64,000 nucleotides of DNA from Arenibacter echinorum (GTDB taxonomy: Bacteria; Bacteroidota; Bacteroidia; Flavobacteriales; Flavobacteriaceae): NCBI RefSeq assembly GCF_003259375.1, contig NZ_QLLN01000002.1, positions 620,001 to 684,000 of the forward strand. The letters are read 5' to 3'. Under the pieces are notes generated by a model. It searched no databases. It had not been told where the DNA came from and was given only the letters and a program-made list of their open reading frames with translations. The stretch's first letter is position 1; each line of letters starts with the position of its first letter. Of the stretch, positions 1 through 64,000 are shown in pieces. Made by a program: the position numbers and the translations under genes.

Positions 1-791
1 CGTCGCCCGATGAGGTTCTCAAATTTTGCACGATAGGGCTCGTAGTTAACCCCTCCATAAATGAATAGTTGAAAATTATTGAAGAGATCTCCTATTTTTT
101 TGTCCGTTTTTTTGTTCAGCTTTTCAAAATACATTTGAACCCAAGAAGGTATGCCAGCAATGACGGTCATGTTCTCGTTCACGGTTTCCTCTACAATTTT
201 GTTCACCTTGGTGTCCCAGTCTTCCAAACAATTGATTTCCCAGCTTGGCAATCGGTTTTTTTGGAGATAATTGGGAACATAGTGGGCAGATATTCCCGAT
301 AATCTACCAATCTTAATCCCGTTTTTTTCTTTCATTTCCGGACTTCCTTGTAGAAAAATCATTTTTCCATCCACAAAATCTGCATTTCCCGTTTCATGAA
401 TATAATTTAAAATAGCGTTTCGCGAAGCCTCTACTTGGCACTTAATAGATTCGTGGGTAATGGGGATGTATTTAACCCCGGATGTGGTCCCGGAAGTTTT
501 TGCAAAATAGGCAGGTTTACCCGGCCATAATACATCTCTCTGACCAGCTACCACTTTCTCTACATATCCCTTTAATTCTTCATAGTCCCTTATGGGAACG
601 TTGTTAACGAAGTCGGAATGCGATTTTAACTGTGAAAAATTGTGATCCTTGCCAAAGTCGGTATTTTTGGCATTGGATATGAGCGATTGAAATACCTCCT
701 CCTGGGTCTCAATGGGATTATTTACCCATTTGGCAGTTTTCTTCACGATATTCTTGGCAAATATTTTTGCTGCAAATGATTTTAAACTCAT
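1..791 (-). CDS. GH3-family adenylating enzyme (partial, C-terminus beyond window)
   Basis: Reading from the ATG at 789-791, the minus strand encodes 263 residues before the window edge ends it. GH3-type proteins are normally about 500 residues, so roughly the N-terminal half is visible. It starts MSLKSFAAKIFAKNIVKK. At about residues 99-105 it has TSGTTSG, the phosphate-binding loop of acyl-adenylate-forming enzymes, followed by KYIPIT, the usual GH3 context. Bacterial homologues are annotated as GH3 auxin-responsive promoter family proteins; their substrate is unknown. The start lies 6 nt downstream of the M23 peptidase stop on the same strand, so the two are probably co-transcribed, an arrangement recurrent in Flavobacteriia. 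Family assignment is good; function is open. Confidence 0.8.
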   Translation of the reverse strand, partial: MSLKSFAAKIFAKNIVKKTAKWVNNPIETQEEVFQSLISNAKNTDFGKDHNFSQLKSHSDFVNNVPIRDYEELKGYVEKVVAGQRDVLWPGKPAYFAKTSGTTSGVKYIPITHESIKCQVEASRNAILNYIHETGNADFVDGKMIFLQGSPEMKEKNGIKIGRLSGISAHYVPNYLQKNRLPSWEINCLEDWDTKVNKIVEETVNENMTVIAGIPSWVQMYFEKLNKKTDKKIGDLFNNFQLFIYGGVNYEPYRAKFENLIGR

Positions 792-797
792 TTAGAA

Positions 798-1667
798 CTA
801 TTTAAAATCTATAAAATTTAGTGGGTCTATCGGGCTACCGTTGCTCCAGAGCTCAAAGTGAAGGTGTGGTCCTGTGGTCAACTCCCCTGTATTTCCTACT
901 GAGGCAATTACTTCTCCTGATCTTACCACATCGCCCTGCCCTTTGTTTAAGGATCCATTGTGCTTGTAAACGCTTAATAGTCCGTCCATATGCTCCAAGA
1001 TAATTACATAACCTGTTTCTGCTGTCCATTCAGCAAAAATTACGGTGCCGTTGGCTACTGCTTTGATGGGACTGTCCATGGGAGCAACCACATCTACTGC
1101 AAAATGCTTGTTTTCGGTATTAAATTCTTGGGATATGGTTCCGGATAATGGAGAAAAAAGTACCTGGCCTGGATTATTAATGTTTCTTTCGAACAAATTG
1201 TATTTATCCTCCAAAGCTACCTGCGCCCGCAACAAGGAATCTTCCTTGATAGGCGTTAAATCTATGGTGGAAGGATCCAGTTTGTATTGGTCAAATAGGG
1301 AGTCCCTATTAATTTCATTATTTTCAACATCACCTCGCAGCACTTTTCTGATGTTTTCTAAATACCTATTGGTATAATTTAGTGTGGCGACCAAAGAATC
1401 TGTTCTATAGGTCAGTTCTGTGGCCTGTCGCTTTAATTTTGTGGAAGAGTAGCCTGGAATATATTCCCGCAATGGTGTAAATGCTATTAATAAAATGGTG
1501 AATCCTATTAATCCTATTATAAACAGGGAACCGGTTACAAATACATTCATTCGGCTCAGTTTAAATGAAATTTTTTCCTCAAAGGTACTTTCATTCAAAA
1601 TCACCAGACGGTACTTATGCAAGAGCTTCTGCTTAATTTCCTTTCTTTTCTTTACCTTTTTGGCCAT
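798..1667 (-). CDS. M23 family metallopeptidase (peptidoglycan endopeptidase)
   Basis: Membrane-anchored murein hydrolase of the LytM/M23 type, expected to cut peptide cross-links in the periplasm. I start it at the ATG at 1667 (MAKKVKKRKEIKQ), the usual start of flavobacterial homologues; an ATG three codons upstream (1676) is possible. A basic cytoplasmic N-terminus is followed by one membrane segment (about residues 44-65), a helical linker, and a C-terminal M23 domain. The zinc and catalytic signatures are intact: HFAVD (HxxxD) and HLHFELW (HxH). The protein is 289 residues. It is the first gene of a minus-strand pair with the GH3-type gene and diverges from tatA. Confidence 0.9.
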   Translation of the reverse strand: MAKKVKKRKEIKQKLLHKYRLVILNESTFEEKISFKLSRMNVFVTGSLFIIGLIGFTILLIAFTPLREYIPGYSSTKLKRQATELTYRTDSLVATLNYTNRYLENIRKVLRGDVENNEINRDSLFDQYKLDPSTIDLTPIKEDSLLRAQVALEDKYNLFERNINNPGQVLFSPLSGTISQEFNTENKHFAVDVVAPMDSPIKAVANGTVIFAEWTAETGYVIILEHMDGLLSVYKHNGSLNKGQGDVVRSGEVIASVGNTGELTTGPHLHFELWSNGSPIDPLNFIDFK

Positions 1668-1835
1668 AATGAACAAAGATAAGGTTAGTATTTAACTTTA
1701 ATTCCTTTATACGGAATTTGATTTTCCACAATGTTTTCAATGCAAAAGTATCTATTAGGAAAATATATTCTAATTTAGAATAATTAAAATATATTATAGA
1801 CGTTAAAATTAACAGCATTCTAACATCTTTTTTAG

Positions 1836-1843
1836 TACCTTTG
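1836..1843 (+). promoter_or_regulatory. -7 promoter element of tatA
   Basis: TACCTTTG matches the Bacteroidota primary-sigma -7 consensus TANNTTTG and lies 21 nt before the tatA ATG. I see no clear -33 TTTG at the usual 19-21 nt spacing, so this rests on one element. Confidence 0.5.
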
Positions 1844-1864
1844 TTGTACTTAAATTATTATACC

Positions 1865-2050
1865 ATGATAACTTTAAACACATTCTTAGTCATTGGGCCA
1901 ATGCAAATCGCCTTGGTTGTGGCCATCGTACTACTTTTATTTGGAGGAAAGAAAATTCCGGAATTAATGCGTGGATTGGGAAGCGGCATTAAAGAATTTA
2001 AGGATGCGTCCAAGGAAGACGATAAATTAGAGGAGAAAAAGGAAAAATAG
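1865..2050 (+). CDS. tatA: Sec-independent protein translocase subunit TatA
   Basis: Pore-forming subunit of the twin-arginine translocase, which exports folded proteins across the inner membrane. The 61-residue protein has one N-terminal membrane helix (about residues 8-24), the [15 protein letters not shown] hinge and amphipathic helix typical of TatA/TatE, and a short acidic/basic charged tail. A TTG at 1841 would give eight extra residues, but it overlaps the -7 element at 1836-1843, so the ATG at 1865 is preferred. The gene stands alone: tatC is not in the window, and a strong terminator follows 26 nt after the stop. Confidence 0.93.
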
Positions 2051-2075
2051 ATTATATTTCAAATATTTTCAAGGG

Positions 2076-2103
2076 ACATCTACCATTTGGTAGGTGTTTT
2101 TTT
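2076..2103 (+). terminator. Intrinsic terminator of tatA
   Basis: Nine-base-pair hairpin (2076-2084 with 2089-2097, one G-U pair) with an ATTT loop, running directly into T's at 2097-2103. Confidence 0.88.
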
Positions 2104-2634
2104 GTTTATACATATGACTAAATTGACTAATCCTTTTAAAGTAATGTAGCCGTAAAAATCTGGTTATATAATAATTTAAGACTCGATTTTTTATAAGATA
2201 TTGATAGCTTACCTTGAAAAGGTCATTCCTTTTCCTTTCTTCATAAAATCGCAAAATACCAATCGGAATTTTAATTTGGGTTGTACTGCCCAGCTATCTT
2301 GGGATTGCTAGATTATCAAATTTATAGTATTCAACAATGGTTTAAAATTTCAAAAAAAGGGAATTAATTCGAAATTTTCTTCTGTTTATTCCTGCTTTAA
2401 TATGTAGTGGCTTTGCTCATTAAATGCTAAATAAATCCCTGTAAATGGCTATTACACCATTGAAAACAGTGGATTCACAACAAATAATTTTTTCACGGCA
2501 CTAACCGTTCTAGTTTTAGCGTTGGTAATAAAATATAAGGTATTTGTATTTCGCCAGGGAAGTTAATTATGAATTTTACATATGCCATTATGTTTTTGGA
2601 ATATCGTACCCCCAAGATTTTTAAAAGAATAAAC
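2104..2634. other. Intergenic DNA, nothing recognised
   Basis: About 530 AT-rich bases between the tatA terminator and the OmpA-family gene. I see no convincing coding region, RNA gene or long repeat. The upstream part of the OmpA-family promoter must lie here, but no clear TTTG/TANNTTTG pair stands out. Confidence 0.5.
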
Positions 2635-5292
2635 ATGAAACAACTTCTAACAGCCTGCTTGCTTTTTCTTGCTCTTATTTGCAGTGCCCAAGGAATAAGG
2701 AAAAACGTCTCTACATATTCGCATGCGCAATATTCGGAAATAGATATAAACACCAATAAACGATATAATTCAACCTCGGATTCCAACGGAAGGGTCACCC
2801 CTGAAGGGTTTAGAAAGAAGGCTGCGGCAAATCGAATTAAAAGCAGGACATTTAAAAATCTTAATGGAGTGGATGAAGGCTTTTATATTGTTTCTGGAGT
2901 ATTCTCCGATTTGGGTAATGCTCAAAATCTGGCACAGAAACTAAAGGTCAAGGGTTTTGCAGCAGGATATATTAGTAATTCCAGTAATGGTCTCAACTAC
3001 GTCTATTTGAGTAGGTACGATACTTTGGATAGTGCCATAGCGGCTTGTAAGTCTAAGTTGGATGGCACTTATACCGATCCATTTTGGTTAATGAATGTGG
3101 ATAATGGTGGAAAATCCAAGAAATTAGAGATAAACGGGAATGGCACTGTTTCAAATTTGCCTTTACCTAATACTGCCTTGGACAAGACCCCAGGTCAAGA
3201 GGTAAAGGATTATCCCAAAGGGATTAAAACTCTGGATCAAGATGAAAAACTCGAGCCGAAAACCAATAATACTGCTCCAAAAGAGGAATTATCCATAGAA
3301 GAGGTTACTTATGATATGCTGAGTCCCATTGAGGAAGTTGATATTGTAAATATGAAGGATAAGGAAGCTAATTCAAAGAATAAAATAAATGCCAATTCGG
3401 CGAGGTTAATTAAAAAAGCGGATGAATACTTTAACAAAATGTGGTATGCAGAGGCGGCCGAATTATATGAAGAGGCCATAAAAAAGGATGCCAACAATTA
3501 TTCCCTGGAAATTCTTCAAAAAGCGGGAGACGCACACTATTACAATACGAATATGGCGAAGGCCTATTATTACTACAATATCATATTTGAAAGATATGAA
3601 GACGAGGTATCTCCCGATCAAATTTTTAAATATGCACATACCTTAAAAGGTACCGGTAAATATTCCAAATCCAAGAGAATGATGCGGCTTTACGACAAGC
3701 AGGTGGAGAAAGGTAATGTGGGTTCTAAATTGGATTTTAATGCGAGCCAAAAGGAAGCTGTCTTGGACAATATCCTAAATATGGAACTTAAATTTGGACT
3801 TAAGAACTTGGCCATAAATACCAAGTATTCAGAGTTTTCACCTATGTTCTATAACGATGACGAGATTGTTTTTGCCTCCGCCAAGGACTCCTCTATCTTT
3901 AATACCAGAAGGTATAAATGGAACAATCAACCTTATTTGGACCTATATGTCTCTAAGGTAAATAAGGAATCCCAAGACCTCAAGGAGGCAATTAGGTTTT
4001 CGAAGAAAATTAATTCTAAATATCATGAGGCATCTGTGACTTTTACTCCAGACAATGCTACCATGTATTTTACACGAAACAATTATGGTAAAAAATTGAA
4101 AAGGGATAAAAATGGGGTTAATCATTTAAAAATATATGTTTCCAAGAAGGTTGATGGAGAATGGACAGAAGCCGAAGAAGTGCCCTTTAACAGCGATGAT
4201 TATTCTACCGGGCATCCGGCATTAAGTCCGGATGGGAAAAAACTGTATTTTGTTTCGGATATGCCGGGAACCATAGGGGATACCGATATTTTTGTGGTAG
4301 ATGTTTTGGATAATGGAAGTTATTCGGAGCCCAAAAATTTAGGTCCAGGTATAAATACGGAACAGAAGGAAATGTTTCCTTTTATAAATGATAAGAAGTT
4401 ATACTTTGCTTCCAATGGCCATGTTGGACTTGGAGGACTGGATGTATATGAAGTGGCTTATGACGAGGAAGGTTTTAAAGAGGTAACCAATATGGGTCAG
4501 CCCATCAACAGTAATAAGGATGATTTTTCTTATATCGTTAATGAAGAAAACCAAAAAGGATATTTTGCCTCCAACAGGCGTGGTGGTAAAGGAGACGACG
4601 ATATTTATTCTTTTGAAAGACTGGTACTTGAAGAAGTGGTTAAAAATGCCATTTCGGGTGTGGTTACCGAGTTGATTACCGGCGATTTAATGCCTAAGGC
4701 CTTGGTCACCCTCTTGGATGAGAATAACATTAAATTAAAGGAAATGGTTACGGAAGATGACGGTTCATTTGTCTTTGAAGATTTGGATTCCAATACCAAA
4801 TACACCATTAAAGCAACTAGGAGCGAATTTTTTGAAAATATAGTTACTGCCGAAACAAAGAAAAATGAGGTGGTAAATGTGGATATTACTATGAAAAAGT
4901 TAAAGGAACTCATAGTCATTGAAGACGGGATTAAAAAGCTAAAGACCGATATGATTTTCTTCGATTTTGATAAATCCTATATAAGAAAGGATGCATCGTT
5001 GGAACTTGATAAATTGGTGGAGGTGATGACCGAGTATAAGGATATGGTAATAAAGATTGAATCCCATACAGATTCCCGAGGTCCTGATGTCTACAATAAA
5101 TACCTATCGGACAAAAGAGCCAAGTCAACAAGGGCCTATCTTATTTCCAAAGGAATTTCGGCAGACCGCATTGAAAGTGCCATTGGCTACGGGGAGGAGC
5201 GTTTGATCAATGAATGTGGAAATGGTGTTCGTTGTAGCAGGGAGAAACATGAACTAAATAGGCGTTCAGAATTTATAATAGTAAAGATGTAA
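2635..5292 (+). CDS. PorE-like OmpA family protein (SPOR-like, TPR, PD40, CarboxypepD, OmpA domains)
   Basis: Large cell-envelope protein of 885 residues that probably tethers an outer-membrane assembly to peptidoglycan. I start it at the ATG at 2635, which gives a clean signal peptide (MKQLLTACLLFLALICSAQ); the upstream ATG at 2569 adds 22 residues with no signal character. In order: signal peptide; a SPOR-like segment (about 75-150, GFYIVSGVFSD); a linker; TPR-like helices (about 265-375); PD40/WD40-like beta-propeller repeats (about 400-660, HPALSPDGKKLYFVSD); a carboxypeptidase-regulatory-like fold (about 675-760); and a C-terminal OmpA domain with SHTDSRG, LSDKRA and NRRSEF. TPR-propeller-CRD-OmpA is the order of the type IX secretion protein PorE; the SPOR-like addition is an extra. 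It stands alone, with a terminator behind it. Confidence 0.85.
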   Translation: MKQLLTACLLFLALICSAQGIRKNVSTYSHAQYSEIDINTNKRYNSTSDSNGRVTPEGFRKKAAANRIKSRTFKNLNGVDEGFYIVSGVFSDLGNAQNLAQKLKVKGFAAGYISNSSNGLNYVYLSRYDTLDSAIAACKSKLDGTYTDPFWLMNVDNGGKSKKLEINGNGTVSNLPLPNTALDKTPGQEVKDYPKGIKTLDQDEKLEPKTNNTAPKEELSIEEVTYDMLSPIEEVDIVNMKDKEANSKNKINANSARLIKKADEYFNKMWYAEAAELYEEAIKKDANNYSLEILQKAGDAHYYNTNMAKAYYYYNIIFERYEDEVSPDQIFKYAHTLKGTGKYSKSKRMMRLYDKQVEKGNVGSKLDFNASQKEAVLDNILNMELKFGLKNLAINTKYSEFSPMFYNDDEIVFASAKDSSIFNTRRYKWNNQPYLDLYVSKVNKESQDLKEAIRFSKKINSKYHEASVTFTPDNATMYFTRNNYGKKLKRDKNGVNHLKIYVSKKVDGEWTEAEEVPFNSDDYSTGHPALSPDGKKLYFVSDMPGTIGDTDIFVVDVLDNGSYSEPKNLGPGINTEQKEMFPFINDKKLYFASNGHVGLGGLDVYEVAYDEEGFKEVTNMGQPINSNKDDFSYIVNEENQKGYFASNRRGGKGDDDIYSFERLVLEEVVKNAISGVVTELITGDLMPKALVTLLDENNIKLKEMVTEDDGSFVFEDLDSNTKYTIKATRSEFFENIVTAETKKNEVVNVDITMKKLKELIVIEDGIKKLKTDMIFFDFDKSYIRKDASLELDKLVEVMTEYKDMVIKIESHTDSRGPDVYNKYLSDKRAKSTRAYLISKGISADRIESAIGYGEERLINECGNGVRCSREKHELNRRSEFIIVKM

Positions 5293-5326
5293 TTTTAAGA
5301 TATACATATAATCAATAGAGTTATAG

Positions 5327-5360
5327 CCGCCTTTCTTTTATGGAAAGGCGGTTTTATTTT
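5327..5360 (+). terminator. Intrinsic terminator after the OmpA-family gene
   Basis: GC-rich 9-bp stem, CCGCCTTTC (5327-5335) with GAAAGGCGG (5343-5351), followed by TTTTATTTT. Confidence 0.88.
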
Positions 5361-5855
5361 GCTTGCAACTCAACAAATATACTGCTGAGTATTATTATTA
5401 TTGAGCTATCCAAATTTTCGAACATAAGTAAAGTTCTCCATCTGGTGGATTTCTTTTGGTTTTGGAGGAGGATCTATTAATATTGATATCCTTGCAAATT
5501 TGAACTGATTATCACCCTAAGAAATATATTACTGTATTTAGTTGTATTACTTTGGTTATAAGGTGGTACTTGACGGGTAGTCGCAGTTCTATTTAACCCG
5601 AGTTCGATACATTTTTAATTGTTAATAAGTTGTTCAGGCTAATGCAGGCCATAGGAGATAGAAACGATTACTTGATAAATTGATAATCAGTTATTTGAAT
5701 TTCATTTCAGTTCCAACTCACCTTAATTAAAGGTCAAACCCATTTTCACAACGTTTAAGGGTCTATTTACAACAAAAAAGTCCGATGAAATACCTAATCA
5801 TAAGATTTTGAGTTATATAAGTCTAATAACCAACCATATAACCAAACCAAATATT
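5361..5855. other. Intergenic DNA and A/C-rich leader of the next small gene
   Basis: Nearly 500 bases without a supportable gene. The last 40 or so bases before 5856 are unusually rich in A and C, with CCAACC and CCAAACC motifs, and look like an untranslated leader. A similar A/C-rich leader precedes the 35-codon gene at 52051. Confidence 0.45.
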
Positions 5856-6026
5856 ATGAAAAACGTTCTATTAGTAAGAGAAATTTATTTAGAGGCATTT
5901 AGAAACTTGGGACACGCTTTTGTTAAATCTTTTTTTAAGGTGATGAGCTGGTTTTGTTTTGCTAGTTTCTTAATTGTGCTCTATGCTTTTGTATTCAGAA
6001 TTACTACAGGCTTCGCCTTCGATTAA
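5856..6026 (+). CDS. Small membrane protein, DUF6747-like
   Basis: A 56-residue protein starting MKNVLLVREIYLEAFRNLG, with one strong membrane helix (about residues 27-48) and a short polar tail. The sequence recalls the small flavobacterial family DUF6747, whose function is unknown; that match is from memory. I prefer the ATG at 5856 to an in-frame TTG at 5808, because the region between is the A/C-rich leader. A strong terminator follows 26 nt after the stop, so this is a self-contained monocistronic unit. Confidence 0.72.
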   Translation: MKNVLLVREIYLEAFRNLGHAFVKSFFKVMSWFCFASFLIVLYAFVFRITTGFAFD

Positions 6027-6052
6027 AACCATACTAACCAACCAAACCAGAA

Positions 6053-6075
6053 AACGCCCGTGAGGGCGTTTTTTT
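6053..6075 (+). terminator. Intrinsic terminator of the small membrane protein gene
   Basis: Perfect 7-bp stem, AACGCCC (6053-6059) and GGGCGTT (6064-6070), with GTGA loop and a T-run to 6075. Confidence 0.9.
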
Positions 6076-6197
6076 GTTGCCAACAATTCTGTGTAATCCT
6101 TACTCTAGGTTTGGACAGATTAGCTAAAGGAGGTTCAAAGCTATTTTGATGCGTTTTACGTGCATTTGTATTATTATCCAAGACAAAAGGTCAAGCC

Positions 6198-6223
6198 AAA
6201 AAAATAAGGCCCTTTTAAGGGCC
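6198..6223 (-). terminator. Intrinsic terminator of the pgk/lytic transglycosylase/DUF4837 group (minus strand)
   Basis: Near-perfect palindrome at 6208-6223 (GGCCCTT / AAGGGCC) preceded on the plus strand by an A-run at 6198-6204. Read on the minus strand this is a GC stem followed by T's, 35 nt beyond the DUF4837 stop. Confidence 0.8.
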
Positions 6224-6257
6224 CCCTATACAGTATATTTAATTTATACAGATGTAA

Positions 6258-7250
6258 TTATTTTTTGTCCGAGAATTTCACGGTTTTTAAAATGGCTTCA
6301 AGCTGGAACATATCGTCCCTTTTTTCAGTAGCTGGAGCAAAAACAAAGCCTTCAATAACCACTTTCCTATTGTTTTTGTCGTCGTTGATGATATAGGTCA
6401 GAAACGGTCCGGCCATGGGATATCCGCTTATCTCCCATATTCCTCGAACTTCGACCGCCTTTCTATCGGCAATTTCCACGGGAAAAACATAAGGAGCAAA
6501 GGCTTTTTCAGTCATCATATAGGTTGTTTTGCCAGGTACATCCGGGCCTGGAATATATTGCTTTCCTATAGAATCTCTCATGGCCACAATATCCTTGACA
6601 AAAGTGGAGTCGTTTTTAAAATAATCATTGGGAATATCATATGCTATAATATTCATACTCCCTTTTTGAATCTGTCTGTCGATCCAAATAAAATTGTTTT
6701 CCTTCTTGCCTACTTTATAAATAGAGGGTAGGGATAGGGTTATGCCCAACTTGTCGTTCAATACCGTTTCCTTGCTAAGCGATTTTAAGAAACGCTTTTG
6801 TGACTCTTCAATTTCAACCTCCTTAAATGCTTTGACAATCTCATCGGCTTTGGCATCCAAATTTGAAATAATTTCTTCATCTGTTCTTCCCTTGATGACG
6901 CCTACTTTTTGGGGAGTGGCATACAAATCGGTTTTAATGTGGGCAAGGCTCAACGTATCCTTGGCAATAAAAAGAATCGAACGGGTTTGTATAATAGTGC
7001 CAGAGAAGACTTTTGGGGGCATTTGATTTATAGTGAACAGAGGCTCCTCCCAAGAAAGGCCCAGAACAGGTGCTGCAAAATGCTGTCTTACCCGGTCCCC
7101 AACTTTTCCTTCCCAAAGCTCATTGTCCATTACTACCGCCAACGAATTTATAGCACCTATGGATTCTGGCAGATATTTCTTTTTCTCTTTTTCTTCACAA
7201 GAGACAATAATCAAAGAAAGTAATAATACTAATGCGCCAATTTTTTTCAT
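6258..7250 (-). CDS. DUF4837 family lipoprotein
   Basis: A 330-residue exported lipoprotein. The N-terminus MKKIGALVLLLSLIIVSC is a signal peptide ending in a lipobox with Cys18. The remainder matches my recollection of the Bacteroidota family DUF4837, of unknown function (SIGAINSLAVVMDNELWEG near the start of the mature part, and a C-terminal RKVVIEGFVFAPATEKRD segment). It starts 12 nt after the lytic transglycosylase stop on the same strand, so it is very likely co-transcribed with it, and a role in envelope or peptidoglycan maintenance is plausible but only inferred. Confidence 0.82.
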   Translation of the reverse strand: MKKIGALVLLLSLIIVSCEEKEKKKYLPESIGAINSLAVVMDNELWEGKVGDRVRQHFAAPVLGLSWEEPLFTINQMPPKVFSGTIIQTRSILFIAKDTLSLAHIKTDLYATPQKVGVIKGRTDEEIISNLDAKADEIVKAFKEVEIEESQKRFLKSLSKETVLNDKLGITLSLPSIYKVGKKENNFIWIDRQIQKGSMNIIAYDIPNDYFKNDSTFVKDIVAMRDSIGKQYIPGPDVPGKTTYMMTEKAFAPYVFPVEIADRKAVEVRGIWEISGYPMAGPFLTYIINDDKNNRKVVIEGFVFAPATEKRDDMFQLEAILKTVKFSDKK

Positions 7251-7262
7251 ATAGTTATTTAT

Positions 7263-8900
7263 TTACGAAGAACAATCGCACAATTTTAACTTTGTGCCCG
7301 GTTTTATGTCATTACCACTAATACCGTTCCATTTTCGTAAATTATCTATACTAATTCCAGGATATTTTTTGGAAATGGTCCAAAGGGAGTCCCCACTTTT
7401 TACCGTATGCACCTTGGTACCCGCCGCAACTACTGAATTTGTTGAACTTTTACTGGTATTTACCGAGCTTATTGATGCGGGAATTTTTCTTGGGTAAATA
7501 GTTAATCTTTGTCCTATTCTAAGGTTATTGCTTCGAAGACCGTTCCAATTTTTAATTTGACTAACACCTACACCGTACCTCTCTGCAATCTTTCCCAAGA
7601 AATCGCCACTGCGAACCTTGTATGTTATTTGATCTTTAGACTGTACTATTTGTGGTAAGGGCTCTTCCTTGGATTCTAGTTGATTCTCTACATGGGCATA
7701 GATGGCCTCCTCATTGGCTACAAATTTTCCCAATGCATCTACTGGGAGCCGCAGGGCATAATTCTTGTCCTTGACATAGGGTATTACCTTTAATTTGTAA
7801 GCCGGATTCAAAAAAATTAATTCTTCTTCGCTAACATCTACCAATTCCGAAATTTGATTAAAAGTAATAGTGCTCTTTACATGTATGGTATCGGTCTCAA
7901 AATATGGACGATCAGTAACCTGCCTAGTAAACCCATGTTCTTCCGCATATTCAAAAATATACATTGTAGCCAAAAATGCCGGTACATATCCCGCAGTTTC
8001 CCGGGGCAGGTTTCTTCTTATATTCCAGTAATTTTTGTAACCCCCGGATCTTCTTATAGCCTTGTTTACGTTACCTGGCCCCGAATTATATGCCGCTAAG
8101 GCCAAATCCCAATCATTAAAAATATCGTGCAGCTTTTTAAGGTACAAACTTGCCGCTTTGGTAGAATTAATGGGATCGCTGCGTTCATCCACATAACTGC
8201 TTACATCCAAATCGTACATTTTTCCGGTACCGTACATAAATTGCCACAATCCTGTGGCGCCTACCCTTGAGCGGGCCCTCGGATTTAGTGCGGACTCAAC
8301 AATGGCCAAATATTTAAGCTCCAAGGGTACATTTTGATTGTCCAACTCCTGTTCGAACAAGGGAAAATAAAACTGGCTTATAGTCAACATCCTGCTCATC
8401 ATATCCCTTTTACGGGTAAGAAAGTATCGTATGACGTTTTCCAAAGAGGGATTGTAAACAATGTTAAAGGGGGTTTTTTGATTTAAGATCTTTAACCTGG
8501 CCTTTAAGGTGTCCGTGTCTACATTAAAATGATATACAGAATCTATTTCCAGAGCTGTAATGTCCTGATAAATGGAATCGAATAAAGAGGAACTGTCGTA
8601 CAACTCTTTCATCCAAAGGCTATCGAATTTTGCAGTTTCTGGGCGGTCCTTTAAAGCATACTTTTTTTGCCCTTTCACCAAAAGCAACGGATTGTCCTGA
8701 ATATCATCCTTGGCTTCCATTGTTTCCATCTGCTCCACACCTTCCATATCCATGGCCGTAGTATCAGCTGGAATTTCTTGTGCCTTTATGACATTAAGGC
8801 CTTGCCTCGCTGTGGGTATTGAATCTAATTCCTGTGCTACGCCTGTAACAAAGAAACCCATAGACAAGACTCCCAATACTATATATCTGGATGTATTCAT
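7263..8900 (-). CDS. MltD-like lytic transglycosylase with two LysM domains
   Basis: Exported muramidase-type enzyme that cleaves glycan strands with formation of 1,6-anhydro ends. The 545-residue protein has a signal peptide (MNTSRYIVLGVLSMGFFVTG), a central SLT/goose-lysozyme domain with the catalytic Glu in LAIVESALNP (about residues 197-206) and downstream GLWQFM and AAYNSGPGNVNKA, then two LysM peptidoglycan-binding repeats (about 405-450, TYKVRSGDFLGKIAERYGV; about 495-545, HTVKSGDSLWTISKKYPG). MltD has the same layout. It lies downstream of pgk (115-nt gap) and 12 nt before the DUF4837 gene. Confidence 0.9.
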   Translation of the reverse strand: MNTSRYIVLGVLSMGFFVTGVAQELDSIPTARQGLNVIKAQEIPADTTAMDMEGVEQMETMEAKDDIQDNPLLLVKGQKKYALKDRPETAKFDSLWMKELYDSSSLFDSIYQDITALEIDSVYHFNVDTDTLKARLKILNQKTPFNIVYNPSLENVIRYFLTRKRDMMSRMLTISQFYFPLFEQELDNQNVPLELKYLAIVESALNPRARSRVGATGLWQFMYGTGKMYDLDVSSYVDERSDPINSTKAASLYLKKLHDIFNDWDLALAAYNSGPGNVNKAIRRSGGYKNYWNIRRNLPRETAGYVPAFLATMYIFEYAEEHGFTRQVTDRPYFETDTIHVKSTITFNQISELVDVSEEELIFLNPAYKLKVIPYVKDKNYALRLPVDALGKFVANEEAIYAHVENQLESKEEPLPQIVQSKDQITYKVRSGDFLGKIAERYGVGVSQIKNWNGLRSNNLRIGQRLTIYPRKIPASISSVNTSKSSTNSVVAAGTKVHTVKSGDSLWTISKKYPGISIDNLRKWNGISGNDIKPGTKLKLCDCSS

Positions 8901-9015
8901 AAGGTTTGTTTTTTTAAGCGGGGCAGACTAAAATCGTGATTTTTTTCTAAACTTTAAAATTTAATTTTTAAAAGCAGATGAAAAAACAGATAACCCATAT
9001 TAAATAACGTCGTAT

Positions 9016-10206
9016 TTATGCCAATATTGCTGCTATTCCAGGTAGGGTCTTGCCTTCAAGGCTTTCCAACATAGCACCTCCACCAGTAGAAACATAGCTT
9101 ACCTTGTTTTCAAAACCAAACTGTTTGACTGCGGCAACAGAATCTCCACCGCCCACTAGCGAAAAGGCGCCTTTTTTGGTTGCTTCATCAATATAATTGC
9201 CAATGGCAATGGTACCCTTGGCAAAGCTTTCCATTTCAAAAACCCCTATAGGACCATTCCATAAAATGGTTTTCGATTTTAAGATTACTTCCTTAAATAT
9301 TTCCAAGGTTTTGGGCCCTGCGTCCAAACCTTGCCAACCATCTGGAATCTCGTTGGAATTTACAATCTTGGTGTTAGCGTTATTACTAAAGTCGTCCGCA
9401 GCCAAAACATCTACAGGAATATGCACTTCTACTCCTTTTTTCTTGGCCTGCTCAAGAATTTCCAAGGCTAATTCCATTTTATCGTCCTCACAGATAGAAT
9501 CTCCAACCTTTCCCCCTTTGGCTTTAACAAAGGTATAGGTCATTCCACCACCAATAATAAGATGGTCTACTTTATCCAAAATGTTTTCGATGATCGTAAT
9601 TTTTGAAGACACCTTTGCTCCTCCCAAAATAGCGGTCACTGGCTTTTCCCCTGTTCTCATTACTTTTTCTATGGCCTCAATTTCTTTGGCCAACAAGAAC
9701 CCAAAACATTTCTTTTCTGGAAAAAATTGGGCAACTATGGTAGTAGAGGCATGGGCTCTATGTGCAGTTCCAAAGGCATCATTTACATAAATATCACCTA
9801 GTTTGGATAATTGCTCAGCGAAGTTTTTATCTCCTTTTTCCTCTTCGGAATGAAACCTTAGGTTTTCCAACAAAAGAACTTCACCGCTCTTTAATTCGGC
9901 CACAGCTTTTTCAGCTATTGGGCCAATGCTCTCTGTTGAGAATTTTACCGTTACACCAAGTACTTCGGATACCTTGTGGCAGATGTGTTTTAGGGATAAA
10001 TCTGGATTTACTTTTCCATCGGGCCTTCCTAAATGGCTCATTAGTACGGCACTTCCGCCATCTTCCAATACTTTTATGATTGTAGGCTTTGCAGCTTCAA
10101 TTCTATTGTCGTCGGTTACATTAAAATCCGCGTCCAAGGGAACATTAAAATCTACCCTTATTAATGCTTTTTTACCTTTAAAATTAAAATCGTTGATGGT
10201 TTTCAT
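9016..10206 (-). CDS. pgk: Phosphoglycerate kinase
   Basis: Glycolytic/gluconeogenic enzyme interconverting 1,3-bisphosphoglycerate plus ADP and 3-phosphoglycerate plus ATP. The protein has 396 residues, a normal length. The PGK signature RVDFNVPL lies near residues 17-24, LMSHLGRP in the N-domain, [12 protein letters not shown] near the hinge, and the nucleotide-binding [12 protein letters not shown] at the C-terminus. I start at the ATG at 10206 ([13 protein letters not shown]); a longer in-frame ATG at 10284 would add 26 residues never found in this family and would span the -7 element. All main motifs are intact. Confidence 0.96.
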
Positions 10207-10230
10207 TTGCCACTTATTTTTAGAGAGTGA

Positions 10231-10238
10231 CAAATGTA
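10231..10238 (-). promoter_or_regulatory. -7 promoter element of pgk
   Basis: On the minus strand this is TACATTTG, matching TANNTTTG, 24 nt upstream of the chosen pgk ATG. The nearest upstream TTG is about 27 nt away, longer than the usual spacing. The element also argues against the longer start at 10284. Confidence 0.45.
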
Positions 10239-10425
10239 AAGATTTATAGGTAGTGTTTAAAGAGACAATTCCATTTATTTGCATGGCTTATGGCCTAATG
10301 TTGATTTTAAAAATCTAAATAGTTGGATGTCAGGTGTAATTCGAAGTGGTTTTTTGAAAAGTAATGGCGTTTATTCCAATAATTTCCAAAGACCCTCTAG
10401 CCGTTAATTTTCGGATAAAAACCGC

Positions 10426-10433
10426 TATATTTG
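10426..10433 (+). promoter_or_regulatory. -7 promoter element immediately before holB
   Basis: TATATTTG matches TANNTTTG exactly and ends only 4 nt before the holB ATG at 10438, so a transcript starting at the usual distance would have no, or almost no, leader. Confidence 0.5.
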
Positions 10434-10437
10434 GGCC

Positions 10438-11589
10438 ATGTTATTCAAGGATATTTTAGGACTTTCCCATATAAAGAATCATCTGGTGTCCAGTGCCGAT
10501 GCAGGTCGTATACCTCATGCCCAATTATTCGTTGGGCCAGAGGGCTGTGGCACCTTGCCAATGGCATTGTGTTATGTGCAGTACTTGCTTTGTGGCAACA
10601 GTGAGGGCGAGAATAACAACGGCAATAGCGCCTGTAACACCAAATTTAACTCCTTGGCACATCCGGATGTGCATTTTGCCTTTCCGGTATCCAATTCGGA
10701 TAAGGTAAAAAGTCATGCTGTTAGTGATCATTATTTGGAGGAATGGCGCCAATTTATAAAGGAACAGCCCTATGGAAATCTTTTTGATTGGTATAAATTA
10801 ATAGGGATTGAGAATAAACAGGGACAGATTGGGGTGGACGAGGCTCAAGATGTGGTGAAGAAACTTTCATTAAAATCATACGAAGGCGGATATAAGGCCC
10901 TGATTATTTGGATGGCCGAAAAAATGAATACCTCTACCGCCAACAAACTTCTGAAATTGATTGAGGAACCACCGGACAAAACGGTATTGATCTTAATTGC
11001 GGAAGATGAGGAACAAATAATTCAGACGATACGATCTAGGTGCCAAATACTGCATTTTCCCAGGCTGGCGGAAGAAGCAATTTCACAAGCCCTTATAGAA
11101 AGGGGGGTTTCCAAGGAGGATGCCCATAGAATATCCCATGAAGCCAATGGCAATTTTAATAAGGCCCTCGATTTCATGAACAACGATTCCGAGGATTTGG
11201 TATTTGAGAAGTGGTTTGTGCAATGGGTCAGAAGCGCCTTTAAGGCCAAGGGCAACAAGGCTGCGATCCACGATCTTATTTCTTGGAGCGAAGTGGTGGC
11301 AAAGACAGGTAGGGAAACCCAGAAAAAGTTCTTGAATTATTGCATGTCCGTAATGAGACAGGCCCTTTTGATCAATTACAATACCCGTGAATTGGCATTT
11401 ATGAGGATTCATGTAGAGGGATTTCAATTGGAAAAGTTTGCGCCATTTATACATGAAAATAATATTGTTCCCATTGTGAAGGAATTGGAGGACGCCATTT
11501 ATCATATTGAAAGAAATGGTAATTCCAAACTAATATTGATGGATTTATCTATAAAATTAACACGATTGTTACACAAAAAGGCCGCGTAA
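10438..11589 (+). CDS. holB: DNA polymerase III delta-prime subunit
   Basis: Clamp-loader AAA+ subunit of the replicative polymerase. The 383-residue protein begins MLFKDILGLSHIKNHLV, the usual flavobacterial start, followed by a P-loop-like segment FVGPEGCGTLPMA (about residues 31-43), which lacks the canonical GKT as in many delta-prime proteins. Later motifs fit the family: ALIIWMAEKMNTSTANKLLK (sensor/Walker B region), LIEEPP and RSRCQILHF. It starts right after a -7 element (10426-10433). A DoxX-like gene follows on the same strand after 29 nt. Confidence 0.9.
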   Translation: MLFKDILGLSHIKNHLVSSADAGRIPHAQLFVGPEGCGTLPMALCYVQYLLCGNSEGENNNGNSACNTKFNSLAHPDVHFAFPVSNSDKVKSHAVSDHYLEEWRQFIKEQPYGNLFDWYKLIGIENKQGQIGVDEAQDVVKKLSLKSYEGGYKALIIWMAEKMNTSTANKLLKLIEEPPDKTVLILIAEDEEQIIQTIRSRCQILHFPRLAEEAISQALIERGVSKEDAHRISHEANGNFNKALDFMNNDSEDLVFEKWFVQWVRSAFKAKGNKAAIHDLISWSEVVAKTGRETQKKFLNYCMSVMRQALLINYNTRELAFMRIHVEGFQLEKFAPFIHENNIVPIVKELEDAIYHIERNGNSKLILMDLSIKLTRLLHKKAA

Positions 11590-11618
11590 AGGAATTGTAT
11601 AATCTTAAAGTCAATAAC

Positions 11619-12017
11619 ATGGACAACGTATTAACCTATCCCACAGAATTACTCCTTCTTCTTTTTCTAGTCATTACCTTTCTCCAAAGTGCATTGGATA
11701 AAATCTTGGACTGGAAGGGCAATTTATCATGGTTAAAAGGACATTTTTCCAAAACGCCTTTTAAGAATATGGTTCCCTTATTATTGGGTACTGTAATGGT
11801 AACCGAAATGGTGGCAGGGACCCTATGTACCATAGGTTTTTATTTTCTAATGGTTGAAGGGGATGGTTCTATTGCCTTGGTAGGTGCTATTCTTGCATGT
11901 CTAGCCTTGTTGATGTTGCTATTTGGTCAGCGTATGGCCAAGGATTACGATGGGGCAAGGACCATAGCCATTTATTTTATGCCGGCTATATTCTTGGTGT
12001 TTTTATTACAGTCCTAA
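11619..12017 (+). CDS. DoxX-like four-helix membrane protein
   Basis: A 132-residue integral membrane protein with four predicted helices (about residues 7-27, 48-70, 76-98 and 110-130). It has the DoxX-type arrangement: a polar stretch ALDKILDWKGNLSWLKGHF after helix 1 and a loop with FGQRMAKDYDGARTIA before helix 4. Proteins of this kind often sit next to holB in Flavobacteriia. I use the ATG at 11619; a TTG at 11595 is also in frame. Its function is unknown; DoxX-type proteins are tied to redox or thiosulfate metabolism in some organisms, which I would not transfer here. Confidence 0.7.
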   Translation: MDNVLTYPTELLLLLFLVITFLQSALDKILDWKGNLSWLKGHFSKTPFKNMVPLLLGTVMVTEMVAGTLCTIGFYFLMVEGDGSIALVGAILACLALLMLLFGQRMAKDYDGARTIAIYFMPAIFLVFLLQS

Positions 12018-12357
12018 AAATTGTCTGCCTTGTGGTTTCTTGTCTTGCCTATGCCAAGAAAAAATGCGCTTCTATGCCAAAAAACTAGGCTTATTTTATT
12101 TCTTTTGGGCTACAGGGTCCTTTCAATTCCGGAAAAGTAAATAATCTTAAGGATTGTGCAGAACGTACTGTGCGGTCGGTTTTTTACACCTAAACTTTGA
12201 GGTGTTGAAATTAAAAATCCGATTTATGGAATCAATGGGTCGATTAAAAGTGGAAATATGTCAAAATCGGCTGGGCCAGAGCCAGCTTACCAACCAGCTA
12301 GTTTGTAGATAGCTATTTATTTCTGATTGATTTTTTTAAAGTTAGACCCGATATAGG
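12018..12357. other. Intergenic DNA, no gene seen
   Basis: About 340 bases after the DoxX-like gene without a supportable gene. Inverted GCTGG/CCAGC pieces occur around 12270-12300, but no T-run follows, so I do not call a terminator. Confidence 0.45.
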
Positions 12358-12365
12358 TAATTTTG
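12358..12365 (+). promoter_or_regulatory. Possible -7 promoter element of the patatin-like gene
   Basis: TAATTTTG matches TANNTTTG 59 nt before the patatin-like ATG. No -33 TTTG at the proper spacing was seen. Confidence 0.4.
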
Positions 12366-12424
12366 GCCTATGGTTTGTCAATTATATTCCTGCTGCAAAA
12401 CAGTTATGATCAACAAGGTCTGAA

Positions 12425-13204
12425 ATGGATTTATCGGAAATAAAATCAAAATCGGTTGGATTGGTATTGTCCGGAGGGGGCGTAAAGGGAATGGCGCATA
12501 TAGGGATGATCCAAGCCCTTAACGAATTTGGCATTAGTACCCGGGCCGTTTCCGGCACCAGTGTAGGAGCTTTGGTAGGGGCATTGTATGCCAACGGAAG
12601 TTCTGTTGTAGAAATGCTCCAGTTCTTTAAAGAAACGCCCCTCTTCCGCTATCATTTTATGACGATTTTAAAGCCAGGCCTTTTGGATACAGAAAGGTAT
12701 TTTGATCTTTTGGCGAGATATCTTCCAGGAAATACTTTTGAGTCTTTGCAGCGAAAGCTTTATGTAGTGGCTACTGACTTGCAAAAGGGGGATGAAAAAA
12801 TATTTTCTGAAGGGGAGTTAATTAAACCCTTGTTGGCTTCTGCGGCATTACCGCCTGTCTTTAGTCCAGTGGCTATTAATGGACGCTTATATGCCGATGG
12901 AGGTATAATGAACAATTTCCCCTATGATGAAGTTGCCGCTTCATCAGATTTTGTTATTGGGAGTAATGTTTCCGGTATCAAGGAAATTCCCAAAGAAGGA
13001 ATAAAATCGTCCTTGCAGTTGGCCAATAGGACTACCTCTTTAATGATTTATGCCATTAACAGGAACAAAGTAAATAAATGTGACCTATTATTCGAACCAA
13101 AAGCCTTGGAACTCGTTGGGATATTGGACAAAAAAGGTATTGAAAAAGCCTATACCATTGGTTACGAACATGCCGCAAGGGTGATGGAGCAGAAATTTAG
13201 GTAG
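12425..13204 (+). CDS. Patatin-like phospholipase family protein
   Basis: Predicted Ser-Asp dyad lipid acyl hydrolase of 259 residues, with no signal peptide, so probably cytoplasmic or peripheral to the inner membrane. The oxyanion loop is SGGGVKGMAHIG (about residues 16-27), the nucleophile elbow is GTSVG (about 44-48, GxSxG), and the catalytic Asp is in YADGGIMNNFP (about 157-167, DGG). It is short compared with eukaryotic patatins but normal for bacterial RssA-like members. It stands alone and converges on the oxidoreductase gene. The substrate is unknown. Confidence 0.88.
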   Translation: MDLSEIKSKSVGLVLSGGGVKGMAHIGMIQALNEFGISTRAVSGTSVGALVGALYANGSSVVEMLQFFKETPLFRYHFMTILKPGLLDTERYFDLLARYLPGNTFESLQRKLYVVATDLQKGDEKIFSEGELIKPLLASAALPPVFSPVAINGRLYADGGIMNNFPYDEVAASSDFVIGSNVSGIKEIPKEGIKSSLQLANRTTSLMIYAINRNKVNKCDLLFEPKALELVGILDKKGIEKAYTIGYEHAARVMEQKFR

Positions 13205-13257
13205 TCTTAGACGTCTATTTAGTGCCGACTTGGAAAAAAGCAAACAACCCTTAGTAT

Positions 13258-14307
13258 TTACACATCGTCATAATCTACTGTAAGAGTAGGGGTTGTGGGG
13301 TGCGCCTGACATGTCAGGATCAATCCTTCGGCTATTTCACCATCCGTTAAAATTTGGTTTTTTACCATGTCGGCCTTTCCTTCCTTGATTCGGGCAATGC
13401 AACTGCTGCATACTCCACCTTGGCAGGAATAGGGCGCATCTATATTCTCTTTTAAAACGGCATCCAATACCAAGGTACCTTTATCCATGGATATGGAAAA
13501 TTCCTCATCGTCCACAATAACGGTAAGTTGGGTTTTGCCTTCCAATTTTTCAGGAAGCTCATCCTTGATCTCCGTTGAGGTAAACAATTCAAAATGAATC
13601 TTATCCTCAGAAATGCCCTTGTCTTTTAGGTTTTCGGTCACCAACTGTATCATTGCCTCTGGCCCACACAGATAGTAATCGCTGAATTCCAGGTTTTTAT
13701 GTTTGTTTTTGAGGACATAGTTTATTGTTGAGGCCTCTATACGCCCAAATATGGATTCATCCTCCTGGGTTTGACTCAAAATGAAATAGATATGAAACCT
13801 ATTGGTATATTCCAGCTGTAGCTTCACCAAATCGGTGTAGAACATGGTTTCCTTATAGGATTTATTCCCATATACCAACACAAAATTATTTTTGGAATTG
13901 GATTCCAAAACGGTTTTGGCAATACTCATGATCGGAGTAATACCACTACCTGCGGCAAAGGCCACTATGTTTTTTGAATTCGGAGAGGGTTTAAAAATAA
14001 ATCGGCCTTCCGGCGGCATTACTTCCAATACATCCCCTACCTTGAGTTTGTTATGTGCGAAATCTGAAAATCCCCCCTTGTCCACTTTCTTGACACCGAT
14101 GGTTATACCCTCACACTTAGGAGAGGAACTAATAGAATAGGCCCTGCGCAATTCCTTGCCCTTTATTTCCTTTTTAATAGTGATGTATTGACCTGCGGTA
14201 AAGGCAAAGGTCTGTATCAGTTCTTTAGGAATTGCAAAAGTTATTGCAACTGAGTTCGGGGTAAGCGCTTTAATTTTTTGAACGGTAAGCGAATGAAAGT
14301 GGGCCAT
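13258..14307 (-). CDS. Ferredoxin--NADP reductase-type oxidoreductase with C-terminal 2Fe-2S domain (PaaE-like)
   Basis: A 349-residue flavin/iron-sulfur electron-transfer protein. An N-terminal FAD-binding domain has RRAYSISS and the glycine-rich GDVLEVMPPEGRF; an NAD(P)H-binding domain has AAGSGITPIMS; the C-terminal plant-type ferredoxin domain carries CQGGVCSSC plus a later Cys (LTCQAH), the four-Cys 2Fe-2S pattern. This order is that of PaaE, the reductase of phenylacetyl-CoA epoxidase, but no other paa gene is present, so the partner is unknown. I start at the ATG at 14307 (MAHFHSLTVQKI); the longer frame to 14406 runs across the promoter. Confidence 0.87.
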   Translation of the reverse strand: MAHFHSLTVQKIKALTPNSVAITFAIPKELIQTFAFTAGQYITIKKEIKGKELRRAYSISSSPKCEGITIGVKKVDKGGFSDFAHNKLKVGDVLEVMPPEGRFIFKPSPNSKNIVAFAAGSGITPIMSIAKTVLESNSKNNFVLVYGNKSYKETMFYTDLVKLQLEYTNRFHIYFILSQTQEDESIFGRIEASTINYVLKNKHKNLEFSDYYLCGPEAMIQLVTENLKDKGISEDKIHFELFTSTEIKDELPEKLEGKTQLTVIVDDEEFSISMDKGTLVLDAVLKENIDAPYSCQGGVCSSCIARIKEGKADMVKNQILTDGEIAEGLILTCQAHPTTPTLTVDYDDV

Positions 14308-14322
14308 ATTAAATCTTTGGTA

Positions 14323-14330
14323 CAAAATTA
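14323..14330 (-). promoter_or_regulatory. -7 promoter element of the PaaE-like gene
   Basis: Minus-strand TAATTTTG (TANNTTTG) 15 nt upstream of the ATG at 14307, in the intergenic region shared with the divergent ABC permease gene. Confidence 0.5.
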
Positions 14331-14435
14331 AGCAAAGCATGGAGGATTTAAAACGGGAAATTAAAAAAATACTAGCGGTTTGTAACAAATACCCTAATTT
14401 AGGCACTAATCTATCAGGTTCAACTATCCAAAAGA

Positions 14436-15908
14436 ATGCTAAAGCACTTTCTTACGCTTGAATGGAAATCCTTTTTTAGATCCGCCTCTTTTAAGGCCAA
14501 TCTTGCCATAAAGATTTTTATGGTTTTTGGGGCTCTCTATTTTATGGCCGTATTCCTGGGCCTAGGAATAGGTGCTTTTTATATCATAGAAAGGCAAGGT
14601 TGGGGAGATCCCCTTTTGGTAGTCAATAGGTTCATGATTTATTATTTGGTGGGGGATCTGTACATTAGGTATATGCTGCAGAAAATGCCGATTACCAATA
14701 TTAAGCCCTTACTCTACCTTCCTATCAACAAAAGTAAGATAGTGGCGTATTCCTTGGGGAAAACGGTAGTTTCATTTTTTAATTGGTCACATGCTTTTTT
14801 CTTTGTGCCCTTTTCTGTTGTACTATTGGTTGAGGGTTACTCCCCCGTGGGAGTCGTTGGTTGGCATTTGGCAATCATGGCGCTGTTTTTATGCAATAAT
14901 TTTATAAACGTACTGGTCAATAATAAAGACAATGTTTTTTACATGCTGCTGGGCATTTTTTCGCTCCTGGGAGTTTGTCAGTATTATGAACTGTTTAATA
15001 TAACGGACTACACCTCGCCATTTTTTAACACACTCTATGACCTACCTTGGATGGCCTTTTTAACTTGGGGATTGCTGATAGCATTGGCAACTTCTGCCTT
15101 TACCTATTTTAAAAGGCATATGTATCTGGATGCCGGACTGGCAGGAAAGAAATCTATGGCCAAAACGGAGGACTATGCCTGGTTGAACCGTTTTGGTAAT
15201 TTGGGCACCTTTTTAAAGAACGATATTAAATTGATCAGGAGGAACAAGAGATCAAAAACCGCTGTAATAATGAGTTTTTTCTTTATTTTTTATGGCCTGT
15301 TCTTTTTTACTGGTGCTGTTGAGGCTTACGACGGACCTGTATGGAGAATATTTGCAGGGATTTTTATTTCCGGGGGATTCTTATTCAGTTTTGGTCAGTT
15401 TGTGCCTAGTTGGGACAGTTCTTATTATCCCTTAATGATGAGTCAGAATATCAGGTACAGGGAATATTTAACTTCCAAATGGTATTTGATAATCATAGCC
15501 ACCCTAGCAACTACTATTCTGGCCTCCTTCTATATCTACTTTGGATGGGATGCTTATATAGCGGTGATTGTTGGGGCAATATACAATATTGGTGTCAATT
15601 CCTATCTCGTGCTATGGGGCGGTGCCTATATTAAAACACCCATTGATCTAACATCCAATAAAAAGGCTTTTGGAGACAAACAGGCCTTTAATACAAAAAC
15701 CTTGTTACTGACATTGCCAAAGTTAATTTTTCCCTTGGGTGTTTATGCCCTAGGGCATTATTTAATTAGTCCAACCGCGGGCTATATTTTTGTAGGGATG
15801 GCGGGCGTTATTGGTTTTGGTTTTAGAAATAAGGTTTTTGCCATGATCGAGGCCATCTACAAGAAGGAAAAGTATAAGACGCTTGCAGCCTACAAACAAA
15901 AAGCATAA
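14436..15908 (+). CDS. ABC transporter permease, DUF5687-like
   Basis: A 490-residue polytopic inner-membrane protein with about ten to twelve hydrophobic segments and a basic loop (FLKNDIKLIRRNKRSKTAV) about mid-way. The start MLKHFLTLEWKSFFRSASFK is characteristic of the flavobacterial DUF5687 family of putative ABC-2-type permeases. The ATPase gene begins 12 nt downstream on the same strand, so the two presumably form one exporter. The substrate is unknown. Confidence 0.82.
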   Translation: MLKHFLTLEWKSFFRSASFKANLAIKIFMVFGALYFMAVFLGLGIGAFYIIERQGWGDPLLVVNRFMIYYLVGDLYIRYMLQKMPITNIKPLLYLPINKSKIVAYSLGKTVVSFFNWSHAFFFVPFSVVLLVEGYSPVGVVGWHLAIMALFLCNNFINVLVNNKDNVFYMLLGIFSLLGVCQYYELFNITDYTSPFFNTLYDLPWMAFLTWGLLIALATSAFTYFKRHMYLDAGLAGKKSMAKTEDYAWLNRFGNLGTFLKNDIKLIRRNKRSKTAVIMSFFFIFYGLFFFTGAVEAYDGPVWRIFAGIFISGGFLFSFGQFVPSWDSSYYPLMMSQNIRYREYLTSKWYLIIIATLATTILASFYIYFGWDAYIAVIVGAIYNIGVNSYLVLWGGAYIKTPIDLTSNKKAFGDKQAFNTKTLLLTLPKLIFPLGVYALGHYLISPTAGYIFVGMAGVIGFGFRNKVFAMIEAIYKKEKYKTLAAYKQKA

Positions 15909-15920
15909 AAACATATATCT

Positions 15921-16616
15921 ATGATTTCAGTTCAAAATTTAACTAAAAAGTATGGCGAATCCATAGTTCTGAATATTGAAAATTTGGAAATACCGAAAGG
16001 TCAAAGTTTTGGTCTGGTGGGCAATAATGGAGCCGGAAAGACTACTTTGTTCAGTTTAATGCTCGATTTAATTCAGCCTACTACAGGACATATCGTTAAT
16101 AACGGGGTGCAAGTAGATACCAGTGAGGCATGGAAGCCATTTACGTCGGCATTTATTGATGAAACTTTTTTAATAGGATACCTAACTCCGGAGGAGTACT
16201 TCTATTTCATAGGGGAACTGAGGGGCCGTAATAAGGCCGATGTAGATAGTCTTTTGGCTGGCTTCGAAGATTTTTTTCACGATGAAATTTTGGGTCAGAA
16301 AAAATACTTGAGGGACTTGTCTAAAGGAAATCAGAAGAAGGCCGGTATTGTTGCCTCTTTTATTGGTGATCCAGAGGTAATTATATTGGACGAACCTTTT
16401 GCCAACTTGGATCCAACCACCCAAATAAAGCTAAAAGGGATTATCAAGGATTTGGCGGCTAGTAAGGAAGTTACCGTTTTGGTTTCCAGTCATGATCTTA
16501 TCCATGTTACTGAGGTTTGTGAGCGGATCGTAGTGCTCAACAAGGGAGAGCTGGTAAGGGATATCCAGACCTCTAAGGAAACCCTTAAGGAGTTGGAAGT
16601 GTTTTTTGGAGGATAA
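15921..16616 (+). CDS. ABC transporter ATP-binding protein
   Basis: A 231-residue nucleotide-binding subunit with Walker A GNNGAGKTT (about residues 35-43), signature LSKGNQKK (about 136-143), Walker B VIILDEPF (about 154-161) and H-loop SSHD. It lies 12 nt behind the DUF5687-like permease and completes a two-gene ABC exporter. The signature has LSKGN rather than LSGGQ, which is common in the ABC-2 group (for example CcmA/NatA-like). A 247-nt gap to porW follows, in which I see no terminator. Confidence 0.92.
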   Translation: MISVQNLTKKYGESIVLNIENLEIPKGQSFGLVGNNGAGKTTLFSLMLDLIQPTTGHIVNNGVQVDTSEAWKPFTSAFIDETFLIGYLTPEEYFYFIGELRGRNKADVDSLLAGFEDFFHDEILGQKKYLRDLSKGNQKKAGIVASFIGDPEVIILDEPFANLDPTTQIKLKGIIKDLAASKEVTVLVSSHDLIHVTEVCERIVVLNKGELVRDIQTSKETLKELEVFFGG

Positions 16617-16863
16617 ATTGTCCTAGAGCCAATAATGGCGTTATCAATCAATCTTATTTTCGCTATTTCCCTTCAATAAGGTTTTCCGCCGGTTTTTAGT
16701 TTGGTAACCCGAAGTTGCGTTTTTACCAAGAATTTTGTTCCTGATCATTTCTATGGCCAGGTAAGGAATTATCCAATAACTAAAAATAATGCAGTTTTTG
16801 TCGACCAACTACATAATAATCCGGTCGTTTTTAAGTTAAGGATACGTACGAATACATAGAATT

Positions 16864-19407
16864 TTGAAGCTTCGCAATAAACTTATATTTTCGGTTGTTT
16901 TTGGAGGATTGGCGTTTAATGCCTGTTCCACCAAGAAAGACGCCCTTATAAACCGTAATTGGCACGCACTTAATACCAAGTACAATACCTTGTATAATGG
17001 GAACATTGCTTTTGAAGAAGGGCGTGAGGGTCTGAATGCCGTATACCAGGATAATTATTGGGAAATATTGCCCGTGGAAAGACTGGAGGTCACCGAAGAC
17101 ATAAAGTTGGATTCCGAAGATAACAACCCCAATTTCCTTATTGCAGAAGAAAAGGCTACCAAGGCCATACAAAAACACAGTATGGACATAAAGGACGAGG
17201 AGCGCAATCCCCAGACCGATGAGGCCTTTTTACTTTTGGGCAAGGCCAGGTATTTTGACCAGCGCTATATGCCCGCCTTGGAATCCTTTAATTATATTCT
17301 AAATAAATATACGCAGAGCGATAAGCTTAACGAAGCAACCATTTGGAGGGAAAAGGTAAATATTCGTCTCGAAAATGAAGAGCTTGCCCTCAAGAATTTA
17401 AAGCGTTTAATTAAGCAGGAATATTTAAGCGATCAAGAATATGCCGATGCCCGTGCCATGATTGGTCAGGCCTACATCAATCTAAAAATTGCGGATACCG
17501 CCATTCAGCAGTTAAAGATTGCATCGATATACACCAAAAAAAATCCAGAAAAGGGTCGCTACCTATATATAATTGGTCAGTTGTACAATGAATTGGGGTT
17601 TAAGGACAGTGCCAATTATGCCTTCGACAAGGTAATCGACTTAAATAGGAAATCGCCCAGGGTATACATGATCAATGCCCATTTACAAAAAATTCAGAAT
17701 ACCGAACTTACCGACGACAATAGGGAGGAAATGTTCGAGTACCTTACGGAATTGGAGGAAGACCGGGAAAATAGGCCTTTCTTGAATAAAATATACCGTC
17801 AAGTAGCAGAATTTCATTTGGCAAATAAATCCGATAGCTTGGCCTTGGTGTATTATAATAAGTCTTTGAGGGCCACTCAGAATATGCCCCAATTGAATGC
17901 TCTGAACTATGAAAATTTGGCGATTTATAATTTCGACCAGAATGAATACAAACCTTCCGGGGCTTATTATGACAGTGTATTACAAAATTTAAATGAAAAC
18001 ACCAAGAAGTATAGGGAGGTTAAAAAGAAACTTGATAACCTGGAAGATGTCATTAAATATGAGGAGGTAGTGCAGTATACGGATAGTGTAATTACTTTAT
18101 ATGAGTTTTCAATTGATGATAGGATAACCTATTTCGAGAAGCATATTGCCCAATTAAAGGCAGTTGCCGAACAAGAAAGAAAGAAAGGGGAAAATATGGC
18201 CAATGCGGGTTTTGCCGCTTTCAGTAAAACAAAGGGAGGAAAGGAGAACAAGGGCAAGTTTTATTTTTATAACATAACCACATTGGGTTATGGCAAGAAC
18301 GATTTTAAGACTAGATGGGGGAAGAGAAGCTTGGAGGACGATTGGCGCTGGTCCAACAAATCCAAAGCTCAAAACCTAGAGGTAAATGGTGAAAATCTGG
18401 CCAATACGGTAGCGAATAATCTTGAGGCATTGGGGGAAGAGGAAAAATACAGTGTTGAGTTCTACATAAGTCAAATACCTACGGATCCATTGCTGATAGA
18501 CAGTTTAAGGACCGAGCGTAACTTCGCCAATTATCAATTGGGGTTGATCTATAAGGAAAAATTTAAGGAAAACCTTTTGGCGGCAGGTAAATTGGAGAGC
18601 GTTTTAAGATCCAATCCGGAAGAAAGGCTAATAATTCCATCAAAATACAACCTGTACAAGATATACGAAGAGTCTGGAAGTTCGTTGGCCACCGATATGA
18701 AATACGATATCATTAAAAACCATCCGGAATCCAGATATGCAGAAATCCTTTTAAACCCACAGGCCATTTTAACCGGAAGTGCTGATAGTCCGGATGCCAA
18801 GTATCAACGTTTGTACAGGATGTTCCAAAATCAGGAGTTTTTAAAAGTAATTACAGGGGCTGAAGAAAACATCAGCAAATATACAGGGGACCCAATTGTT
18901 CCAAAATTTGAAATGCTAAAGGCCAATGCTATTGGTAGGTTACAAGGGTTTGAGGATTTTAAGGAGGCATTGAACTATGTGGCCTTGAACTATCCTAACA
19001 ATCCCGAAGGGAAAAAGGCACAGACCATGGTGGCGGAACAATTGCCAAAATTGGAACCCAAGGTATTTTCCACCGAAACCGAATCTACCGGTACAGGAAA
19101 CTGGAAGGTGGTATTTCCACTTAAAATTAGGGACGATAAAAAAGCCCTTAGGCTTAAGGAGCTTCTGGAAAAATCCATAAAGGATCTAAAGTATAAGAAT
19201 GTGGTCTCCAAGGACATCTATAATCTAGAGGATCAATTTATAGTGGTTCATGGTTTTAAATCCAAGGACTTCGCTCTAGGGTATGCAGAATTGATAAAAA
19301 ACAATAAGGATTACCGCATCGCTGATGAGAATTTCGTAATTTTATCCAACAACTATAAAATAATTCAAGTACATAAGAATATAGCAGATTATAAAGCTCA
19401 GCAATAA
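16864..19407 (+). CDS. porW: Type IX secretion system lipoprotein PorW/SprE
   Basis: TPR-rich periplasmic lipoprotein of 847 residues needed for type IX secretion and gliding in characterised relatives. Translation most likely begins at the TTG at 16864: an in-frame TAA lies at 16837 and there is no ATG between, while the TTG gives a good lipoprotein signal peptide (MKLRNKLIFSVVFGGLAFNAC, lipobox FNAC). The mature protein opens STKKD...NRNWHALNTKYNTLYNG, the conserved PorW/SprE beginning, followed by TPR helices (about 110-400) and a C-terminal SPOR-like fold (about 735-847). Bactofilin and the ATP synthase genes follow on the same strand, bactofilin after 19 nt. Confidence 0.9.
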   Translation: MKLRNKLIFSVVFGGLAFNACSTKKDALINRNWHALNTKYNTLYNGNIAFEEGREGLNAVYQDNYWEILPVERLEVTEDIKLDSEDNNPNFLIAEEKATKAIQKHSMDIKDEERNPQTDEAFLLLGKARYFDQRYMPALESFNYILNKYTQSDKLNEATIWREKVNIRLENEELALKNLKRLIKQEYLSDQEYADARAMIGQAYINLKIADTAIQQLKIASIYTKKNPEKGRYLYIIGQLYNELGFKDSANYAFDKVIDLNRKSPRVYMINAHLQKIQNTELTDDNREEMFEYLTELEEDRENRPFLNKIYRQVAEFHLANKSDSLALVYYNKSLRATQNMPQLNALNYENLAIYNFDQNEYKPSGAYYDSVLQNLNENTKKYREVKKKLDNLEDVIKYEEVVQYTDSVITLYEFSIDDRITYFEKHIAQLKAVAEQERKKGENMANAGFAAFSKTKGGKENKGKFYFYNITTLGYGKNDFKTRWGKRSLEDDWRWSNKSKAQNLEVNGENLANTVANNLEALGEEEKYSVEFYISQIPTDPLLIDSLRTERNFANYQLGLIYKEKFKENLLAAGKLESVLRSNPEERLIIPSKYNLYKIYEESGSSLATDMKYDIIKNHPESRYAEILLNPQAILTGSADSPDAKYQRLYRMFQNQEFLKVITGAEENISKYTGDPIVPKFEMLKANAIGRLQGFEDFKEALNYVALNYPNNPEGKKAQTMVAEQLPKLEPKVFSTETESTGTGNWKVVFPLKIRDDKKALRLKELLEKSIKDLKYKNVVSKDIYNLEDQFIVVHGFKSKDFALGYAELIKNNKDYRIADENFVILSNNYKIIQVHKNIADYKAQQ

Positions 19408-19426
19408 ACCCCAAAACCTTAGCAAA

Positions 19427-19858
19427 ATGTTTTCAGATAACAAAAAACCTCGTGTTATGACAGAATTAGGCGGACAACCCAACAGAATTGAAAAAAACAC
19501 CAAAATCAAAGGTGACATTGTCTCCGAAGCCGATTTTCGGATTGATGGAAAATTGGACGGTAATGTAAAAACTTCAGGAAAAGTGGTCATCGGTATCGAT
19601 GGTTATATTCATGGTAAAGTGGAGTGTGTCAATGCCGATATTGAAGGTAATTTTAACGGAGAGTTGATCGTGGCCGATCTCTTGTCCTTAAAGTCTTCTG
19701 CTGTAATTGAGGGCACTGTCATAGTATCCAAATTAGCGGTTGAGCCTGGTGCTACCTTTAATGCGTCCTGTACCATGAAGGGCAAGGAGGGTAAAGGCGC
19801 TTTAAATAGCCCAACAAAACACTCAGCAACCACCAATGAACCAGCAAAAGCCTCCTAA
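19427..19858 (+). CDS. Bactofilin family cytoskeletal protein
   Basis: A 143-residue protein with the right-handed beta-helical bactofilin core (about residues 18-115) recognisable from repeating short hydrophobic/glycine strands (RIDGKLDGNVKTSGKVVIG, VECVNADIEGNFNGELIVAD), flanked by polar, presumably disordered, tails. Bactofilins self-assemble into filaments and often localise envelope-modifying enzymes. The gene lies 19 nt after porW and overlaps the next gene (atpZ) by 23 nt, so all three are probably translated from one message. Confidence 0.9.
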   Translation: MFSDNKKPRVMTELGGQPNRIEKNTKIKGDIVSEADFRIDGKLDGNVKTSGKVVIGIDGYIHGKVECVNADIEGNFNGELIVADLLSLKSSAVIEGTVIVSKLAVEPGATFNASCTMKGKEGKGALNSPTKHSATTNEPAKAS

Positions 19859-20066
19859 AAATAATAATGGTTTAAAAAATGCGGCAATCCTTACAGGTGT
19901 TGCCATTGAAATGGGCGGAATAATTTTTTTGGCTGCCCAGGGAGGAAAGTGGTTGGATGAATATTTTGAAATGGAATCCAAGACCTTTGTTATTGTGCTT
20001 ACTTTAGTAGGAGTGGCCGTTGCTATTTACTTGGTTTTGCAGCAATTGAAACGCATAAAGTATTAA
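19836..20066 (+). CDS. atpZ: AtpZ/AtpI family protein
   Basis: A 76-residue protein with two membrane helices (about residues 17-35 and 47-68) separated by the short loop GGKWLDEYFEM, the pattern of AtpZ/AtpI, which assist c-ring assembly or cation supply to the F-type ATP synthase. It overlaps the bactofilin end by 23 nt and its stop overlaps the next start by one base (TAATG), showing tight coupling. Confidence 0.85.
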   Translation: MNQQKPPKNNNGLKNAAILTGVAIEMGGIIFLAAQGGKWLDEYFEMESKTFVIVLTLVGVAVAIYLVLQQLKRIKY

Positions 20067-20452
20067 TGTCCAAGAATAAATTTCTTTTTACTTTTTACCT
20101 TTCCTTAATACTGTTGAGCCTGTTGGTTTTCTGCCTTCACCTACTCATACTTTATTTGTTCGGATTTCCATTATTGGACCATATGATCGTTTTGGCCTAT
20201 TTGCTCAATGTGGTTCTGGCCCTGATTATATTTTCGGTGCTTTACTGGTTTCGGGAGAAATGGAGAGATCAGATCGGATTTCTTTTTTTAGGGGGAAGTA
20301 TGCTCAAATTTTTGTTTTTCTTTCTCGTTTTTTATCCTTTCTATAATGCAGATGGGAACATGGAATCTTTGGAGTTTACCACCTTTTTTGTTCCCTATTT
20401 GGTGTGCCTTCTTTTGGAGACATTCTTTACTGCCAGAATGCTAAATAGTTAG
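20066..20452 (+). CDS. DUF6168-like membrane protein of the atp operon
   Basis: A 128-residue protein with four membrane helices (about residues 8-30, 38-60, 70-92 and 103-122), short charged loops and no enzymatic motif. It occupies the place of the second AtpI-type protein between atpZ and atpB. It resembles the flavobacterial DUF6168 family as I recall it. A role in ATP synthase assembly is suggested by position only. Confidence 0.72.
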   Translation: MSKNKFLFTFYLSLILLSLLVFCLHLLILYLFGFPLLDHMIVLAYLLNVVLALIIFSVLYWFREKWRDQIGFLFLGGSMLKFLFFFLVFYPFYNADGNMESLEFTTFFVPYLVCLLLETFFTARMLNS

Positions 20453-20535
20453 CTTCAATTTTGTTTTCCATATTACTTTTAAGATATGGTCCAAAATAAA
20501 CCGTTTAATGCTTTTTTCTTTTTGAGATAAAAGCG

Positions 20536-20543
20536 TACATTTG
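20536..20543 (+). promoter_or_regulatory. Possible internal -7 promoter element before atpB
   Basis: TACATTTG matches TANNTTTG, 33 nt upstream of the atpB ATG, after a 124-nt gap from the preceding stop. This could be an internal start for the main atp genes. A clear -33 element is not visible. Confidence 0.4.
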
Positions 20544-20576
20544 CACGGATTTTTTGAGACCGATATTTTAAGCGAT

Positions 20577-21653
20577 ATGCAAAAACCATTTTACGTCAAA
20601 GTTCTTTTAGTTGCTACACTTCTTCTGGGTATCAATGCTTTCGCACAAGAAAAGGACCATTCGTCCAGCGAAGAAAAAGGAAGCCTAAAAACCGAAATCA
20701 AGGAATTTATTGGGCATCACTTGTTGGATTCCCACGATTTTACCCTTTTTACCCTAGACGAGGAAAATAATGAGCACGTTGGTTTTCCATTGCCCGTAAT
20801 TTTATGGGATAACGGCTTAAAGGTGTTTTCTTCCTCCAAATTCCACCATGGGGAATCCGTTGCGGAAGTAGACGGAAATTATTATGCCCTTTATCATGGT
20901 AAAATTGTAAAGACCGATTCAGAAGGGACCATCAACTACGATGAAGATCATCATGCGACCAATGTAAAGCCATTGGATTTTTCCATTACAAAGAATGTTG
21001 TTTTTATATTTTTGGTGTCTGCCTTGATGTTGTTTTTATTTGCCAGAATGGCCAAATCTTACAAAACCAGTGCATTGCCAAAGGGTATAGGACGCCTGTT
21101 GGAGCCTATAGTACTTTATATTCGTGATGATATTGCAATTCCGAATATTGGAAAGAAGCATTATAAGAAATACATGAGTTATTTGTTAACGGTGTTTTTC
21201 TTTATTTGGATCATTAACCTTCTAGGGCTTACGCCACTTGGCGTAAATGTTACAAATAATATAGCAGTAACATTTGCTTTGGCCATCCTTACCTATTTGA
21301 TCACTACGTTTACTGCAAATAAGAATTACTGGAAGCATATTTTCTGGATGCCGGATGTACCTGTATTTATGAAGATTGTTTTGGCGCCCATTGAACTTTT
21401 GGGAACTTTTATTAAGCCTTTCTCCCTTATGATTCGTTTGTATGCCAACATTACAGCGGGTCACGTAGTCTTAATGAGTATTTTGGGAATGATGTTTATC
21501 TTCAAAAACTGGATCGGAAGTCCGTTGTCATTTGGTTTGGCATTTGCACTTTCTTTGTTGGAGTTGTTGGTAGCGGCCTTACAGGCATATATATTTACGA
21601 TGTTGTCCGCATTATATTTCGGCTCGGCAGTTGAGGAGCATCACGATCACTAA
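20577..21653 (+). CDS. atpB: F-type ATP synthase subunit a
   Basis: Membrane stator subunit forming the proton half-channels against the c-ring. The 358-residue protein starts at the ATG at 20577; a TTG at 20541 overlaps the -7 element and is unlikely. The N-terminus is a signal-peptide-like segment (MQKPFYVKVLLVATLLLGIN) followed by about 125 exported polar residues, a long extension common in Bacteroidota subunit a. Membrane helices follow. The essential Arg is in SLMIRLYANI and the C-terminal helix contains LQAYIFTMLSALYF. Confidence 0.95.
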   Translation: MQKPFYVKVLLVATLLLGINAFAQEKDHSSSEEKGSLKTEIKEFIGHHLLDSHDFTLFTLDEENNEHVGFPLPVILWDNGLKVFSSSKFHHGESVAEVDGNYYALYHGKIVKTDSEGTINYDEDHHATNVKPLDFSITKNVVFIFLVSALMLFLFARMAKSYKTSALPKGIGRLLEPIVLYIRDDIAIPNIGKKHYKKYMSYLLTVFFFIWIINLLGLTPLGVNVTNNIAVTFALAILTYLITTFTANKNYWKHIFWMPDVPVFMKIVLAPIELLGTFIKPFSLMIRLYANITAGHVVLMSILGMMFIFKNWIGSPLSFGLAFALSLLELLVAALQAYIFTMLSALYFGSAVEEHHDH

Positions 21654-21686
21654 AATTAGAATGTTTAATAATTAATTATATATATT

Positions 21687-21878
21687 ATGGAAATCCCAAC
21701 TATTGTAGGAGCTGGTTTGATCGTTATCGGTGCTGGTTTAGGTATTGGTAAAATTGGTGGATCTGCTATGGATGCCATCGCTCGTCAGCCAGAGGCTTCA
21801 GGTAAGATTCAAACAGCAATGTTGATTGCTGCGGCTCTTATTGAAGGTATTGGTTTTGCTGCGCTTTTCGCATCTTAG
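21687..21878 (+). CDS. atpE: F-type ATP synthase subunit c
   Basis: Proteolipid of the rotor ring, 63 residues in a hairpin of two helices. The polar loop is ARQPEA (about residues 32-37) and the ion-binding carboxylate is Glu53 in AALIEGIGF. The residue after it is Gly, and the paired Gln/Ser signature of sodium-type c subunits is absent, so proton coupling is expected. It is followed by a strong hairpin with a short T-run before atpF. Confidence 0.95.
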   Translation: MEIPTIVGAGLIVIGAGLGIGKIGGSAMDAIARQPEASGKIQTAMLIAAALIEGIGFAALFAS

Positions 21879-21890
21879 TCAAACAAAATA

Positions 21891-21927
21891 AGGAACGGCT
21901 ATAACGGTTGGTTATAGCTGTTCTTTT
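21891..21927 (+). terminator. Terminator-like hairpin between atpE and atpF (candidate attenuator)
   Basis: A stem of about 14 bp (21891-21904 with 21912-21925, including two G-U pairs) with a 7-nt loop, ending in TTTT at 21924-21927, 12 nt after the atpE stop. In an operon where c is needed in many more copies than b, partial termination or 3'-end protection here would raise atpE output. Confidence 0.6.
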
Positions 21928-21967
21928 ACAATTAAAAATTAAACGTTTACATTTCATATATTAGGAC

Positions 21968-22468
21968 ATGGAAAAATTAATAGAGCAGTTTTCATTTGGA
22001 TTGTTTTTTTGGCAATTGTTATTGTTTATAGCGGTGCTTCTCTTATTGCGCAAATTTGCGTGGAAACCTATTCTTGATGCTGTTGAGGATCGTGAATCTG
22101 GTATTAAGGATGCATTGGCTGCAGCAGAAAACGCCAAAAAGGAAATGCAAAATGTTACTGCCGATAGCGAACGTCTTTTGCAAGAAGCAAGGGTAGAGCG
22201 TGAGGCTATGATCAAGGAGGCCCGTGAAATGAAAGAGAAAATCGTTACGGATGCCAAGGATTTGGCACAGGCAGAGGCTGATAAAATGATCAAGCAGGCG
22301 CAACTTGCCATTGAAAGTGAAAAGAAAGCGGCCGTAGCCGATATAAAGAACGAAGTAGCTACCCTATCCTTGGAGATTGCGGAAAAAGTTATTAAAGAGC
22401 AGTTTTCCGATAAGGCCAAACAAATGAAGTTGGTTGAGGATATGATCGGCGATATCAAGCTAAATTAG
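21968..22468 (+). CDS. atpF: F-type ATP synthase subunit b
   Basis: Peripheral stalk subunit of 166 residues: one N-terminal membrane helix (about residues 8-28, FGLFFWQLLLFIAVLLLL) then RKFAWKPIL, the usual b-subunit junction, and a long charged coiled coil rich in Ala, Glu and Lys (about 35-150). The atpH start follows after 10 nt. Confidence 0.95.
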   Translation: MEKLIEQFSFGLFFWQLLLFIAVLLLLRKFAWKPILDAVEDRESGIKDALAAAENAKKEMQNVTADSERLLQEARVEREAMIKEAREMKEKIVTDAKDLAQAEADKMIKQAQLAIESEKKAAVADIKNEVATLSLEIAEKVIKEQFSDKAKQMKLVEDMIGDIKLN

Positions 22469-22478
22469 GAAGAGAGAT

Positions 22479-23018
22479 ATGAACGAAGCTAGAGCAGCCG
22501 TACGTTACGCAAAAGCAATATTGGATCTGGCGGTAGAGAATAAGGCTACCGAACAGGTGGAGAAGGATTTTCGCATTATATTATCCACTATAGCTAGTAG
22601 TACTGAACTTCAGGAAATGTTGGGGAGCCCTGTTTTGCCAGGTGAACTTAAAAAGAAGGCCTTATCCGAAATATTCAAGGGTAGTGATCAAGTTACGGAA
22701 GGACTTATTTCTACCTTGGTGGACAATAAGCGAATTTCAATTTTGAACGATGTTGCCGAAAAGTTCATTATTTTAAATGAGGCCCGTAAAGGTCAGGGTG
22801 TAGCCTTTGTAACCACCGCGGTTCCTCTAAGCGCCGATCTGGAGAAAAAGATATTGGGCAAAATAGTTGAACTTACCGGTAATGAATCCACCATAGAGAA
22901 CAAAGTGGATGAGGGCATTATTGGGGGGTTTATTTTGCGTGTTGGGGATTTGCAGTATGATGCAAGTATAGCCAACAAATTGAGTAATTTGAAAAGAGAG
23001 TTTACAAATAGTCTATAA
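22479..23018 (+). CDS. atpH: F-type ATP synthase subunit delta
   Basis: OSCP/delta subunit linking the peripheral stalk to F1, 179 residues. The N-terminus EARAAVRYAKAILDLA and C-terminal GIIGGFILRVGDLQYDASI match the family signature. Position between atpF and atpA is canonical. Confidence 0.95.
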   Translation: MNEARAAVRYAKAILDLAVENKATEQVEKDFRIILSTIASSTELQEMLGSPVLPGELKKKALSEIFKGSDQVTEGLISTLVDNKRISILNDVAEKFIILNEARKGQGVAFVTTAVPLSADLEKKILGKIVELTGNESTIENKVDEGIIGGFILRVGDLQYDASIANKLSNLKREFTNSL

Positions 23019-23075
23019 ATAATTTTTCTGGGCGATGTTGGTTTCAATATGGTCCTAATCTTATATCTATAACAA

Positions 23076-24650
23076 ATGGCAGGAGTAAAAGCCGCTGAAG
23101 TATCAGCAATATTAAAAAAGCAGTTATCGGGATTTGAAGCATCAGCTTCATTAAACGAGGTAGGTACCGTTTTACAAGTAGGTGATGGTATCGCTAGGGT
23201 TTATGGATTATCTAACGTCCAATACGGAGAATTGGTAGAATTTGAAGGTGGGCTTCAAGGGATCGTTCTAAACTTGGAAGAGGATAACGTTGGTGTGGTA
23301 TTGTTGAGCCCATCCAGAAATATAAAGGAAGGATCGGTTGTAAAACGTACCCAGACCATTGCCTCTATTAAAGTTGGTGAAGGCATTGTAGGTAGGGTTG
23401 TGGATACATTGGGAGCCCCAATAGACGGTAAAGGACCAATAACTGGAGATTTATATGAATTGCCATTGGAGCGTAAAGCCCCTGGGGTTATTTTCCGTCA
23501 ACCGGTTACAGAGCCATTGCAAACCGGAATAAAGGCTATCGATGCTATGATTCCTGTTGGTAGGGGTCAGCGTGAGTTGGTTATTGGTGACCGTCAGACA
23601 GGTAAGACTACCGTTTGTGTGGATACCATTTTGAATCAAAAAGAATTTTACGATGCAGGGGAGCCAGTATATTGTATATATGTTGCAATAGGCCAGAAGG
23701 CCTCTACGGTAGCAAATATTGCAAAAACATTGGAAGACGCTGGTGCTTTGGCCTATACTACTATTGTTGCGGCAAATGCTTCCGATCCTGCTTCCATGCA
23801 GGTATATGCACCATTTGCCGGAGCGGCAATTGGAGAATATTTTAGGGATACCGGTAGGCCAGCTTTGATTATATATGATGATTTGTCAAAACAAGCAGTT
23901 GCGTATCGTGAGATATCATTGTTGTTAAGAAGACCACCGGGACGTGAGGCATATCCTGGGGATGTATTTTACCTTCACTCCAGATTATTGGAGCGTGCCG
24001 CAAAAGTTATCGCGGATGATACTATAGCCAAGAATATGAACGATTTGCCAGACGTATTGAAACCAATGGTAAAAGGTGGAGGCTCTTTAACAGCTTTGCC
24101 AATTATTGAGACTCAGGCTGGGGATGTTTCCGCTTATATTCCTACCAACGTAATTTCTATTACGGATGGTCAGATCTTCTTGACCCAGGATCTTTTTAAC
24201 CAAGGGGTTCGTCCAGCGATCAACGTAGGTATTTCAGTATCGCGTGTTGGAGGTAATGCCCAGATAAAATCAATGAAGAAGGTAGCAGGTACATTAAAAT
24301 TGGACCAGGCACAATTCCGTGAATTGGAGGCTTTTGCCAAGTTCGGTTCAGATTTGGATGCCGCTACATTGAATGTTATTGAAAAAGGACGTAGAAACGT
24401 TGAAATTCTTAAGCAGGCACAGAACGATCCTTTTACTGTTGAAGATCAGGTAGCTATTATTTATGCAGGTTCCAAGAACTTGTTGAACAAGGTTCCTGTA
24501 GAGAAAGTAAAGGAGTTTGAAAGAGACTATATCGAGTTCTTGAATGCCAAGCACAGAGGAGTTTTGGATCAGCTTAAGGCAGGAAAGTTAACAGATGAGG
24601 TAATAGATGTTTTGAGCTCTGTAGCTAAAGATCTATCTGCTAAATATTAA
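23076..24650 (+). CDS. atpA: F-type ATP synthase subunit alpha
   Basis: Regulatory nucleotide-binding subunit of F1, 524 residues. The P-loop GDRQTGKT is at about residues 171-178, with [10 protein letters not shown] just before it, and [15 protein letters not shown] gives the alpha/beta signature. The N-terminal beta-barrel region and C-terminal helical domain are complete. A long perfect hairpin follows 8 nt after the stop. Confidence 0.97.
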
Positions 24651-24657
24651 TAAAGTA

Positions 24658-24695
24658 TTTTTTCTGTCTTCTTGAGACCAAGAAGACAGAAAAAA
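24658..24695 (+). repeat. 17-bp perfect inverted repeat between atpA and atpG
   Basis: Arms 24658-24674 and 24679-24695 are perfectly complementary around an AGAC loop. The U-rich side is the 5' end of the first arm and the A-rich side the 3' end of the second, on either strand, so there is no trailing U-tract and this is not a standard intrinsic terminator. It more likely forms a stable hairpin inside the atp mRNA. Confidence 0.85.
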
Positions 24696-24753
24696 TGGAA
24701 TAAATGAATGTATAACACAGTATTCCTCTCCATGGGGAGCTTAAGTGGAGCCT

Positions 24754-25614
24754 ATGGCCAATTTAAAAGAAATACGTAATAGAATTGCTTCGGTATCTTC
24801 AACGATGCAGATTACCAGTGCCATGAAAATGGTATCTGCCGCTAAGTTGAAGAAGGCTCAGGATGCCATTACCGCAATGCGTCCATATTCCGATAAATTG
24901 TCGGAGCTTTTGCAAAGTCTTAGTGCTAGCTTGGATGCAGATTCCGGAAGCAAGTTTGCCGATAATCGTGAGGTAAATAGGGTTTTGATCGTTGCCATAA
25001 CCTCTAACAGGGGTTTATGTGGTGCCTTTAACACGAATATTTTAAAGCAAAGCGCATTGTTGGCTAAGGAGAAATATGCTGGCAAACAGGTAGATTTTGT
25101 TGCCATTGGTAAAAAGGCCAATGATATTTTAAAGAAAAAGAACAAGGTTATTGCAAACCACAGTTCGGTTTATGATGATTTGACCTTTGATAATGTGGCA
25201 GCCATTGCCCAGGAATTGATGGATCTGTTTACCACAGGGGCATACGATAAAATTGAAATTGTTTATAACAAGTTCAAGAATGCCGCTACGCAAATTGTGA
25301 TTACAGAGCAATTTTTACCGATTGTTCCTGTAGAAGGTGAAGCCAATTCGGCGGCCGACTATATTTTTGAACCATCCAAGGCGGAGATTGTGGAACAATT
25401 GATTCCAAAATCATTGAAGACCCAATTGTACAAAGGGGTGCGTGATTCCTTTGCTAGTGAACATGGTGCTCGTATGACCGCTATGCACAAGGCAACAGAT
25501 AACGCGACCGACTTAAGAAATCAGTTGAAACTTACATATAACAAAGCAAGACAAGCTGCCATCACCGGCGAGATTTTAGAAATTGTTGGTGGAGCGGAGG
25601 CTTTGAATAATTAG
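24754..25614 (+). CDS. atpG: F-type ATP synthase subunit gamma
   Basis: Central rotor shaft, 286 residues. The start MANLKEIRNRIASVSSTMQI is canonical, so I use the ATG at 24754 and not the GTG at 24745. The C-terminal helix motif DNATDLRNQLKLTYNKARQA is intact. It is the last atp gene here; atpD and atpC do not follow, and a terminator closes the operon. Confidence 0.96.
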   Translation: MANLKEIRNRIASVSSTMQITSAMKMVSAAKLKKAQDAITAMRPYSDKLSELLQSLSASLDADSGSKFADNREVNRVLIVAITSNRGLCGAFNTNILKQSALLAKEKYAGKQVDFVAIGKKANDILKKKNKVIANHSSVYDDLTFDNVAAIAQELMDLFTTGAYDKIEIVYNKFKNAATQIVITEQFLPIVPVEGEANSAADYIFEPSKAEIVEQLIPKSLKTQLYKGVRDSFASEHGARMTAMHKATDNATDLRNQLKLTYNKARQAAITGEILEIVGGAEALNN

Positions 25615-25655
25615 TTATATAGTAATTTAGCTGTCCCTTTTGAAAATTATAAGAG

Positions 25656-25680
25656 AGCCTCACAGGAATGTGGGGCTTTT
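25656..25680 (+). terminator. Intrinsic terminator of the atp operon
   Basis: Nine-bp stem AGCCTCACA (25656-25664) with TGTGGGGCT (25669-25677, one G-U pair), GGAA tetraloop and TTTT after it. Confidence 0.85.
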
Positions 25681-25784
25681 ATATTTATAAAGAATTTATA
25701 TTGGGCATATGTTGAATAAGCTAATTAACTAACTTTGCCCGCATCGATTAAATGCCTAATTTTAAAGCTAATTCATAGATTTCT

Positions 25785-27248
25785 TTGAATCCACTTAAAA
25801 AACTATTTAAACAGACGTTTATCTATGGCTTAGCTACGGTATTGCCCCGGATGCTATCGTTTCTTTTAACGCCTTTATATGTAACGGTTCTACCCACGGA
25901 TGGATACGGGGAGGTTTCCATTATTTTTGCCTGGTTTGCTATTTTTAATGTGTTGCTTGCATATGGTATGGAAACGGCCTTTTTCCGTTTTTACAACGAT
26001 ACCTCTCTAAATAGGAAAACGGTTGTTACCACCTCACTAATTTCCATTGGGGCCTCGTCCTTTATGTTCATGCTCCTAGCCTTTATATTTAAGGGCCCCA
26101 TTTCATCAATAAGTGATATAGATCCGCAATATATCTCTTATGCGATATTAATTCTTGTTTTGGATGCTTTGGTAATCATTCCGTTTTCTTGGTTAAGGGC
26201 CAATGAAAAACCAATGCGCTATGCTTTGGTCAAGATTGCCAATGTGGTAATCAACCTGGGATTGAATTGTTTTTTTCTAATGATTCTTCCAATTATGGCC
26301 GAAAACAAGCCAGATTCATTTTTAAGCGGTCTTTACAAGCCGAACTTTGAAATCTCCTACATATTTATCTCTATGTTAATTGCTAGTGGCATAACGCTCC
26401 TGTTGATGTTGCGTCTCTATTTAAGAAGGCCATACGTATTCGACAGGTCTATATGGACCAGCATGATGAAATACGCTGGACCTGTTTTAGTAGCTGGTAT
26501 AGCCTTTACTGTCAACGAAGTTTTTGATAGAATTATGTTGGATTGGCTTTTGCCCAACGATATTGCCGAGAGTGAGATTGGGAAATATTCGGCCTGTTAC
26601 AAGCTTACCTTGTTCATGACGCTATTTGCAACGGCCTTTAGAATGGGTATAGAGCCCTTCTTTTTTAGTCACTCCAAAAGTGATAACCCGCAAAGGGCAT
26701 ATGCACAGATCACCAATTATTTTGTAATCCTGGGAAGTGTTATTTTGCTTTCCGTTGTGGTCTACGCAGATGTGCTTAAATTAATTATTGTACCCAATTC
26801 CGAGTATTGGGAGGCCATGTCCGTAGTGCCCATTATTATATTGGCCAGCTTTTGTCTGGGAATCTACCACAACCTTTCGGTATGGTATAAGGTGACGGAC
26901 CGTACAAAATTTGGAGCTTATATCTCCCTGATAGGAGCGGTACTAACGATAATTATTAATTATGCCTTTATTCCCTATTTCGGATACGTAGCTTCCGCAG
27001 TGGCCACTTTGGTAGCTTATGGCTCCATGGTTATCCTTTCTTTCTTTTTTGGAAGAATGTACTATCCTATACCTTACAACCACAGAAAAATAATTTTTTA
27101 CCTAGTGGTTTCCATCTCATTTTCCATGCTATCTTTTTACGTTTTCAATCGTAATTTGATTATTGGCAGTATATTTTTTATTCTATTTTTGGCCATGGTA
27201 TATAGGCTTGAAAGTGATAAACTAAAACAAATATTTCTAAGAAAATGA
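25785..27248 (+). CDS. Oligosaccharide flippase family protein (Wzx-like)
   Basis: A 487-residue inner-membrane protein with about 12-14 membrane segments, expected to flip lipid-linked oligosaccharides. The N-terminus [20 protein letters not shown] with [12 protein letters not shown] is the conserved flavobacterial opening. Translation appears to start at a TTG (25785), as no ATG precedes the conserved segment in frame. Its end overlaps dut by four bases (ATGA), so the pair is translationally coupled. The exact lipid-linked substrate cannot be read from the sequence. Confidence 0.85.
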
Positions 27249-27679
27249 TTATAAAAATCATCAATAAATCGGTACACCCCTTGCCTAACTACGAAACCTT
27301 GGCTTCTGCCGGTATGGATCTTAGGGCCAATCTTACAGAATCCATTGTATTACAACCCATGGAAAGATCTATAATAAAGACTGGTCTTTTTCTGGAGCTT
27401 CCAATAGGTTTTGAGGCACAGGTTAGACCACGTAGTGGGTTGGCGGCGAAAAAAGGAATTACCGTTCTAAATGCACCTGGCACGGTTGATGCGGATTACA
27501 GAGGGGAAGTAGGGGTAATATTGATAAATCTTTCCACGGAGGCTTTCACCATAGAAAATGGAGAGCGTATAGCCCAATTGGTCATTGCCAAGCACGAAAG
27601 GGCGGAGTGGGACTTGGTCGAGGAGCTTTCCGAAACCCCTAGGGGCTCGGGAGGATTTGGTAGTACCGGGTTAAAATAA
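27245..27679 (+). CDS. dut: Deoxyuridine 5'-triphosphate nucleotidohydrolase
   Basis: Trimeric dUTPase of 144 residues that hydrolyses dUTP to dUMP and keeps uracil out of DNA. All five motifs are present in order: [34 protein letters not shown] and [10 protein letters not shown]. It overlaps the flippase stop by four bases. Confidence 0.96.
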
Positions 27680-27857
27680 AACCCCGGGATAAACAGGGTG
27701 GGCTCTGGCATTATCACTAATTTTATGGAGGTTTGGTTGTCTTTTTATTTTGCAATAGGAAACGGTTGGAATAAAAGTAATTTTGGGGCAATACAATGTT
27801 GGGTCTTAAGTTATTTAAGGTTTAAGATCTGTTTTCCAATAAAATGGAACTATTAAT

Positions 27858-28790
27858 ATGAGAAGGAGGGTGTACATATTTATTTTTGCCTTGGGGCTTG
27901 TTTTAATCCCAGGACCTAGTTGTGCCCAAGAAAATGAAATTAAGGAAGAAGAGAGTGCAGAGGTCTTTTTAGAGGAATATACCGATGAGTTTCAGGAAAA
28001 ATTCTTTGAGGCGTTAAAACAAAAAGGAATTGAAAATTACGATAGGGCCGTTAATCTCTTATTGGAATGTAAACGGTTGGATCCGAACAATTCGGTATTG
28101 GACCATGAATTGGCCAAGGCCTATTTGGCTTCCAAACAAGTTGTGTTGGCACAGCAATATGGTATTTCGGCTTTGAATGCCAGGCCCGATAATTTCTGGG
28201 TATTGAATACCATAGTAGATATTATGCAGCGCCAAGGGTTGGGCCTAGACTTGATAAAGGATAAGATCCCTTACAATAATGTACAAATCCAAGAAAACCT
28301 GGCTTTGATCTATTTTAAACAGGAAAATTATGAAAATGCATTGAAAATACTTAACGGTATGAAAAATACGGTATTTTCCAAGGAGCTGACATCTAAAATT
28401 TATAATTCTATTAAGAGTAGGGAAAATACTGAAAATCTAAAAGATACCGTAATTGTAAAGGTTGAAAAGGAAAACCCCACAGATAATTATCTGTCCATAA
28501 TTTCGGGGTATTTGGCAAAGAGCGACTTTAAAAGTGCAGCATCCGTAAGTGAGGAGGCCATAGAGAATTTCCCGGCACAACCATATTTTTATTACACTTA
28601 CGGACTTAGTTTAAATAAGGTCAAGAAGCATAAGGAGGCCATAGCCATATTGGAGTCGGGGTTGGATTATTTATTGGATGATGTTGATCTAGCCAATAAA
28701 ATGTACAAAGAATTAGTGGATGCTAACAATGCTTTGGGAAATTCTTCCAAAGCAAATATGTATCTTAGTAAATTAAAATCCGGGTCTTAA
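27858..28790 (+). CDS. Exported tetratricopeptide repeat protein
   Basis: A 310-residue protein with a signal peptide (MRRRVYIFIFALGLVLIPGP, then SCAQ); Cys22 could also act as a lipobox cysteine, so a lipoprotein is possible. TPR helices cover most of the mature chain (for example about residues 55-150, DRAVNLLLECKRLDPNNSV, and about 205-300). The DUF4292 lipoprotein starts 4 nt downstream, then the EnvC-like gene. This trio is a recurrent flavobacterial neighbourhood; function is not established. Confidence 0.82.
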   Translation: MRRRVYIFIFALGLVLIPGPSCAQENEIKEEESAEVFLEEYTDEFQEKFFEALKQKGIENYDRAVNLLLECKRLDPNNSVLDHELAKAYLASKQVVLAQQYGISALNARPDNFWVLNTIVDIMQRQGLGLDLIKDKIPYNNVQIQENLALIYFKQENYENALKILNGMKNTVFSKELTSKIYNSIKSRENTENLKDTVIVKVEKENPTDNYLSIISGYLAKSDFKSAASVSEEAIENFPAQPYFYYTYGLSLNKVKKHKEAIAILESGLDYLLDDVDLANKMYKELVDANNALGNSSKANMYLSKLKSGS

Positions 28791-28794
28791 ATTT

Positions 28795-29580
28795 ATGGAA
28801 TTCAGTTTTAAAAGACTTCAAAAATGGGCTATACTTGGCATTTTTGTGTTATTGGTGTTTTCGTGTAAGTCTACAAGCGTAATCAAAAGCGGTACTGTGG
28901 ATGAAAATTTGACCGCAAAGGCGGTCATAAGAAACCACTATTATTCCCATATTAATTTTAAGACCCTAAGTGGAAAGATGAGAATAGATTATTCCGACGG
29001 GGAAAGCACTCAAAGCGTAAGTGTAAGTTTTAGGATGGAAAAAGATAAGGCCATTTGGTTAAGTGCCCCCTTGGGAATCGTAAAGGCATACATTACTCCG
29101 GAAAGGGTGTCGTTTTATAATAAGTTGGACAATGAATATTTTGATGGGAATTTCTCCTATTTGAGTCAATTACTGGGAACTGACCTTAATTTTCAAAAAG
29201 TACAAAACCTTCTTTTAGGAGAACCCCTTTTCGATTTAAGGGATGAAAAGTATACGGTGGATATTGCCAACGACAACTATCAGTTGAAACCAAAAAAGGC
29301 TGGGGATCTTTTTAAAACACTGTTTCAGATAGAACCCTTAAATTATAGAATGGCCACGCAGCAGTTATCGCAACCATGGGAGAAACGATTGTTGGAAATC
29401 AACTATAAGAACTATCAAAAAGTTAATAAATGGATTTTGCCCGGGGAGATAGATATTCTGGCGGTTGATGGAGACAATACCAATAATATTACGGTTGAGT
29501 TTAGAAATATGGAGTTCAATAGGACACTGAATTTTCCATATAGTATACCAAATGGTTTCAAAGAAATCGTATTAAATTAA
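28795..29580 (+). CDS. DUF4292 family lipoprotein (LolB/LolA-fold-like)
   Basis: A 261-residue lipoprotein: signal peptide with lipobox VFSC (Cys near residue 23), then NFKTLSGKMRIDYSDGE and SVSFRMEKDKAIWLSAPLGI, the pattern of the Bacteroidota DUF4292 family, thought to share the half-barrel fold of LolB. An outer-membrane lipid or lipoprotein carrier role is a reasonable inference only. It sits 4 nt after the TPR gene and ends 1 nt before the EnvC-like start. Confidence 0.83.
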   Translation: MEFSFKRLQKWAILGIFVLLVFSCKSTSVIKSGTVDENLTAKAVIRNHYYSHINFKTLSGKMRIDYSDGESTQSVSVSFRMEKDKAIWLSAPLGIVKAYITPERVSFYNKLDNEYFDGNFSYLSQLLGTDLNFQKVQNLLLGEPLFDLRDEKYTVDIANDNYQLKPKKAGDLFKTLFQIEPLNYRMATQQLSQPWEKRLLEINYKNYQKVNKWILPGEIDILAVDGDNTNNITVEFRNMEFNRTLNFPYSIPNGFKEIVLN

Positions 29581-29581
29581 T

Positions 29582-30826
29582 ATGGGAAGTAAGCACTCTT
29601 ATATAGTTTATTTTCTTTTAGTTATGTTCATGCATTGGGGCAATTTTGTAATGGCTCAAACCAATGAACAGAAGGCATTGGAATCTAAGCGTGAACAACT
29701 CCAAAAGGAAATATCGGAAATTAACCGATTATTGTTTGCCGAGAAAAAGGAAAAGGGAAATGTCTTGGAGCAGATGGAGGCCATGGATCAAAAAATAAAT
29801 GTACGCCAACAGTTGATCAGGGTTACCAATCAACAGTCCAACTTACTTAATAGACAGATTAACACCAATGTAAGGAATATTGGAAAACTGCGTAACGATC
29901 TTGCCTTTCTTAAGGAGGAATACGGGAATATGATCCAAAAGTCTTATCAGAATAAATCCAGACAGAGTAGGTTAATGTTTCTGTTATCCTCCGAGAATTT
30001 TCTGCAGGCTTTTAAACGGTTTCAGTATATGAAGCAATATACCCAATACCGAAAGGAACAGGGCGAACAAATTGTTTCCAAAACGGACGAGCTTACCCAA
30101 TTGAACAGAGACCTTTCCGAACAGCGTAAGGAGAAGGACAAACTTGTTACGGAAAATACCCAGATTAAAAATCAGTTGTATAAGGAAATCCAGTCCCAAA
30201 AGGAATTGCTCAAGAGTATAAGGAAGAATGAAAGCAAATACGCAACGGCCATTGAAAATAAGAAGAAGGAGGCCAGAAGGATCGATGAACAAATAGAAAG
30301 ATTAATTCGTAGCGCTATAGCCGCCTCCAATAGAGAAGCGAGTAAGTCTAGCAGTACAACCGCTACAAGTAGTAGTAAGTTTGTTTTGACTCCCGAGGCT
30401 ACTATTGTGGCCAATAATTTCTCGGCCAATAAGGGAAAATTGATCTGGCCGGTAGAAAAGGGAATTAAAAGACAGGGTTTTGGTGTTTATAATGACGCCG
30501 TTTATCCAGGTATAAAGCACGAAAGCAATGGGGTAATAATTGCTACTGATGAAGGATCCAAGGCAAGGGCTATCTTTGAAGGGGAAGTTATTGCTATACT
30601 ATCTGTTCCAGGTGGGAATAAAGGTGTACAGATTAAGCATGGAAATTATATAAGTACCTATTACAATCTTTCCAGAGTTTATGTAAAGAAAGGGGATAAG
30701 GTAAATACCAAGTCGGATTTGGGGGATATTTACACCAGTAAATCCAGCGGCACTACCCAACTAAAATTTTATCTTTACAAGGATACTACCCGACTTAATC
30801 CTGAGGAATGGATATATCAACTATAA
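29582..30826 (+). CDS. EnvC-like murein hydrolase activator
   Basis: A 414-residue exported protein: signal peptide (to about residue 25, ...NFVMAQ), a long coiled coil (about 28-245), a Ser/Thr-rich linker, and a C-terminal M23/LytM-like domain (about 290-414). The M23 catalytic residues are lost: the usual HxH appears as QLKFY, and in the first motif (KHESNGVII) the Asp of HxxxD is missing. This is the EnvC/NlpD situation, where a dead LytM domain activates an amidase. The DUF4292 gene precedes it directly. Confidence 0.87.
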   Translation: MGSKHSYIVYFLLVMFMHWGNFVMAQTNEQKALESKREQLQKEISEINRLLFAEKKEKGNVLEQMEAMDQKINVRQQLIRVTNQQSNLLNRQINTNVRNIGKLRNDLAFLKEEYGNMIQKSYQNKSRQSRLMFLLSSENFLQAFKRFQYMKQYTQYRKEQGEQIVSKTDELTQLNRDLSEQRKEKDKLVTENTQIKNQLYKEIQSQKELLKSIRKNESKYATAIENKKKEARRIDEQIERLIRSAIAASNREASKSSSTTATSSSKFVLTPEATIVANNFSANKGKLIWPVEKGIKRQGFGVYNDAVYPGIKHESNGVIIATDEGSKARAIFEGEVIAILSVPGGNKGVQIKHGNYISTYYNLSRVYVKKGDKVNTKSDLGDIYTSKSSGTTQLKFYLYKDTTRLNPEEWIYQL

Positions 30827-30838
30827 AATAATTTAAAA

Positions 30839-31675
30839 TTGAAGAATTTAACGGATTTAAAAGGAACTTTTACACTGCACAATGGGGTAGAGATGCCCTA
30901 TTTTGGTTTAGGGGTTTATTTGTCCAAAGATGGAAAGGAAGTTGCTAATGCCGTAAAATGGGCCTTAGAGGATGGATATCGACATATAGACACTGCTTCG
31001 ATCTACAAGAATGAAGAGGGAGTAGGTCAAGGGATCAAGGAAAGCGGTGTGGACCGCAAAGATATATTTGTGGTGAGTAAGGTATGGAATAGCGATCAGG
31101 GCTATGAAAGTACTATAAAGGCATACAAGTCCAGTTTAAAGCGATTGGATTTGGACTATTTGGATCTGTACCTGGTACATTGGCCCGTAAAGGGAAAATA
31201 TAAGGAGACTTGGCGTGCAATGGAATATTTGTACAAGCATAAGGGGGTAAGGGCTATTGGAGTAAGTAACTTTATGCAACACCATCTGGAAGATTTAATG
31301 ACTTCCTCGGAAATTGTCCCAATGGTGAACCAAATGGAATTTCATCCGTATTTGGTACAACAGGATTTGATCGATTTTTGCAATAAAAATACCATTCAGT
31401 ATGAAGCCTGGTCGCCTTTAATGCAAGGGAATATCTTTGAATTGGATATTATGAAGGACCTAGCGGCGAAATACAATAAGACTATTGCCCAAATTGTACT
31501 GCGGTGGGATTTGCAAAAGGGAGTTGTTACCATTCCAAAATCTGCCAAAAAGGAACGGATTAGGGCCAATGCCGATATTTTCGACTTTGAACTTGCCGCT
31601 ACGGATGTTAAAAAATTAGAGCAATTGGACCGTGGAAAAAGATTTGGACCTGATCCCAATAATTTCGATTTTTAA
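30839..31675 (+). CDS. Aldo/keto reductase
   Basis: NAD(P)H-dependent carbonyl reductase of 278 residues with a TIM-barrel fold. The catalytic tetrad is visible: Asp and Tyr in HIDTASIY, Lys in SKVW, His in LVHWPV. The cofactor site has IPKSAKKERIRAN near the C-terminus. Translation seems to begin with the TTG at 30839; an in-frame stop lies just upstream and the N-terminus (MKNLTDLKGTFTLHNGVEMP) is complete for the family. The stop overlaps the convergent thioesterase stop (TTAA). The substrate is unknown. Confidence 0.9.
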   Translation: MKNLTDLKGTFTLHNGVEMPYFGLGVYLSKDGKEVANAVKWALEDGYRHIDTASIYKNEEGVGQGIKESGVDRKDIFVVSKVWNSDQGYESTIKAYKSSLKRLDLDYLDLYLVHWPVKGKYKETWRAMEYLYKHKGVRAIGVSNFMQHHLEDLMTSSEIVPMVNQMEFHPYLVQQDLIDFCNKNTIQYEAWSPLMQGNIFELDIMKDLAAKYNKTIAQIVLRWDLQKGVVTIPKSAKKERIRANADIFDFELAATDVKKLEQLDRGKRFGPDPNNFDF

Positions 31676-32184
31676 TCCATAAATAACGCCTTGAGCTCGG
31701 TGGCATCTTTGGGCTTCATCTTGCCTGCAAGTACCAAACTGAGCTGCTTTCTGCGCAGGGCAGCTTCATATCGTTTTATCTCCAAGTCGGTCTCCGGTTT
31801 TAGTTCAGGAACTTTCGTGGGTTTTCCAGTGTCATCTACGGCAACAAAAGTAAATATGGCTTCGTTAACTTTGCATCTCTCACCATTAAATCGGTCTTCC
31901 ATCCAAACATCTATATAGACTTCCATTGAGGTCTTGAAGGCCCTGGAAACGGCTGCCTCTACCGTAACAACGCTTCCTACTGGAACAGCCTGGTTAAAGG
32001 CAACGTGGTTTACGGAAGCAGTAACGGTTATACGTCTGCTGTGGCGCCTAGCGGCAATACTGGCGGCACGGTCCATTCTGGCCAACAATTCCCCTCCAAA
32101 CAAGTTGTTCAATGGGTTGGTTTCACTTGGAAGGACCATATCGGTCATTAAGGTGCGCGATTCACTAGGCGTCTTTGGCTCCAT
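31672..32184 (-). CDS. Acyl-CoA thioesterase (hot-dog fold, YciA-like)
   Basis: A 170-residue hot-dog thioesterase that hydrolyses acyl-CoA to free acid and CoA. The conserved core NPLNNLFGGELLARMDRAAS (about residues 21-40) holds the family Asn and Asp positions, and VNHVAFNQAVPVGSVV follows. It is converged upon by the aldo/keto reductase with a four-base overlap of stop codons. Confidence 0.9.
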   Translation of the reverse strand: MEPKTPSESRTLMTDMVLPSETNPLNNLFGGELLARMDRAASIAARRHSRRITVTASVNHVAFNQAVPVGSVVTVEAAVSRAFKTSMEVYIDVWMEDRFNGERCKVNEAIFTFVAVDDTGKPTKVPELKPETDLEIKRYEAALRRKQLSLVLAGKMKPKDATELKALFMD

Positions 32185-32241
32185 AAATTTCTTTTGGGCA
32201 AAGATACATTGGTAATATTAAGCTAAAAAGTAGAGAGAGAA

Positions 32242-33189
32242 TTATTTTACGGAACGCAACCAGGCCTCGGGCGATTCGGAAAGTTTTATTTTCCTAAGGT
32301 AATTTAAGGCTTCCTTGGCATCGTCAAAACTGCCATAGGCTACCATATGCAATCCATATTGGTTAACACCAAGATAGGAGGCATCGTATCCTTTTTCTTT
32401 AAGTTGAAGGACTTTCTTTTCGGCATTTTCCTGAATTCTAAAGGCTCCGGCTATAACTTGGTGAACACCACTTTTTTTGTTTGTGATAACATTTAAGGAT
32501 ACTGCAGGCAATTCTAGGGGTGCGGTATTGAAAAAGGTAGCTTCTTGGATATTTTTGGAAACTTGCTGTTGAGCTTCTTGCCTCACCAATTCCTGATCGT
32601 ACATTTTCTCATTATAAAGGCGATAACCCGTAAAACCTGTGGCAATGGCCAATAAGATTACAGCTGCATATTTTAAATAAGGCCTAAGGGTGGATTCTTT
32701 CCGGGCCTCGGGAGTAATCATAAATGGAATTTTTTCTTCCAGTTCAACCACTTCCTCTTTTAAAACTTCCCTAGAAATCGGGGTAGACACAAATGTAGAC
32801 AATCCAAAGGACGAGGTAAGGTAATTTACTTGGTACGAAGGCTGAAACTGGGTTTTCCCTTCCTTGTTCAACCATAACTCACCTATGTTGGGAAGATTCA
32901 ATCTATTTCCTTCCTTAAGAAGTTTCTTCCACTTCAGGGATACAGTGGCTATTTGCTTCTGCATGTCCTCATAGGACAATTTTTCGGCATCGGCCATGTA
33001 CGAAACCAACAGTCCGTCATTGGAAGTCAGTTGTTCGTTGAAGGATATTACTTTCGAAGGAGGGTAGAACGAATTCGACGCATCATTGATAACGGCAGAT
33101 TTCATTTGTGTCAAAAAAGCGCCAAATTCAGGCACCATTACACAATTGTATCTATAAAGCAGCTCCGCTATGTAATGTTCGGTTCCCAT
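32242..33189 (-). CDS. HU-CCDC81 and SPOR domain membrane protein
   Basis: A 315-residue protein with an N-terminal HU/CCDC81-type DNA- or protein-binding fold (about residues 1-120, ELLYRYNCVMVPEFGAF, RLNLPNIGELWLNKEGKTQF), a single membrane helix (about 172-190), and a C-terminal SPOR peptidoglycan-binding domain (about 235-315, HQVIAGAFRIQENAEKKV). A cytoplasmic HU-like head, a membrane span and a periplasmic SPOR tail suggest it couples the nucleoid or cytoplasm to septal wall. It diverges from dprA; this pairing is widespread in the Bacteroidota. Confidence 0.88.
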   Translation of the reverse strand: MGTEHYIAELLYRYNCVMVPEFGAFLTQMKSAVINDASNSFYPPSKVISFNEQLTSNDGLLVSYMADAEKLSYEDMQKQIATVSLKWKKLLKEGNRLNLPNIGELWLNKEGKTQFQPSYQVNYLTSSFGLSTFVSTPISREVLKEEVVELEEKIPFMITPEARKESTLRPYLKYAAVILLAIATGFTGYRLYNEKMYDQELVRQEAQQQVSKNIQEATFFNTAPLELPAVSLNVITNKKSGVHQVIAGAFRIQENAEKKVLQLKEKGYDASYLGVNQYGLHMVAYGSFDDAKEALNYLRKIKLSESPEAWLRSVK

Positions 33190-33293
33190 AGGGACAAAGA
33201 TTAGAAAAAATACACAAGTTCAAAACTCTTCACATAACTTTTTATTAACATTATATTTTGTGTATTTTGTGAACAACTAAGCCGGTTCCATAA

Positions 33294-34397
33294 ATGACTA
33301 GAGATGAAATAATTGCTATTCTTCGGTTGCAGAACGTTCCGAATATTGGTGACGTAACCGCAAAAAAATTAATATCCAGTTGTGGTAGTCCTTCGGCCAT
33401 CTTTGAGGAAAAAGTGACTCGTTTGAAAAAATTGGATGGCATAGGTTCAGGCATCTTAAAAGGACTTATGGACAGGGAGCATTTGGAGGCTGCCGAGTTG
33501 GAATATGAATTTATTAAGAGTCAGGAGATAAATCTTCATTATTTTATGGAGGACAGTTATCCCGCTTATTTAAAACACTGTATAGATAGCCCTATTTTAC
33601 TTTTCAGCCAGGGGAACATAGATTTGAACCGCCAAAGGATTATAAGTATTGTAGGTACCAGAAATATTACCAGTTATGGCACTTCATTTTGTGAGCAGTT
33701 AATTGAGGACTTGGCGCCCTTGAATCCAATTATTGTGAGTGGGTTTGCCTACGGGGTGGATATTTGTGTTCAAAGGGCAGCCGTAAAGCATGGTTTACAG
33801 ACCATAGGATGCTTGGCCCATGGTTTGAATCAGATTTATCCTAAAATCCATGAAAAATATGTGCCCGAGGTAAATAAAAATGGTGGTTTTTTCACCGAAT
33901 TTTGGAGCACGAGTCAACCTGATAGGGAAAATTTTTTAAAGCGAAATAGGATTATTGCCGGTATGGGCGAAGCTACTATTGTAGTGGAATCCGCTGAAAA
34001 AGGAGGTAGTCTGGTTACCGCAGATATAGCCAACAGCTATAATCGCGATGTTTTTGCCGTACCCGGCAGAACTCATGATAAGTATAGTAGCGGATGCAAT
34101 AATCTCATTAAACATCAGAAAGCACAGATGCTCACTTCTGCTGCCGATTTGATCTACATGTTGGGTTGGGAATTGGAAGAAAAGGAGCCCGTTTCCATTC
34201 AAAAGCAACTATTTGTGGAGTTGGACGATACTGAGAAGGAAATCTATGATTATTTGCAACAGGGGGGCAAACAAATGTTGGACCATATTGCATTGGATTG
34301 TAAGTTGCCCATATTTAAGGTTTCCTCTACCCTTTTGAATATGGAAATGAAGGGAGTGGTGAGGCCACTTCCGGGTAAATTGTTCGAGGCAATTTAA
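33294..34397 (+). CDS. dprA: DNA-processing protein DprA
   Basis: Single-stranded-DNA and RecA-loading protein used in natural transformation, 367 residues. An N-terminal helix-hairpin-helix region (about 1-65, LQNVPNIGDVTAKKLI, KLDGIGSGIL) precedes the Rossmann-like core with VGTRNITSYG, VSGFAYGVD, FTEF, RNRIIAG and KGGSLVTADIAN, and a C-terminal winged-helix (about 300-367). All core motifs are intact. recA is about 9 kb away. Confidence 0.94.
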   Translation: MTRDEIIAILRLQNVPNIGDVTAKKLISSCGSPSAIFEEKVTRLKKLDGIGSGILKGLMDREHLEAAELEYEFIKSQEINLHYFMEDSYPAYLKHCIDSPILLFSQGNIDLNRQRIISIVGTRNITSYGTSFCEQLIEDLAPLNPIIVSGFAYGVDICVQRAAVKHGLQTIGCLAHGLNQIYPKIHEKYVPEVNKNGGFFTEFWSTSQPDRENFLKRNRIIAGMGEATIVVESAEKGGSLVTADIANSYNRDVFAVPGRTHDKYSSGCNNLIKHQKAQMLTSAADLIYMLGWELEEKEPVSIQKQLFVELDDTEKEIYDYLQQGGKQMLDHIALDCKLPIFKVSSTLLNMEMKGVVRPLPGKLFEAI

Positions 34398-34582
34398 GAA
34401 TTGACAAACCCATCGGTCTCTATTTTTAAAAATTATTGCAGATATTATGAAAATGTGGTTTTTTGTCGATAAAAGACCACTGTAAATCCTTGATTTTGAA
34501 TCATGGACCCAACCCATCAAGAGCCTAAACCGACTGGGTGGTATATTGACATATTACAAATGCTAGGGAAAGTATTTGTGAA

Positions 34583-37500
34583 TCAATCTTCCTCACCAAA
34601 GGTTTGTAGATATGTCCCTGGGGTACCATAAGGGGATAAACCCTCTATATCCACCTGAATTTGTTTGGCCCTATCCGAATTGTAGAATTGGAGTCTTGCA
34701 TTTCCATTCTTATCCGTTGTAAAAGAAGGAATCCAATAAAGTGTTGCGCGGTAATCTGGACCACTGTTTTCCTCGGATACCACATTGTATTTAGGGGAGT
34801 AGAACACTCTTTCAGGTGCATGGCCCATAACGGTAAAATCCGGTGATATTGCTGGCGCTATAGACTTACCTCCACCTCTTTTGGTATAGATAAGGATGAC
34901 CCCATTACCTCCCCGGGACCCGTAAATGGCAGCAGAGGGTCCCTTTAAAATTTCTACTCTTTCTACGGTATAGGTATCCATTGTGGCAATGTAGGTAGGC
35001 ACAGGGCTTGGGGTCATGGATTGCTCCATGGATAAAGTAAGGGCTGTGGGTGCTACGCTAGCAGCACCTTGGTCAGTAGAAGATCCTTGCCTCTGGGAGG
35101 CACGGGCCTGGGATGACGGCGAAGGATTATCATTATTGACAGGTATTCCGTTAAGTACCCACAATGGCGTACCTCCATTCCTGATGCTTACTGTATTGCC
35201 ATTTACGGTGACGCCACTAAACCTTCTAACCAAATCAAGAACAGTTTGGGCAGATTGGTGATCTTCCATGTACAAGGTAGCGTCAGGGGTCTGTCCGTAC
35301 ACGGAAGGAGAGGCATTTCTTGACTTTTCAATCTTTTTTTCGGTAACTATTACTTCATCAAGTTTTGTGGTATTTCTTAGATCTAAGGCGGGATCCATCT
35401 TTCTTTGGGGGTACCTCATCTCAATATAACTTTTGGCTATCGATTCTGAGTTTTTAAAACTAGGAGGCGGAAGTAAGGCTTGCCGTTTGTCCAAGGTAAT
35501 TTTTACATCAGTTGGTTTGTCCGAGGTGTCAAAGGCATTAAATGCAATATTGGTCGAGTCTTTAAAGTTAAAATCTGGAATGCTAAAACTTCCATCCAAA
35601 GCTGTCCTGGTGGATAGCATGCCTAATTGCTCCCCGGATTTGGCAATTATGGTCATGGGAGTATTACCCATAGGTTTATTGATTAGACTCATGGCGTTTC
35701 CAGAAATGGAAAGCCCTTTAACAAAATTGAACTCCTTGGGGGAATCCGTAACAGCATCATTTTCGGACCAGGGGATTTTTCTCCAGCCATGGGTGAGCAT
35801 AACCAAATCCAGGGCGTGTAAGGTTGCCTTTTTCTGATTTCGAAAAAGTAGCCCGGGCTCGGAAATATGACCCTTAACATCCGACTGTAACAATAAATGC
35901 GTTATAATATTGGTATCGTTCGGATTCTTTAAGCCCTGTTTAGTGTCCGTGGCTGCCATGGACAGTTCAGCTGACACAGGTCTACCATCTGTGTCTGTTA
36001 CATGCACATCTACCGTAATTTCACTTCTGTCCTTAAATTTTTTAGGGTCAATTTTTGCTGTAATAACCAATTCATCTTGATTATTGATAAATGCGATCCG
36101 CTCACACCATGGCTTTTTTTGAGCATCAAAGAGGGTGAGGGTCATAATCCCACTGGGTAGTTTACTTTTTGGAATCTCAAAATTCACCACAGGCTGGTCT
36201 TCAAAATCAAATTTGCCTTGGTAGTATTTTTTATTGTTGATATGCCCAATGACATAGAAAGACCTTTCTCTCAATGTTTCGGTAGCCTGGATTTTTACCT
36301 GAATACTTTTAGGGTTTACATTGTAGACGGTAATGGCATATCCTTCATTCATAACTTTTGGGAAGGGATATATGGAACCGTCGCTAAGGATTACCGAATA
36401 TAGTTCCCCGACCAAGGGCTTTAGGGTGAAAAATCCAGACCCTCTATCTATTGTAGCCAGAGTGGCAATAAAATTACCTTTCGAATCGACTAATTGTCCT
36501 TTTATATTTCTTTCAAGCCCATCGTTTCCAATAGCTTTAAAAGCTACTTGCCCTACCAAATTGGCTACCAAGTGCCCTCCTTCCGGGAAGAATTGCAGAC
36601 CAATTTTATCTTCCTTTGGGATCGCTGCAATTGGGGTGCTTTTTTCATTAAGAACCTTTATGGTCTTGGTGAAGAAGAAATCTTGATCAAAATTTCGCAT
36701 CCAATTGGTATAGGACCGCAATTGATAATTACCTGAAGGAAGGCTTTGGGGCAAATCTATTGAACCTATGGCCTTGCCATTTACAACTTCATGGGTTTGT
36801 GATAGCACTATTTCATTTTTTGGACCAATTAGATCCACATGTAGCACCCTACTACCTAAAGAAAAATGGTGATACTGACCCAAAACCGTATATCCAGTGT
36901 ACCACACGGTTTCGCCTGATGCCATTATTTCTTTGTCCGTATGCAGAAAAACTTTTTCAATGGGGTTGTAATTGTTATACCGGTTGATCCAGAGTGACAA
37001 ATCTTTAATAAATACGTCATTGGTTAGGTCGGATTGGATCAATGCTACTTGATCTTTGCTATTTAGGAAAATGGAGCCAAAGGCACCCACTTTTGCAAAG
37101 GACGCAATTACCTCTTCCTCCTCAGGAGTCCTTTTTACAATGGGGTTGTCTATCCAAAATTTTTCATCATATCCAATTTCATCTAGTTTTTGCCAGTCGC
37201 TTTTATTTTTTCCGAATTGTCCGCCTAATTTTTTTCTGGATGTAGGGATGTAATTTTCAAAAAAGGTAAGGTTTGAGGAAGAATTGGTATGAAATTCGAA
37301 TTTGTCATTTACATAATAGTCAAATTCTTGGTTTATATTTATATAATCTATGGAAGCATTGCTCTCGTTTTCCTGCTTATATGCTATTTCAAAAGAGATA
37401 TTATAGTCCTTCCATACATTGTTGTTATTTTTCACTAGTTGCACAAATTTTAAATCGTCATGGGAAAGACTGCCGGTAATCTTTAGGATATCGTAGGTTT

Positions 37501-38332
37501 TAACGTTGATGTACAACTCTGCCTCGAAGGTTGGGGTTTTGTTGGTTTTTATGGGCCTGAGCTTTAATACCGCAATTTTATCATTGCTGGATTGTATGTA
37601 TTCAATTAGGTAAATATCATAAAAGACTTCTAAAGCAGGATGCATGGGGAAAATTACCTCTTCCGTGTTGGGTTGAAATGGAGAAATCAATCGGGTTAAC
37701 AGGGTATAGTTTCTGTTGTGCAGGCCTCCCGGCTGTAGTGCATATCTACCTTCAATTATATCCCAATCTTCTATGCCTATAGGGTTATAACGTATGTCAT
37801 AGATTATTTCGGAAAACTCGGAATACTGATCTCCATTTTTCGATTTTTGTCGGTAAAAGGCCCTACCGTAATTGGATTTAGAAGATTGGCTATTCGCTTT
37901 TTGAAATGCTTTTTTAGCCAATTCCATGGCATAAGGGTCTTTTTGGGAAGCCGTTACAGTAACCTCTTCAAGGATATTGGTCAAGGGAGTTAGTTCAACT
38001 ACTAAGTTGCCAGGTTGTGAAACTTCGAGGATAAATTTGTTGTAGTTTATATGGGAAAATAGAATTGTGGCAGGCAAGGTATCCAATTGTATCACAAACT
38101 CCCCCAATTCATTGCTTGCGGTTCCCCATGGAGAGGATGCAATTCCAATATTGCAAAAGGGTATTGCTTTCCCTGTTGCTTTATCTATAACCTTTCCGTT
38201 TATTTTAGGTTGTTGGGATATGTTAGGGCCAACCATGGTCACTACCTCGGAATAACTTTTGGGAGTGCCAAACAGCACAATAGTATATAGCCAAACAGTG
38301 GAGAATAGAATATAATGGGTAATTCGTGCCAT
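34583..38332 (-). CDS. Carboxypeptidase-regulatory/macroglobulin/TonB-plug protein without a beta-barrel
   Basis: An exported 1249-residue protein. The N-terminal segment is hydrophobic (MARITHYILFSTVWLYTIVL). Then follow a CarboxypepD_reg-like domain (about 40-125), a region resembling DUF5686-type proteins (about 130-400, YGRAFYRQKSKNGDQYSE), MG2/macroglobulin-like domains (about 440-800, KVFLHTDKEIMASGETVWY), a second regulatory-like fold (about 870-960) and a TonB-dependent-receptor plug (about 1030-1165, VTVNGNTVSIRNGGTPLWVL, VERVEILKGPSAAIYGSRG). The plug contains a low-complexity Ser/Gln/Thr-rich insert. The chain ends about 85 residues after the plug, so there is no 22-strand barrel. 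Function is unknown; a periplasmic or surface partner of another transporter is conceivable. Confidence 0.82.
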   Translation of the reverse strand: MARITHYILFSTVWLYTIVLFGTPKSYSEVVTMVGPNISQQPKINGKVIDKATGKAIPFCNIGIASSPWGTASNELGEFVIQLDTLPATILFSHINYNKFILEVSQPGNLVVELTPLTNILEEVTVTASQKDPYAMELAKKAFQKANSQSSKSNYGRAFYRQKSKNGDQYSEFSEIIYDIRYNPIGIEDWDIIEGRYALQPGGLHNRNYTLLTRLISPFQPNTEEVIFPMHPALEVFYDIYLIEYIQSSNDKIAVLKLRPIKTNKTPTFEAELYINVKTYDILKITGSLSHDDLKFVQLVKNNNNVWKDYNISFEIAYKQENESNASIDYININQEFDYYVNDKFEFHTNSSSNLTFFENYIPTSRKKLGGQFGKNKSDWQKLDEIGYDEKFWIDNPIVKRTPEEEEVIASFAKVGAFGSIFLNSKDQVALIQSDLTNDVFIKDLSLWINRYNNYNPIEKVFLHTDKEIMASGETVWYTGYTVLGQYHHFSLGSRVLHVDLIGPKNEIVLSQTHEVVNGKAIGSIDLPQSLPSGNYQLRSYTNWMRNFDQDFFFTKTIKVLNEKSTPIAAIPKEDKIGLQFFPEGGHLVANLVGQVAFKAIGNDGLERNIKGQLVDSKGNFIATLATIDRGSGFFTLKPLVGELYSVILSDGSIYPFPKVMNEGYAITVYNVNPKSIQVKIQATETLRERSFYVIGHINNKKYYQGKFDFEDQPVVNFEIPKSKLPSGIMTLTLFDAQKKPWCERIAFINNQDELVITAKIDPKKFKDRSEITVDVHVTDTDGRPVSAELSMAATDTKQGLKNPNDTNIITHLLLQSDVKGHISEPGLLFRNQKKATLHALDLVMLTHGWRKIPWSENDAVTDSPKEFNFVKGLSISGNAMSLINKPMGNTPMTIIAKSGEQLGMLSTRTALDGSFSIPDFNFKDSTNIAFNAFDTSDKPTDVKITLDKRQALLPPPSFKNSESIAKSYIEMRYPQRKMDPALDLRNTTKLDEVIVTEKKIEKSRNASPSVYGQTPDATLYMEDHQSAQTVLDLVRRFSGVTVNGNTVSIRNGGTPLWVLNGIPVNNDNPSPSSQARASQRQGSSTDQGAASVAPTALTLSMEQSMTPSPVPTYIATMDTYTVERVEILKGPSAAIYGSRGGNGVILIYTKRGGGKSIAPAISPDFTVMGHAPERVFYSPKYNVVSEENSGPDYRATLYWIPSFTTDKNGNARLQFYNSDRAKQIQVDIEGLSPYGTPGTYLQTFGEED

Positions 38333-38397
38333 TGCTTCCTTTATAGGAGCATTAAGTTACGAACTAAATATTAAAATGGACAGGTGATGGCCAAAAA

Positions 38398-39366
38398 TCA
38401 ATATCCTACCTTCATCCTTACTCTTTCCAGCACCCCATCGGCTACTATCTTGGCTTTTTTGGCGCCAAAGGCCAAGGCTTCATCCAGTTCGTTTAAATTG
38501 TTCATATAATAATCGAACTTTTCCCTAGCCTCACCAAAGCGTTCTAAGATTACTTCGTATAGCGCTTGTTTGGCATGACCGTAGCCATAGTTACCGTTTA
38601 TATAATTGGACCGCATTTCGGCAACTTGATTTTCTTTAGCCAGAATTTTGTACAAGGCAAACACATTATCCGTATCAGGATCCTTAGGGGCTTCCATAGG
38701 GGTACTGTCTGTCTGTATACCCATAATCTGTTTGCGCAGTTGTTTATCGGTTTGAAAAAGGCTTATCAAATTTCCTTGGCTTTTGCTCATTTTGGAGCCA
38801 TCGGTGCCAGGGATATACATGGTCTCTTCCTGTACCTTTCCTTCTGGGATTACAAAGGTTTCCCCCAATTGGGCATGGAACCTTGAGGCCACATCCCGAG
38901 TCATTTCCAAGTGCTGCATTTGATCCTTGCCAACGGGAACTATCTCAGCATCATATAAAAGTATATCCGCAGCCATTAACATGGGATAAAAGAACAAACC
39001 GGCATTCACATCGTCAAGTCGATCGGCCTTATCCTTAAATGAGTGTGCTAAGGTCAGTCTTTGGTAGGGAAAAAAACAGCTTAGGTACCAAGCCAGTTCT
39101 GTGGTCTGGGGTATATCACTCTGACGATAGAAAGCGGTTTTATTAATGTCCAGGCCAAATGCCAACCAGGTAGCTGCCACCGCATAAGTATTTTTCCGCA
39201 ATTGCTCGCCATTCTTAATTTGGGTCAGTGAGTGCATATCCGCAATAAAGAGAAAGGAATCGTTTGCAGGATTGTTTGCCATTTCTATCGCTGGGATGAT
39301 CGCTCCCAAAATATTCCCAAGATGAGGGGTTCCTGTACTTTGTATACCAGTTAAGATTCTTGCCAT
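38398..39366 (-). CDS. trpS: Tryptophan--tRNA ligase
   Basis: Class I aminoacyl-tRNA synthetase of 322 residues charging tRNA-Trp. The HIGH-type motif appears as TGTPHLGN near residues 11-18, and KMSKS follows in DGSKMSKSQGN. Length and domain content are normal for TrpS. It diverges from the acyltransferase gene across 71 nt that contain a -7 element for each direction. Confidence 0.96.
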   Translation of the reverse strand: MARILTGIQSTGTPHLGNILGAIIPAIEMANNPANDSFLFIADMHSLTQIKNGEQLRKNTYAVAATWLAFGLDINKTAFYRQSDIPQTTELAWYLSCFFPYQRLTLAHSFKDKADRLDDVNAGLFFYPMLMAADILLYDAEIVPVGKDQMQHLEMTRDVASRFHAQLGETFVIPEGKVQEETMYIPGTDGSKMSKSQGNLISLFQTDKQLRKQIMGIQTDSTPMEAPKDPDTDNVFALYKILAKENQVAEMRSNYINGNYGYGHAKQALYEVILERFGEAREKFDYYMNNLNELDEALAFGAKKAKIVADGVLERVRMKVGY

Positions 39367-39386
39367 TATTTTATTTTCAAAGAAGG

Positions 39387-39394
39387 CAAAGGTA
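39387..39394 (-). promoter_or_regulatory. -7 promoter element of trpS
   Basis: Minus-strand TACCTTTG (TANNTTTG) 20 nt upstream of the trpS ATG. Confidence 0.5.
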
Positions 39395-39424
39395 AAAGAA
39401 ATTCTAAAGAAGGACTAAAATTAT

Positions 39425-39432
39425 TACTTTTG
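39425..39432 (+). promoter_or_regulatory. -7 promoter element immediately before the acyltransferase gene
   Basis: TACTTTTG matches TANNTTTG and ends 5 nt before the ATG at 39438, leaving little or no room for an untranslated leader, as at holB. Confidence 0.5.
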
Positions 39433-39437
39433 ACCGC

Positions 39438-40178
39438 ATGTTATCATTCCTAAAAAAAATAGGCCATACGCTCTACCGGATTTGGTTCTATATTTTGGTG
39501 TTTTTGCCCATTTTAATAATGTTACCTTTCTTGGTAATTTTCACCCTTTCCGAGAGGACGTACCCACAATTCTTTTGGATAGCGCGTAATATTTGGGCCA
39601 ACACTATTCTTTATGGTATGGGGTGTTTTCCAGTAATTAAGTGGGAGCAAAGGCTCAAAAAGGGTGAAAGTTATATGTTGGTATCCAATCACACCAGTAT
39701 GTTGGATATTATGTTGATGTTGAAAGTCAGTAAAAATCCTTTTGTTTTTATCGGGAAGAAGGAATTGGTGAATATACCGCTGTTTGGATTCTTCTATAAA
39801 AGGGTATGTATTTTGGTGGATAGGGAGAGCGCCAAAAGTAGGACCGCGGTATACAGAAGGGCACAAAAAAGATTACAACAGGGCTTGAGTATATGTATTT
39901 TTCCAGAAGGCGGGGTGCCAGATGAGCATATTATTTTGGACGATTTTAAGGATGGGGCATTTAAAATGGCCATTGCGCATAACATTCCTGTCGTGCCCAT
40001 AACATTTTATGACAACAAAAAGCGGTTTTCCTTTACTTTTTATAGCGGTTTTCCGGGAAGGTTACGTGTTAGGGTACATAAATTTTTTGCCACTCAAAAT
40101 CTTAAAGAGCTGGATAAGATTAAGCTTCGGGAATCGGTCAGAGAAGTAATACTGAATGATCTGGAACATTCCAGGTAG
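39438..40178 (+). CDS. 1-acyl-sn-glycerol-3-phosphate acyltransferase family protein (PlsC-like)
   Basis: A 246-residue membrane acyltransferase of glycerophospholipid synthesis. Two N-terminal hydrophobic stretches (about residues 12-45) precede the acyltransferase motifs NHTSMLD (HX4D, about 80-86), FVGKKEL-type FIGKKELVNIPLFG, and FPEGG (motif III). All catalytic residues are present. Acyl preference cannot be deduced. It converges on the barrel-type gene at 40214. Confidence 0.9.
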   Translation: MLSFLKKIGHTLYRIWFYILVFLPILIMLPFLVIFTLSERTYPQFFWIARNIWANTILYGMGCFPVIKWEQRLKKGESYMLVSNHTSMLDIMLMLKVSKNPFVFIGKKELVNIPLFGFFYKRVCILVDRESAKSRTAVYRRAQKRLQQGLSICIFPEGGVPDEHIILDDFKDGAFKMAIAHNIPVVPITFYDNKKRFSFTFYSGFPGRLRVRVHKFFATQNLKELDKIKLRESVREVILNDLEHSR

Positions 40179-40213
40179 TCTTGCAATTCCCGTTGAAATA
40201 ACTTTATTTAGGA

Positions 40214-41710
40214 TTAAAACTTCAAAGTAAATCCACTATAGACACCCAAGGAATAAGGGTTAAAATTGCCCGATGTATTCGAAAAAGTGTTCAGTTGATA
40301 TTTAAAAACCGGCTCAACATTAAATTTAAGCTTAGGAGTAAACTTATAATCCAGCCCAAGACCAACATTGGTACTAAAATTAACGGAATTAACATTGTTG
40401 GCCTCCCCAAACTCTGTAGTCTGTCCACTGGATTCCAACACTACGGAATTATCCGTTAGAAATAGAGAACTTACTCCCCCTATTATATTGACGCCAAATT
40501 TACGATCCAATAGAGCATAATTTAGTTCCAAGGGTACCTCTAAATATCTCATTTGTTGCCCCATTGTCCCTAAGCGGGTAGGGTTTTTACCAGTTACGTC
40601 CGAAGCAAATACGGATCCGGGTTTGGGAATTACATTTTCGCTATTAGGATTGTTCAAAATTATGGACTGGGAGTCATTGGAATAATCAATATTACTTATT
40701 TGGTTACCCGTTGAAGCGTTAAAGGACGATGTAAAGGATACGTCGTTGGTATCATAACCATAATCTACCTTATGGATACCAGAACGCACGCTTAGTTTTT
40801 TAGAAATTTCGTAAGCTACGGTAATACCGTAGCTTAGGGTTACTCCTCCCGTTTTGCTATTGGAGGCAAGAATAGAATTTATTGGGGATCCCTCACCCAA
40901 ACCATTAAAGTAAACAGGAGCAATACTGGGACCTGCTGACCATTTTCCACTGCGGGATTCATCAACTTCAACGATCTCATTTTCTTCGATGGCCTCTAAA
41001 ATTGATTTTTTATTTGATTGAGGGTCTTCAGAGGTCACCTCCGGAGTTTTCCCAATAAGGTCGTTTGCTTTGTTTTCTTGATATACAATGGCTTCCTCAA
41101 CTGGGATAGACAGCTTCTTAGAGGGTACTGCTTCGTCTTCTGGTTCAGGTTGAACTGTAAAGGACGGGTCTTGCCCTGCATTATTATCAAGATTCTTTGT
41201 ATCCGAACCATTTACTACCAATTCCATGCGGCCTGGTTGGATTGTAATAGCGTTCTTTTGACCTTTTCCCGGGGCATTATTTTTTGCGTTGCCTTCGGCA
41301 ACTATGCTTTCTTGGTTCGGCAAAGAAGTGGTAATTTTTTCCTCAGCCTTTTGGCGTGAGGTTTCAATTTTATTTTCCTCTGAAATTTTCCCTTCGTCAC
41401 CTGTGATGCTGGTAGCTTCAATGGAAGATTCCTTTAAAATATTGGCGTCCTTGGCACTTCGGGTTTTATTTTCTACATCCGTAATAATGGGGGATACCGA
41501 TTCGGAAGTGGAAAAAGGATCGATCGCAAAAAATAGGATGGCAAGTATTGCTGCCGCTCCACCAACTTTCCACCAAAGGGGAATAAGCTTGCGGGATCGT
41601 TTCTTATTATCCAAGGAAGCGGCTATGGAATTCCAAACTTTTTCGTCAGGAATTTCTTGGAAGTTGGCCAACTTCTCTTGAAATAATTTGTCTAAATTAT
41701 TTTCACTCAT
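40214..41710 (-). CDS. Beta-barrel-type protein with anti-sigma-like N-terminus
   Basis: A 498-residue protein with three parts. Residues 1-40 are cytoplasmic-looking (NLDKLFQEKLANFQEIPDEK, then VWNSIAASLD), with the short helical pattern of anti-sigma factors. One membrane helix follows (about 46-62, WKVGGAAAILAILFFAI). Next is a long low-complexity acidic/Gln/Asn-rich linker (about 70-240), then a C-terminal segment with amphipathic strands typical of OMP_b-brl outer-membrane folds (about 265-498), ending in aromatic-rich GVYSGFTLKF. It lies 38 nt after the ECF sigma gene on the same strand and is probably its partner. A helix-anchored barrel is topologically odd. Confidence 0.72.
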   Translation of the reverse strand: MSENNLDKLFQEKLANFQEIPDEKVWNSIAASLDNKKRSRKLIPLWWKVGGAAAILAILFFAIDPFSTSESVSPIITDVENKTRSAKDANILKESSIEATSITGDEGKISEENKIETSRQKAEEKITTSLPNQESIVAEGNAKNNAPGKGQKNAITIQPGRMELVVNGSDTKNLDNNAGQDPSFTVQPEPEDEAVPSKKLSIPVEEAIVYQENKANDLIGKTPEVTSEDPQSNKKSILEAIEENEIVEVDESRSGKWSAGPSIAPVYFNGLGEGSPINSILASNSKTGGVTLSYGITVAYEISKKLSVRSGIHKVDYGYDTNDVSFTSSFNASTGNQISNIDYSNDSQSIILNNPNSENVIPKPGSVFASDVTGKNPTRLGTMGQQMRYLEVPLELNYALLDRKFGVNIIGGVSSLFLTDNSVVLESSGQTTEFGEANNVNSVNFSTNVGLGLDYKFTPKLKFNVEPVFKYQLNTFSNTSGNFNPYSLGVYSGFTLKF

Positions 41711-41748
41711 GTTTTCAATTGTTCAGCAGGAATTGTAATCAGGAAGGT

Positions 41749-42291
41749 TTACCCTTCCATTATAATTCCAGCTTTATTTGCCTCAATTTTTTCTTTTAAT
41801 ATCATTCTTGCCCTGGCAAGATTGGATTTGGAAGTCCCTAAGGACGTTCCCAACATTTCACTGATCTCTTTGTGGCTATAGCCATCCAACACATAAAGGT
41901 TGAAGGTTAAGCGGTACTTATTGGGAAGCTCTTGCACATAACTTAGCAAGGTTGCCAAATCCAGGTTTACATAACCTGAATCTTCTGGTATTTCATCCTC
42001 TATATTATCTGTAACCAGTGTTAATGTTTCCTCTTTTCTATATTTTTGAAGTACTGTATTTACAGTAATACGTTTAATCCAGCCTTCAAATGAACCTTGG
42101 TGTTTAAACTGTTCAATTTTGCTGTAGATAGTCATAAAACTATCATGCAGATTGTCTTCAGCCTCCGTTTTATTGCGCGAGTATTTGAGACAAATACCGA
42201 ACAGTATCCGGGAATAGTCCCGGTATAACTGTTCTTGTGCTTGTCTGTTCCCCTTTTTGCAATTATTTATGAGCTCTACCAGATTACTCAA
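41749..42291 (-). CDS. RNA polymerase sigma factor, ECF type
   Basis: A 180-residue sigma-70 family factor with regions 2 and 4 only. Region 2 runs about residues 20-90 (YRDYSRILFGICLKYSRNKT, DSFMTIYSKIEQF, FEGWIKRITVN). Region 4 is about 115-170 (YSHKEISEMLGTSLGTSKSN, LARAR), a clear helix-turn-helix. It lies between an upstream lipoprotein gene (20 nt) and the barrel-type gene downstream (38 nt), all on the minus strand. The regulon is unknown. Confidence 0.93.
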   Translation of the reverse strand: MSNLVELINNCKKGNRQAQEQLYRDYSRILFGICLKYSRNKTEAEDNLHDSFMTIYSKIEQFKHQGSFEGWIKRITVNTVLQKYRKEETLTLVTDNIEDEIPEDSGYVNLDLATLLSYVQELPNKYRLTFNLYVLDGYSHKEISEMLGTSLGTSKSNLARARMILKEKIEANKAGIIMEG

Positions 42292-42311
42292 AATATGGAT
42301 TGGGTTATTTA

Positions 42312-42788
42312 CTAATTCTTTAAATTGGTCGTGCCCATATCACTTTCGGGTGCTATTAAGGCCGAACTATCTTCATTGACTGGTACAGTAATTTCTAAAT
42401 ATGTTGGCTCACCACTGGCATCCTCACCGGTCCAATATCTAAATAAATACGGCTCATCATATAAGACCTCAAAGTTAAATGTTGCCACTAAGTCCTCCCC
42501 ATTACCTGTACATTCTTCCTCGTCGTCTTCAATAACGGTGCCAATAGTAACCACTTTTCTAGTAGTTAAATCTTCTTTTACCACGTCAAAACCTTCGAAA
42601 AAGGTACAATTATTCGGTCTAAAGTAAGTAACTTTTATTTTATAGATTTCACCGTAATCAAATGCCTCCGGCATTTCTACAGATTTTACCTGTAAAGCTT
42701 CAAAATGATAGTTAACATCATCATCTATATCGCAAGATGTGAATAGTGTAAAAGAGGCAACAAGCAGCAAAAAGAATACTCGTTTCAT
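42312..42788 (-). CDS. Hypothetical lipoprotein
   Basis: A 158-residue predicted lipoprotein with signal peptide MKRVFFLLLVASFTLFTSC (lipobox FTSC, Cys19). The mature part is acidic, with two internal Cys (NNCTFFEG and EEECTGNGED) and beta-rich spacing. I do not recognise the family. It is the first gene of the unit lipoprotein, ECF sigma and barrel-type protein, and a role as an outside component of that regulatory system is a guess from position only. Confidence 0.7.
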   Translation of the reverse strand: MKRVFFLLLVASFTLFTSCDIDDDVNYHFEALQVKSVEMPEAFDYGEIYKIKVTYFRPNNCTFFEGFDVVKEDLTTRKVVTIGTVIEDDEEECTGNGEDLVATFNFEVLYDEPYLFRYWTGEDASGEPTYLEITVPVNEDSSALIAPESDMGTTNLKN

Positions 42789-42944
42789 GTTCTTAATATT
42801 TAAGTTGTTTTATTATGATTTTGGAAACCATTTTTCCCTAAAAAATATGAATTGACATATTTTAATTTTTAGGGGCAAGTCGGTTTCATAACAATTGCTT
42901 TTGTTATTAAGATGTAAAGGGGAAATAAAGGTTGCGTGGAGAAA

Positions 42945-42972
42945 TAAAAAATCCCGATTTAATCGGGATTTT
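42945..42972 (-). terminator. Intrinsic terminator of recA (bidirectional palindrome)
   Basis: Perfect palindromic arms 42948-42959 and 42961-42972 (core ATCCCGA / TCGGGAT), with A's on the plus strand at 42945-42951. It lies 6 nt beyond the recA stop and reads as stem plus T's on the minus strand. Confidence 0.85.
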
Positions 42973-42977
42973 AAGGT

Positions 42978-43985
42978 TTATGACTTTACTGTTTTGATGG
43001 CTTCTTTAATTTTGCCTTCCAGTTCTTCGAGTAGTTCGGGATTGTCCAGTAGTAAACTTTTAACAGCATCCCTGCCTTGGCCCAGCTTGGTATCACCATA
43101 ACTAAACCAGGATCCACTTTTCTTTATAATTTCAAATTCAACGCCCATGTCGATTATCTCCCCTACTTTGGAAATACCTTCTCCGTACATAATATCGAAT
43201 TCGGCGGTCCTGAATGGAGGGGCCACCTTGTTCTTTACCACTTTTACTCGGGTCTTATTTCCTTGTACATTACCATCGGTATCCTTAATTTGGGTAGATC
43301 TTCTTATATCCAAACGTACGGAAGCATAAAATTTAAGGGCGTTACCACCAGTGGTTGTTTCCGGATTACCGAACATTACCCCAATTTTTTCACGTAATTG
43401 GTTAATGAAGATTACAGTACAATTTGTTTTGCTGATAGAACCGGTAAGTTTTCGCAATGCCTGTGACATCAAACGGGCATGAAGTCCCATTTTTGAGTCA
43501 CCCATTTCGCCTTCAATTTCACTTTTCGGTGTCAATGCGGCAACAGAGTCAATAACTACGATGTCGATAGCGCCGGAGCGAATTAGATTATCGGCAATCT
43601 CTAAAGCTTGTTCACCATTATCCGGCTGGGAAATGATAAGGTTATCAATATCTACTCCTAATTTTTGGGCATAAAAACGGTCAAATGCATGTTCTGCATC
43701 AATAAAAGCTGCGATACCCCCATTTTTTTGTGCCTCAGCCATGGCGTGTAACGTAAGTGTGGTTTTACCGGAAGATTCAGGACCGTAAATTTCTATTACC
43801 CTGCCTCGTGGATATCCTCCAACACCCAATGCTACATCCAATCCCAAAGAACCAGAGGAAATCACTTCTACATCCTGTACTATACTATCGCCCATCTTCA
43901 TTACGGCACCCTTGCCGTAAGTTTTATCCAATTTATCTAGGGTAAGTTTAAGTGCTTTTAATTTTGCTTCTTTTTCAGAACTCAT
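42978..43985 (-). CDS. recA: Recombinase RecA
   Basis: Strand-exchange ATPase of homologous recombination and SOS induction, 335 residues. Walker A is GPESSGKTT at about residues 64-72; [11 protein letters not shown] and [17 protein letters not shown] are the invariant monomer-contact and DNA-loop regions. I start at the ATG at 43985 ([12 protein letters not shown]), the usual flavobacterial start; an ATG two codons upstream is possible. No LexA-type box was identified upstream. Confidence 0.97.
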
Positions 43986-43991
43986 TTTCAT

Positions 43992-44254
43992 ATCATATTA
44001 GTGATGCTAAAATACCAATTCTTTTTGCATAATACCACCTATGGAAAGGATTTTATATGAAGAAATTAGGGGGTTATTTTATTTTTATTGAAATTATTTC
44101 TTGATTTTATTTCTTAGTCAAGGCTCTAATTTACAAGGGTTAACGGACTATGTCCCGTCAATTTCAGCTGTGTGGGTCTAATTGTGGTAAATTATTTGCG
44201 ACTTTGTACGCAACCTTTTTCAATTTATGTCATCTAAAAACTAACTAACTCAAA
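43992..44254. other. Intergenic DNA upstream of recA, nothing further recognised
   Basis: About 260 bases between recA and the hairpin array, with no open reading frame of note. It should hold the recA promoter on the minus strand and the start of any plus-strand RNA ending at 44379. No TTTG/TANNTTTG pair is convincing. Confidence 0.4.
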
Positions 44255-44379
44255 TTAGGTTGCTTATTGTTCTGGTAAAACAATAAGGGTTGTGGGTCAA
44301 TATTTTATTTTTATTCTATGAAAAAGAAAAAACAATATTGACCTTAAAAAGGGTCTTGATATTTTCAAGATCCTTTTTT
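44255..44379 (+). ncRNA. Candidate structured RNA of three hairpins ending in a terminator
   Basis: Three hairpins follow one another on the plus strand: CTTATTGTT/AACAATAAG (44263-44271 with 44279-44287, 9 bp); GGTCAATATT/AATATTGACC (44295-44304 with 44334-44343), extended inward by imperfect A/T pairing; and the terminator hairpin at 44346-44379. No protein-coding gene on this strand ends upstream: recA reads the other way and trhO starts 177 nt downstream with its own -7 element. The only open frame is a 7-codon Lys-rich peptide at 44318-44341. The 5' boundary is not defined by the sequence. Confidence 0.5.
44346..44379 (+). terminator. Strong orphan intrinsic terminator
   Basis: A stem of about 14 bp (44346-44359 with 44365-44378, one G-U pair) running into six T's at 44374-44379. 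No annotated gene is terminated by it. Confidence 0.85.
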
Positions 44380-44506
44380 ACTTTAATATGCCTAGCACTT
44401 ATTAATTCTGCCCGCTAAAAGTTTTTATTTAGATTTTTTTGTTCAACATTCTTCAATTGGGATTCAAAAAACAGGTATTATTCTTTTAAACCCGACCTAT
44501 AAATCC

Positions 44507-44514
44507 TATTTTTG
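44507..44514 (+). promoter_or_regulatory. -7 promoter element of trhO
   Basis: TATTTTTG matches TANNTTTG, 41 nt upstream of the trhO ATG. Confidence 0.5.
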
Positions 44515-44555
44515 CGCTCATAAAATATTTCTTTAACTTAAAATATTAGTATAGC

Positions 44556-45587
44556 ATGCAACTGTACAATACCTTAAGTGCAAAGGAGAGAGAGGCCCTT
44601 ATAGAGGAGGCAGGATTGGAACGTCTTACCATTTCTTTCTATCAATATGCACGTATTGGCAATCCGTCAATTTTTCGAAACCATTTATTTATTCATTGGA
44701 ACGAACTGGATGTTTTGGGCCGTATTTATGTAGCCCATGAGGGCATCAATGCCCAATTATCTGTTCCAGCCGAAAATTTCAAGGCCTTTAAGTCTCACTT
44801 GGACAGCATCACCTTTTTAGAAAATGTTAGGTTGAATATCGCCATAGAACAGGATAACAAATCATTTTTAAAATTAAAGGTCAAGGTTCGGGAAAAGATT
44901 GTTGCCGATGGATTAAATGATGATTCCTTTGATGTTACCAATAAGGGAATTCATGTGGATGCCATTAAGTTTAACGAACTTATTGAGGATTCGGATACCA
45001 TTTTGGTAGATATGCGCAATCATTATGAAAGTGAAATAGGGCATTTTAAAAATGCCATTACCCCGGATGTGGATACCTTTAGGGATTCATTGGATATCAT
45101 TGAAAAGGATTTGGCAGACCACAAAGAGGATAAAAAATTGGTCATGTACTGTACCGGTGGTATAAGGTGCGAAAAGGCCAGTGCCTATTATAGACATAAA
45201 GGTTTTAAAAACGTATATCAGCTGGAAGGCGGTATTATAGAATATACGCGTCAGGTTAATAACCTGAATTTGGAAAATAAATTTTTAGGCAAGAATTTCG
45301 TTTTTGACCACCGTAGGGGGGAGAGGATAACCGATGATGTCATCGCCAATTGCCATCAATGTGGCAACCCCTGTGACAACCATGTAAATTGTGCCAATGA
45401 GGCATGCCATCTACTTTTTATCCAATGCGATTCCTGTGCCGGGGCCATGAACAACTGTTGTTCAGTGGATTGTAAGGAAGTTCATGAACTTCCTTTTGAA
45501 GAACAGAAAAAATTGAGGAAAGGAAAAGTGGTGAGCAACAAGATTTTCAAAAAAGGCCGTTCCGAGGTTTTGAAGTATAAGAAGTAA
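44556..45587 (+). CDS. trhO: tRNA uridine 5-hydroxylase TrhO (rhodanese family)
   Basis: Oxygen-dependent enzyme that hydroxylates U34 of certain tRNAs (5-hydroxyuridine), 343 residues. The N-terminal UPF0176-type domain (about 20-130, VAHEGINAQLSVP) is followed by a rhodanese domain whose catalytic Cys is in MYCTGGIRCEKA (about 207-218). A cysteine-rich C-terminal zinc-binding extension has CHQCGNPC, CANEAC, CDSC and CCSVDC. This is the long bacterial form. It is a single gene with its own promoter element. Confidence 0.92.
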   Translation: MQLYNTLSAKEREALIEEAGLERLTISFYQYARIGNPSIFRNHLFIHWNELDVLGRIYVAHEGINAQLSVPAENFKAFKSHLDSITFLENVRLNIAIEQDNKSFLKLKVKVREKIVADGLNDDSFDVTNKGIHVDAIKFNELIEDSDTILVDMRNHYESEIGHFKNAITPDVDTFRDSLDIIEKDLADHKEDKKLVMYCTGGIRCEKASAYYRHKGFKNVYQLEGGIIEYTRQVNNLNLENKFLGKNFVFDHRRGERITDDVIANCHQCGNPCDNHVNCANEACHLLFIQCDSCAGAMNNCCSVDCKEVHELPFEEQKKLRKGKVVSNKIFKKGRSEVLKYKK

Positions 45588-45921
45588 TTCCCAACATAAA
45601 TCCGTTGTCTGGACCTCGAGTCATTAGTCCTTGATTCCAAAACCCAAAATAATTGTTTTTCTAGCCATTAATTAAGTTTTGGAAACTAATTCAAAACAAT
45701 TGACTCTGTTTAAAGATCTGGGATATTTTGCGTTTTTAAGGCAGAGATTAAGTTAAAAATCTTCCGCTTTGGGTCTTTTTTCCCTGTTTTAAGGGAGCTT
45801 TGCGCGGACAACGAAACTCTTTCTTTTCATCGCATTAAAAAAACACTATCTTTACGTTTAATAATTTTATGAACCTTTTTTAGTAAAAGTGTTACATTTT
45901 TACTAAACCAAGATACGAAAT
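45588..45921. other. Intergenic DNA, nothing recognised
   Basis: About 330 bases between trhO and ricT with no gene, clear terminator or exact -7 element. TATCTTTA around 45850 is one base off the consensus. Confidence 0.4.
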
Positions 45922-47091
45922 ATGGGTTGTAGCAGTTGTTCAACCGGTAAGGACGGACAGCCTAAAGGATGCAAGAACAATGGTACTTGTGGCACCGATG
46001 GCTGTAATAAATTGACGGTATTTGATTGGCTTTCCAATATGTCACTGCCAAATGGGGAAAAACCATTTGATTGTGTGGAAGTCCGTTTTAAAAATAGTAG
46101 AAAAGAATTCTTTAGAAATTCCGAAAATCTTTCACTTTCCATTGGCGATATAGTGGCTACACAGTCCACTTCCGGTCATGACGTGGGTATGGTTACCCTT
46201 ACGGGAGAATTGGTAAGGGTTCAAATGAAAAAAAAGAAGGAAGATTATAACAATCCGGAACTTCCCAAACTTTACCGAAAGGCATCCCAAAAGGATATCG
46301 ACATTTGGCAAAAATGTAGGGACAGGGAAGAGGAAATTAAGAAGAGGGCCAGGGAAATTGCCATTGTATTAAAGTTACAGATGAAAATCTCCGATGTGGA
46401 ATTTCAGGGAGATGGTTCCAAGGCTACCTTCTATTACACCGCGGAAGAACGTGTGGATTTCCGTCAGTTGATCAAGGACATGGCCAAAGCATTTGGTATC
46501 CGAATAGAAATGAGGCAAATTGGCTACCGCCAAGAAGCCCAGCGTTTGGGAGGAATAGGTTCTTGCGGAAGGGAATTGTGCTGCTCTACATGGCTAACCG
46601 ATTTTAGATCCGTAAGCACATCGGCGGCCCGCTATCAACAGCTTTCGCTTAATCCACAAAAACTGGCAGGACAATGTGGCAAACTTAAATGTTGCCTGAA
46701 TTATGAATTGGATGTGTATTTGGATGCCTTAAAGGATTTTCCTGGGCAGGATACCAAATTATTTACGGAAAAGGGCATGGCTTTTTGCCAGAAGGTAGAT
46801 ATTTTCAAAGCCTCACTTTGGTTTTCCTATAAGGACGAACCTGCCAATTGGCATGTCTTGTCCAAAGATCAGGTGCTTGAGGTGATGGAAAAAAACAAAA
46901 AGAGGGAAAAAGTGGCCAGTTTGGAGGAATATGCTGTGGACAACGTTCAAGAAGTTGAAAAGGTTTTTGAGAATGTGGTAGGGCAGGATAGCTTAACACG
47001 ATTCGACACCCCTAAGAAAAGAAGGTCCAATAGGAATAACAAGAAAAAGAAACGAAGCAATTATAAAAAAAGGCCTACCAACAATGCTTAA
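45922..47091 (+). CDS. ricT: PSP1/RicT family protein with Cys-rich N-terminus
   Basis: A 389-residue member of the PSP1 family, called RicT or YaaT in Firmicutes, where it joins an iron-sulfur-containing complex affecting RNase Y and RNA processing. The PSP1 core is about residues 130-290, with IGSCGRELCCSTWL and LAGQCGKLKCCLNYE giving four conserved Cys clusters, plus YRQEAQRLGGIG. The first 31 residues hold six further Cys (GCSSC, GCKNNGTCGTDGC). The C-terminus is a basic Lys/Arg/Asn tail. It overlaps gldH by 8 nt; this ricT-gldH-pbp1A order is conserved in Flavobacteriia. An RNA-processing role is inferred. Confidence 0.87.
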   Translation: MGCSSCSTGKDGQPKGCKNNGTCGTDGCNKLTVFDWLSNMSLPNGEKPFDCVEVRFKNSRKEFFRNSENLSLSIGDIVATQSTSGHDVGMVTLTGELVRVQMKKKKEDYNNPELPKLYRKASQKDIDIWQKCRDREEEIKKRAREIAIVLKLQMKISDVEFQGDGSKATFYYTAEERVDFRQLIKDMAKAFGIRIEMRQIGYRQEAQRLGGIGSCGRELCCSTWLTDFRSVSTSAARYQQLSLNPQKLAGQCGKLKCCLNYELDVYLDALKDFPGQDTKLFTEKGMAFCQKVDIFKASLWFSYKDEPANWHVLSKDQVLEVMEKNKKREKVASLEEYAVDNVQEVEKVFENVVGQDSLTRFDTPKKRRSNRNNKKKKRSNYKKRPTNNA

Positions 47092-47569
47092 GAGTTTAGG
47101 TGTATTTTTTTTAGTAATTTTTATGGTTTCTTGCGATAAGCAAACCGTAAAATCCGAATATAGTCCAACACAAAATGGGCGGTGGAACAAGGATAGCGTA
47201 GCAAAATTTTCCTTCCAGGAACTGGATACCCTTCAAAAGTATAATATGTTCATCAATCTGAGAAACGATGATACATACCCTTACAGCAACCTTTTTCTCA
47301 TTGCGGAGCTAAAGTTTCCCAGTGGCGATGTAGTGCGGGATACCTTGGAATATGAAATGGCAAAACCGGACGGAAAGTGGTTGGGTGCAGGTTATGGTAG
47401 TTTAAAGGAAAACAAATTATGGTATAAAGAAAACGTCGTTTTCCCGTCTTCAGGCGTATATACCTTAGAAATTTCCCATGCCATGCGTAAAAATGGGCAA
47501 GTAGATGGAATTGTCGAATTGGAAGGTATCACCGATGTGGGTTACCTAATCGAAAAAAGTAATCAGTAG
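47084..47569 (+). CDS. gldH: Gliding motility lipoprotein GldH
   Basis: A 161-residue lipoprotein: signal peptide and lipobox FMVSC (Cys17), then the family pattern (NGRWNKDSVAKFSF, MFINLRNDDTYPYSNLFL, LEYEMAKPDGKWLGAGYGS, ISHAMRKNGQVDGI). GldH is required for gliding in Flavobacterium johnsoniae. It overlaps the RicT end by 8 nt and the PBP gene starts 4 nt after its stop, so three genes form a compact operon. Confidence 0.92.
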   Translation: MLKSLGVFFLVIFMVSCDKQTVKSEYSPTQNGRWNKDSVAKFSFQELDTLQKYNMFINLRNDDTYPYSNLFLIAELKFPSGDVVRDTLEYEMAKPDGKWLGAGYGSLKENKLWYKENVVFPSSGVYTLEISHAMRKNGQVDGIVELEGITDVGYLIEKSNQ

Positions 47570-47573
47570 GCTT

Positions 47574-49916
47574 ATGGCAACAGCTACCAAAAAGAAGAAA
47601 AAAAGCAACAACAATTTTTTTAAGTTCATAAAATGGTTTTGGATTCTCTTTTTTATAGGGGTTATTTCCGGAGTTATGATTTTCCTTTTGGCTTCCTGGG
47701 GTGCCTTTGGAGCCATGCCGGAATATGAGCGCTTGGAGAATCCGCAGACCAATTTGGCCAGTGAAATTATTTCATCTGATGGAGAGACTTTGGGCAAATT
47801 CTATTTGGATGATAATAGGACTGATGTGGCCTACGAAGAGTTGCCGAAAACTTTGGTGCAGGCCTTGGTGGCTACCGAAGATGCCCGTTATTATGAGCAC
47901 TCCGGAATAGATGCCAGGGGAACGCTTAGGGCCTTTGCCTATTTGGGCAAAAAAGGAGGGGCTAGTACCATATCCCAACAATTGGCTAGACAATTGTTTG
48001 TAGGGGTACGTTCCAAAAATATTTTTGAAACCATTACCCAAAAAATAAAGGAATGGGTGCTTGCCATTAGGTTGGAGCGTAGCTATACCAAGGAAGAAAT
48101 TGTTAAAATGTATCTTAACATTTACGATTTTAACTATAATGCGGATGGTATCAGATCTGCCTCACGTATTTATTTTGGCAAAGAGCCCAAAAATTTAAAA
48201 ATAGAAGAATCTGCGGTTTTGGTAGGGATGCTTAAAAACTCTTCATATTACAATCCTATTCGACGGGAAGAATTGGTCTTAAATCGTAGAAATACGGTCT
48301 TGTCCCAGATGGCGAAATATGATTTTATAACGGAAAAGCAAAAGGATTCCTTACAGGCTTTAAAAATGGATATTAATTTTAGTCCTGAATCACATAGAGA
48401 GGGTTTGGCTACCTATTTCCGGATGTACCTTCAGGGTTTCATGAACAAGTGGATCAAGAAAAACCCGAAACCCGCTTTAAAAGGGGAAAGTGACCAATGG
48501 AACATATATTTGGATGGACTGCGCATTTATACCACTATAGATTCGCGCATGCAAAGAAATGCTGAGGATGCCGTAGCCGAGCATATGAAAAGATTACAGG
48601 CCGAGTTTTTTCATCAAAACACACCTGATCGTAATAAAACGGCTCCCTTTATAGAGGAGGTGCCAGGGGAAATAGCAGGTATTATGGAGAGGGCCATAAA
48701 ATCCTCTCATAGGTGGCATAACCTCAAGGATCAAGGGAAAAATGAAAAGGAAATAAGGGCTTCCTTTAATGAGCCGGTAGAAATGACCGTTTTTGATTGG
48801 AATAGCGATACCAAAGAAAAAGATACATTAATGACCCCAATGGACTCTATTAAGTATTATAAGTCCTTTCTTAAGACGGCGATGATGTCTATGGAACCAC
48901 AAACGGGACATGTAAAGGCTTGGGTAGGTGGTATAGACTATAAGCATTTTCAGTATGACAACGTTATCCAAGGGGCAAGGCAGGTAGGCTCTACATTTAA
49001 GCCTTTTGTTTATGCAGCGGCCATTGACCAATTGCGTCTTTCGCCTTGTGATGCACTACCGGATAATCGATATTGCATTGAGGCCAATAAACACGGAAAT
49101 CCAGACCCATGGTGTCCAAAGAATTCCGATGGTAAATACTCTGGGGAAATGTTAACACTCAAGAATGCCTTGGCTAATTCCGTTAATACCATTACCGCCC
49201 AATTAATAGATAGGGTGGGTCCCAAGGCGGTGGTATCCATAGCCAAAAATCTGGGAATTACAGGAGATATACCTGAGGTACCTTCTATTGCCTTGGGAAC
49301 TGCAGACCTAAATGTGTATGAGATGGTGGGGGCCTATGGTACCTTTGCCAATCAAGGGGTTTATGTTAAACCTGTAATGGTAACCAGGATCGAGGATAAG
49401 AATGGTACGGTATTGTACGAGTATGTTCCGGAGACAAAAGATGTTTTAAGCAAGGATGTGTCCTATGCCATGCTAGACCTTATGTCAGGGGTAACCCAAG
49501 GAGGATCCGGGACAAGATTAAGGACCACTGGAGCAGAGAAATATAGACCGGAGTATAAGGAGATTATTACTGGTTATCCTTATGAATTTAAAAATCCTAT
49601 TGCGGGTAAAACGGGAACTACCCAGAATCAAAGTGATGGTTGGTTTATGGGGATGGTGCCTAACCTGGTAACGGGAGTTTGGGTAGGTGGAGATGACAAA
49701 GCCGTGCATTTTAAGACCATTACCTACGGACAGGGAGCTTCTATGGCTTTGCCAATATGGGGCTTGTATATGAAAAAGAATTATGCCAACAAGGATTTGG
49801 GTGTTTCCGAGGGAGAATTTGAAAAGCCCGAGAATTTATCTATTAACGTAGATTGCTCCAAGACATCTACCGCGGAGGATAATAACATAGATTTAGAAGA
49901 CGATTTGGATTTTTAG
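47574..49916 (+). CDS. Class A penicillin-binding protein (PBP1A-like)
   Basis: Bifunctional glycosyltransferase/transpeptidase of 780 residues building septal or lateral wall. A basic cytoplasmic N-terminus and one membrane helix (about 20-43) precede the GT51 domain (about 75-255) with ATEDARYYEHSGID and GASTISQQLARQLF. The transpeptidase domain (about 440-720) has the active Ser in STFKPFVYAA (SxxK), SVN in NSVNTITAQ, and KTGTT. All catalytic motifs are intact. It lies 4 nt after gldH and is closed by a terminator. Confidence 0.94.
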   Translation: MATATKKKKKSNNNFFKFIKWFWILFFIGVISGVMIFLLASWGAFGAMPEYERLENPQTNLASEIISSDGETLGKFYLDDNRTDVAYEELPKTLVQALVATEDARYYEHSGIDARGTLRAFAYLGKKGGASTISQQLARQLFVGVRSKNIFETITQKIKEWVLAIRLERSYTKEEIVKMYLNIYDFNYNADGIRSASRIYFGKEPKNLKIEESAVLVGMLKNSSYYNPIRREELVLNRRNTVLSQMAKYDFITEKQKDSLQALKMDINFSPESHREGLATYFRMYLQGFMNKWIKKNPKPALKGESDQWNIYLDGLRIYTTIDSRMQRNAEDAVAEHMKRLQAEFFHQNTPDRNKTAPFIEEVPGEIAGIMERAIKSSHRWHNLKDQGKNEKEIRASFNEPVEMTVFDWNSDTKEKDTLMTPMDSIKYYKSFLKTAMMSMEPQTGHVKAWVGGIDYKHFQYDNVIQGARQVGSTFKPFVYAAAIDQLRLSPCDALPDNRYCIEANKHGNPDPWCPKNSDGKYSGEMLTLKNALANSVNTITAQLIDRVGPKAVVSIAKNLGITGDIPEVPSIALGTADLNVYEMVGAYGTFANQGVYVKPVMVTRIEDKNGTVLYEYVPETKDVLSKDVSYAMLDLMSGVTQGGSGTRLRTTGAEKYRPEYKEIITGYPYEFKNPIAGKTGTTQNQSDGWFMGMVPNLVTGVWVGGDDKAVHFKTITYGQGASMALPIWGLYMKKNYANKDLGVSEGEFEKPENLSINVDCSKTSTAEDNNIDLEDDLDF

Positions 49917-49938
49917 TACTATAAAAAATCATTGCTTT

Positions 49939-49977
49939 AAATGCCCTTGCTTTTATCCAAAAGTAAAGGGCATTTTT
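49939..49977 (+). terminator. Intrinsic terminator of the ricT-gldH-PBP operon
   Basis: Stem AAATGCCCTT (49939-49948) with AAGGGCATTT (49966-49975), with a further CTTTT/AAAAG inner helix, followed by T's to 49977. Confidence 0.85.
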
Positions 49978-50036
49978 CGTTAAAAACCCGTATTTTAGAG
50001 AGAGCAAGAAAATAGGTTTAATTAAGTCGGTTTTAT

Positions 50037-50738
50037 ATGATACGAAAAACAGTTGCCAACGTGGAGGAGGCCTTGGAAGGAGTAAAGGACGGTATGACTT
50101 TTATGCTGGGAGGATTTGGATTATGTGGAATCCCTGAAAATGCGATTGCGGCATTGGTGAAGATGGGGGTAAAGGATTTAACCTGTATTTCCAATAATGC
50201 CGGAGTGGACGATTTTGGTCTTGGGCTCTTGTTGCACAAAAGACAGATAAAGAAAATGATTTCCTCTTATGTGGGGGAGAATGATGAGTTTGAACGGCAA
50301 ATGTTGAGCGGGGAATTGGACGTAGAATTAACGCCTCAAGGAACTTTAGCAGAGAAATGTAGGGCCGCACAGGCCGGTTTCCCCGCCTTTTATACTCCGG
50401 CCGGATATGGAACGGAAGTGGCCGAAGGAAAGGAGACTAGGGAGTTTAATGGGAAGATGTATGTGCTGGAGGAGGCTTTTAAGGCCGATTTTTCCTTTGT
50501 AAAAGCTTGGAAGGGCGATGAGGCTGGAAATTTAATATTTAAGGGTACTGCTCGTAATTTTAATCCTGCCATGTGTGGTGCGGCCAGGATTACGGTTGCT
50601 GAGGTGGAAGAGTTGGTACCGGCAGGAGAATTGAACCCCAACCAAATCCACGTCCCGGGAATTTTTGTACAACGTATCTTCCAAGGTAAAAATTACGAGA
50701 AAAGAATTGAGCAGTTGACAGTACGGAAAGTTAATTGA
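50037..50738 (+). CDS. scoA: CoA transferase subunit A (succinyl-CoA:3-ketoacid type)
   Basis: A 233-residue A subunit of a 3-oxoacid CoA-transferase, interconverting acetoacetate plus succinyl-CoA with acetoacetyl-CoA plus succinate. The glycine-rich [15 protein letters not shown] (about residues 22-36) and [11 protein letters not shown] are characteristic. The catalytic Glu lies in subunit B. Subunit B follows at 51151, but a four-helix-bundle gene sits between the two, which is unusual for scoA/scoB. Confidence 0.93.
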
Positions 50739-50770
50739 TTTGAAAGTTATCGGATTTGAAAATTTGATGA
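50737..50770 (+). repeat. Short degenerate direct repeats before the inserted gene
   Basis: GATTTGAAA occurs at 50737-50745 and 50753-50761, with a weaker third copy AATTTGATGA at 50761-50770. They lie exactly between the scoA stop and the ATG of the four-helix-bundle gene. TTTGAAAA-like repeats are, as I recall, a common companion of such genes in this group. Confidence 0.5.
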
Positions 50771-50771
50771 T

Positions 50772-51161
50772 ATGAGGAATGATAAGGAAAATTTAATAGT
50801 AAAGAAAACTTTCGATTTCTCCTTGCAAATTATTGAATATTGTGAAGAACTGAGAGCTTTAAATAAGTATGAAATGGCATCTCAATTGTTTAAAAGTGGA
50901 ACTTCTATTGGAGCAAATTCATGGGAGGCTCAAAATGGAGAAAGTTCTGCCGATTTTATACATAAATTTAAAATTGCAGCTAAAGAGGCTGATGAAACTT
51001 TATATTGGATAGAACGCTGCCAAGCCTCAAGGCACTATCCAAATCCGCAGGAAGCACTTTTTTCAGAGTTAGAATCTATCATTCGAATTATCTCGAAAAT
51101 TATTGGCATAAGTAAACGTGCCAAATTAACTAATTATCAAATCAACAATTATGTTGGATAA
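50772..51161 (+). CDS. Four-helix-bundle protein (S23/IVP family) inserted between scoA and scoB
   Basis: A 129-residue helical protein of the S23/IVP four-helix-bundle family, first known from intervening sequences in bacterial 23S rRNA. Core features are [19 protein letters not shown] (helix 2 start), [20 protein letters not shown], and a last helix [11 protein letters not shown] with a basic KRA end. It has no enzymatic motif and no signal peptide. It is visibly AT-richer than scoA and scoB, is preceded by short repeats, and its last 11 nt overlap the scoB start. It is a plausible mobile insert inside a two-subunit operon. The function of stand-alone members is not established. Confidence 0.85.
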
Positions 51162-51804
51162 AAACGGAATAGCAAAGCGCATTGCAAAGGAAGTCAAAGA
51201 CGGATATTATGTTAACCTGGGAATAGGGATACCTACTTTGGTGGCCAATTTTGTCAGGGATGATATCAGTGTAGAATTTCAAAGTGAAAACGGGGTGTTG
51301 GGAATGGGTCCCTTTCCTTTTGAAGGGGAAGAGGATGCCGATATCATCAACGCAGGCAAACAAACTATTACCACACTCCCGGGAGCCTCATTTTTCGACT
51401 CTGTAACGAGCTTTGGAATGATCAGGGGGCAACATGTAGACCTGACCATTTTGGGGGCCATGGAAGTCGCTGAAAACGGGGATATTGCCAATTGGAAAAT
51501 TCCCGGGAAAATGGTGAAGGGGATGGGTGGAGCTATGGACCTGGTGGCCTCCGCAGAGAATATAATCGTTGCCATGATGCATACCAATAGGGCAGGCGAA
51601 TCCAAGTTGTTAAAGAAATGCACTTTGCCATTGACGGGAGTTGGATGTGTAAAAAAAATTGTGACCAATTTGGCAGTACTGGATGTAACACCCAAGGGAT
51701 TTAAATTGTTGGAAAGGGCACCTGGAATTAGTGTCGATGAAATAGTAAAGGCTACTGAAGGAAATTTAATTGTGGAAGGTGATATCCCAGAGATGGATAT
51801 TTAG
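51151..51804 (+). CDS. scoB: CoA transferase subunit B
   Basis: The B subunit of the 3-oxoacid CoA-transferase, 217 residues, with [10 protein letters not shown] at about 23-32 and the catalytic Glu in [11 protein letters not shown] (about 46-56). PGASFFDS and [13 protein letters not shown] are also conserved. Its start overlaps the end of the inserted four-helix-bundle gene by 11 nt, so scoB translation may depend on that gene's stop. Confidence 0.93.
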
Positions 51805-52050
51805 GTGGGATTGTTCAATTAGGGGTGTCAGATTTTATTGAATTTTTATATTCTGACATATTTAAATAAACTGTCTTCATTTAACATTTTGGAAAGGGTT
51901 TATATCGATCAAAATAACTATTTTTATACGCATACAACAATTACTGTATGTTTCACAACAATTTTTTAAATGTTGCGTTAATCTGAATTATATTGCATTT
52001 AATAACAGAAGTTAAACCCCAAATTTAACAACTACTAAACCTTAATTACT
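51805..52050. other. Intergenic DNA with a weak inverted repeat and an A/C-rich leader
   Basis: An inverted repeat TGTCAGA/TCTGACA (51826-51832 with 51852-51858) follows scoB without a T-run, so it is at best a weak end signal. The last 40 or so bases before 52051 are an A/C-rich leader like the one before 5856. Confidence 0.4.
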
Positions 52051-52158
52051 ATGGAAGCCCAAATTAACCACAGCCGTACACAAAAAGAAATTCAAGTTTA
52101 TCGCAATGACTTTTTCACAGGCATTGTAAGATTGACTAAAAAATTATTTATGCTGTAG
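52051..52158 (+). CDS. Small conserved-looking protein, 35 residues
   Basis: The frame from ATG 52051 to TAG 52156-52158 encodes MEAQINHSRTQKEI...RLTKKLFML, 35 residues: a hydrophilic N-terminal half with a charged middle (QVYRNDFFTG) and a basic/hydrophobic end. I know of no family. Support comes from context: an A/C-rich leader upstream and a very strong terminator beginning 17 nt after the stop, with no other gene nearby on this strand. The alternative is a small regulatory RNA that uses the same terminator. Confidence 0.55.
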   Translation: MEAQINHSRTQKEIQVYRNDFFTGIVRLTKKLFML

Positions 52159-52175
52159 CATGAATCAATAGTTTA

Positions 52176-52213
52176 AAAAGGGAGCACTACTTTAAAGTAG
52201 TGCTCCCTTTTTT
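52176..52213 (+). terminator. Intrinsic terminator of the 35-codon gene
   Basis: A long perfect palindrome centred at 52193/52194 (AAGGGAGCACTACTTT with its complement) ending in six T's. It is one of the strongest terminators in the window. Confidence 0.92.
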
Positions 52214-52260
52214 GTTTTCAATCTAGTTGAAAATCGTAATTTTAAGAAGGAAAGAAAAGC

Positions 52261-52776
52261 ATGAAACTACACATGAGGCCTTGTGTCATTAAAGATTTGG
52301 GGGCTTTGGCGAATCTAGGCAGGAGGACCTTTATAGAGGCATTTGAAAAGGATAATAAGCCGGAGGATTTTAAGGAATATCTTGATTCTGCTTTTGGAGA
52401 GGAAAGGCTTTTAAAGGAACTTCAGGATATTAATTCATCCTATTATTTTATTCATAAGGATTCCAGTTTGGTGGGATACATTAAATTGAATGAAAATGAA
52501 TCCCAAACCGATATTAAGGATATTGATGCCATAGAGTTGGAGCGTATCTATGTATTAAGTGAATTTCAAGGCCAGGGAATTGGTGAGTGGATACTGGGGC
52601 AGGTAATATCCATTGCAAAAGCTAAAAATAGGTTATATGTTTGGCTTGGTGTTTGGGAGCACAACCCCAAGGCCATTAAATTTTATCAAAGATTGGGTTT
52701 TTATAAGTTTGGGAACCATCCGTATTTTATTGGTAAGGATGAACAAACGGATTGGCTTTTGCGGTTGGACATTTAA
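52261..52776 (+). CDS. GNAT family N-acetyltransferase
   Basis: A 171-residue acetyl-CoA-dependent N-acetyltransferase. The core beta-strand/P-loop is ELERIYVLSEFQGQGIGEWI (about residues 83-102, with QGQGIG as the pyrophosphate-binding loop), and RLGFYKFGNHPYFIG gives the usual C-terminal end. The N-terminal MRPCVIKDLGALANLGRRTF is typical. The substrate is unknown. It converges on the aminotransferase with a 27-nt gap. Confidence 0.9.
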   Translation: MKLHMRPCVIKDLGALANLGRRTFIEAFEKDNKPEDFKEYLDSAFGEERLLKELQDINSSYYFIHKDSSLVGYIKLNENESQTDIKDIDAIELERIYVLSEFQGQGIGEWILGQVISIAKAKNRLYVWLGVWEHNPKAIKFYQRLGFYKFGNHPYFIGKDEQTDWLLRLDI

Positions 52777-52803
52777 ATCTATGTTTCCATATAATAATGT
52801 TGA

Positions 52804-53961
52804 TTAAAGCTTGCTAAGAATTTCAGTAGCCCTTTCCAAAGTTTCGTTGGTTTTGGCAAAACAGAATCTCAGTAGGTGTTTGTCGATTCCTTTGGTGTTG
52901 AATCCGGAAATGGGAATGCTGGCTATTTGGTGTTTCGTTACCAGGCGTTCGGCGAAGACTTCGTCCGGTTCTTGGGTAATATCATTATAATCCACTAATT
53001 GAAAATAGGTTCCTTTGGAGGGTTTAATTTTAAATCTTGAAGTAGATAATCCTTCAAGAAATAGATCTCGCTTTTCTTGATAAAATTGGTTTAAACCCAA
53101 ATAGTGTTGAGGTTCTTTTAAATAAGAGGCTAGGGCTTTTTGAACGGCATGGTCCGCACTAAAGACGTTGAATTGATGCGTTTTTCGGAATTCGTGCATC
53201 AGTTCGACCGGACCCGCGCAATATCCCATTTTCCAGCCGGTTATGTGAAAGGTTTTTCCAAAGGAACCGCATACAAAGGTGCGGGAGGCGAGGCCATCAT
53301 ATTTTGAAGCACTTTCATGCTCAAGGCCGTCAAAGATAATATGTTCGTATACTTCATCGCTTATAACAATTATATCAGTATTTTCAAGACACTTTTGCAA
53401 TTCAAGCATATCCTCTTTTGAGAAAATGGTACCGCTGGGATTATGTGGAGTGTTTATTATGACCATTTTGGTCCTTGGTGTAATTTTGGAACGGAAAACC
53501 TCCCAATCTATCTTAAAATCGGTATTGTTTAATTGAACAAAAACGGGAACTCCCCCATTGACTTCAATGGCAGGCTCATAACAATCATAAGCTGGTTTAA
53601 TTACTATTACCTCATCACCACTGCCAACAAAGGCCGTAATGATGGTAAAAATGGCCTGTGTGGCCCCGATGGTGACGGTTATTTCGCTGTCCGGATTATA
53701 GTGTCTACCATAAAGTTGTTCAATTTTTGCTGCAATCATTTCGCGCAGTTCCATTACTCCTGCCATAGGGGCATATTGATTGTACCCCTGTTTCATGGCC
53801 TGTGTTACCAAATCGATCAAGGAAGGATCGGGCTCAAAATTAGGGAAGCCTTGGGAAAGATTTATGGCGTTGTGTTTCTGCGCCAAATGCCCCATAGTGG
53901 TAAAAATCGTAGTTTTTACTTTGGGAAGTTTAGAGACAATTTTGCGATTATATTTAGGCAT
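52804..53961 (-). CDS. PLP-dependent class I/II aminotransferase (methionine aminotransferase-like)
   Basis: A 385-residue fold-type I aminotransferase. NLSQGFPNFEPDP lies near residue 34, the pyridoxal-phosphate Asp is in VVISDEVYEHI, and the lysine is in CGSFGKTFHITGWKMGYC (about residues 230-247). Closest recollection is the methionine aminotransferase (YbdL-like) or kynurenine/glutamine transaminase group, so the exact amino acid is unsure. It is single, 30 nt upstream on the minus strand of nothing related, with the Vsr-like gene next along. Confidence 0.88.
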   Translation of the reverse strand: MPKYNRKIVSKLPKVKTTIFTTMGHLAQKHNAINLSQGFPNFEPDPSLIDLVTQAMKQGYNQYAPMAGVMELREMIAAKIEQLYGRHYNPDSEITVTIGATQAIFTIITAFVGSGDEVIVIKPAYDCYEPAIEVNGGVPVFVQLNNTDFKIDWEVFRSKITPRTKMVIINTPHNPSGTIFSKEDMLELQKCLENTDIIVISDEVYEHIIFDGLEHESASKYDGLASRTFVCGSFGKTFHITGWKMGYCAGPVELMHEFRKTHQFNVFSADHAVQKALASYLKEPQHYLGLNQFYQEKRDLFLEGLSTSRFKIKPSKGTYFQLVDYNDITQEPDEVFAERLVTKHQIASIPISGFNTKGIDKHLLRFCFAKTNETLERATEILSKL

Positions 53962-53991
53962 TTGAGATCGATTGAATTTGTTTTAGCTATA

Positions 53992-54465
53992 TCAGGATTG
54001 CTGTGATTGTAAATGGAAAATAACCTGATTTAGACATTGGTCCAGTTCTTTCTTAATTTCCCGTTCCCAAAATCTAAAAACGGTATAGCCCTGTTGTCGT
54101 AGCTCTTGGTTCACTTCCTTATCCCGTTGAATATTACGTTCAATTTTTGGAATCCAGAACTCCTTGTTCGTTTTAATTTTTTGTTTCCTTTCTTCCCAGT
54201 TATAACCATGCCAATATTCCCCATCAATAAAAATAACGGTTCTGTACTTTTTTAGTACTATATCCGGTTTGCCGATCAACTTCCTGTAGGCTATTCTATA
54301 CCGGTATCCTTCGGCCCAAAGGGCCTTTCTAAATTTCAATTCGGGGATGGTGTTTTTGCCCCGGATCTTGCCCATCATCTTGGAACGTTCCGGCGTGGTA
54401 TAAAAGCCGGACTCTTCATTAAAACGCGGAACTATTATCCGTTCTTCCTTGTATTCTTTTGGCAT
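53992..54465 (-). CDS. Vsr-like very-short-patch-repair endonuclease lacking zinc ligands
   Basis: A 157-residue nuclease-fold protein aligning with Vsr (and DUF559): TTPERSKMMGKIRGKNTIPE, FRKALWAEGYRYR, LIGKPDIVLKKYRTVIFIDG, then a C-terminal FRFWEREI. The catalytic Asp of GKPDIV is kept. The E. coli zinc signature, HGCFWHHHHC plus a later Cys, is replaced: the aligned piece reads DGEYWHGYNW and the later Cys is Arg. The first His is Asp. No dcm-type methyltransferase is in view, so whether it repairs T:G mismatches is doubtful. Family call by similarity is good. Confidence 0.75.
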   Translation of the reverse strand: MPKEYKEERIIVPRFNEESGFYTTPERSKMMGKIRGKNTIPELKFRKALWAEGYRYRIAYRKLIGKPDIVLKKYRTVIFIDGEYWHGYNWEERKQKIKTNKEFWIPKIERNIQRDKEVNQELRQQGYTVFRFWEREIKKELDQCLNQVIFHLQSQQS

Positions 54466-54501
54466 ACTTAAAGATACTGGATTTTTATAATATGAATAAA
54501 C

Positions 54502-54531
54502 AAAAACCCCATTCCTGAAAAGGGATGGGGT
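54502..54531 (-). terminator. Intrinsic terminator of the sdh operon
   Basis: Ten-bp stem (54506-54515 with 54522-54531, one G-T wobble) with a 6-nt loop. Read on the minus strand it ends in a T-run, 38 nt past the sdhB stop. Confidence 0.8.
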
Positions 54532-54568
54532 CTGTTTCTGTAGATTATAATTTTTATTTTAATCCGTA

Positions 54569-55315
54569 CTATCCTTTTATGCTGGCACTGAAAAACTCCC
54601 TGTTCATACGGGCAATGTTCTCCAAGGAAATTCCTTTAGGACATTCCACCTCACAAGCACCGGTATTGGTACAATTTCCAAATCCTTCCAAATCCATTTG
54701 GGCAACCATATTTTTTACTCGGTCCGTTGCTTCTATCTGCCCTTGTGGAAGTAAGGCGTATTGGGATACTTTGGCCCCAACGAACAACATGGCCGAAGAA
54801 TTTTTACAACTTGCCACACAGGCACCACAACCAATACAGGTAGCGGCATCCATGGCCTCATCGGCCGCATGCTTATCAATAGGAATGGCATTGGCATCCT
54901 GGGTATTTCCAGAAGTGTTGACCGAAATAAAACCGCCAGCTTGTTGAATACGATCAAATGAACTGCGGTCTACGACCAAATCCTTGATAACCGGAAAGGC
55001 TTTTGCCCTAAATGGTTCAATGGTAATGGTATCGCCATCCTTGAACATTCTCATATGCAACTGACATGTGGTAACCCCCCTATCCGGACCATGGGCTTCT
55101 CCATTGATATACATAGAGCACATACCGCAAATGCCTTCGCGACAGTCATGGTCAAAGGCAACTGGCTCGCCCCCTTTATTGGTGAGCTGTTCGTTTAAAA
55201 CGTCCATCATTTCCAAAAAAGACATGTGTTCTGAAATATCAGTCACTTTATACTCGACCATTTTACCTTTGTCCTGTGGTCCTTTCTGTCTCCAAATTTT
55301 TAATGTAAGATTCAT
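54569..55315 (-). CDS. sdhB: Succinate dehydrogenase/fumarate reductase iron-sulfur subunit
   Basis: A 248-residue three-cluster iron-sulfur subunit. The 2Fe-2S Cys set is CREGICGMC plus a later Cys (about residues 59-83); the 4Fe-4S/3Fe-4S sets are [11 protein letters not shown] and [11 protein letters not shown] (about 155-225). Electrons pass between the FAD subunit and the quinone site. It is separated from sdhA by a four-helix-bundle gene. Confidence 0.95.
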
Positions 55316-55424
55316 ATTGTTCTTGTTAATAAAAAGCTCCTTTCGGAATCTTCATAATTAAGTTTTATAATCAAAGTTCAGTTACGGAATACAGAAATAA
55401 GAGTTAAGAAAATAGACCTCTTTA

Positions 55425-55787
55425 TCACTGCAAACTATTTTGCAATCCCATTGTCATTTTTTGGAATTCCTCATTTTTTACTTCCAACTTTTCTAAAGTT
55501 TGTTCGTCTATATATTTTCTGTGGCGTGCAACTAATAATTGAGTGCCAAGTTCAAATGATGAACCTAAAGAAATATCGAGAAAATAAGAAAATGACTTGT
55601 CTGTTCTTGCTGATCCTTCAGCTATATTACTCGGCATCGAAATTGAACATCGGCTTAATTGATTACTTAGATCAAATTTTTCGTGCTTGGGAAACTCCAG
55701 CAAAATATCAGAAATGTCATTTGCAATTTCTAACCCCAATTGCCAGATTTTCAAATTTTTATAATTATGTCGCTGACGAAAGGCCAT
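55425..55787 (-). CDS. Four-helix-bundle protein (S23/IVP family) inserted between sdhA and sdhB
   Basis: A 120-residue helical protein with the classical IVP/S23 signature: NLKIWQLGLEIANDI, FDLSNQLSRCSISMPSNIAE, GSARTDKSFSYFLDISLGS, FELGTQLLVARH. It is a different subgroup from the one at 50772, with no close similarity along the chain. It lies 38 nt after the sdhA stop and 109 nt before the sdhB start, and is AT-richer than its neighbours. sdhA and sdhB are normally adjacent in this group, so this looks like an insertion. The function is unknown. Confidence 0.87.
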   Translation of the reverse strand: MAFRQRHNYKNLKIWQLGLEIANDISDILLEFPKHEKFDLSNQLSRCSISMPSNIAEGSARTDKSFSYFLDISLGSSFELGTQLLVARHRKYIDEQTLEKLEVKNEEFQKMTMGLQNSLQ

Positions 55788-55825
55788 TAAGTCTTTTTTC
55801 TCTTCTCTTTTTTCTTCACTAACAC

Positions 55826-57841
55826 TTATTTATAACTTCTTTGTTTTAATTCTATATCCTTAAATTCCAATTGCTCCTTGTGCAAAACGGCTTCTGAAGG
55901 TTCCCCTTTGTATTCCCAAGCTGCTACGAAAGCATAATCTTTATCGTTACGTTTTGCTTCCCCTTTTTGCTCGCCATCGATTTCAACAGACTCTTCACGG
56001 AAATGTCCTCCACAAGATTCCTCTCGCATTAAGGCATCCTTGGCGAATAATTCGCCTAATTCCAAGAAATCGGCGACTCTTCCTGCTTTCTCTAATTCAG
56101 GATTCATTTCATTGGCTGATCCAGGGACTTTTACTTCTTTATAAAATTCTTCACGGATTGCCTTAATTTCTGCCATAGCTTCTTTTAGGCCTTCAGCGTT
56201 ACGTGACATACCACATTTATCCCACATAACTTTACCTAAACGTTTATGGAAATAATCTACCGAATGTGTTCCCTTGTTGTTGACAAAGAAGTTGATTCTT
56301 TCTGTTACTTCCTTTTCCGCTTGATCAAATTCGGGCGTATCTGTAGGAATTTTTCCAGTTCTAATTTCATGGGATAAATAATCCCCAATAGTGTAAGGTA
56401 ATACAAAATAACCATCGGCCAAACCTTGCATTAAAGCAGATGCTCCCAATCGGTTGGCACCATGATCGGAGAAATTGGCCTCCCCTATGCAATATAAACC
56501 TTCAACAGTGGTCATTAGGTTGTAATCTACCCAAACACCGCCCATAGTATAATGGGTCGCGGGATAGATCATCATTGGGGTCTTATATGGATTTTCATCT
56601 ACGATTTTTTCGTACATCTGAAACAGGTTACCATATTTTTCCTCTACAACTGCTTCGCCCAGTGCAGTAATTTTTTCTTTGGATGCATCCTGTATTCCGT
56701 GAATTTTAGCCTGTTCCAAACCGTATCTTTCAATGGCCGCTTTAAAATCAAGATATACGGCTTCCCCAGTGGCGTTAACACCATAGCCGGCATCACATCT
56801 TTCTTTCGCCGCCCTGGAAGCCACGTCCCGTGGCACTAAATTTCCAAAGGCAGGATATCTTCTTTCCAAATAGTAATCCCTTTGATCTTCGCTCAATTGG
56901 GTAGGCTTTAATTTTCCTTCCCTAATGGCCAACACATCTTCCATATTTTTAGGAACCCATATACGGCCATCGTTACGCAATGACTCGGACATCAGGGTTA
57001 GTTTAGATTGATAATCTCCAGATCTTGGGATACAGGTTGGGTGAATTTGGGTATAACATGGGTTGGCAAAAAATGCCCCTTTTTTGTGTATTTTCCAGGC
57101 CGCGGTGGCATTGGATCCCATGGCATTAGTAGAAAGGAAATAAACATTTCCATATCCTCCGGAGGCAATTACTACTGCATGTGCCGAATGGCGCTCTATT
57201 TCCCCGGTAACCAAGTTACGGGCTATAATACCCCGTGCCTTGCCATTTACCTTAACCACATCCAGCATTTCGTGGCGATTAAACATTTCTATTTTACCCC
57301 GGGCAATTTGTCTATTCATGGCCGAATAGGCCCCTAACAATAATTGCTGGCCTGTTTGTCCTTTGGCATAAAAAGTACGCGACACTAAAACACCACCAAA
57401 AGAGCGGTTATCAAGTAATCCACCGTAATCACGGGCGAATGGCACCCCTTGTGCCACACATTGATCGATTATATTGGTAGACACCTCTGCCAAACGGTAC
57501 ACGTTGGCTTCTCGGGAGCGGTAATCCCCACCCTTTACGGTATCATAGAACAAGCGATAGGTAGAATCCCCATCCCCTTGATAATTTTTTGCGGCATTTA
57601 TACCTCCTTGAGCTGCAATGGAATGCGCCCTACGTGGGGAATCCTGATAGCAGAATGCTTTAACCCTATAACCTAGTTCGGCCAAGGTTGCAGCGGCAGA
57701 ACCTCCTGCAAGGCCGGTACCCACAACAATAACGTCGATGTTTCGCTTATTGGCAGGATTAACTAAGTTTATTTTATCCTTATAAGTAGTCCATTTATCC
57801 TTTAATGGGCCTTTTGGTATTTTAGAATCCAATACAGACAT
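55826..57841 (-). CDS. sdhA: Succinate dehydrogenase/fumarate reductase flavoprotein subunit
   Basis: A 671-residue FAD subunit that oxidises succinate (or reduces fumarate). The dinucleotide-binding [20 protein letters not shown] (about residues 35-54) is followed by [16 protein letters not shown], whose His binds FAD covalently in the family. [11 protein letters not shown]-type substrate-binding and [14 protein letters not shown] near the C-terminus are intact. The length is at the long end of the family, as usual for Bacteroidota enzymes. It follows sdhC by 12 nt. Confidence 0.96.
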
Positions 57842-57853
57842 AGAATTGTATTA

Positions 57854-58531
57854 TTAATGGTTAAAATGGTGAAAAAGTGCAATGAAAATAAATCCCAACG
57901 GAATTAAAACAGCGTATGCCTTTCCAAATCCTTTTAACCCTTTTACATATTTATTGTTGGCACCAACAGACTGAAATGCTGAACTAAAGCCATGAAGTAG
58001 GTGCAATGAAAGAAAAACAAAACCTATGCAATAAAGGGCAACCCTCCAAATAGGCTCAAATTTGTGGACCAGTTCTTCGTAATAACGGTAACCTTCCCCA
58101 TCGGCAAGTAGGCCGGACATGTCTCCTTGAATATATTTTGTGTTGATTTCAGGAAACCAGAAATCCAAGAAATGAATGATCAGGAAAACAAGGATAAAGC
58201 CACCGCTCCATATCATGTTCCTGCTCATCCAAGTGGAATTGGCAGCACCGTTATTTTTGGCATACTTGATGGCACGGGCATTTTTATTCTTTATTTCCAA
58301 CACAAATCCCATGACAAAATGATAGACAACCCCAAAAAGCAGTACAGGCTGCAGCCCGTATTGTACCAAGGGATTGGTACCCATAAAATGTGAGGTTTCA
58401 TTAAAAGTATCCGGACTTAGTACAGATAGGATATTAATGGCAAAATGTTGAAGGATAAAGATCATTAAGAAAAAGGCGGAAAGGGCCATGGTGTACTTTC
58501 TGCCTATTGAAGAGTTTAAAAATCCACTCAT
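57854..58531 (-). CDS. sdhC: Succinate dehydrogenase cytochrome b subunit
   Basis: A 225-residue membrane anchor of the single-subunit, di-haem b558 type, with five membrane helices (about residues 12-32, 58-78, 100-125, 160-182 and 200-222). Candidate haem ligands are His in ILQHFAINI, YHFVMGF, LIIHFLDFW and LHLLHGFSSAF. It is the first gene of the operon and has the best promoter in the window just upstream. Confidence 0.92.
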   Translation of the reverse strand: MSGFLNSSIGRKYTMALSAFFLMIFILQHFAINILSVLSPDTFNETSHFMGTNPLVQYGLQPVLLFGVVYHFVMGFVLEIKNKNARAIKYAKNNGAANSTWMSRNMIWSGGFILVFLIIHFLDFWFPEINTKYIQGDMSGLLADGEGYRYYEELVHKFEPIWRVALYCIGFVFLSLHLLHGFSSAFQSVGANNKYVKGLKGFGKAYAVLIPLGFIFIALFHHFNH

Positions 58532-58550
58532 TAGATATTTGTTTTGATTG

Positions 58551-58582
58551 CAAATTTACTCCACAAACGAGTTACCAACAAA
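58551..58582 (-). promoter_or_regulatory. Promoter of the sdhCAB operon (-33/-7)
   Basis: On the minus strand TTTG (58579-58582), then 20 nt, then TAAATTTG (58551-58558). This fits the Bacteroidota consensus of a -33 TTG and -7 TANNTTTG with 17-23 nt between. The -7 element ends 19 nt before the sdhC ATG. Confidence 0.65.
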
Positions 58583-58918
58583 TTTTGTTGAATTTATGTA
58601 CAGTATTTAGAACCAATTTAAAGAAATCCACAATTAAAGTGAGGAAATATTAGAGAATCTTTTTCCATCCAACTTCATAAATAGTTGGATAAAGGGAATT
58701 TTTTCCTTATGAAATCGTTATTAAGGTCTTGTGTTTTAACAAATTGAAGGGCATAATATTCTGATTTACAAGAAATTATAGGCTTTAAATTTCGAAGTGA
58801 CAGTCAATTATATTGAAGGGTTTTTCCTGTTAAATTATTTAGATCCCATTGATAAGTCTATACTTTTATTGGTTTCTGTGCGTTAGAAACTAACCGAAAT
58901 TTAAATTGGGAAAACTGG
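58583..58918. other. Intergenic DNA, nothing further recognised
   Basis: About 330 bases between the sdh promoter and the small membrane-protein gene. No gene, hairpin or exact promoter pair seen. Confidence 0.4.
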
Positions 58919-59284
58919 ATGGTATTCTGGAAAAACTGGTCCTTTAACATTAAATTCTCTTTAATTGCGTTTTTTATAACGGCAATATTGGGCCTTGTTA
59001 GTATGGGAGCTCTCGGAGGTTTGTTATATTACCCGGTATCTTTCCTGTTCGGATCTTATCCTACCTTAAATGATTGGAGTGGCGATTGGGTGTGGCCCAG
59101 TGTTATTATGGTGGGCATGTTATGGTCCTTTGGTTTTGTGTTTGGTGCGGTGGCCTGGTACTACATTCAAAAAATAACCCAATCCAAGATCCTGCTAATT
59201 GCCACATATCTGCTGATACTATGGTTATGGGCGGCATTGCTCTGGTGCTGGATGATTAAGGTCAATATAGATCAACTATCCTAG
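58919..59284 (+). CDS. Hypothetical membrane protein, 121 residues
   Basis: Three predicted membrane helices (about residues 12-38, 60-82 and 92-114) rich in Trp and Gly, with a Trp-rich connecting loop (NDWSGDWVWPS). No family recognised, no enzymatic motif. It stands alone with no terminator seen and converges on the M28 peptidase. It looks like a real gene because of the clean helix pattern, but support is from composition only. Confidence 0.6.
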   Translation: MVFWKNWSFNIKFSLIAFFITAILGLVSMGALGGLLYYPVSFLFGSYPTLNDWSGDWVWPSVIMVGMLWSFGFVFGAVAWYYIQKITQSKILLIATYLLILWLWAALLWCWMIKVNIDQLS

Positions 59285-59354
59285 TGGCATTAAGAGCAAA
59301 TTCTTGAAGGATGATTAGAATTTTTGTCTAATGCCTATAATTATCCCGTCAAGC

Positions 59355-61076
59355 CTATTTTTCCAATTCTGAGACAAACATTTTTGCCTGGGACTCAATA
59401 ATGGCCTGAGCCTCTAAAATTGCTTTATCCAAAATCACAGTATTTTCCGGGGAGGCCAAGTCCGTTGTAGAGGCAATGGCCTTTATATACCAATCTTCCC
59501 ATGCTTTTACTACAGCTACCTCACTTTTCACGGAATTTCCGGCTTTTATGGATTTATCGCCGAGCAAAAATTCCTCTGAAAGACGATTTGTTGCCGCATT
59601 CTGGACTATTTTAACGATATCCATTGCCGCATAGGAATCACCATTTACTAAGGTTAAGGCACTTGCCAAGGCCGCAATGCTTACATTTTTAAGGGTTTCT
59701 TGGGAGACTTTATCCAATCTGTCACTATCGGTATGATAAAATTGATCTGTAAAATGCCAAAACAATAATCCGGGTATATTGCTGTCCAAAAATGGGGTAT
59801 GGTCACTGCCACCTTCATATGGATTGGCATTTACCTCCCAATGGGCAACTTTCCCCTGCTTCAAAAAATTATGGATCATATAGTCATTTAGGTAATGGGG
59901 CTTCATATCTTCCAAGGTAAGCGGCTTACCGCCCCACTCGGTATGTTTATCTTTTCCCCTTGTCCATATGGCACTTGGATCCGGCATTTTTTCTATTAAA
60001 AACGAACCCCCTGTAATAGCCGTGTTTTCTCCGACCATATCCAAACTAAGTCCCCATTTTATACCCTTAGCCCTTTTCTCATTTTCTTGAAGGTATCTTT
60101 TTGTCGATATAATCTCATCACCCCAAATAAAGGTCATAGTTCTCTGGGCATATATACTTTCATGCCCGATTAATTTTGCGGCAACTGTGGCCATTTCCAA
60201 TTGGGCTCCCACTCCACTTGCATTATCGTTGGCACCTGGCTCCTGTACATGGGCACTGAAGACCAAACGTTCCCCTGGTATTTCTGAGCCCTTTATATCG
60301 GCAACCAACGTTAGTTCTTCGGAAGGATATATTTTGCTGGATATAAATACCTTGGCGTATACTTTTCCCTTTTCCAATGCCGCCATTAGATTTTCTTTAG
60401 CCTGATAGGAAAGAGCAATTCCCCAAGTGTTTTTGGGATCGAAAGTCAAGCTTCGGAATTGGATGGAATTTATATTTTTTTCAGGCCTTAAATAGTCTGG
60501 ATTATCATATGTGATTATGCCCAAGGCACCTTTCTTTAAAACCCCCTCTGTATAAATTTCGGGGCCATTTATTCCTGTAAAAATAATTTTTCCTTTTACA
60601 GGAATCCTTTGAAGATCATCAATACCTTCAACATAAATAACTTCTGCGGTTGTTCCATTTTTTGGGGTCGAAATGGAATTTAAATAAACCATGTTCCTGT
60701 TGGTGGTGTAGGATAGCAATGGGGTATTTTTCCCAACCAGGGTAATGTTTGCATCCAAAATTTCCCAAGTAGGATGTTGCAAGGGCCTTTTTTCCAATCT
60801 GTAGGTAAAACGATCCGTATTGGATGCGTTTTCTTCCAAAACATAGCCTGCCGCTTCCAAGGATGCCGCCACTTTGTGGATGCTCTTATTAAAGCCTTCA
60901 TTGCCTACCACCCTCCAAAATTGTTCTATGAATGCAGTAGTTTCATATGCCTGTTCCCCGCTGAGGTTGTTTCTAAGGATATCTAAATAATCGTCTGTGG
61001 TAACTGCAGAATTTTTTGTTTGTGCCCAGCTTAGGGTAATTAGGCTTATAAATAAAAAGAGTGGAATTTTAGTCAT
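59355..61076 (-). CDS. M28 family metallopeptidase
   Basis: An exported zinc aminopeptidase/carboxypeptidase-type enzyme, 573 residues. I start at the ATG at 61076, which gives a signal peptide (MTKIPLFLFISLITLSWAQ). A protease-associated-like insert (about 140-255) precedes the M28 core: SAHVQEPGANDNASG (zinc His and Asp), WGDEI (acid), SLDMVGEN and GGSDHTPFLD (zinc His). The catalytic set looks complete. Substrate unknown. The frame could also begin four codons earlier at 61088. Confidence 0.87.
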   Translation of the reverse strand: MTKIPLFLFISLITLSWAQTKNSAVTTDDYLDILRNNLSGEQAYETTAFIEQFWRVVGNEGFNKSIHKVAASLEAAGYVLEENASNTDRFTYRLEKRPLQHPTWEILDANITLVGKNTPLLSYTTNRNMVYLNSISTPKNGTTAEVIYVEGIDDLQRIPVKGKIIFTGINGPEIYTEGVLKKGALGIITYDNPDYLRPEKNINSIQFRSLTFDPKNTWGIALSYQAKENLMAALEKGKVYAKVFISSKIYPSEELTLVADIKGSEIPGERLVFSAHVQEPGANDNASGVGAQLEMATVAAKLIGHESIYAQRTMTFIWGDEIISTKRYLQENEKRAKGIKWGLSLDMVGENTAITGGSFLIEKMPDPSAIWTRGKDKHTEWGGKPLTLEDMKPHYLNDYMIHNFLKQGKVAHWEVNANPYEGGSDHTPFLDSNIPGLLFWHFTDQFYHTDSDRLDKVSQETLKNVSIAALASALTLVNGDSYAAMDIVKIVQNAATNRLSEEFLLGDKSIKAGNSVKSEVAVVKAWEDWYIKAIASTTDLASPENTVILDKAILEAQAIIESQAKMFVSELEK

Positions 61077-61262
61077 AACAATAGACAAATTTTAAAGACC
61101 ATATGAATAAAGGTACATGTCTCTTCTTCTCTACAAAATGGAAGGACGAAGATATAATAATTTGGAGTTTCATAGCTTGGAAAGCACCGTTTTTAAAATT
61201 CATTTAACGGTTTGTGGCTAAAGCACTTCCTAATTATTAAATTTGACAATAAAAGTAGAAAA

Positions 61263-62561
61263 ATGAAATATCAGCAAATAGATCACAACTTGTTTGTAAA
61301 GAACCGCAAGAAATTTATGGCCAGAATGAAGCCAAAAAGTATTGCCGTGTTTAATTCCAATGACATTTATCCTATTGGTGCCGATAGCACCATGCCTTTT
61401 GAACAGAATAGGGATCTGTTTTATTTAAGTGGTGCCGATCAAGAGGAAACCATTTTGTTGTTGTTCCCTGATGCTCATGAGAAAAAGCACCGGGAGGTCC
61501 TGTTCGTCAGGGAGACCAATGCACACATTGCGGTGTGGGAAGGGGAAAAGTTGACCAAAGAAAAAGCCACGGTAGTATCTGGTATCGAAACCATTTATTG
61601 GTTGACCGATTTTGATAAGATCTTTTATGATCTTATGACCGAAGTGGAAACGGTATATTTTAATACCAACGAGCATTACCGTCAGGCAGTAGAAACCCAA
61701 ACTAGGGAAGATCGGTTTATAATAAAATGCAAACAGGATTATCCTGCTCACTTATGGGCCAAAAGCAATCCGATTTTACAGGAGATTAGGGGGGTGAAGG
61801 AGCCAGAGGAAATTGCTATCATGCAAAAAGCCTGTAATATTACGGAAAAGGGATTTAGGCGCTTATTGCAATTTGTAAAGCCAGGGGTAATGGAATATGA
61901 AATCGAGGCCGAACTGCTGCACGAATTTATCCGTAGTAGGTCTAAGGGCTTTGCCTATACCCCTATTATTGCTTCGGGCAATAATGCCAATGTTCTGCAT
62001 TATATAGAAAACAATCGGGAATGTAAGGATGGGGATATGTTATTGATGGATGTAGCGGCCGAATACGCCAACTATTCTAGTGATCTTACCCGTACCATTC
62101 CCGTCAACGGCAGGTTTACGCCAAGGCAAAAGGCCGTTTATGATGCCGTGCTACGGGTAAAGAATGATGCTACGGCCATGTTGGTACCAGGCACTATGTG
62201 GGGGGAATACCATAAGGAAGTAGGTAAATTAATGACTTCCGAACTATTGGGACTGGGCTTGCTGGATAAGGCCGATGTTCAAAATGAGGATAAGGACTGG
62301 CCTGCCTATAAGAAATACTTTATGCACGGTACCAGCCATCATATTGGGTTGAACACCCATGATTATGGGGCTTTAAAAACACCTATGGTGGCCAACATGG
62401 TCTATACCGTGGAGCCTGGAATATATATCCCTGATGAAAAGATGGGGATTAGATTAGAAGACGATGTGGTAATCCAAGAAAAAGGGGCTCCTTTTAACCT
62501 CATGGCAAATATCCCTATTGAAGTAGAGGAGATTGAGGAATTGATGAATGCCAATTCTTGA
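61263..62561 (+). CDS. Xaa-Pro aminopeptidase (M24 aminopeptidase P)
   Basis: A 432-residue dimetal aminopeptidase releasing N-terminal residues before Pro. I start at the ATG at 61263 (MKYQQIDHNLFVKNRKKF), giving the normal N-terminal domain; an in-frame ATG at 61212 would add 17 residues. Metal ligands are Asp in LLMDVAAEY and SSDLTRT, His in HGTSHHIGL, and Glu in VEPGIYIP and RLEDDV. All five are in order. A terminator follows. Confidence 0.92.
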   Translation: MKYQQIDHNLFVKNRKKFMARMKPKSIAVFNSNDIYPIGADSTMPFEQNRDLFYLSGADQEETILLLFPDAHEKKHREVLFVRETNAHIAVWEGEKLTKEKATVVSGIETIYWLTDFDKIFYDLMTEVETVYFNTNEHYRQAVETQTREDRFIIKCKQDYPAHLWAKSNPILQEIRGVKEPEEIAIMQKACNITEKGFRRLLQFVKPGVMEYEIEAELLHEFIRSRSKGFAYTPIIASGNNANVLHYIENNRECKDGDMLLMDVAAEYANYSSDLTRTIPVNGRFTPRQKAVYDAVLRVKNDATAMLVPGTMWGEYHKEVGKLMTSELLGLGLLDKADVQNEDKDWPAYKKYFMHGTSHHIGLNTHDYGALKTPMVANMVYTVEPGIYIPDEKMGIRLEDDVVIQEKGAPFNLMANIPIEVEEIEELMNANS

Positions 62562-62582
62562 ATCATATTACGTAGTTATTTT

Positions 62583-62620
62583 AAAAAAGAGCTGGATTTT
62601 AACAGCTCTTTTTTATTTTT
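62583..62620 (+). terminator. Intrinsic terminator between aminopeptidase P and brnQ
   Basis: Twelve-bp stem AAAAAAGAGCTG (62583-62594) with CAGCTCTTTTTT (62603-62614), then more T's. A-rich on one side and T-rich on the other, it can serve the convergent gene too. Confidence 0.9.
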
Positions 62621-62642
62621 CAGGACCTTCTTTTTAGCTATC

Positions 62643-63920
62643 CTACTTGGAAGATAAGTACTCACTTGAAAGATTCGAAACTACAAATGCCGCCACAGCT
62701 GGTAAAACCCAGCCCAATTGGTAGGTACTAAAAGGTATCCAGTCAAAGACTTCCTTTTTAGGAGCCCAGTTTCCCAAACTGCCCAAAAAATCCGGGATAC
62801 TAAATATGATAGTAGTGATTACCACGGCCTTAAACACCAATGGTGAAGCCCATTTTTCCGGTATTACGTTAAGGAGGATCAATATTATAGTGATGGGGTA
62901 TATAAACATAAGTGCGGGAAAAGCCACCGTAATAATATAGGCTACATTAAATTGCCCTATGGCAATCCCAAGAAGGCATCCCATTATTGCCGTTAATAAA
63001 TAGGCATTTTTGTATTTGGGGAGTCGGTCCTTGATGAAATCGGAAGACCCGGTAACAATGCCCACGGCAGTGGTAAAGCAGGCCAGACTTACCAAAATAC
63101 TCAGGAAAATATTGGCGTTATTACCCAAGCTTTGTTTGCTTATTCCGGTAAGCAATTCTATTCTGGTGATATTCAATTCAAAATTGGGATAGTTCAGGGC
63201 TCCGGTAAGGATAAGGCCACTGTAAATTATAAAAAGGCTTAATCCGGCCAGCCAGCCAGCATTGCGGACCAAAGTTTTCTTCTCTTTAAAGGATGCGTTG
63301 GACTTTAGATTGATGGACACAATGATTACACCTCCGACCACCACGGCCCCAATCGCATCAAATGTTTGATAGCCCTCCAAAATGCCATCGCTAAAAGGAC
63401 TGGTAATTTCGGTGGCCCCAAAATTGAAGTCGAGCGTAAAAAGGCTCGTAAAGATTATCAAAACCAAAATCAATATTATGGTAGGGGTAAGAAATTTACC
63501 CAGTATGTCCATTAATTTGGAACGATTTATGACAAAAATAAAAACCAAGGAGAAATAGACGATACTGCTGAGGAGGGCAGAAGAATTGAAGAAGGGCTGC
63601 ACGGCTATTTCATGGGTTACGGCAGCTGTACGCGGTGAGGGCAAGCTTAAGGAAATAGCATAGATCAACAAAGAATAGATAAGGCTAAAATTTGGGGAGA
63701 CCTTTTTCCCGAAGTCATAAATGGTACCCTGTAATTTGGCATGGGCCAAAATTCCCAATATGGGTACCAAGACCGCAGACATTGCAAACCCTAAGGCTAC
63801 CAGCCACCAATAATTTCCGGACCGAAACCCTAATAGGGGAGGGAGAATCAAATTTCCTGCCCCAAAAAATAAGGAGAATAATGCAAAGGAGGTGATAATG
63901 GTATCCTTAGTATTGGGCAT
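62643..63920 (-). CDS. brnQ: Branched-chain amino acid transport system II carrier protein
   Basis: A 425-residue secondary transporter of the LIVCS family moving Leu, Ile and Val with a cation. About twelve membrane segments; the N-terminal SFALFSLFFGAGNLILPP and LPSPRTAAVTHEI are BrnQ signatures. It is single, and the window ends 80 nt upstream of its start. Confidence 0.9.
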   Translation of the reverse strand: MPNTKDTIITSFALFSLFFGAGNLILPPLLGFRSGNYWWLVALGFAMSAVLVPILGILAHAKLQGTIYDFGKKVSPNFSLIYSLLIYAISLSLPSPRTAAVTHEIAVQPFFNSSALLSSIVYFSLVFIFVINRSKLMDILGKFLTPTIILILVLIIFTSLFTLDFNFGATEITSPFSDGILEGYQTFDAIGAVVVGGVIIVSINLKSNASFKEKKTLVRNAGWLAGLSLFIIYSGLILTGALNYPNFELNITRIELLTGISKQSLGNNANIFLSILVSLACFTTAVGIVTGSSDFIKDRLPKYKNAYLLTAIMGCLLGIAIGQFNVAYIITVAFPALMFIYPITIILILLNVIPEKWASPLVFKAVVITTIIFSIPDFLGSLGNWAPKKEVFDWIPFSTYQLGWVLPAVAAFVVSNLSSEYLSSK

Positions 63921-64000
63921 TTAAGGCAATTTTGGCGAAAGATAGTTTAAAAACCGTTTGGTTTAAATGGGTAAATAAACACCCAATAAGTGCAGTTGGT

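What the first reader, a model, noticed from the sequence alone, without database searches (positions are those of the whole stretch)
50737..55825. Two different IVP four-helix-bundle genes, each inside a two-subunit junction, within 5 kb
Seen: a four-helix-bundle gene (50772-51161) separates scoA and scoB, and another from a different subgroup (55425-55787) separates sdhA and sdhB. Both host pairs encode obligate partners normally adjacent. Both inserts are short and AT-richer than the host genes and leave the flanking genes intact. Established: IVP/S23 proteins are encoded by intervening sequences in 23S rRNA, and the DGR accessory protein Avd has the same fold. Inference: these are a dispersed insertion family that targets translationally quiet gaps inside operons, or a regulator of subunit stoichiometry. 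Neither has been described for these loci as far as I know.
Basis: partly seen in the sequence, partly recalled or inferred. Interest (0 to 1): 0.7.

Follow-up and report, generated by a model that had tools for sequence, protein, structure and literature searches.

The report
Heptamer-flanked gene inserts inside operons
Two small genes sitting between paired enzyme-subunit genes belong to a widespread family of short inserts, often edged by inverted 7-to-8-letter repeats, that sit in gaps inside bacterial operons and in several cases appear to have passed between species without their neighbours.

Summary
Both genes are real PF05635/TIGR02436 (23S-rRNA intervening-sequence protein, IVP) genes at the stated coordinates, in an Arenibacter genome.

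They belong to a large insertion family. In 18 genus genomes I found 84 IVP sites: 81 lie between genes in the IVP's own orientation, and 75 fall at six recurring junctions (scoA-scoB, sdhA-sdhB, fadB-fadA, sufC-sufD, ruvC-hemW, ffh-folD). sdhA-sdhB holds one IVP lineage in 3 genomes, another (38-43% identical) in 6, no IVP in 9. In 80 named relatives the usual gap there is at most 35 nt (63 of 80).

No terminal sequence is shared, but an anatomy is: inverted arrays of 7-8-nt repeats beside the ORF, in excess across Bacteroidota and in cyanobacterial plasmids. ORF-less sites often keep a 7-nt-period hairpin. The published Coxiella 23S-rRNA intervening sequence also has heptamers and terminal inverted repeats.

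Some inserts are nearly identical between species whose flanking genes differ by 10-15%. The ORF is under purifying selection (dN/dS about 0.1).

I read these as intercistronic counterparts of rRNA intervening sequences, spreading homing-like. How they move, and RNA excision, are untested. A stoichiometry role has no support.

The parts
50037..50738 (+). scoA, 3-oxoacid CoA-transferase subunit A (host gene)
   Evidence: TIGR02429 270.1 bits
50726..50771 (+). left repeat array of the scoA-scoB insert (period 16), overlapping the end of scoA
   Evidence: TRF array 50726-50761, period 16, 85% matches
50772..51161 (+). IVP1 gene, four-helix bundle protein
   Evidence: PF05635 67.2 bits, TIGR02436 82.1 bits; predicted 4 helices, mean pLDDT 85.3
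51122..51152 (+). right repeat array of the scoA-scoB insert, overlapping the 3' end of IVP1
   Evidence: TRF array period 16, 87% matches; arms inverted in the ortholog of G001, p=0.003, not significant for the window copy
51151..51804 (+). scoB, 3-oxoacid CoA-transferase subunit B (host gene)
   Evidence: TIGR02428 319.9 bits
55826..57841 (-). sdhA (host gene)
   Evidence: NF005749 1171.7 bits
55788..55825 (-). left arm of the sdhA-sdhB insert, purine-rich repeats
   Evidence: inverted match to 55393-55417, score 25 vs shuffle mean 14.4, p=0.007; TRF 55792-55817
55425..55787 (-). IVP2 gene, four-helix bundle protein
   Evidence: PF05635 101 bits, TIGR02436 93 bits; PDB relative 2gsc E 2.7e-13
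55393..55417 (-). right arm of the sdhA-sdhB insert (coordinates derived by hand from the alignment)
54569..55315 (-). sdhB (host gene)
   Evidence: NF005746 434.3 bits

Best explanation
Each gene is the core of a roughly 400-500-nt insert: array of 7-8-nt repeats, IVP ORF, inverted array. The inserts occupy the gap between two co-directional, probably co-transcribed genes, in the sense direction. They are the messenger-RNA (intercistronic) counterpart of the IVP-coding intervening sequences of 23S rRNA: a transcribed position where an extra hairpin, even one cut out without ligation, does no harm because each cistron remains whole. Shown by sequence: anatomy, placement, orientation, turnover at a junction, ORF-less hairpin forms, purifying selection on the ORF, and between-species similarity confined to the insert. 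Inferred: the IVP binds the repeat arms and helps its own insert to replace an empty or different allele at the same junction (homing-like spread), and the hairpin is cut by RNase III in the mRNA as in rRNA.
For: Placement: 81 of 84 genus sites have both neighbours in the IVP's orientation. Phylum-wide, of 73 IVPs read, 70 have both neighbours assigned: 57 sense co-directional, 6 antisense co-directional (p=1.6e-11 for orientation), 7 opposed. Arms: lag-7 autocorrelation 0.400/0.384 in 73 phylum IVPs vs 0.327/0.302 in 223 control genes; inverted-arm score >=24 in 34 of 73 vs 10 of 223; own arms beat swapped arms, p=2e-23. Inverted arms p<0.05 in 8 of 12 cyanobacterial plasmid loci, lag-7 0.505/0.495. 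ORF-less forms: 8 of 9 genus sdhA-sdhB gaps and 4 sufC-sufD gaps have a 7-nt period (z 3.1-6.5) with a hairpin (z -1.7 to -6.3). Of 377 gaps in 77 named loci and the window, 6 exceeded lag-7 z 4.5 and 5 of these were sdhA-sdhB. Turnover: sdh state needs 6 changes on the 18-genome tree. Insert-limited similarity: G011/G012 sdh insert 99.6% with sdhA 85.2%, sdhB 89.8%; 21 of 162 comparable (not independent) pairs significant after Bonferroni, while overall 64 inserts are more and 65 less alike than both flanks. dN/dS medians 0.06-0.12 in nine subtypes. Coxiella 23S IVS: heptamers upstream of the S23p ORF, 28-bp terminal inverted-repeat stem, RNase III excision (PMC4990558 passages).
Against: I saw no shared terminal sequence and no target-site duplication (the latter without a dedicated test). 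Inside the genus, IVP lineage follows junction closely (12 changes, minimum 10), so jumps between junctions are rare. The arms are not universal: with 150-nt flanks only 8 of 33 genus loci beat every one of 100 shuffles; with gap-limited arms 11 of 20 representatives reach p<0.05; the window's IVP1 copy failed, and one genus insert (G014:C59) and L323 have direct instead of inverted arrays. Sense-strand wobble pairs are not enriched (68 vs 62), and sense and antisense duplex energies do not differ (p=0.93), so there is no sign of an RNA-strand constraint. Three ORF-less genus hairpins are weak (z -1.7 to -2.1). Short recombination tracts could also give insert-limited similarity: the nearest 44 nt of sdhA and 62 nt of sdhB are uninformative.
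Confidence: 0.6

Rival explanations
1. The IVP genes are old operon members or regulators that tune the ratio of the two gene products; they were gained once and are lost here and there.
For: scoA-scoB carries an IVP in 18 of 18 genus genomes, in one clade of the tree (15 intact rows); the ORF is under purifying selection; the IVP1 stop overlaps the scoB start.
Against: Two separate IVP lineages and ORF-less forms at sdhA-sdhB; copies with stops and remnants at several junctions; the host pairs share no evident function; gaps of at most 35 nt in 63 of 80 named relatives at sdhA-sdhB.
Confidence: 0.13
2. The 7-8-nt arrays are slippage products like other bacterial heptamer repeats, and the IVP rides passively; the inserts are exchanged by ordinary homologous recombination of short tracts.
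For: Repeat number varies between orthologs: sdh type B inserts measure 447/454/461 and 446/453 nt, G011/G012 differ by 7 indel columns. TAACTGA heptamers are described in Bacteroidetes and Cyanobacteria with no mention of an IVP in the parts I saw (PMC4679880).
Against: Arms are inverted to each other around the ORF and match their own partner better than others; lag-7 arrays are rare in other gaps; 21 of 162 pairs show insert-confined similarity.
Confidence: 0.23
3. A diversity-generating-retroelement or other reverse-transcriptase-driven element in which the IVP plays the role of Avd.
For: Weak bAvd/Avd matches for IVP2; homology of Avd and PF05635 structures is suggested in PMC10053308 (passages).
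Against: No PF00078 match in the window's own genome, and IVP-rich genomes such as G038, G046, G021, G128 and G066 are listed with none; bAvd and Avd scores are below their cut-offs.
Confidence: 0.04

Closest known systems
[quoted passage not shown]
   Same: S23p/IVP ORF; 428 nt; terminal inverted repeats; tandem heptamers upstream of the start codon with variable copy number; lower GC than the genome; sporadic, thought horizontally acquired (PMC4990558 passages)
   Different: Sits in rRNA, not between protein genes; its ORF is thought not to be expressed and to be decaying, whereas here dN/dS is about 0.1; RNase III excision is shown there, not here
Heptamer repeats of Cyanobacteria, Bacteroidetes and Beggiatoaceae (TAACTGA, MacGregor 2015; the older name STRR is recalled)
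   Same: 7-nt arrays in intergenic regions (PMC4679880 abstract and Bacteroidetes section)
   Different: Described mainly as direct repeats; no IVP gene mentioned in the parts I saw
DGR accessory protein Avd / bAvd
   Same: Homologous structure family (PMC10053308 passages)
   Different: No RT found in this genome; scores below the Avd cut-offs
REP/RAYT and MITE elements (recalled)
   Same: Palindromic ORF-less copies plus ORF-bearing relatives
   Different: No transposase domain found in the two inserts; repeat sequence is particular to each insert instead of genome-wide

Membership tests
IVP/S23 protein family (PF05635, TIGR02436) | profile score above curated cut-off | tested here: met
   67.2 and 101 bits vs 33.8; 82.1 and 93 vs 24
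IVP/S23 protein family (PF05635, TIGR02436) | four-helix bundle | tested here: met
   IVP1 model helices 4-29, 33-54, 59-85, 94-127, pLDDT 85.3; profile of nine IVPs matches 2rld and 2gsc. IVP2 itself was not modelled
IVP/S23 protein family (PF05635, TIGR02436) | homopentamer | not testable with these tools
   single-chain prediction only
23S rRNA intervening sequence (IVS) | located inside 23S rRNA | tested here: not met
   window copies lie between protein genes
23S rRNA intervening sequence (IVS) | complementary termini | tested here: met
   IVP2 p=0.007; 11 of 20 genus representatives p<0.05; IVP1 window copy not significant
23S rRNA intervening sequence (IVS) | tandem heptamers upstream of the ORF (as in Coxiella) | tested here: inconclusive
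   lag-7 excess in arms of the family; for the two window copies TRF gives period 16 (IVP1) and 12 (IVP2)
23S rRNA intervening sequence (IVS) | excision by RNase III without ligation | not testable with these tools
   needs RNA data
DGR Avd | partner reverse transcriptase in the genome | tested here: not met
   0 PF00078 matches in G000
DGR Avd | score above bAvd (PF22296) or Avd (NF033474) cut-off | tested here: not met
   24 of 40 bits; 21.9 of 80 bits for IVP2
Insertion sequence / MITE | transposase ORF (for an autonomous element) | tested here: not met
   IVP ORFs match only PF05635 and, below cut-off, bAvd; the 123-aa opposite-strand ORF over IVP2 matches nothing
Insertion sequence / MITE | target-site duplication | not tested
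   none noticed in the aligned sdh junctions, no dedicated test made
Cyanobacterial STRR heptamers (recalled) | same repeat class as the arms of IVP inserts | tested here: inconclusive
   12 plasmid IVP loci show a strong lag-7 signal; published STRR loci were not examined

The most novel reading that the evidence does not exclude
IVP genes define a cross-phylum class of homing-like 'transcript intervening sequences': hairpin inserts with an ORF in the loop that spread allele by allele into gaps between cistrons, the rRNA IVSs being only the first-noticed case. Part of the heptamer repeat arrays of Bacteroidota and Cyanobacteria would be their ORF-less remains.
Probability: 0.45. Interest if true: 0.9.

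Novelty: new variant of a known kind. Interest (0 to 1): 0.78.

Why it matters
The 'four helix bundle protein / S23' family is widespread and unexplained in Bacteroidota (90 of 118 sampled genomes, up to 16 matches each). If these are operon-dwelling counterparts of rRNA intervening sequences, the old question of what IVP does and how IVSs move becomes testable in easily grown bacteria with selected copies. Some of the heptamer arrays gain an origin, and operon annotation should treat these inserts as mobile elements and not as subunit-linked genes.

Tried and rejected
Tried and rejected. (1) Reverse-transcriptase dependence: no RVT_1 in the own genome. (2) RNA-strand-specific pairing: wobble and duplex tests negative. 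(3) Rfam on eight IVP loci, chosen because flanking genes were missing or antisense, in case one lay in rRNA: no match. (4) Phages as carriers: no match for one IVP query. (5) Common terminal motif: none apparent by eye in the arms listed. (6) Old operon member: rejected for sdhA-sdhB, only partly for scoA-scoB.

Limits and rows dropped. 3 of 84 sites lacked a co-directional neighbour on one side and left the arm set. Copies split over two frames were left out of representatives, but some decayed single-piece copies stayed in, so their 'arms' contain old coding sequence. The IVP tree holds 64 of 81 rows and warns of long branches. The species tree used four genes after a failed run that also included ruvC. 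scoA was readable in 8 of the 80. The 70 phylum loci are 30 best-scoring ones given plus 40 I picked by hand for spread from its truncated list. Twelve of 39 plasmid records were fetched, two nearly identical (L318, L319). L197-L199 were left out of the gap scan, L319 out. fadB-fadA was not examined in the 6 genomes where no IVP locus was fetched. Control genes come from Flavobacteriaceae-centred loci while IVPs come from the phylum; the swapped-arm control does not have that mismatch.
Full report
What is there. The window lies in a 5.19-Mb genome. IVP1 (50772-51161) separates scoA and scoB and overlaps the scoB start by 11 nt; IVP2 (55425-55787, minus) separates sdhA and sdhB. Both exceed the PF05635 and TIGR02436 cut-offs. 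IVP1 is predicted as four helices, and a profile of nine IVPs finds the solved chains 2rld and 2gsc.

Other copies. The genome has five PF05635 genes: these two plus fadB-fadA, ffh-folD and ruvC-hemW. Eighteen genus genomes, this one included, carry 84 sites in my clustering; 81 have both neighbours in the IVP's orientation, two have a short opposing downstream ORF (76 and 84 aa), one reaches a contig end. By genomes with an IVP, the recurrent junctions are scoA-scoB 18, ruvC-hemW 17, fadB-fadA 12, sufC-sufD 10, sdhA-sdhB 9, ffh-folD 9 (13 for ffh-folD if remnants are counted). In a 118-genome sample of the phylum, 90 have PF05635, up to 16 matches each; 0 of 14 control genomes do. From 70 phylum loci I read 73 IVPs: both neighbours sense in 57, both antisense in 6, opposed in 7, incomplete in 3. 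Ordinary gene pairs in the 80 named loci are co-directional in 71%, so 57 of 70 exceeds the 35% expected for sense co-directional placement (p=4e-15). Recurring phylum junctions include fadB-fadA (5 loci outside the genus), PaaI-like thioesterase-thiolase (4), thiolase-acyl-CoA dehydrogenase (4), nuoC-nuoD (3) and a 2-oxoacid dehydrogenase E2-E3 pair (2) (nuoC, nuoD and PaaI named, the rest by eye). On cyanobacterial plasmids, two of 12 loci read cas6-IVP-cas4; 9 of 12 are sense co-directional.

Empty sites. At sdhA-sdhB the genus shows type A (G000, G016, G017), type B (G004, G005, G006, G011, G012, G015; 38-43% identical to IVP2) and no IVP in nine. Among 80 named relatives 5 have an IVP, 63 a gap of at most 35 nt (50 of them at most 12) and 12 longer gaps without IVP. 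Of those 12, eight have both a hairpin and a 7-nt period by my tests; two (L201, L219) lack the period and two (L258, L262) hold 1695 and 606 nt of other sequence. Within the genus 8 of 9 ORF-less sdh gaps, and the ORF-less sufC-sufD gaps of G000, G003, G006 and G013, have the same structure, three of the sdh ones with only a weak hairpin. The remaining sufC-sufD and ffh-folD gaps without a clear IVP hit were printed but not tested for it. In 377 intergenic gaps of 45-350 nt in 77 named loci and the window, only six pass lag-7 z 4.5, five of them sdhA-sdhB; lags 5, 6, 8 and 9 give 1, 1, 0, 0. At scoA-scoB only 8 of 80 named loci could be read: three Arenibacter and one MAG have an IVP, three Maribacter records have a 4-nt gap, one Cellulophaga has 396 nt without an IVP.

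Anatomy. The arms differ in sequence between inserts but are alike in kind: 7- or 8-nt repeats, usually inverted across the ORF. In 22 genus representatives lag-7 autocorrelation is 0.382 against 0.302 shuffled (z 11.2), with weaker peaks at 8, 14 and 16. Own arms pair inversely at p<0.05 in 11 of 20 (combined p 1e-11); with fixed 150-nt flanks the signal is weaker, 8 of 33 loci beating all 100 shuffles. In 73 phylum IVPs lag-7 is 0.400 and 0.384 against 0.327 and 0.302 for 223 control genes; inverted score >=24 in 34 of 73 against 10 of 223; own arms exceed swapped arms (p 2e-23); the own downstream arm is the best of 73 in 25 cases. In 12 cyanobacterial plasmid loci lag-7 is 0.505 and 0.495 and arms are inverted at p<0.05 in 8. 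The Coxiella 23S IVS has tandem GACAGAT heptamers before its S23p ORF (three, or two in some strains), a 28-bp terminal inverted-repeat stem, and RNase III excision with a cleavage site at the first repeat (PMC4990558, passages).

Evolution. The ORF is under purifying selection: median dN/dS 0.06-0.12 in nine subtypes of intact copies, one of them resting on a single pair, although copies with stops occur. In the IVP tree, junction labels cluster almost perfectly (12 changes, minimum 10): sco is one clade, sdh, fadBA, sufCD and ffh-folD need two changes each, ruvC-hemW three. Against the host tree, however, sdh state needs 6 changes and the two sco allele types 7; sister genomes G011 and G017 hold different sdh inserts. 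Of 162 comparable pairs, inserts are more alike than both flanks in 64 and less in 65, but 21 are far more alike than the flanks predict after Bonferroni correction; pairs share genomes and are not independent. The extreme is G011-G012 at sdh: 2 substitutions in 446 nt, flanks 85.2% and 89.8% identical. The nearest flank mismatches there lie 45 and 63 nt away, so any co-transferred flank is short.

Reading. The simplest account is an insertion family that persists at particular intercistronic sites and is exchanged between species as the insert alone. It shares ORF family, size, heptamers and terminal inverted repeats with an rRNA intervening sequence, so I take it as the intercistronic counterpart. 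That the IVP acts on the arms, and that the mRNA is cut there, are inferences. The RNA-strand test gave no support, and the reverse-transcriptase route is contradicted by absence of RVT_1 in this genome.

Literature. Nine searches of the held PMC library listed no paper that, by title and abstract start, links IVP genes to heptamer arms or to intra-operon insertion, apart from the Coxiella paper on heptamers; one search showed 12 of 13 hits and only 15 of 127. PMC11270868 (passages) reports IVP ORFs in rRNA insertions of CPR bacteria. PMC4679880 (abstract, one section and term passages) reports heptamer repeats in Bacteroidetes and Cyanobacteria. PMC6749651 (passages) mentions heptamer-derived satellites in bacteria without an IVP link. 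PMC5524665 (passages) lists a four helix bundle gene between guanylate kinase and a nicotinate-nucleotide adenylyltransferase under phage elements. Most papers of subscription journals are not held, so absence there is not shown.

Noticed in passing
window 52175-52212: Perfect 19-bp inverted repeat with no spacer between scoB and the downstream ORF 52261-52776, probably a terminator.
   Followed up: no
L321 1498-1866 and L323 1504-1863: In two cyanobacterial plasmids a four helix bundle gene sits between cas6 and cas4; L323 has long direct (not inverted) AAAAGCT/AAAAGCC arrays on both sides.
   Followed up: partly
G003:C1:3503747 (L087): An IVP between two polysaccharide-type genes has exceptionally long repeat-rich arms of about 390-420 nt on each side.
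   Followed up: partly
L258 (MAG Flavobacteriaceae) and L262, sdhA-sdhB gap: Gaps of 1695 and 606 nt without an IVP that appear to hold other genes, so this junction may take unrelated inserts as well.
   Followed up: no
L066 (G010 scoA-scoB gap): Partial, decayed tandem duplicate of the IVP after the first copy.
   Followed up: partly
G120 (same family as the window's genome): Nineteen RVT_1 matches, many identical in score, suggesting an expanded reverse-transcriptase element.
   Followed up: no
PMC5524665, Flavobacterium columnare Table 5: A guanylate kinase / four helix bundle / adenylyltransferase stretch is listed under phage elements; it looks like the same kind of intra-operon insert.
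   Followed up: no
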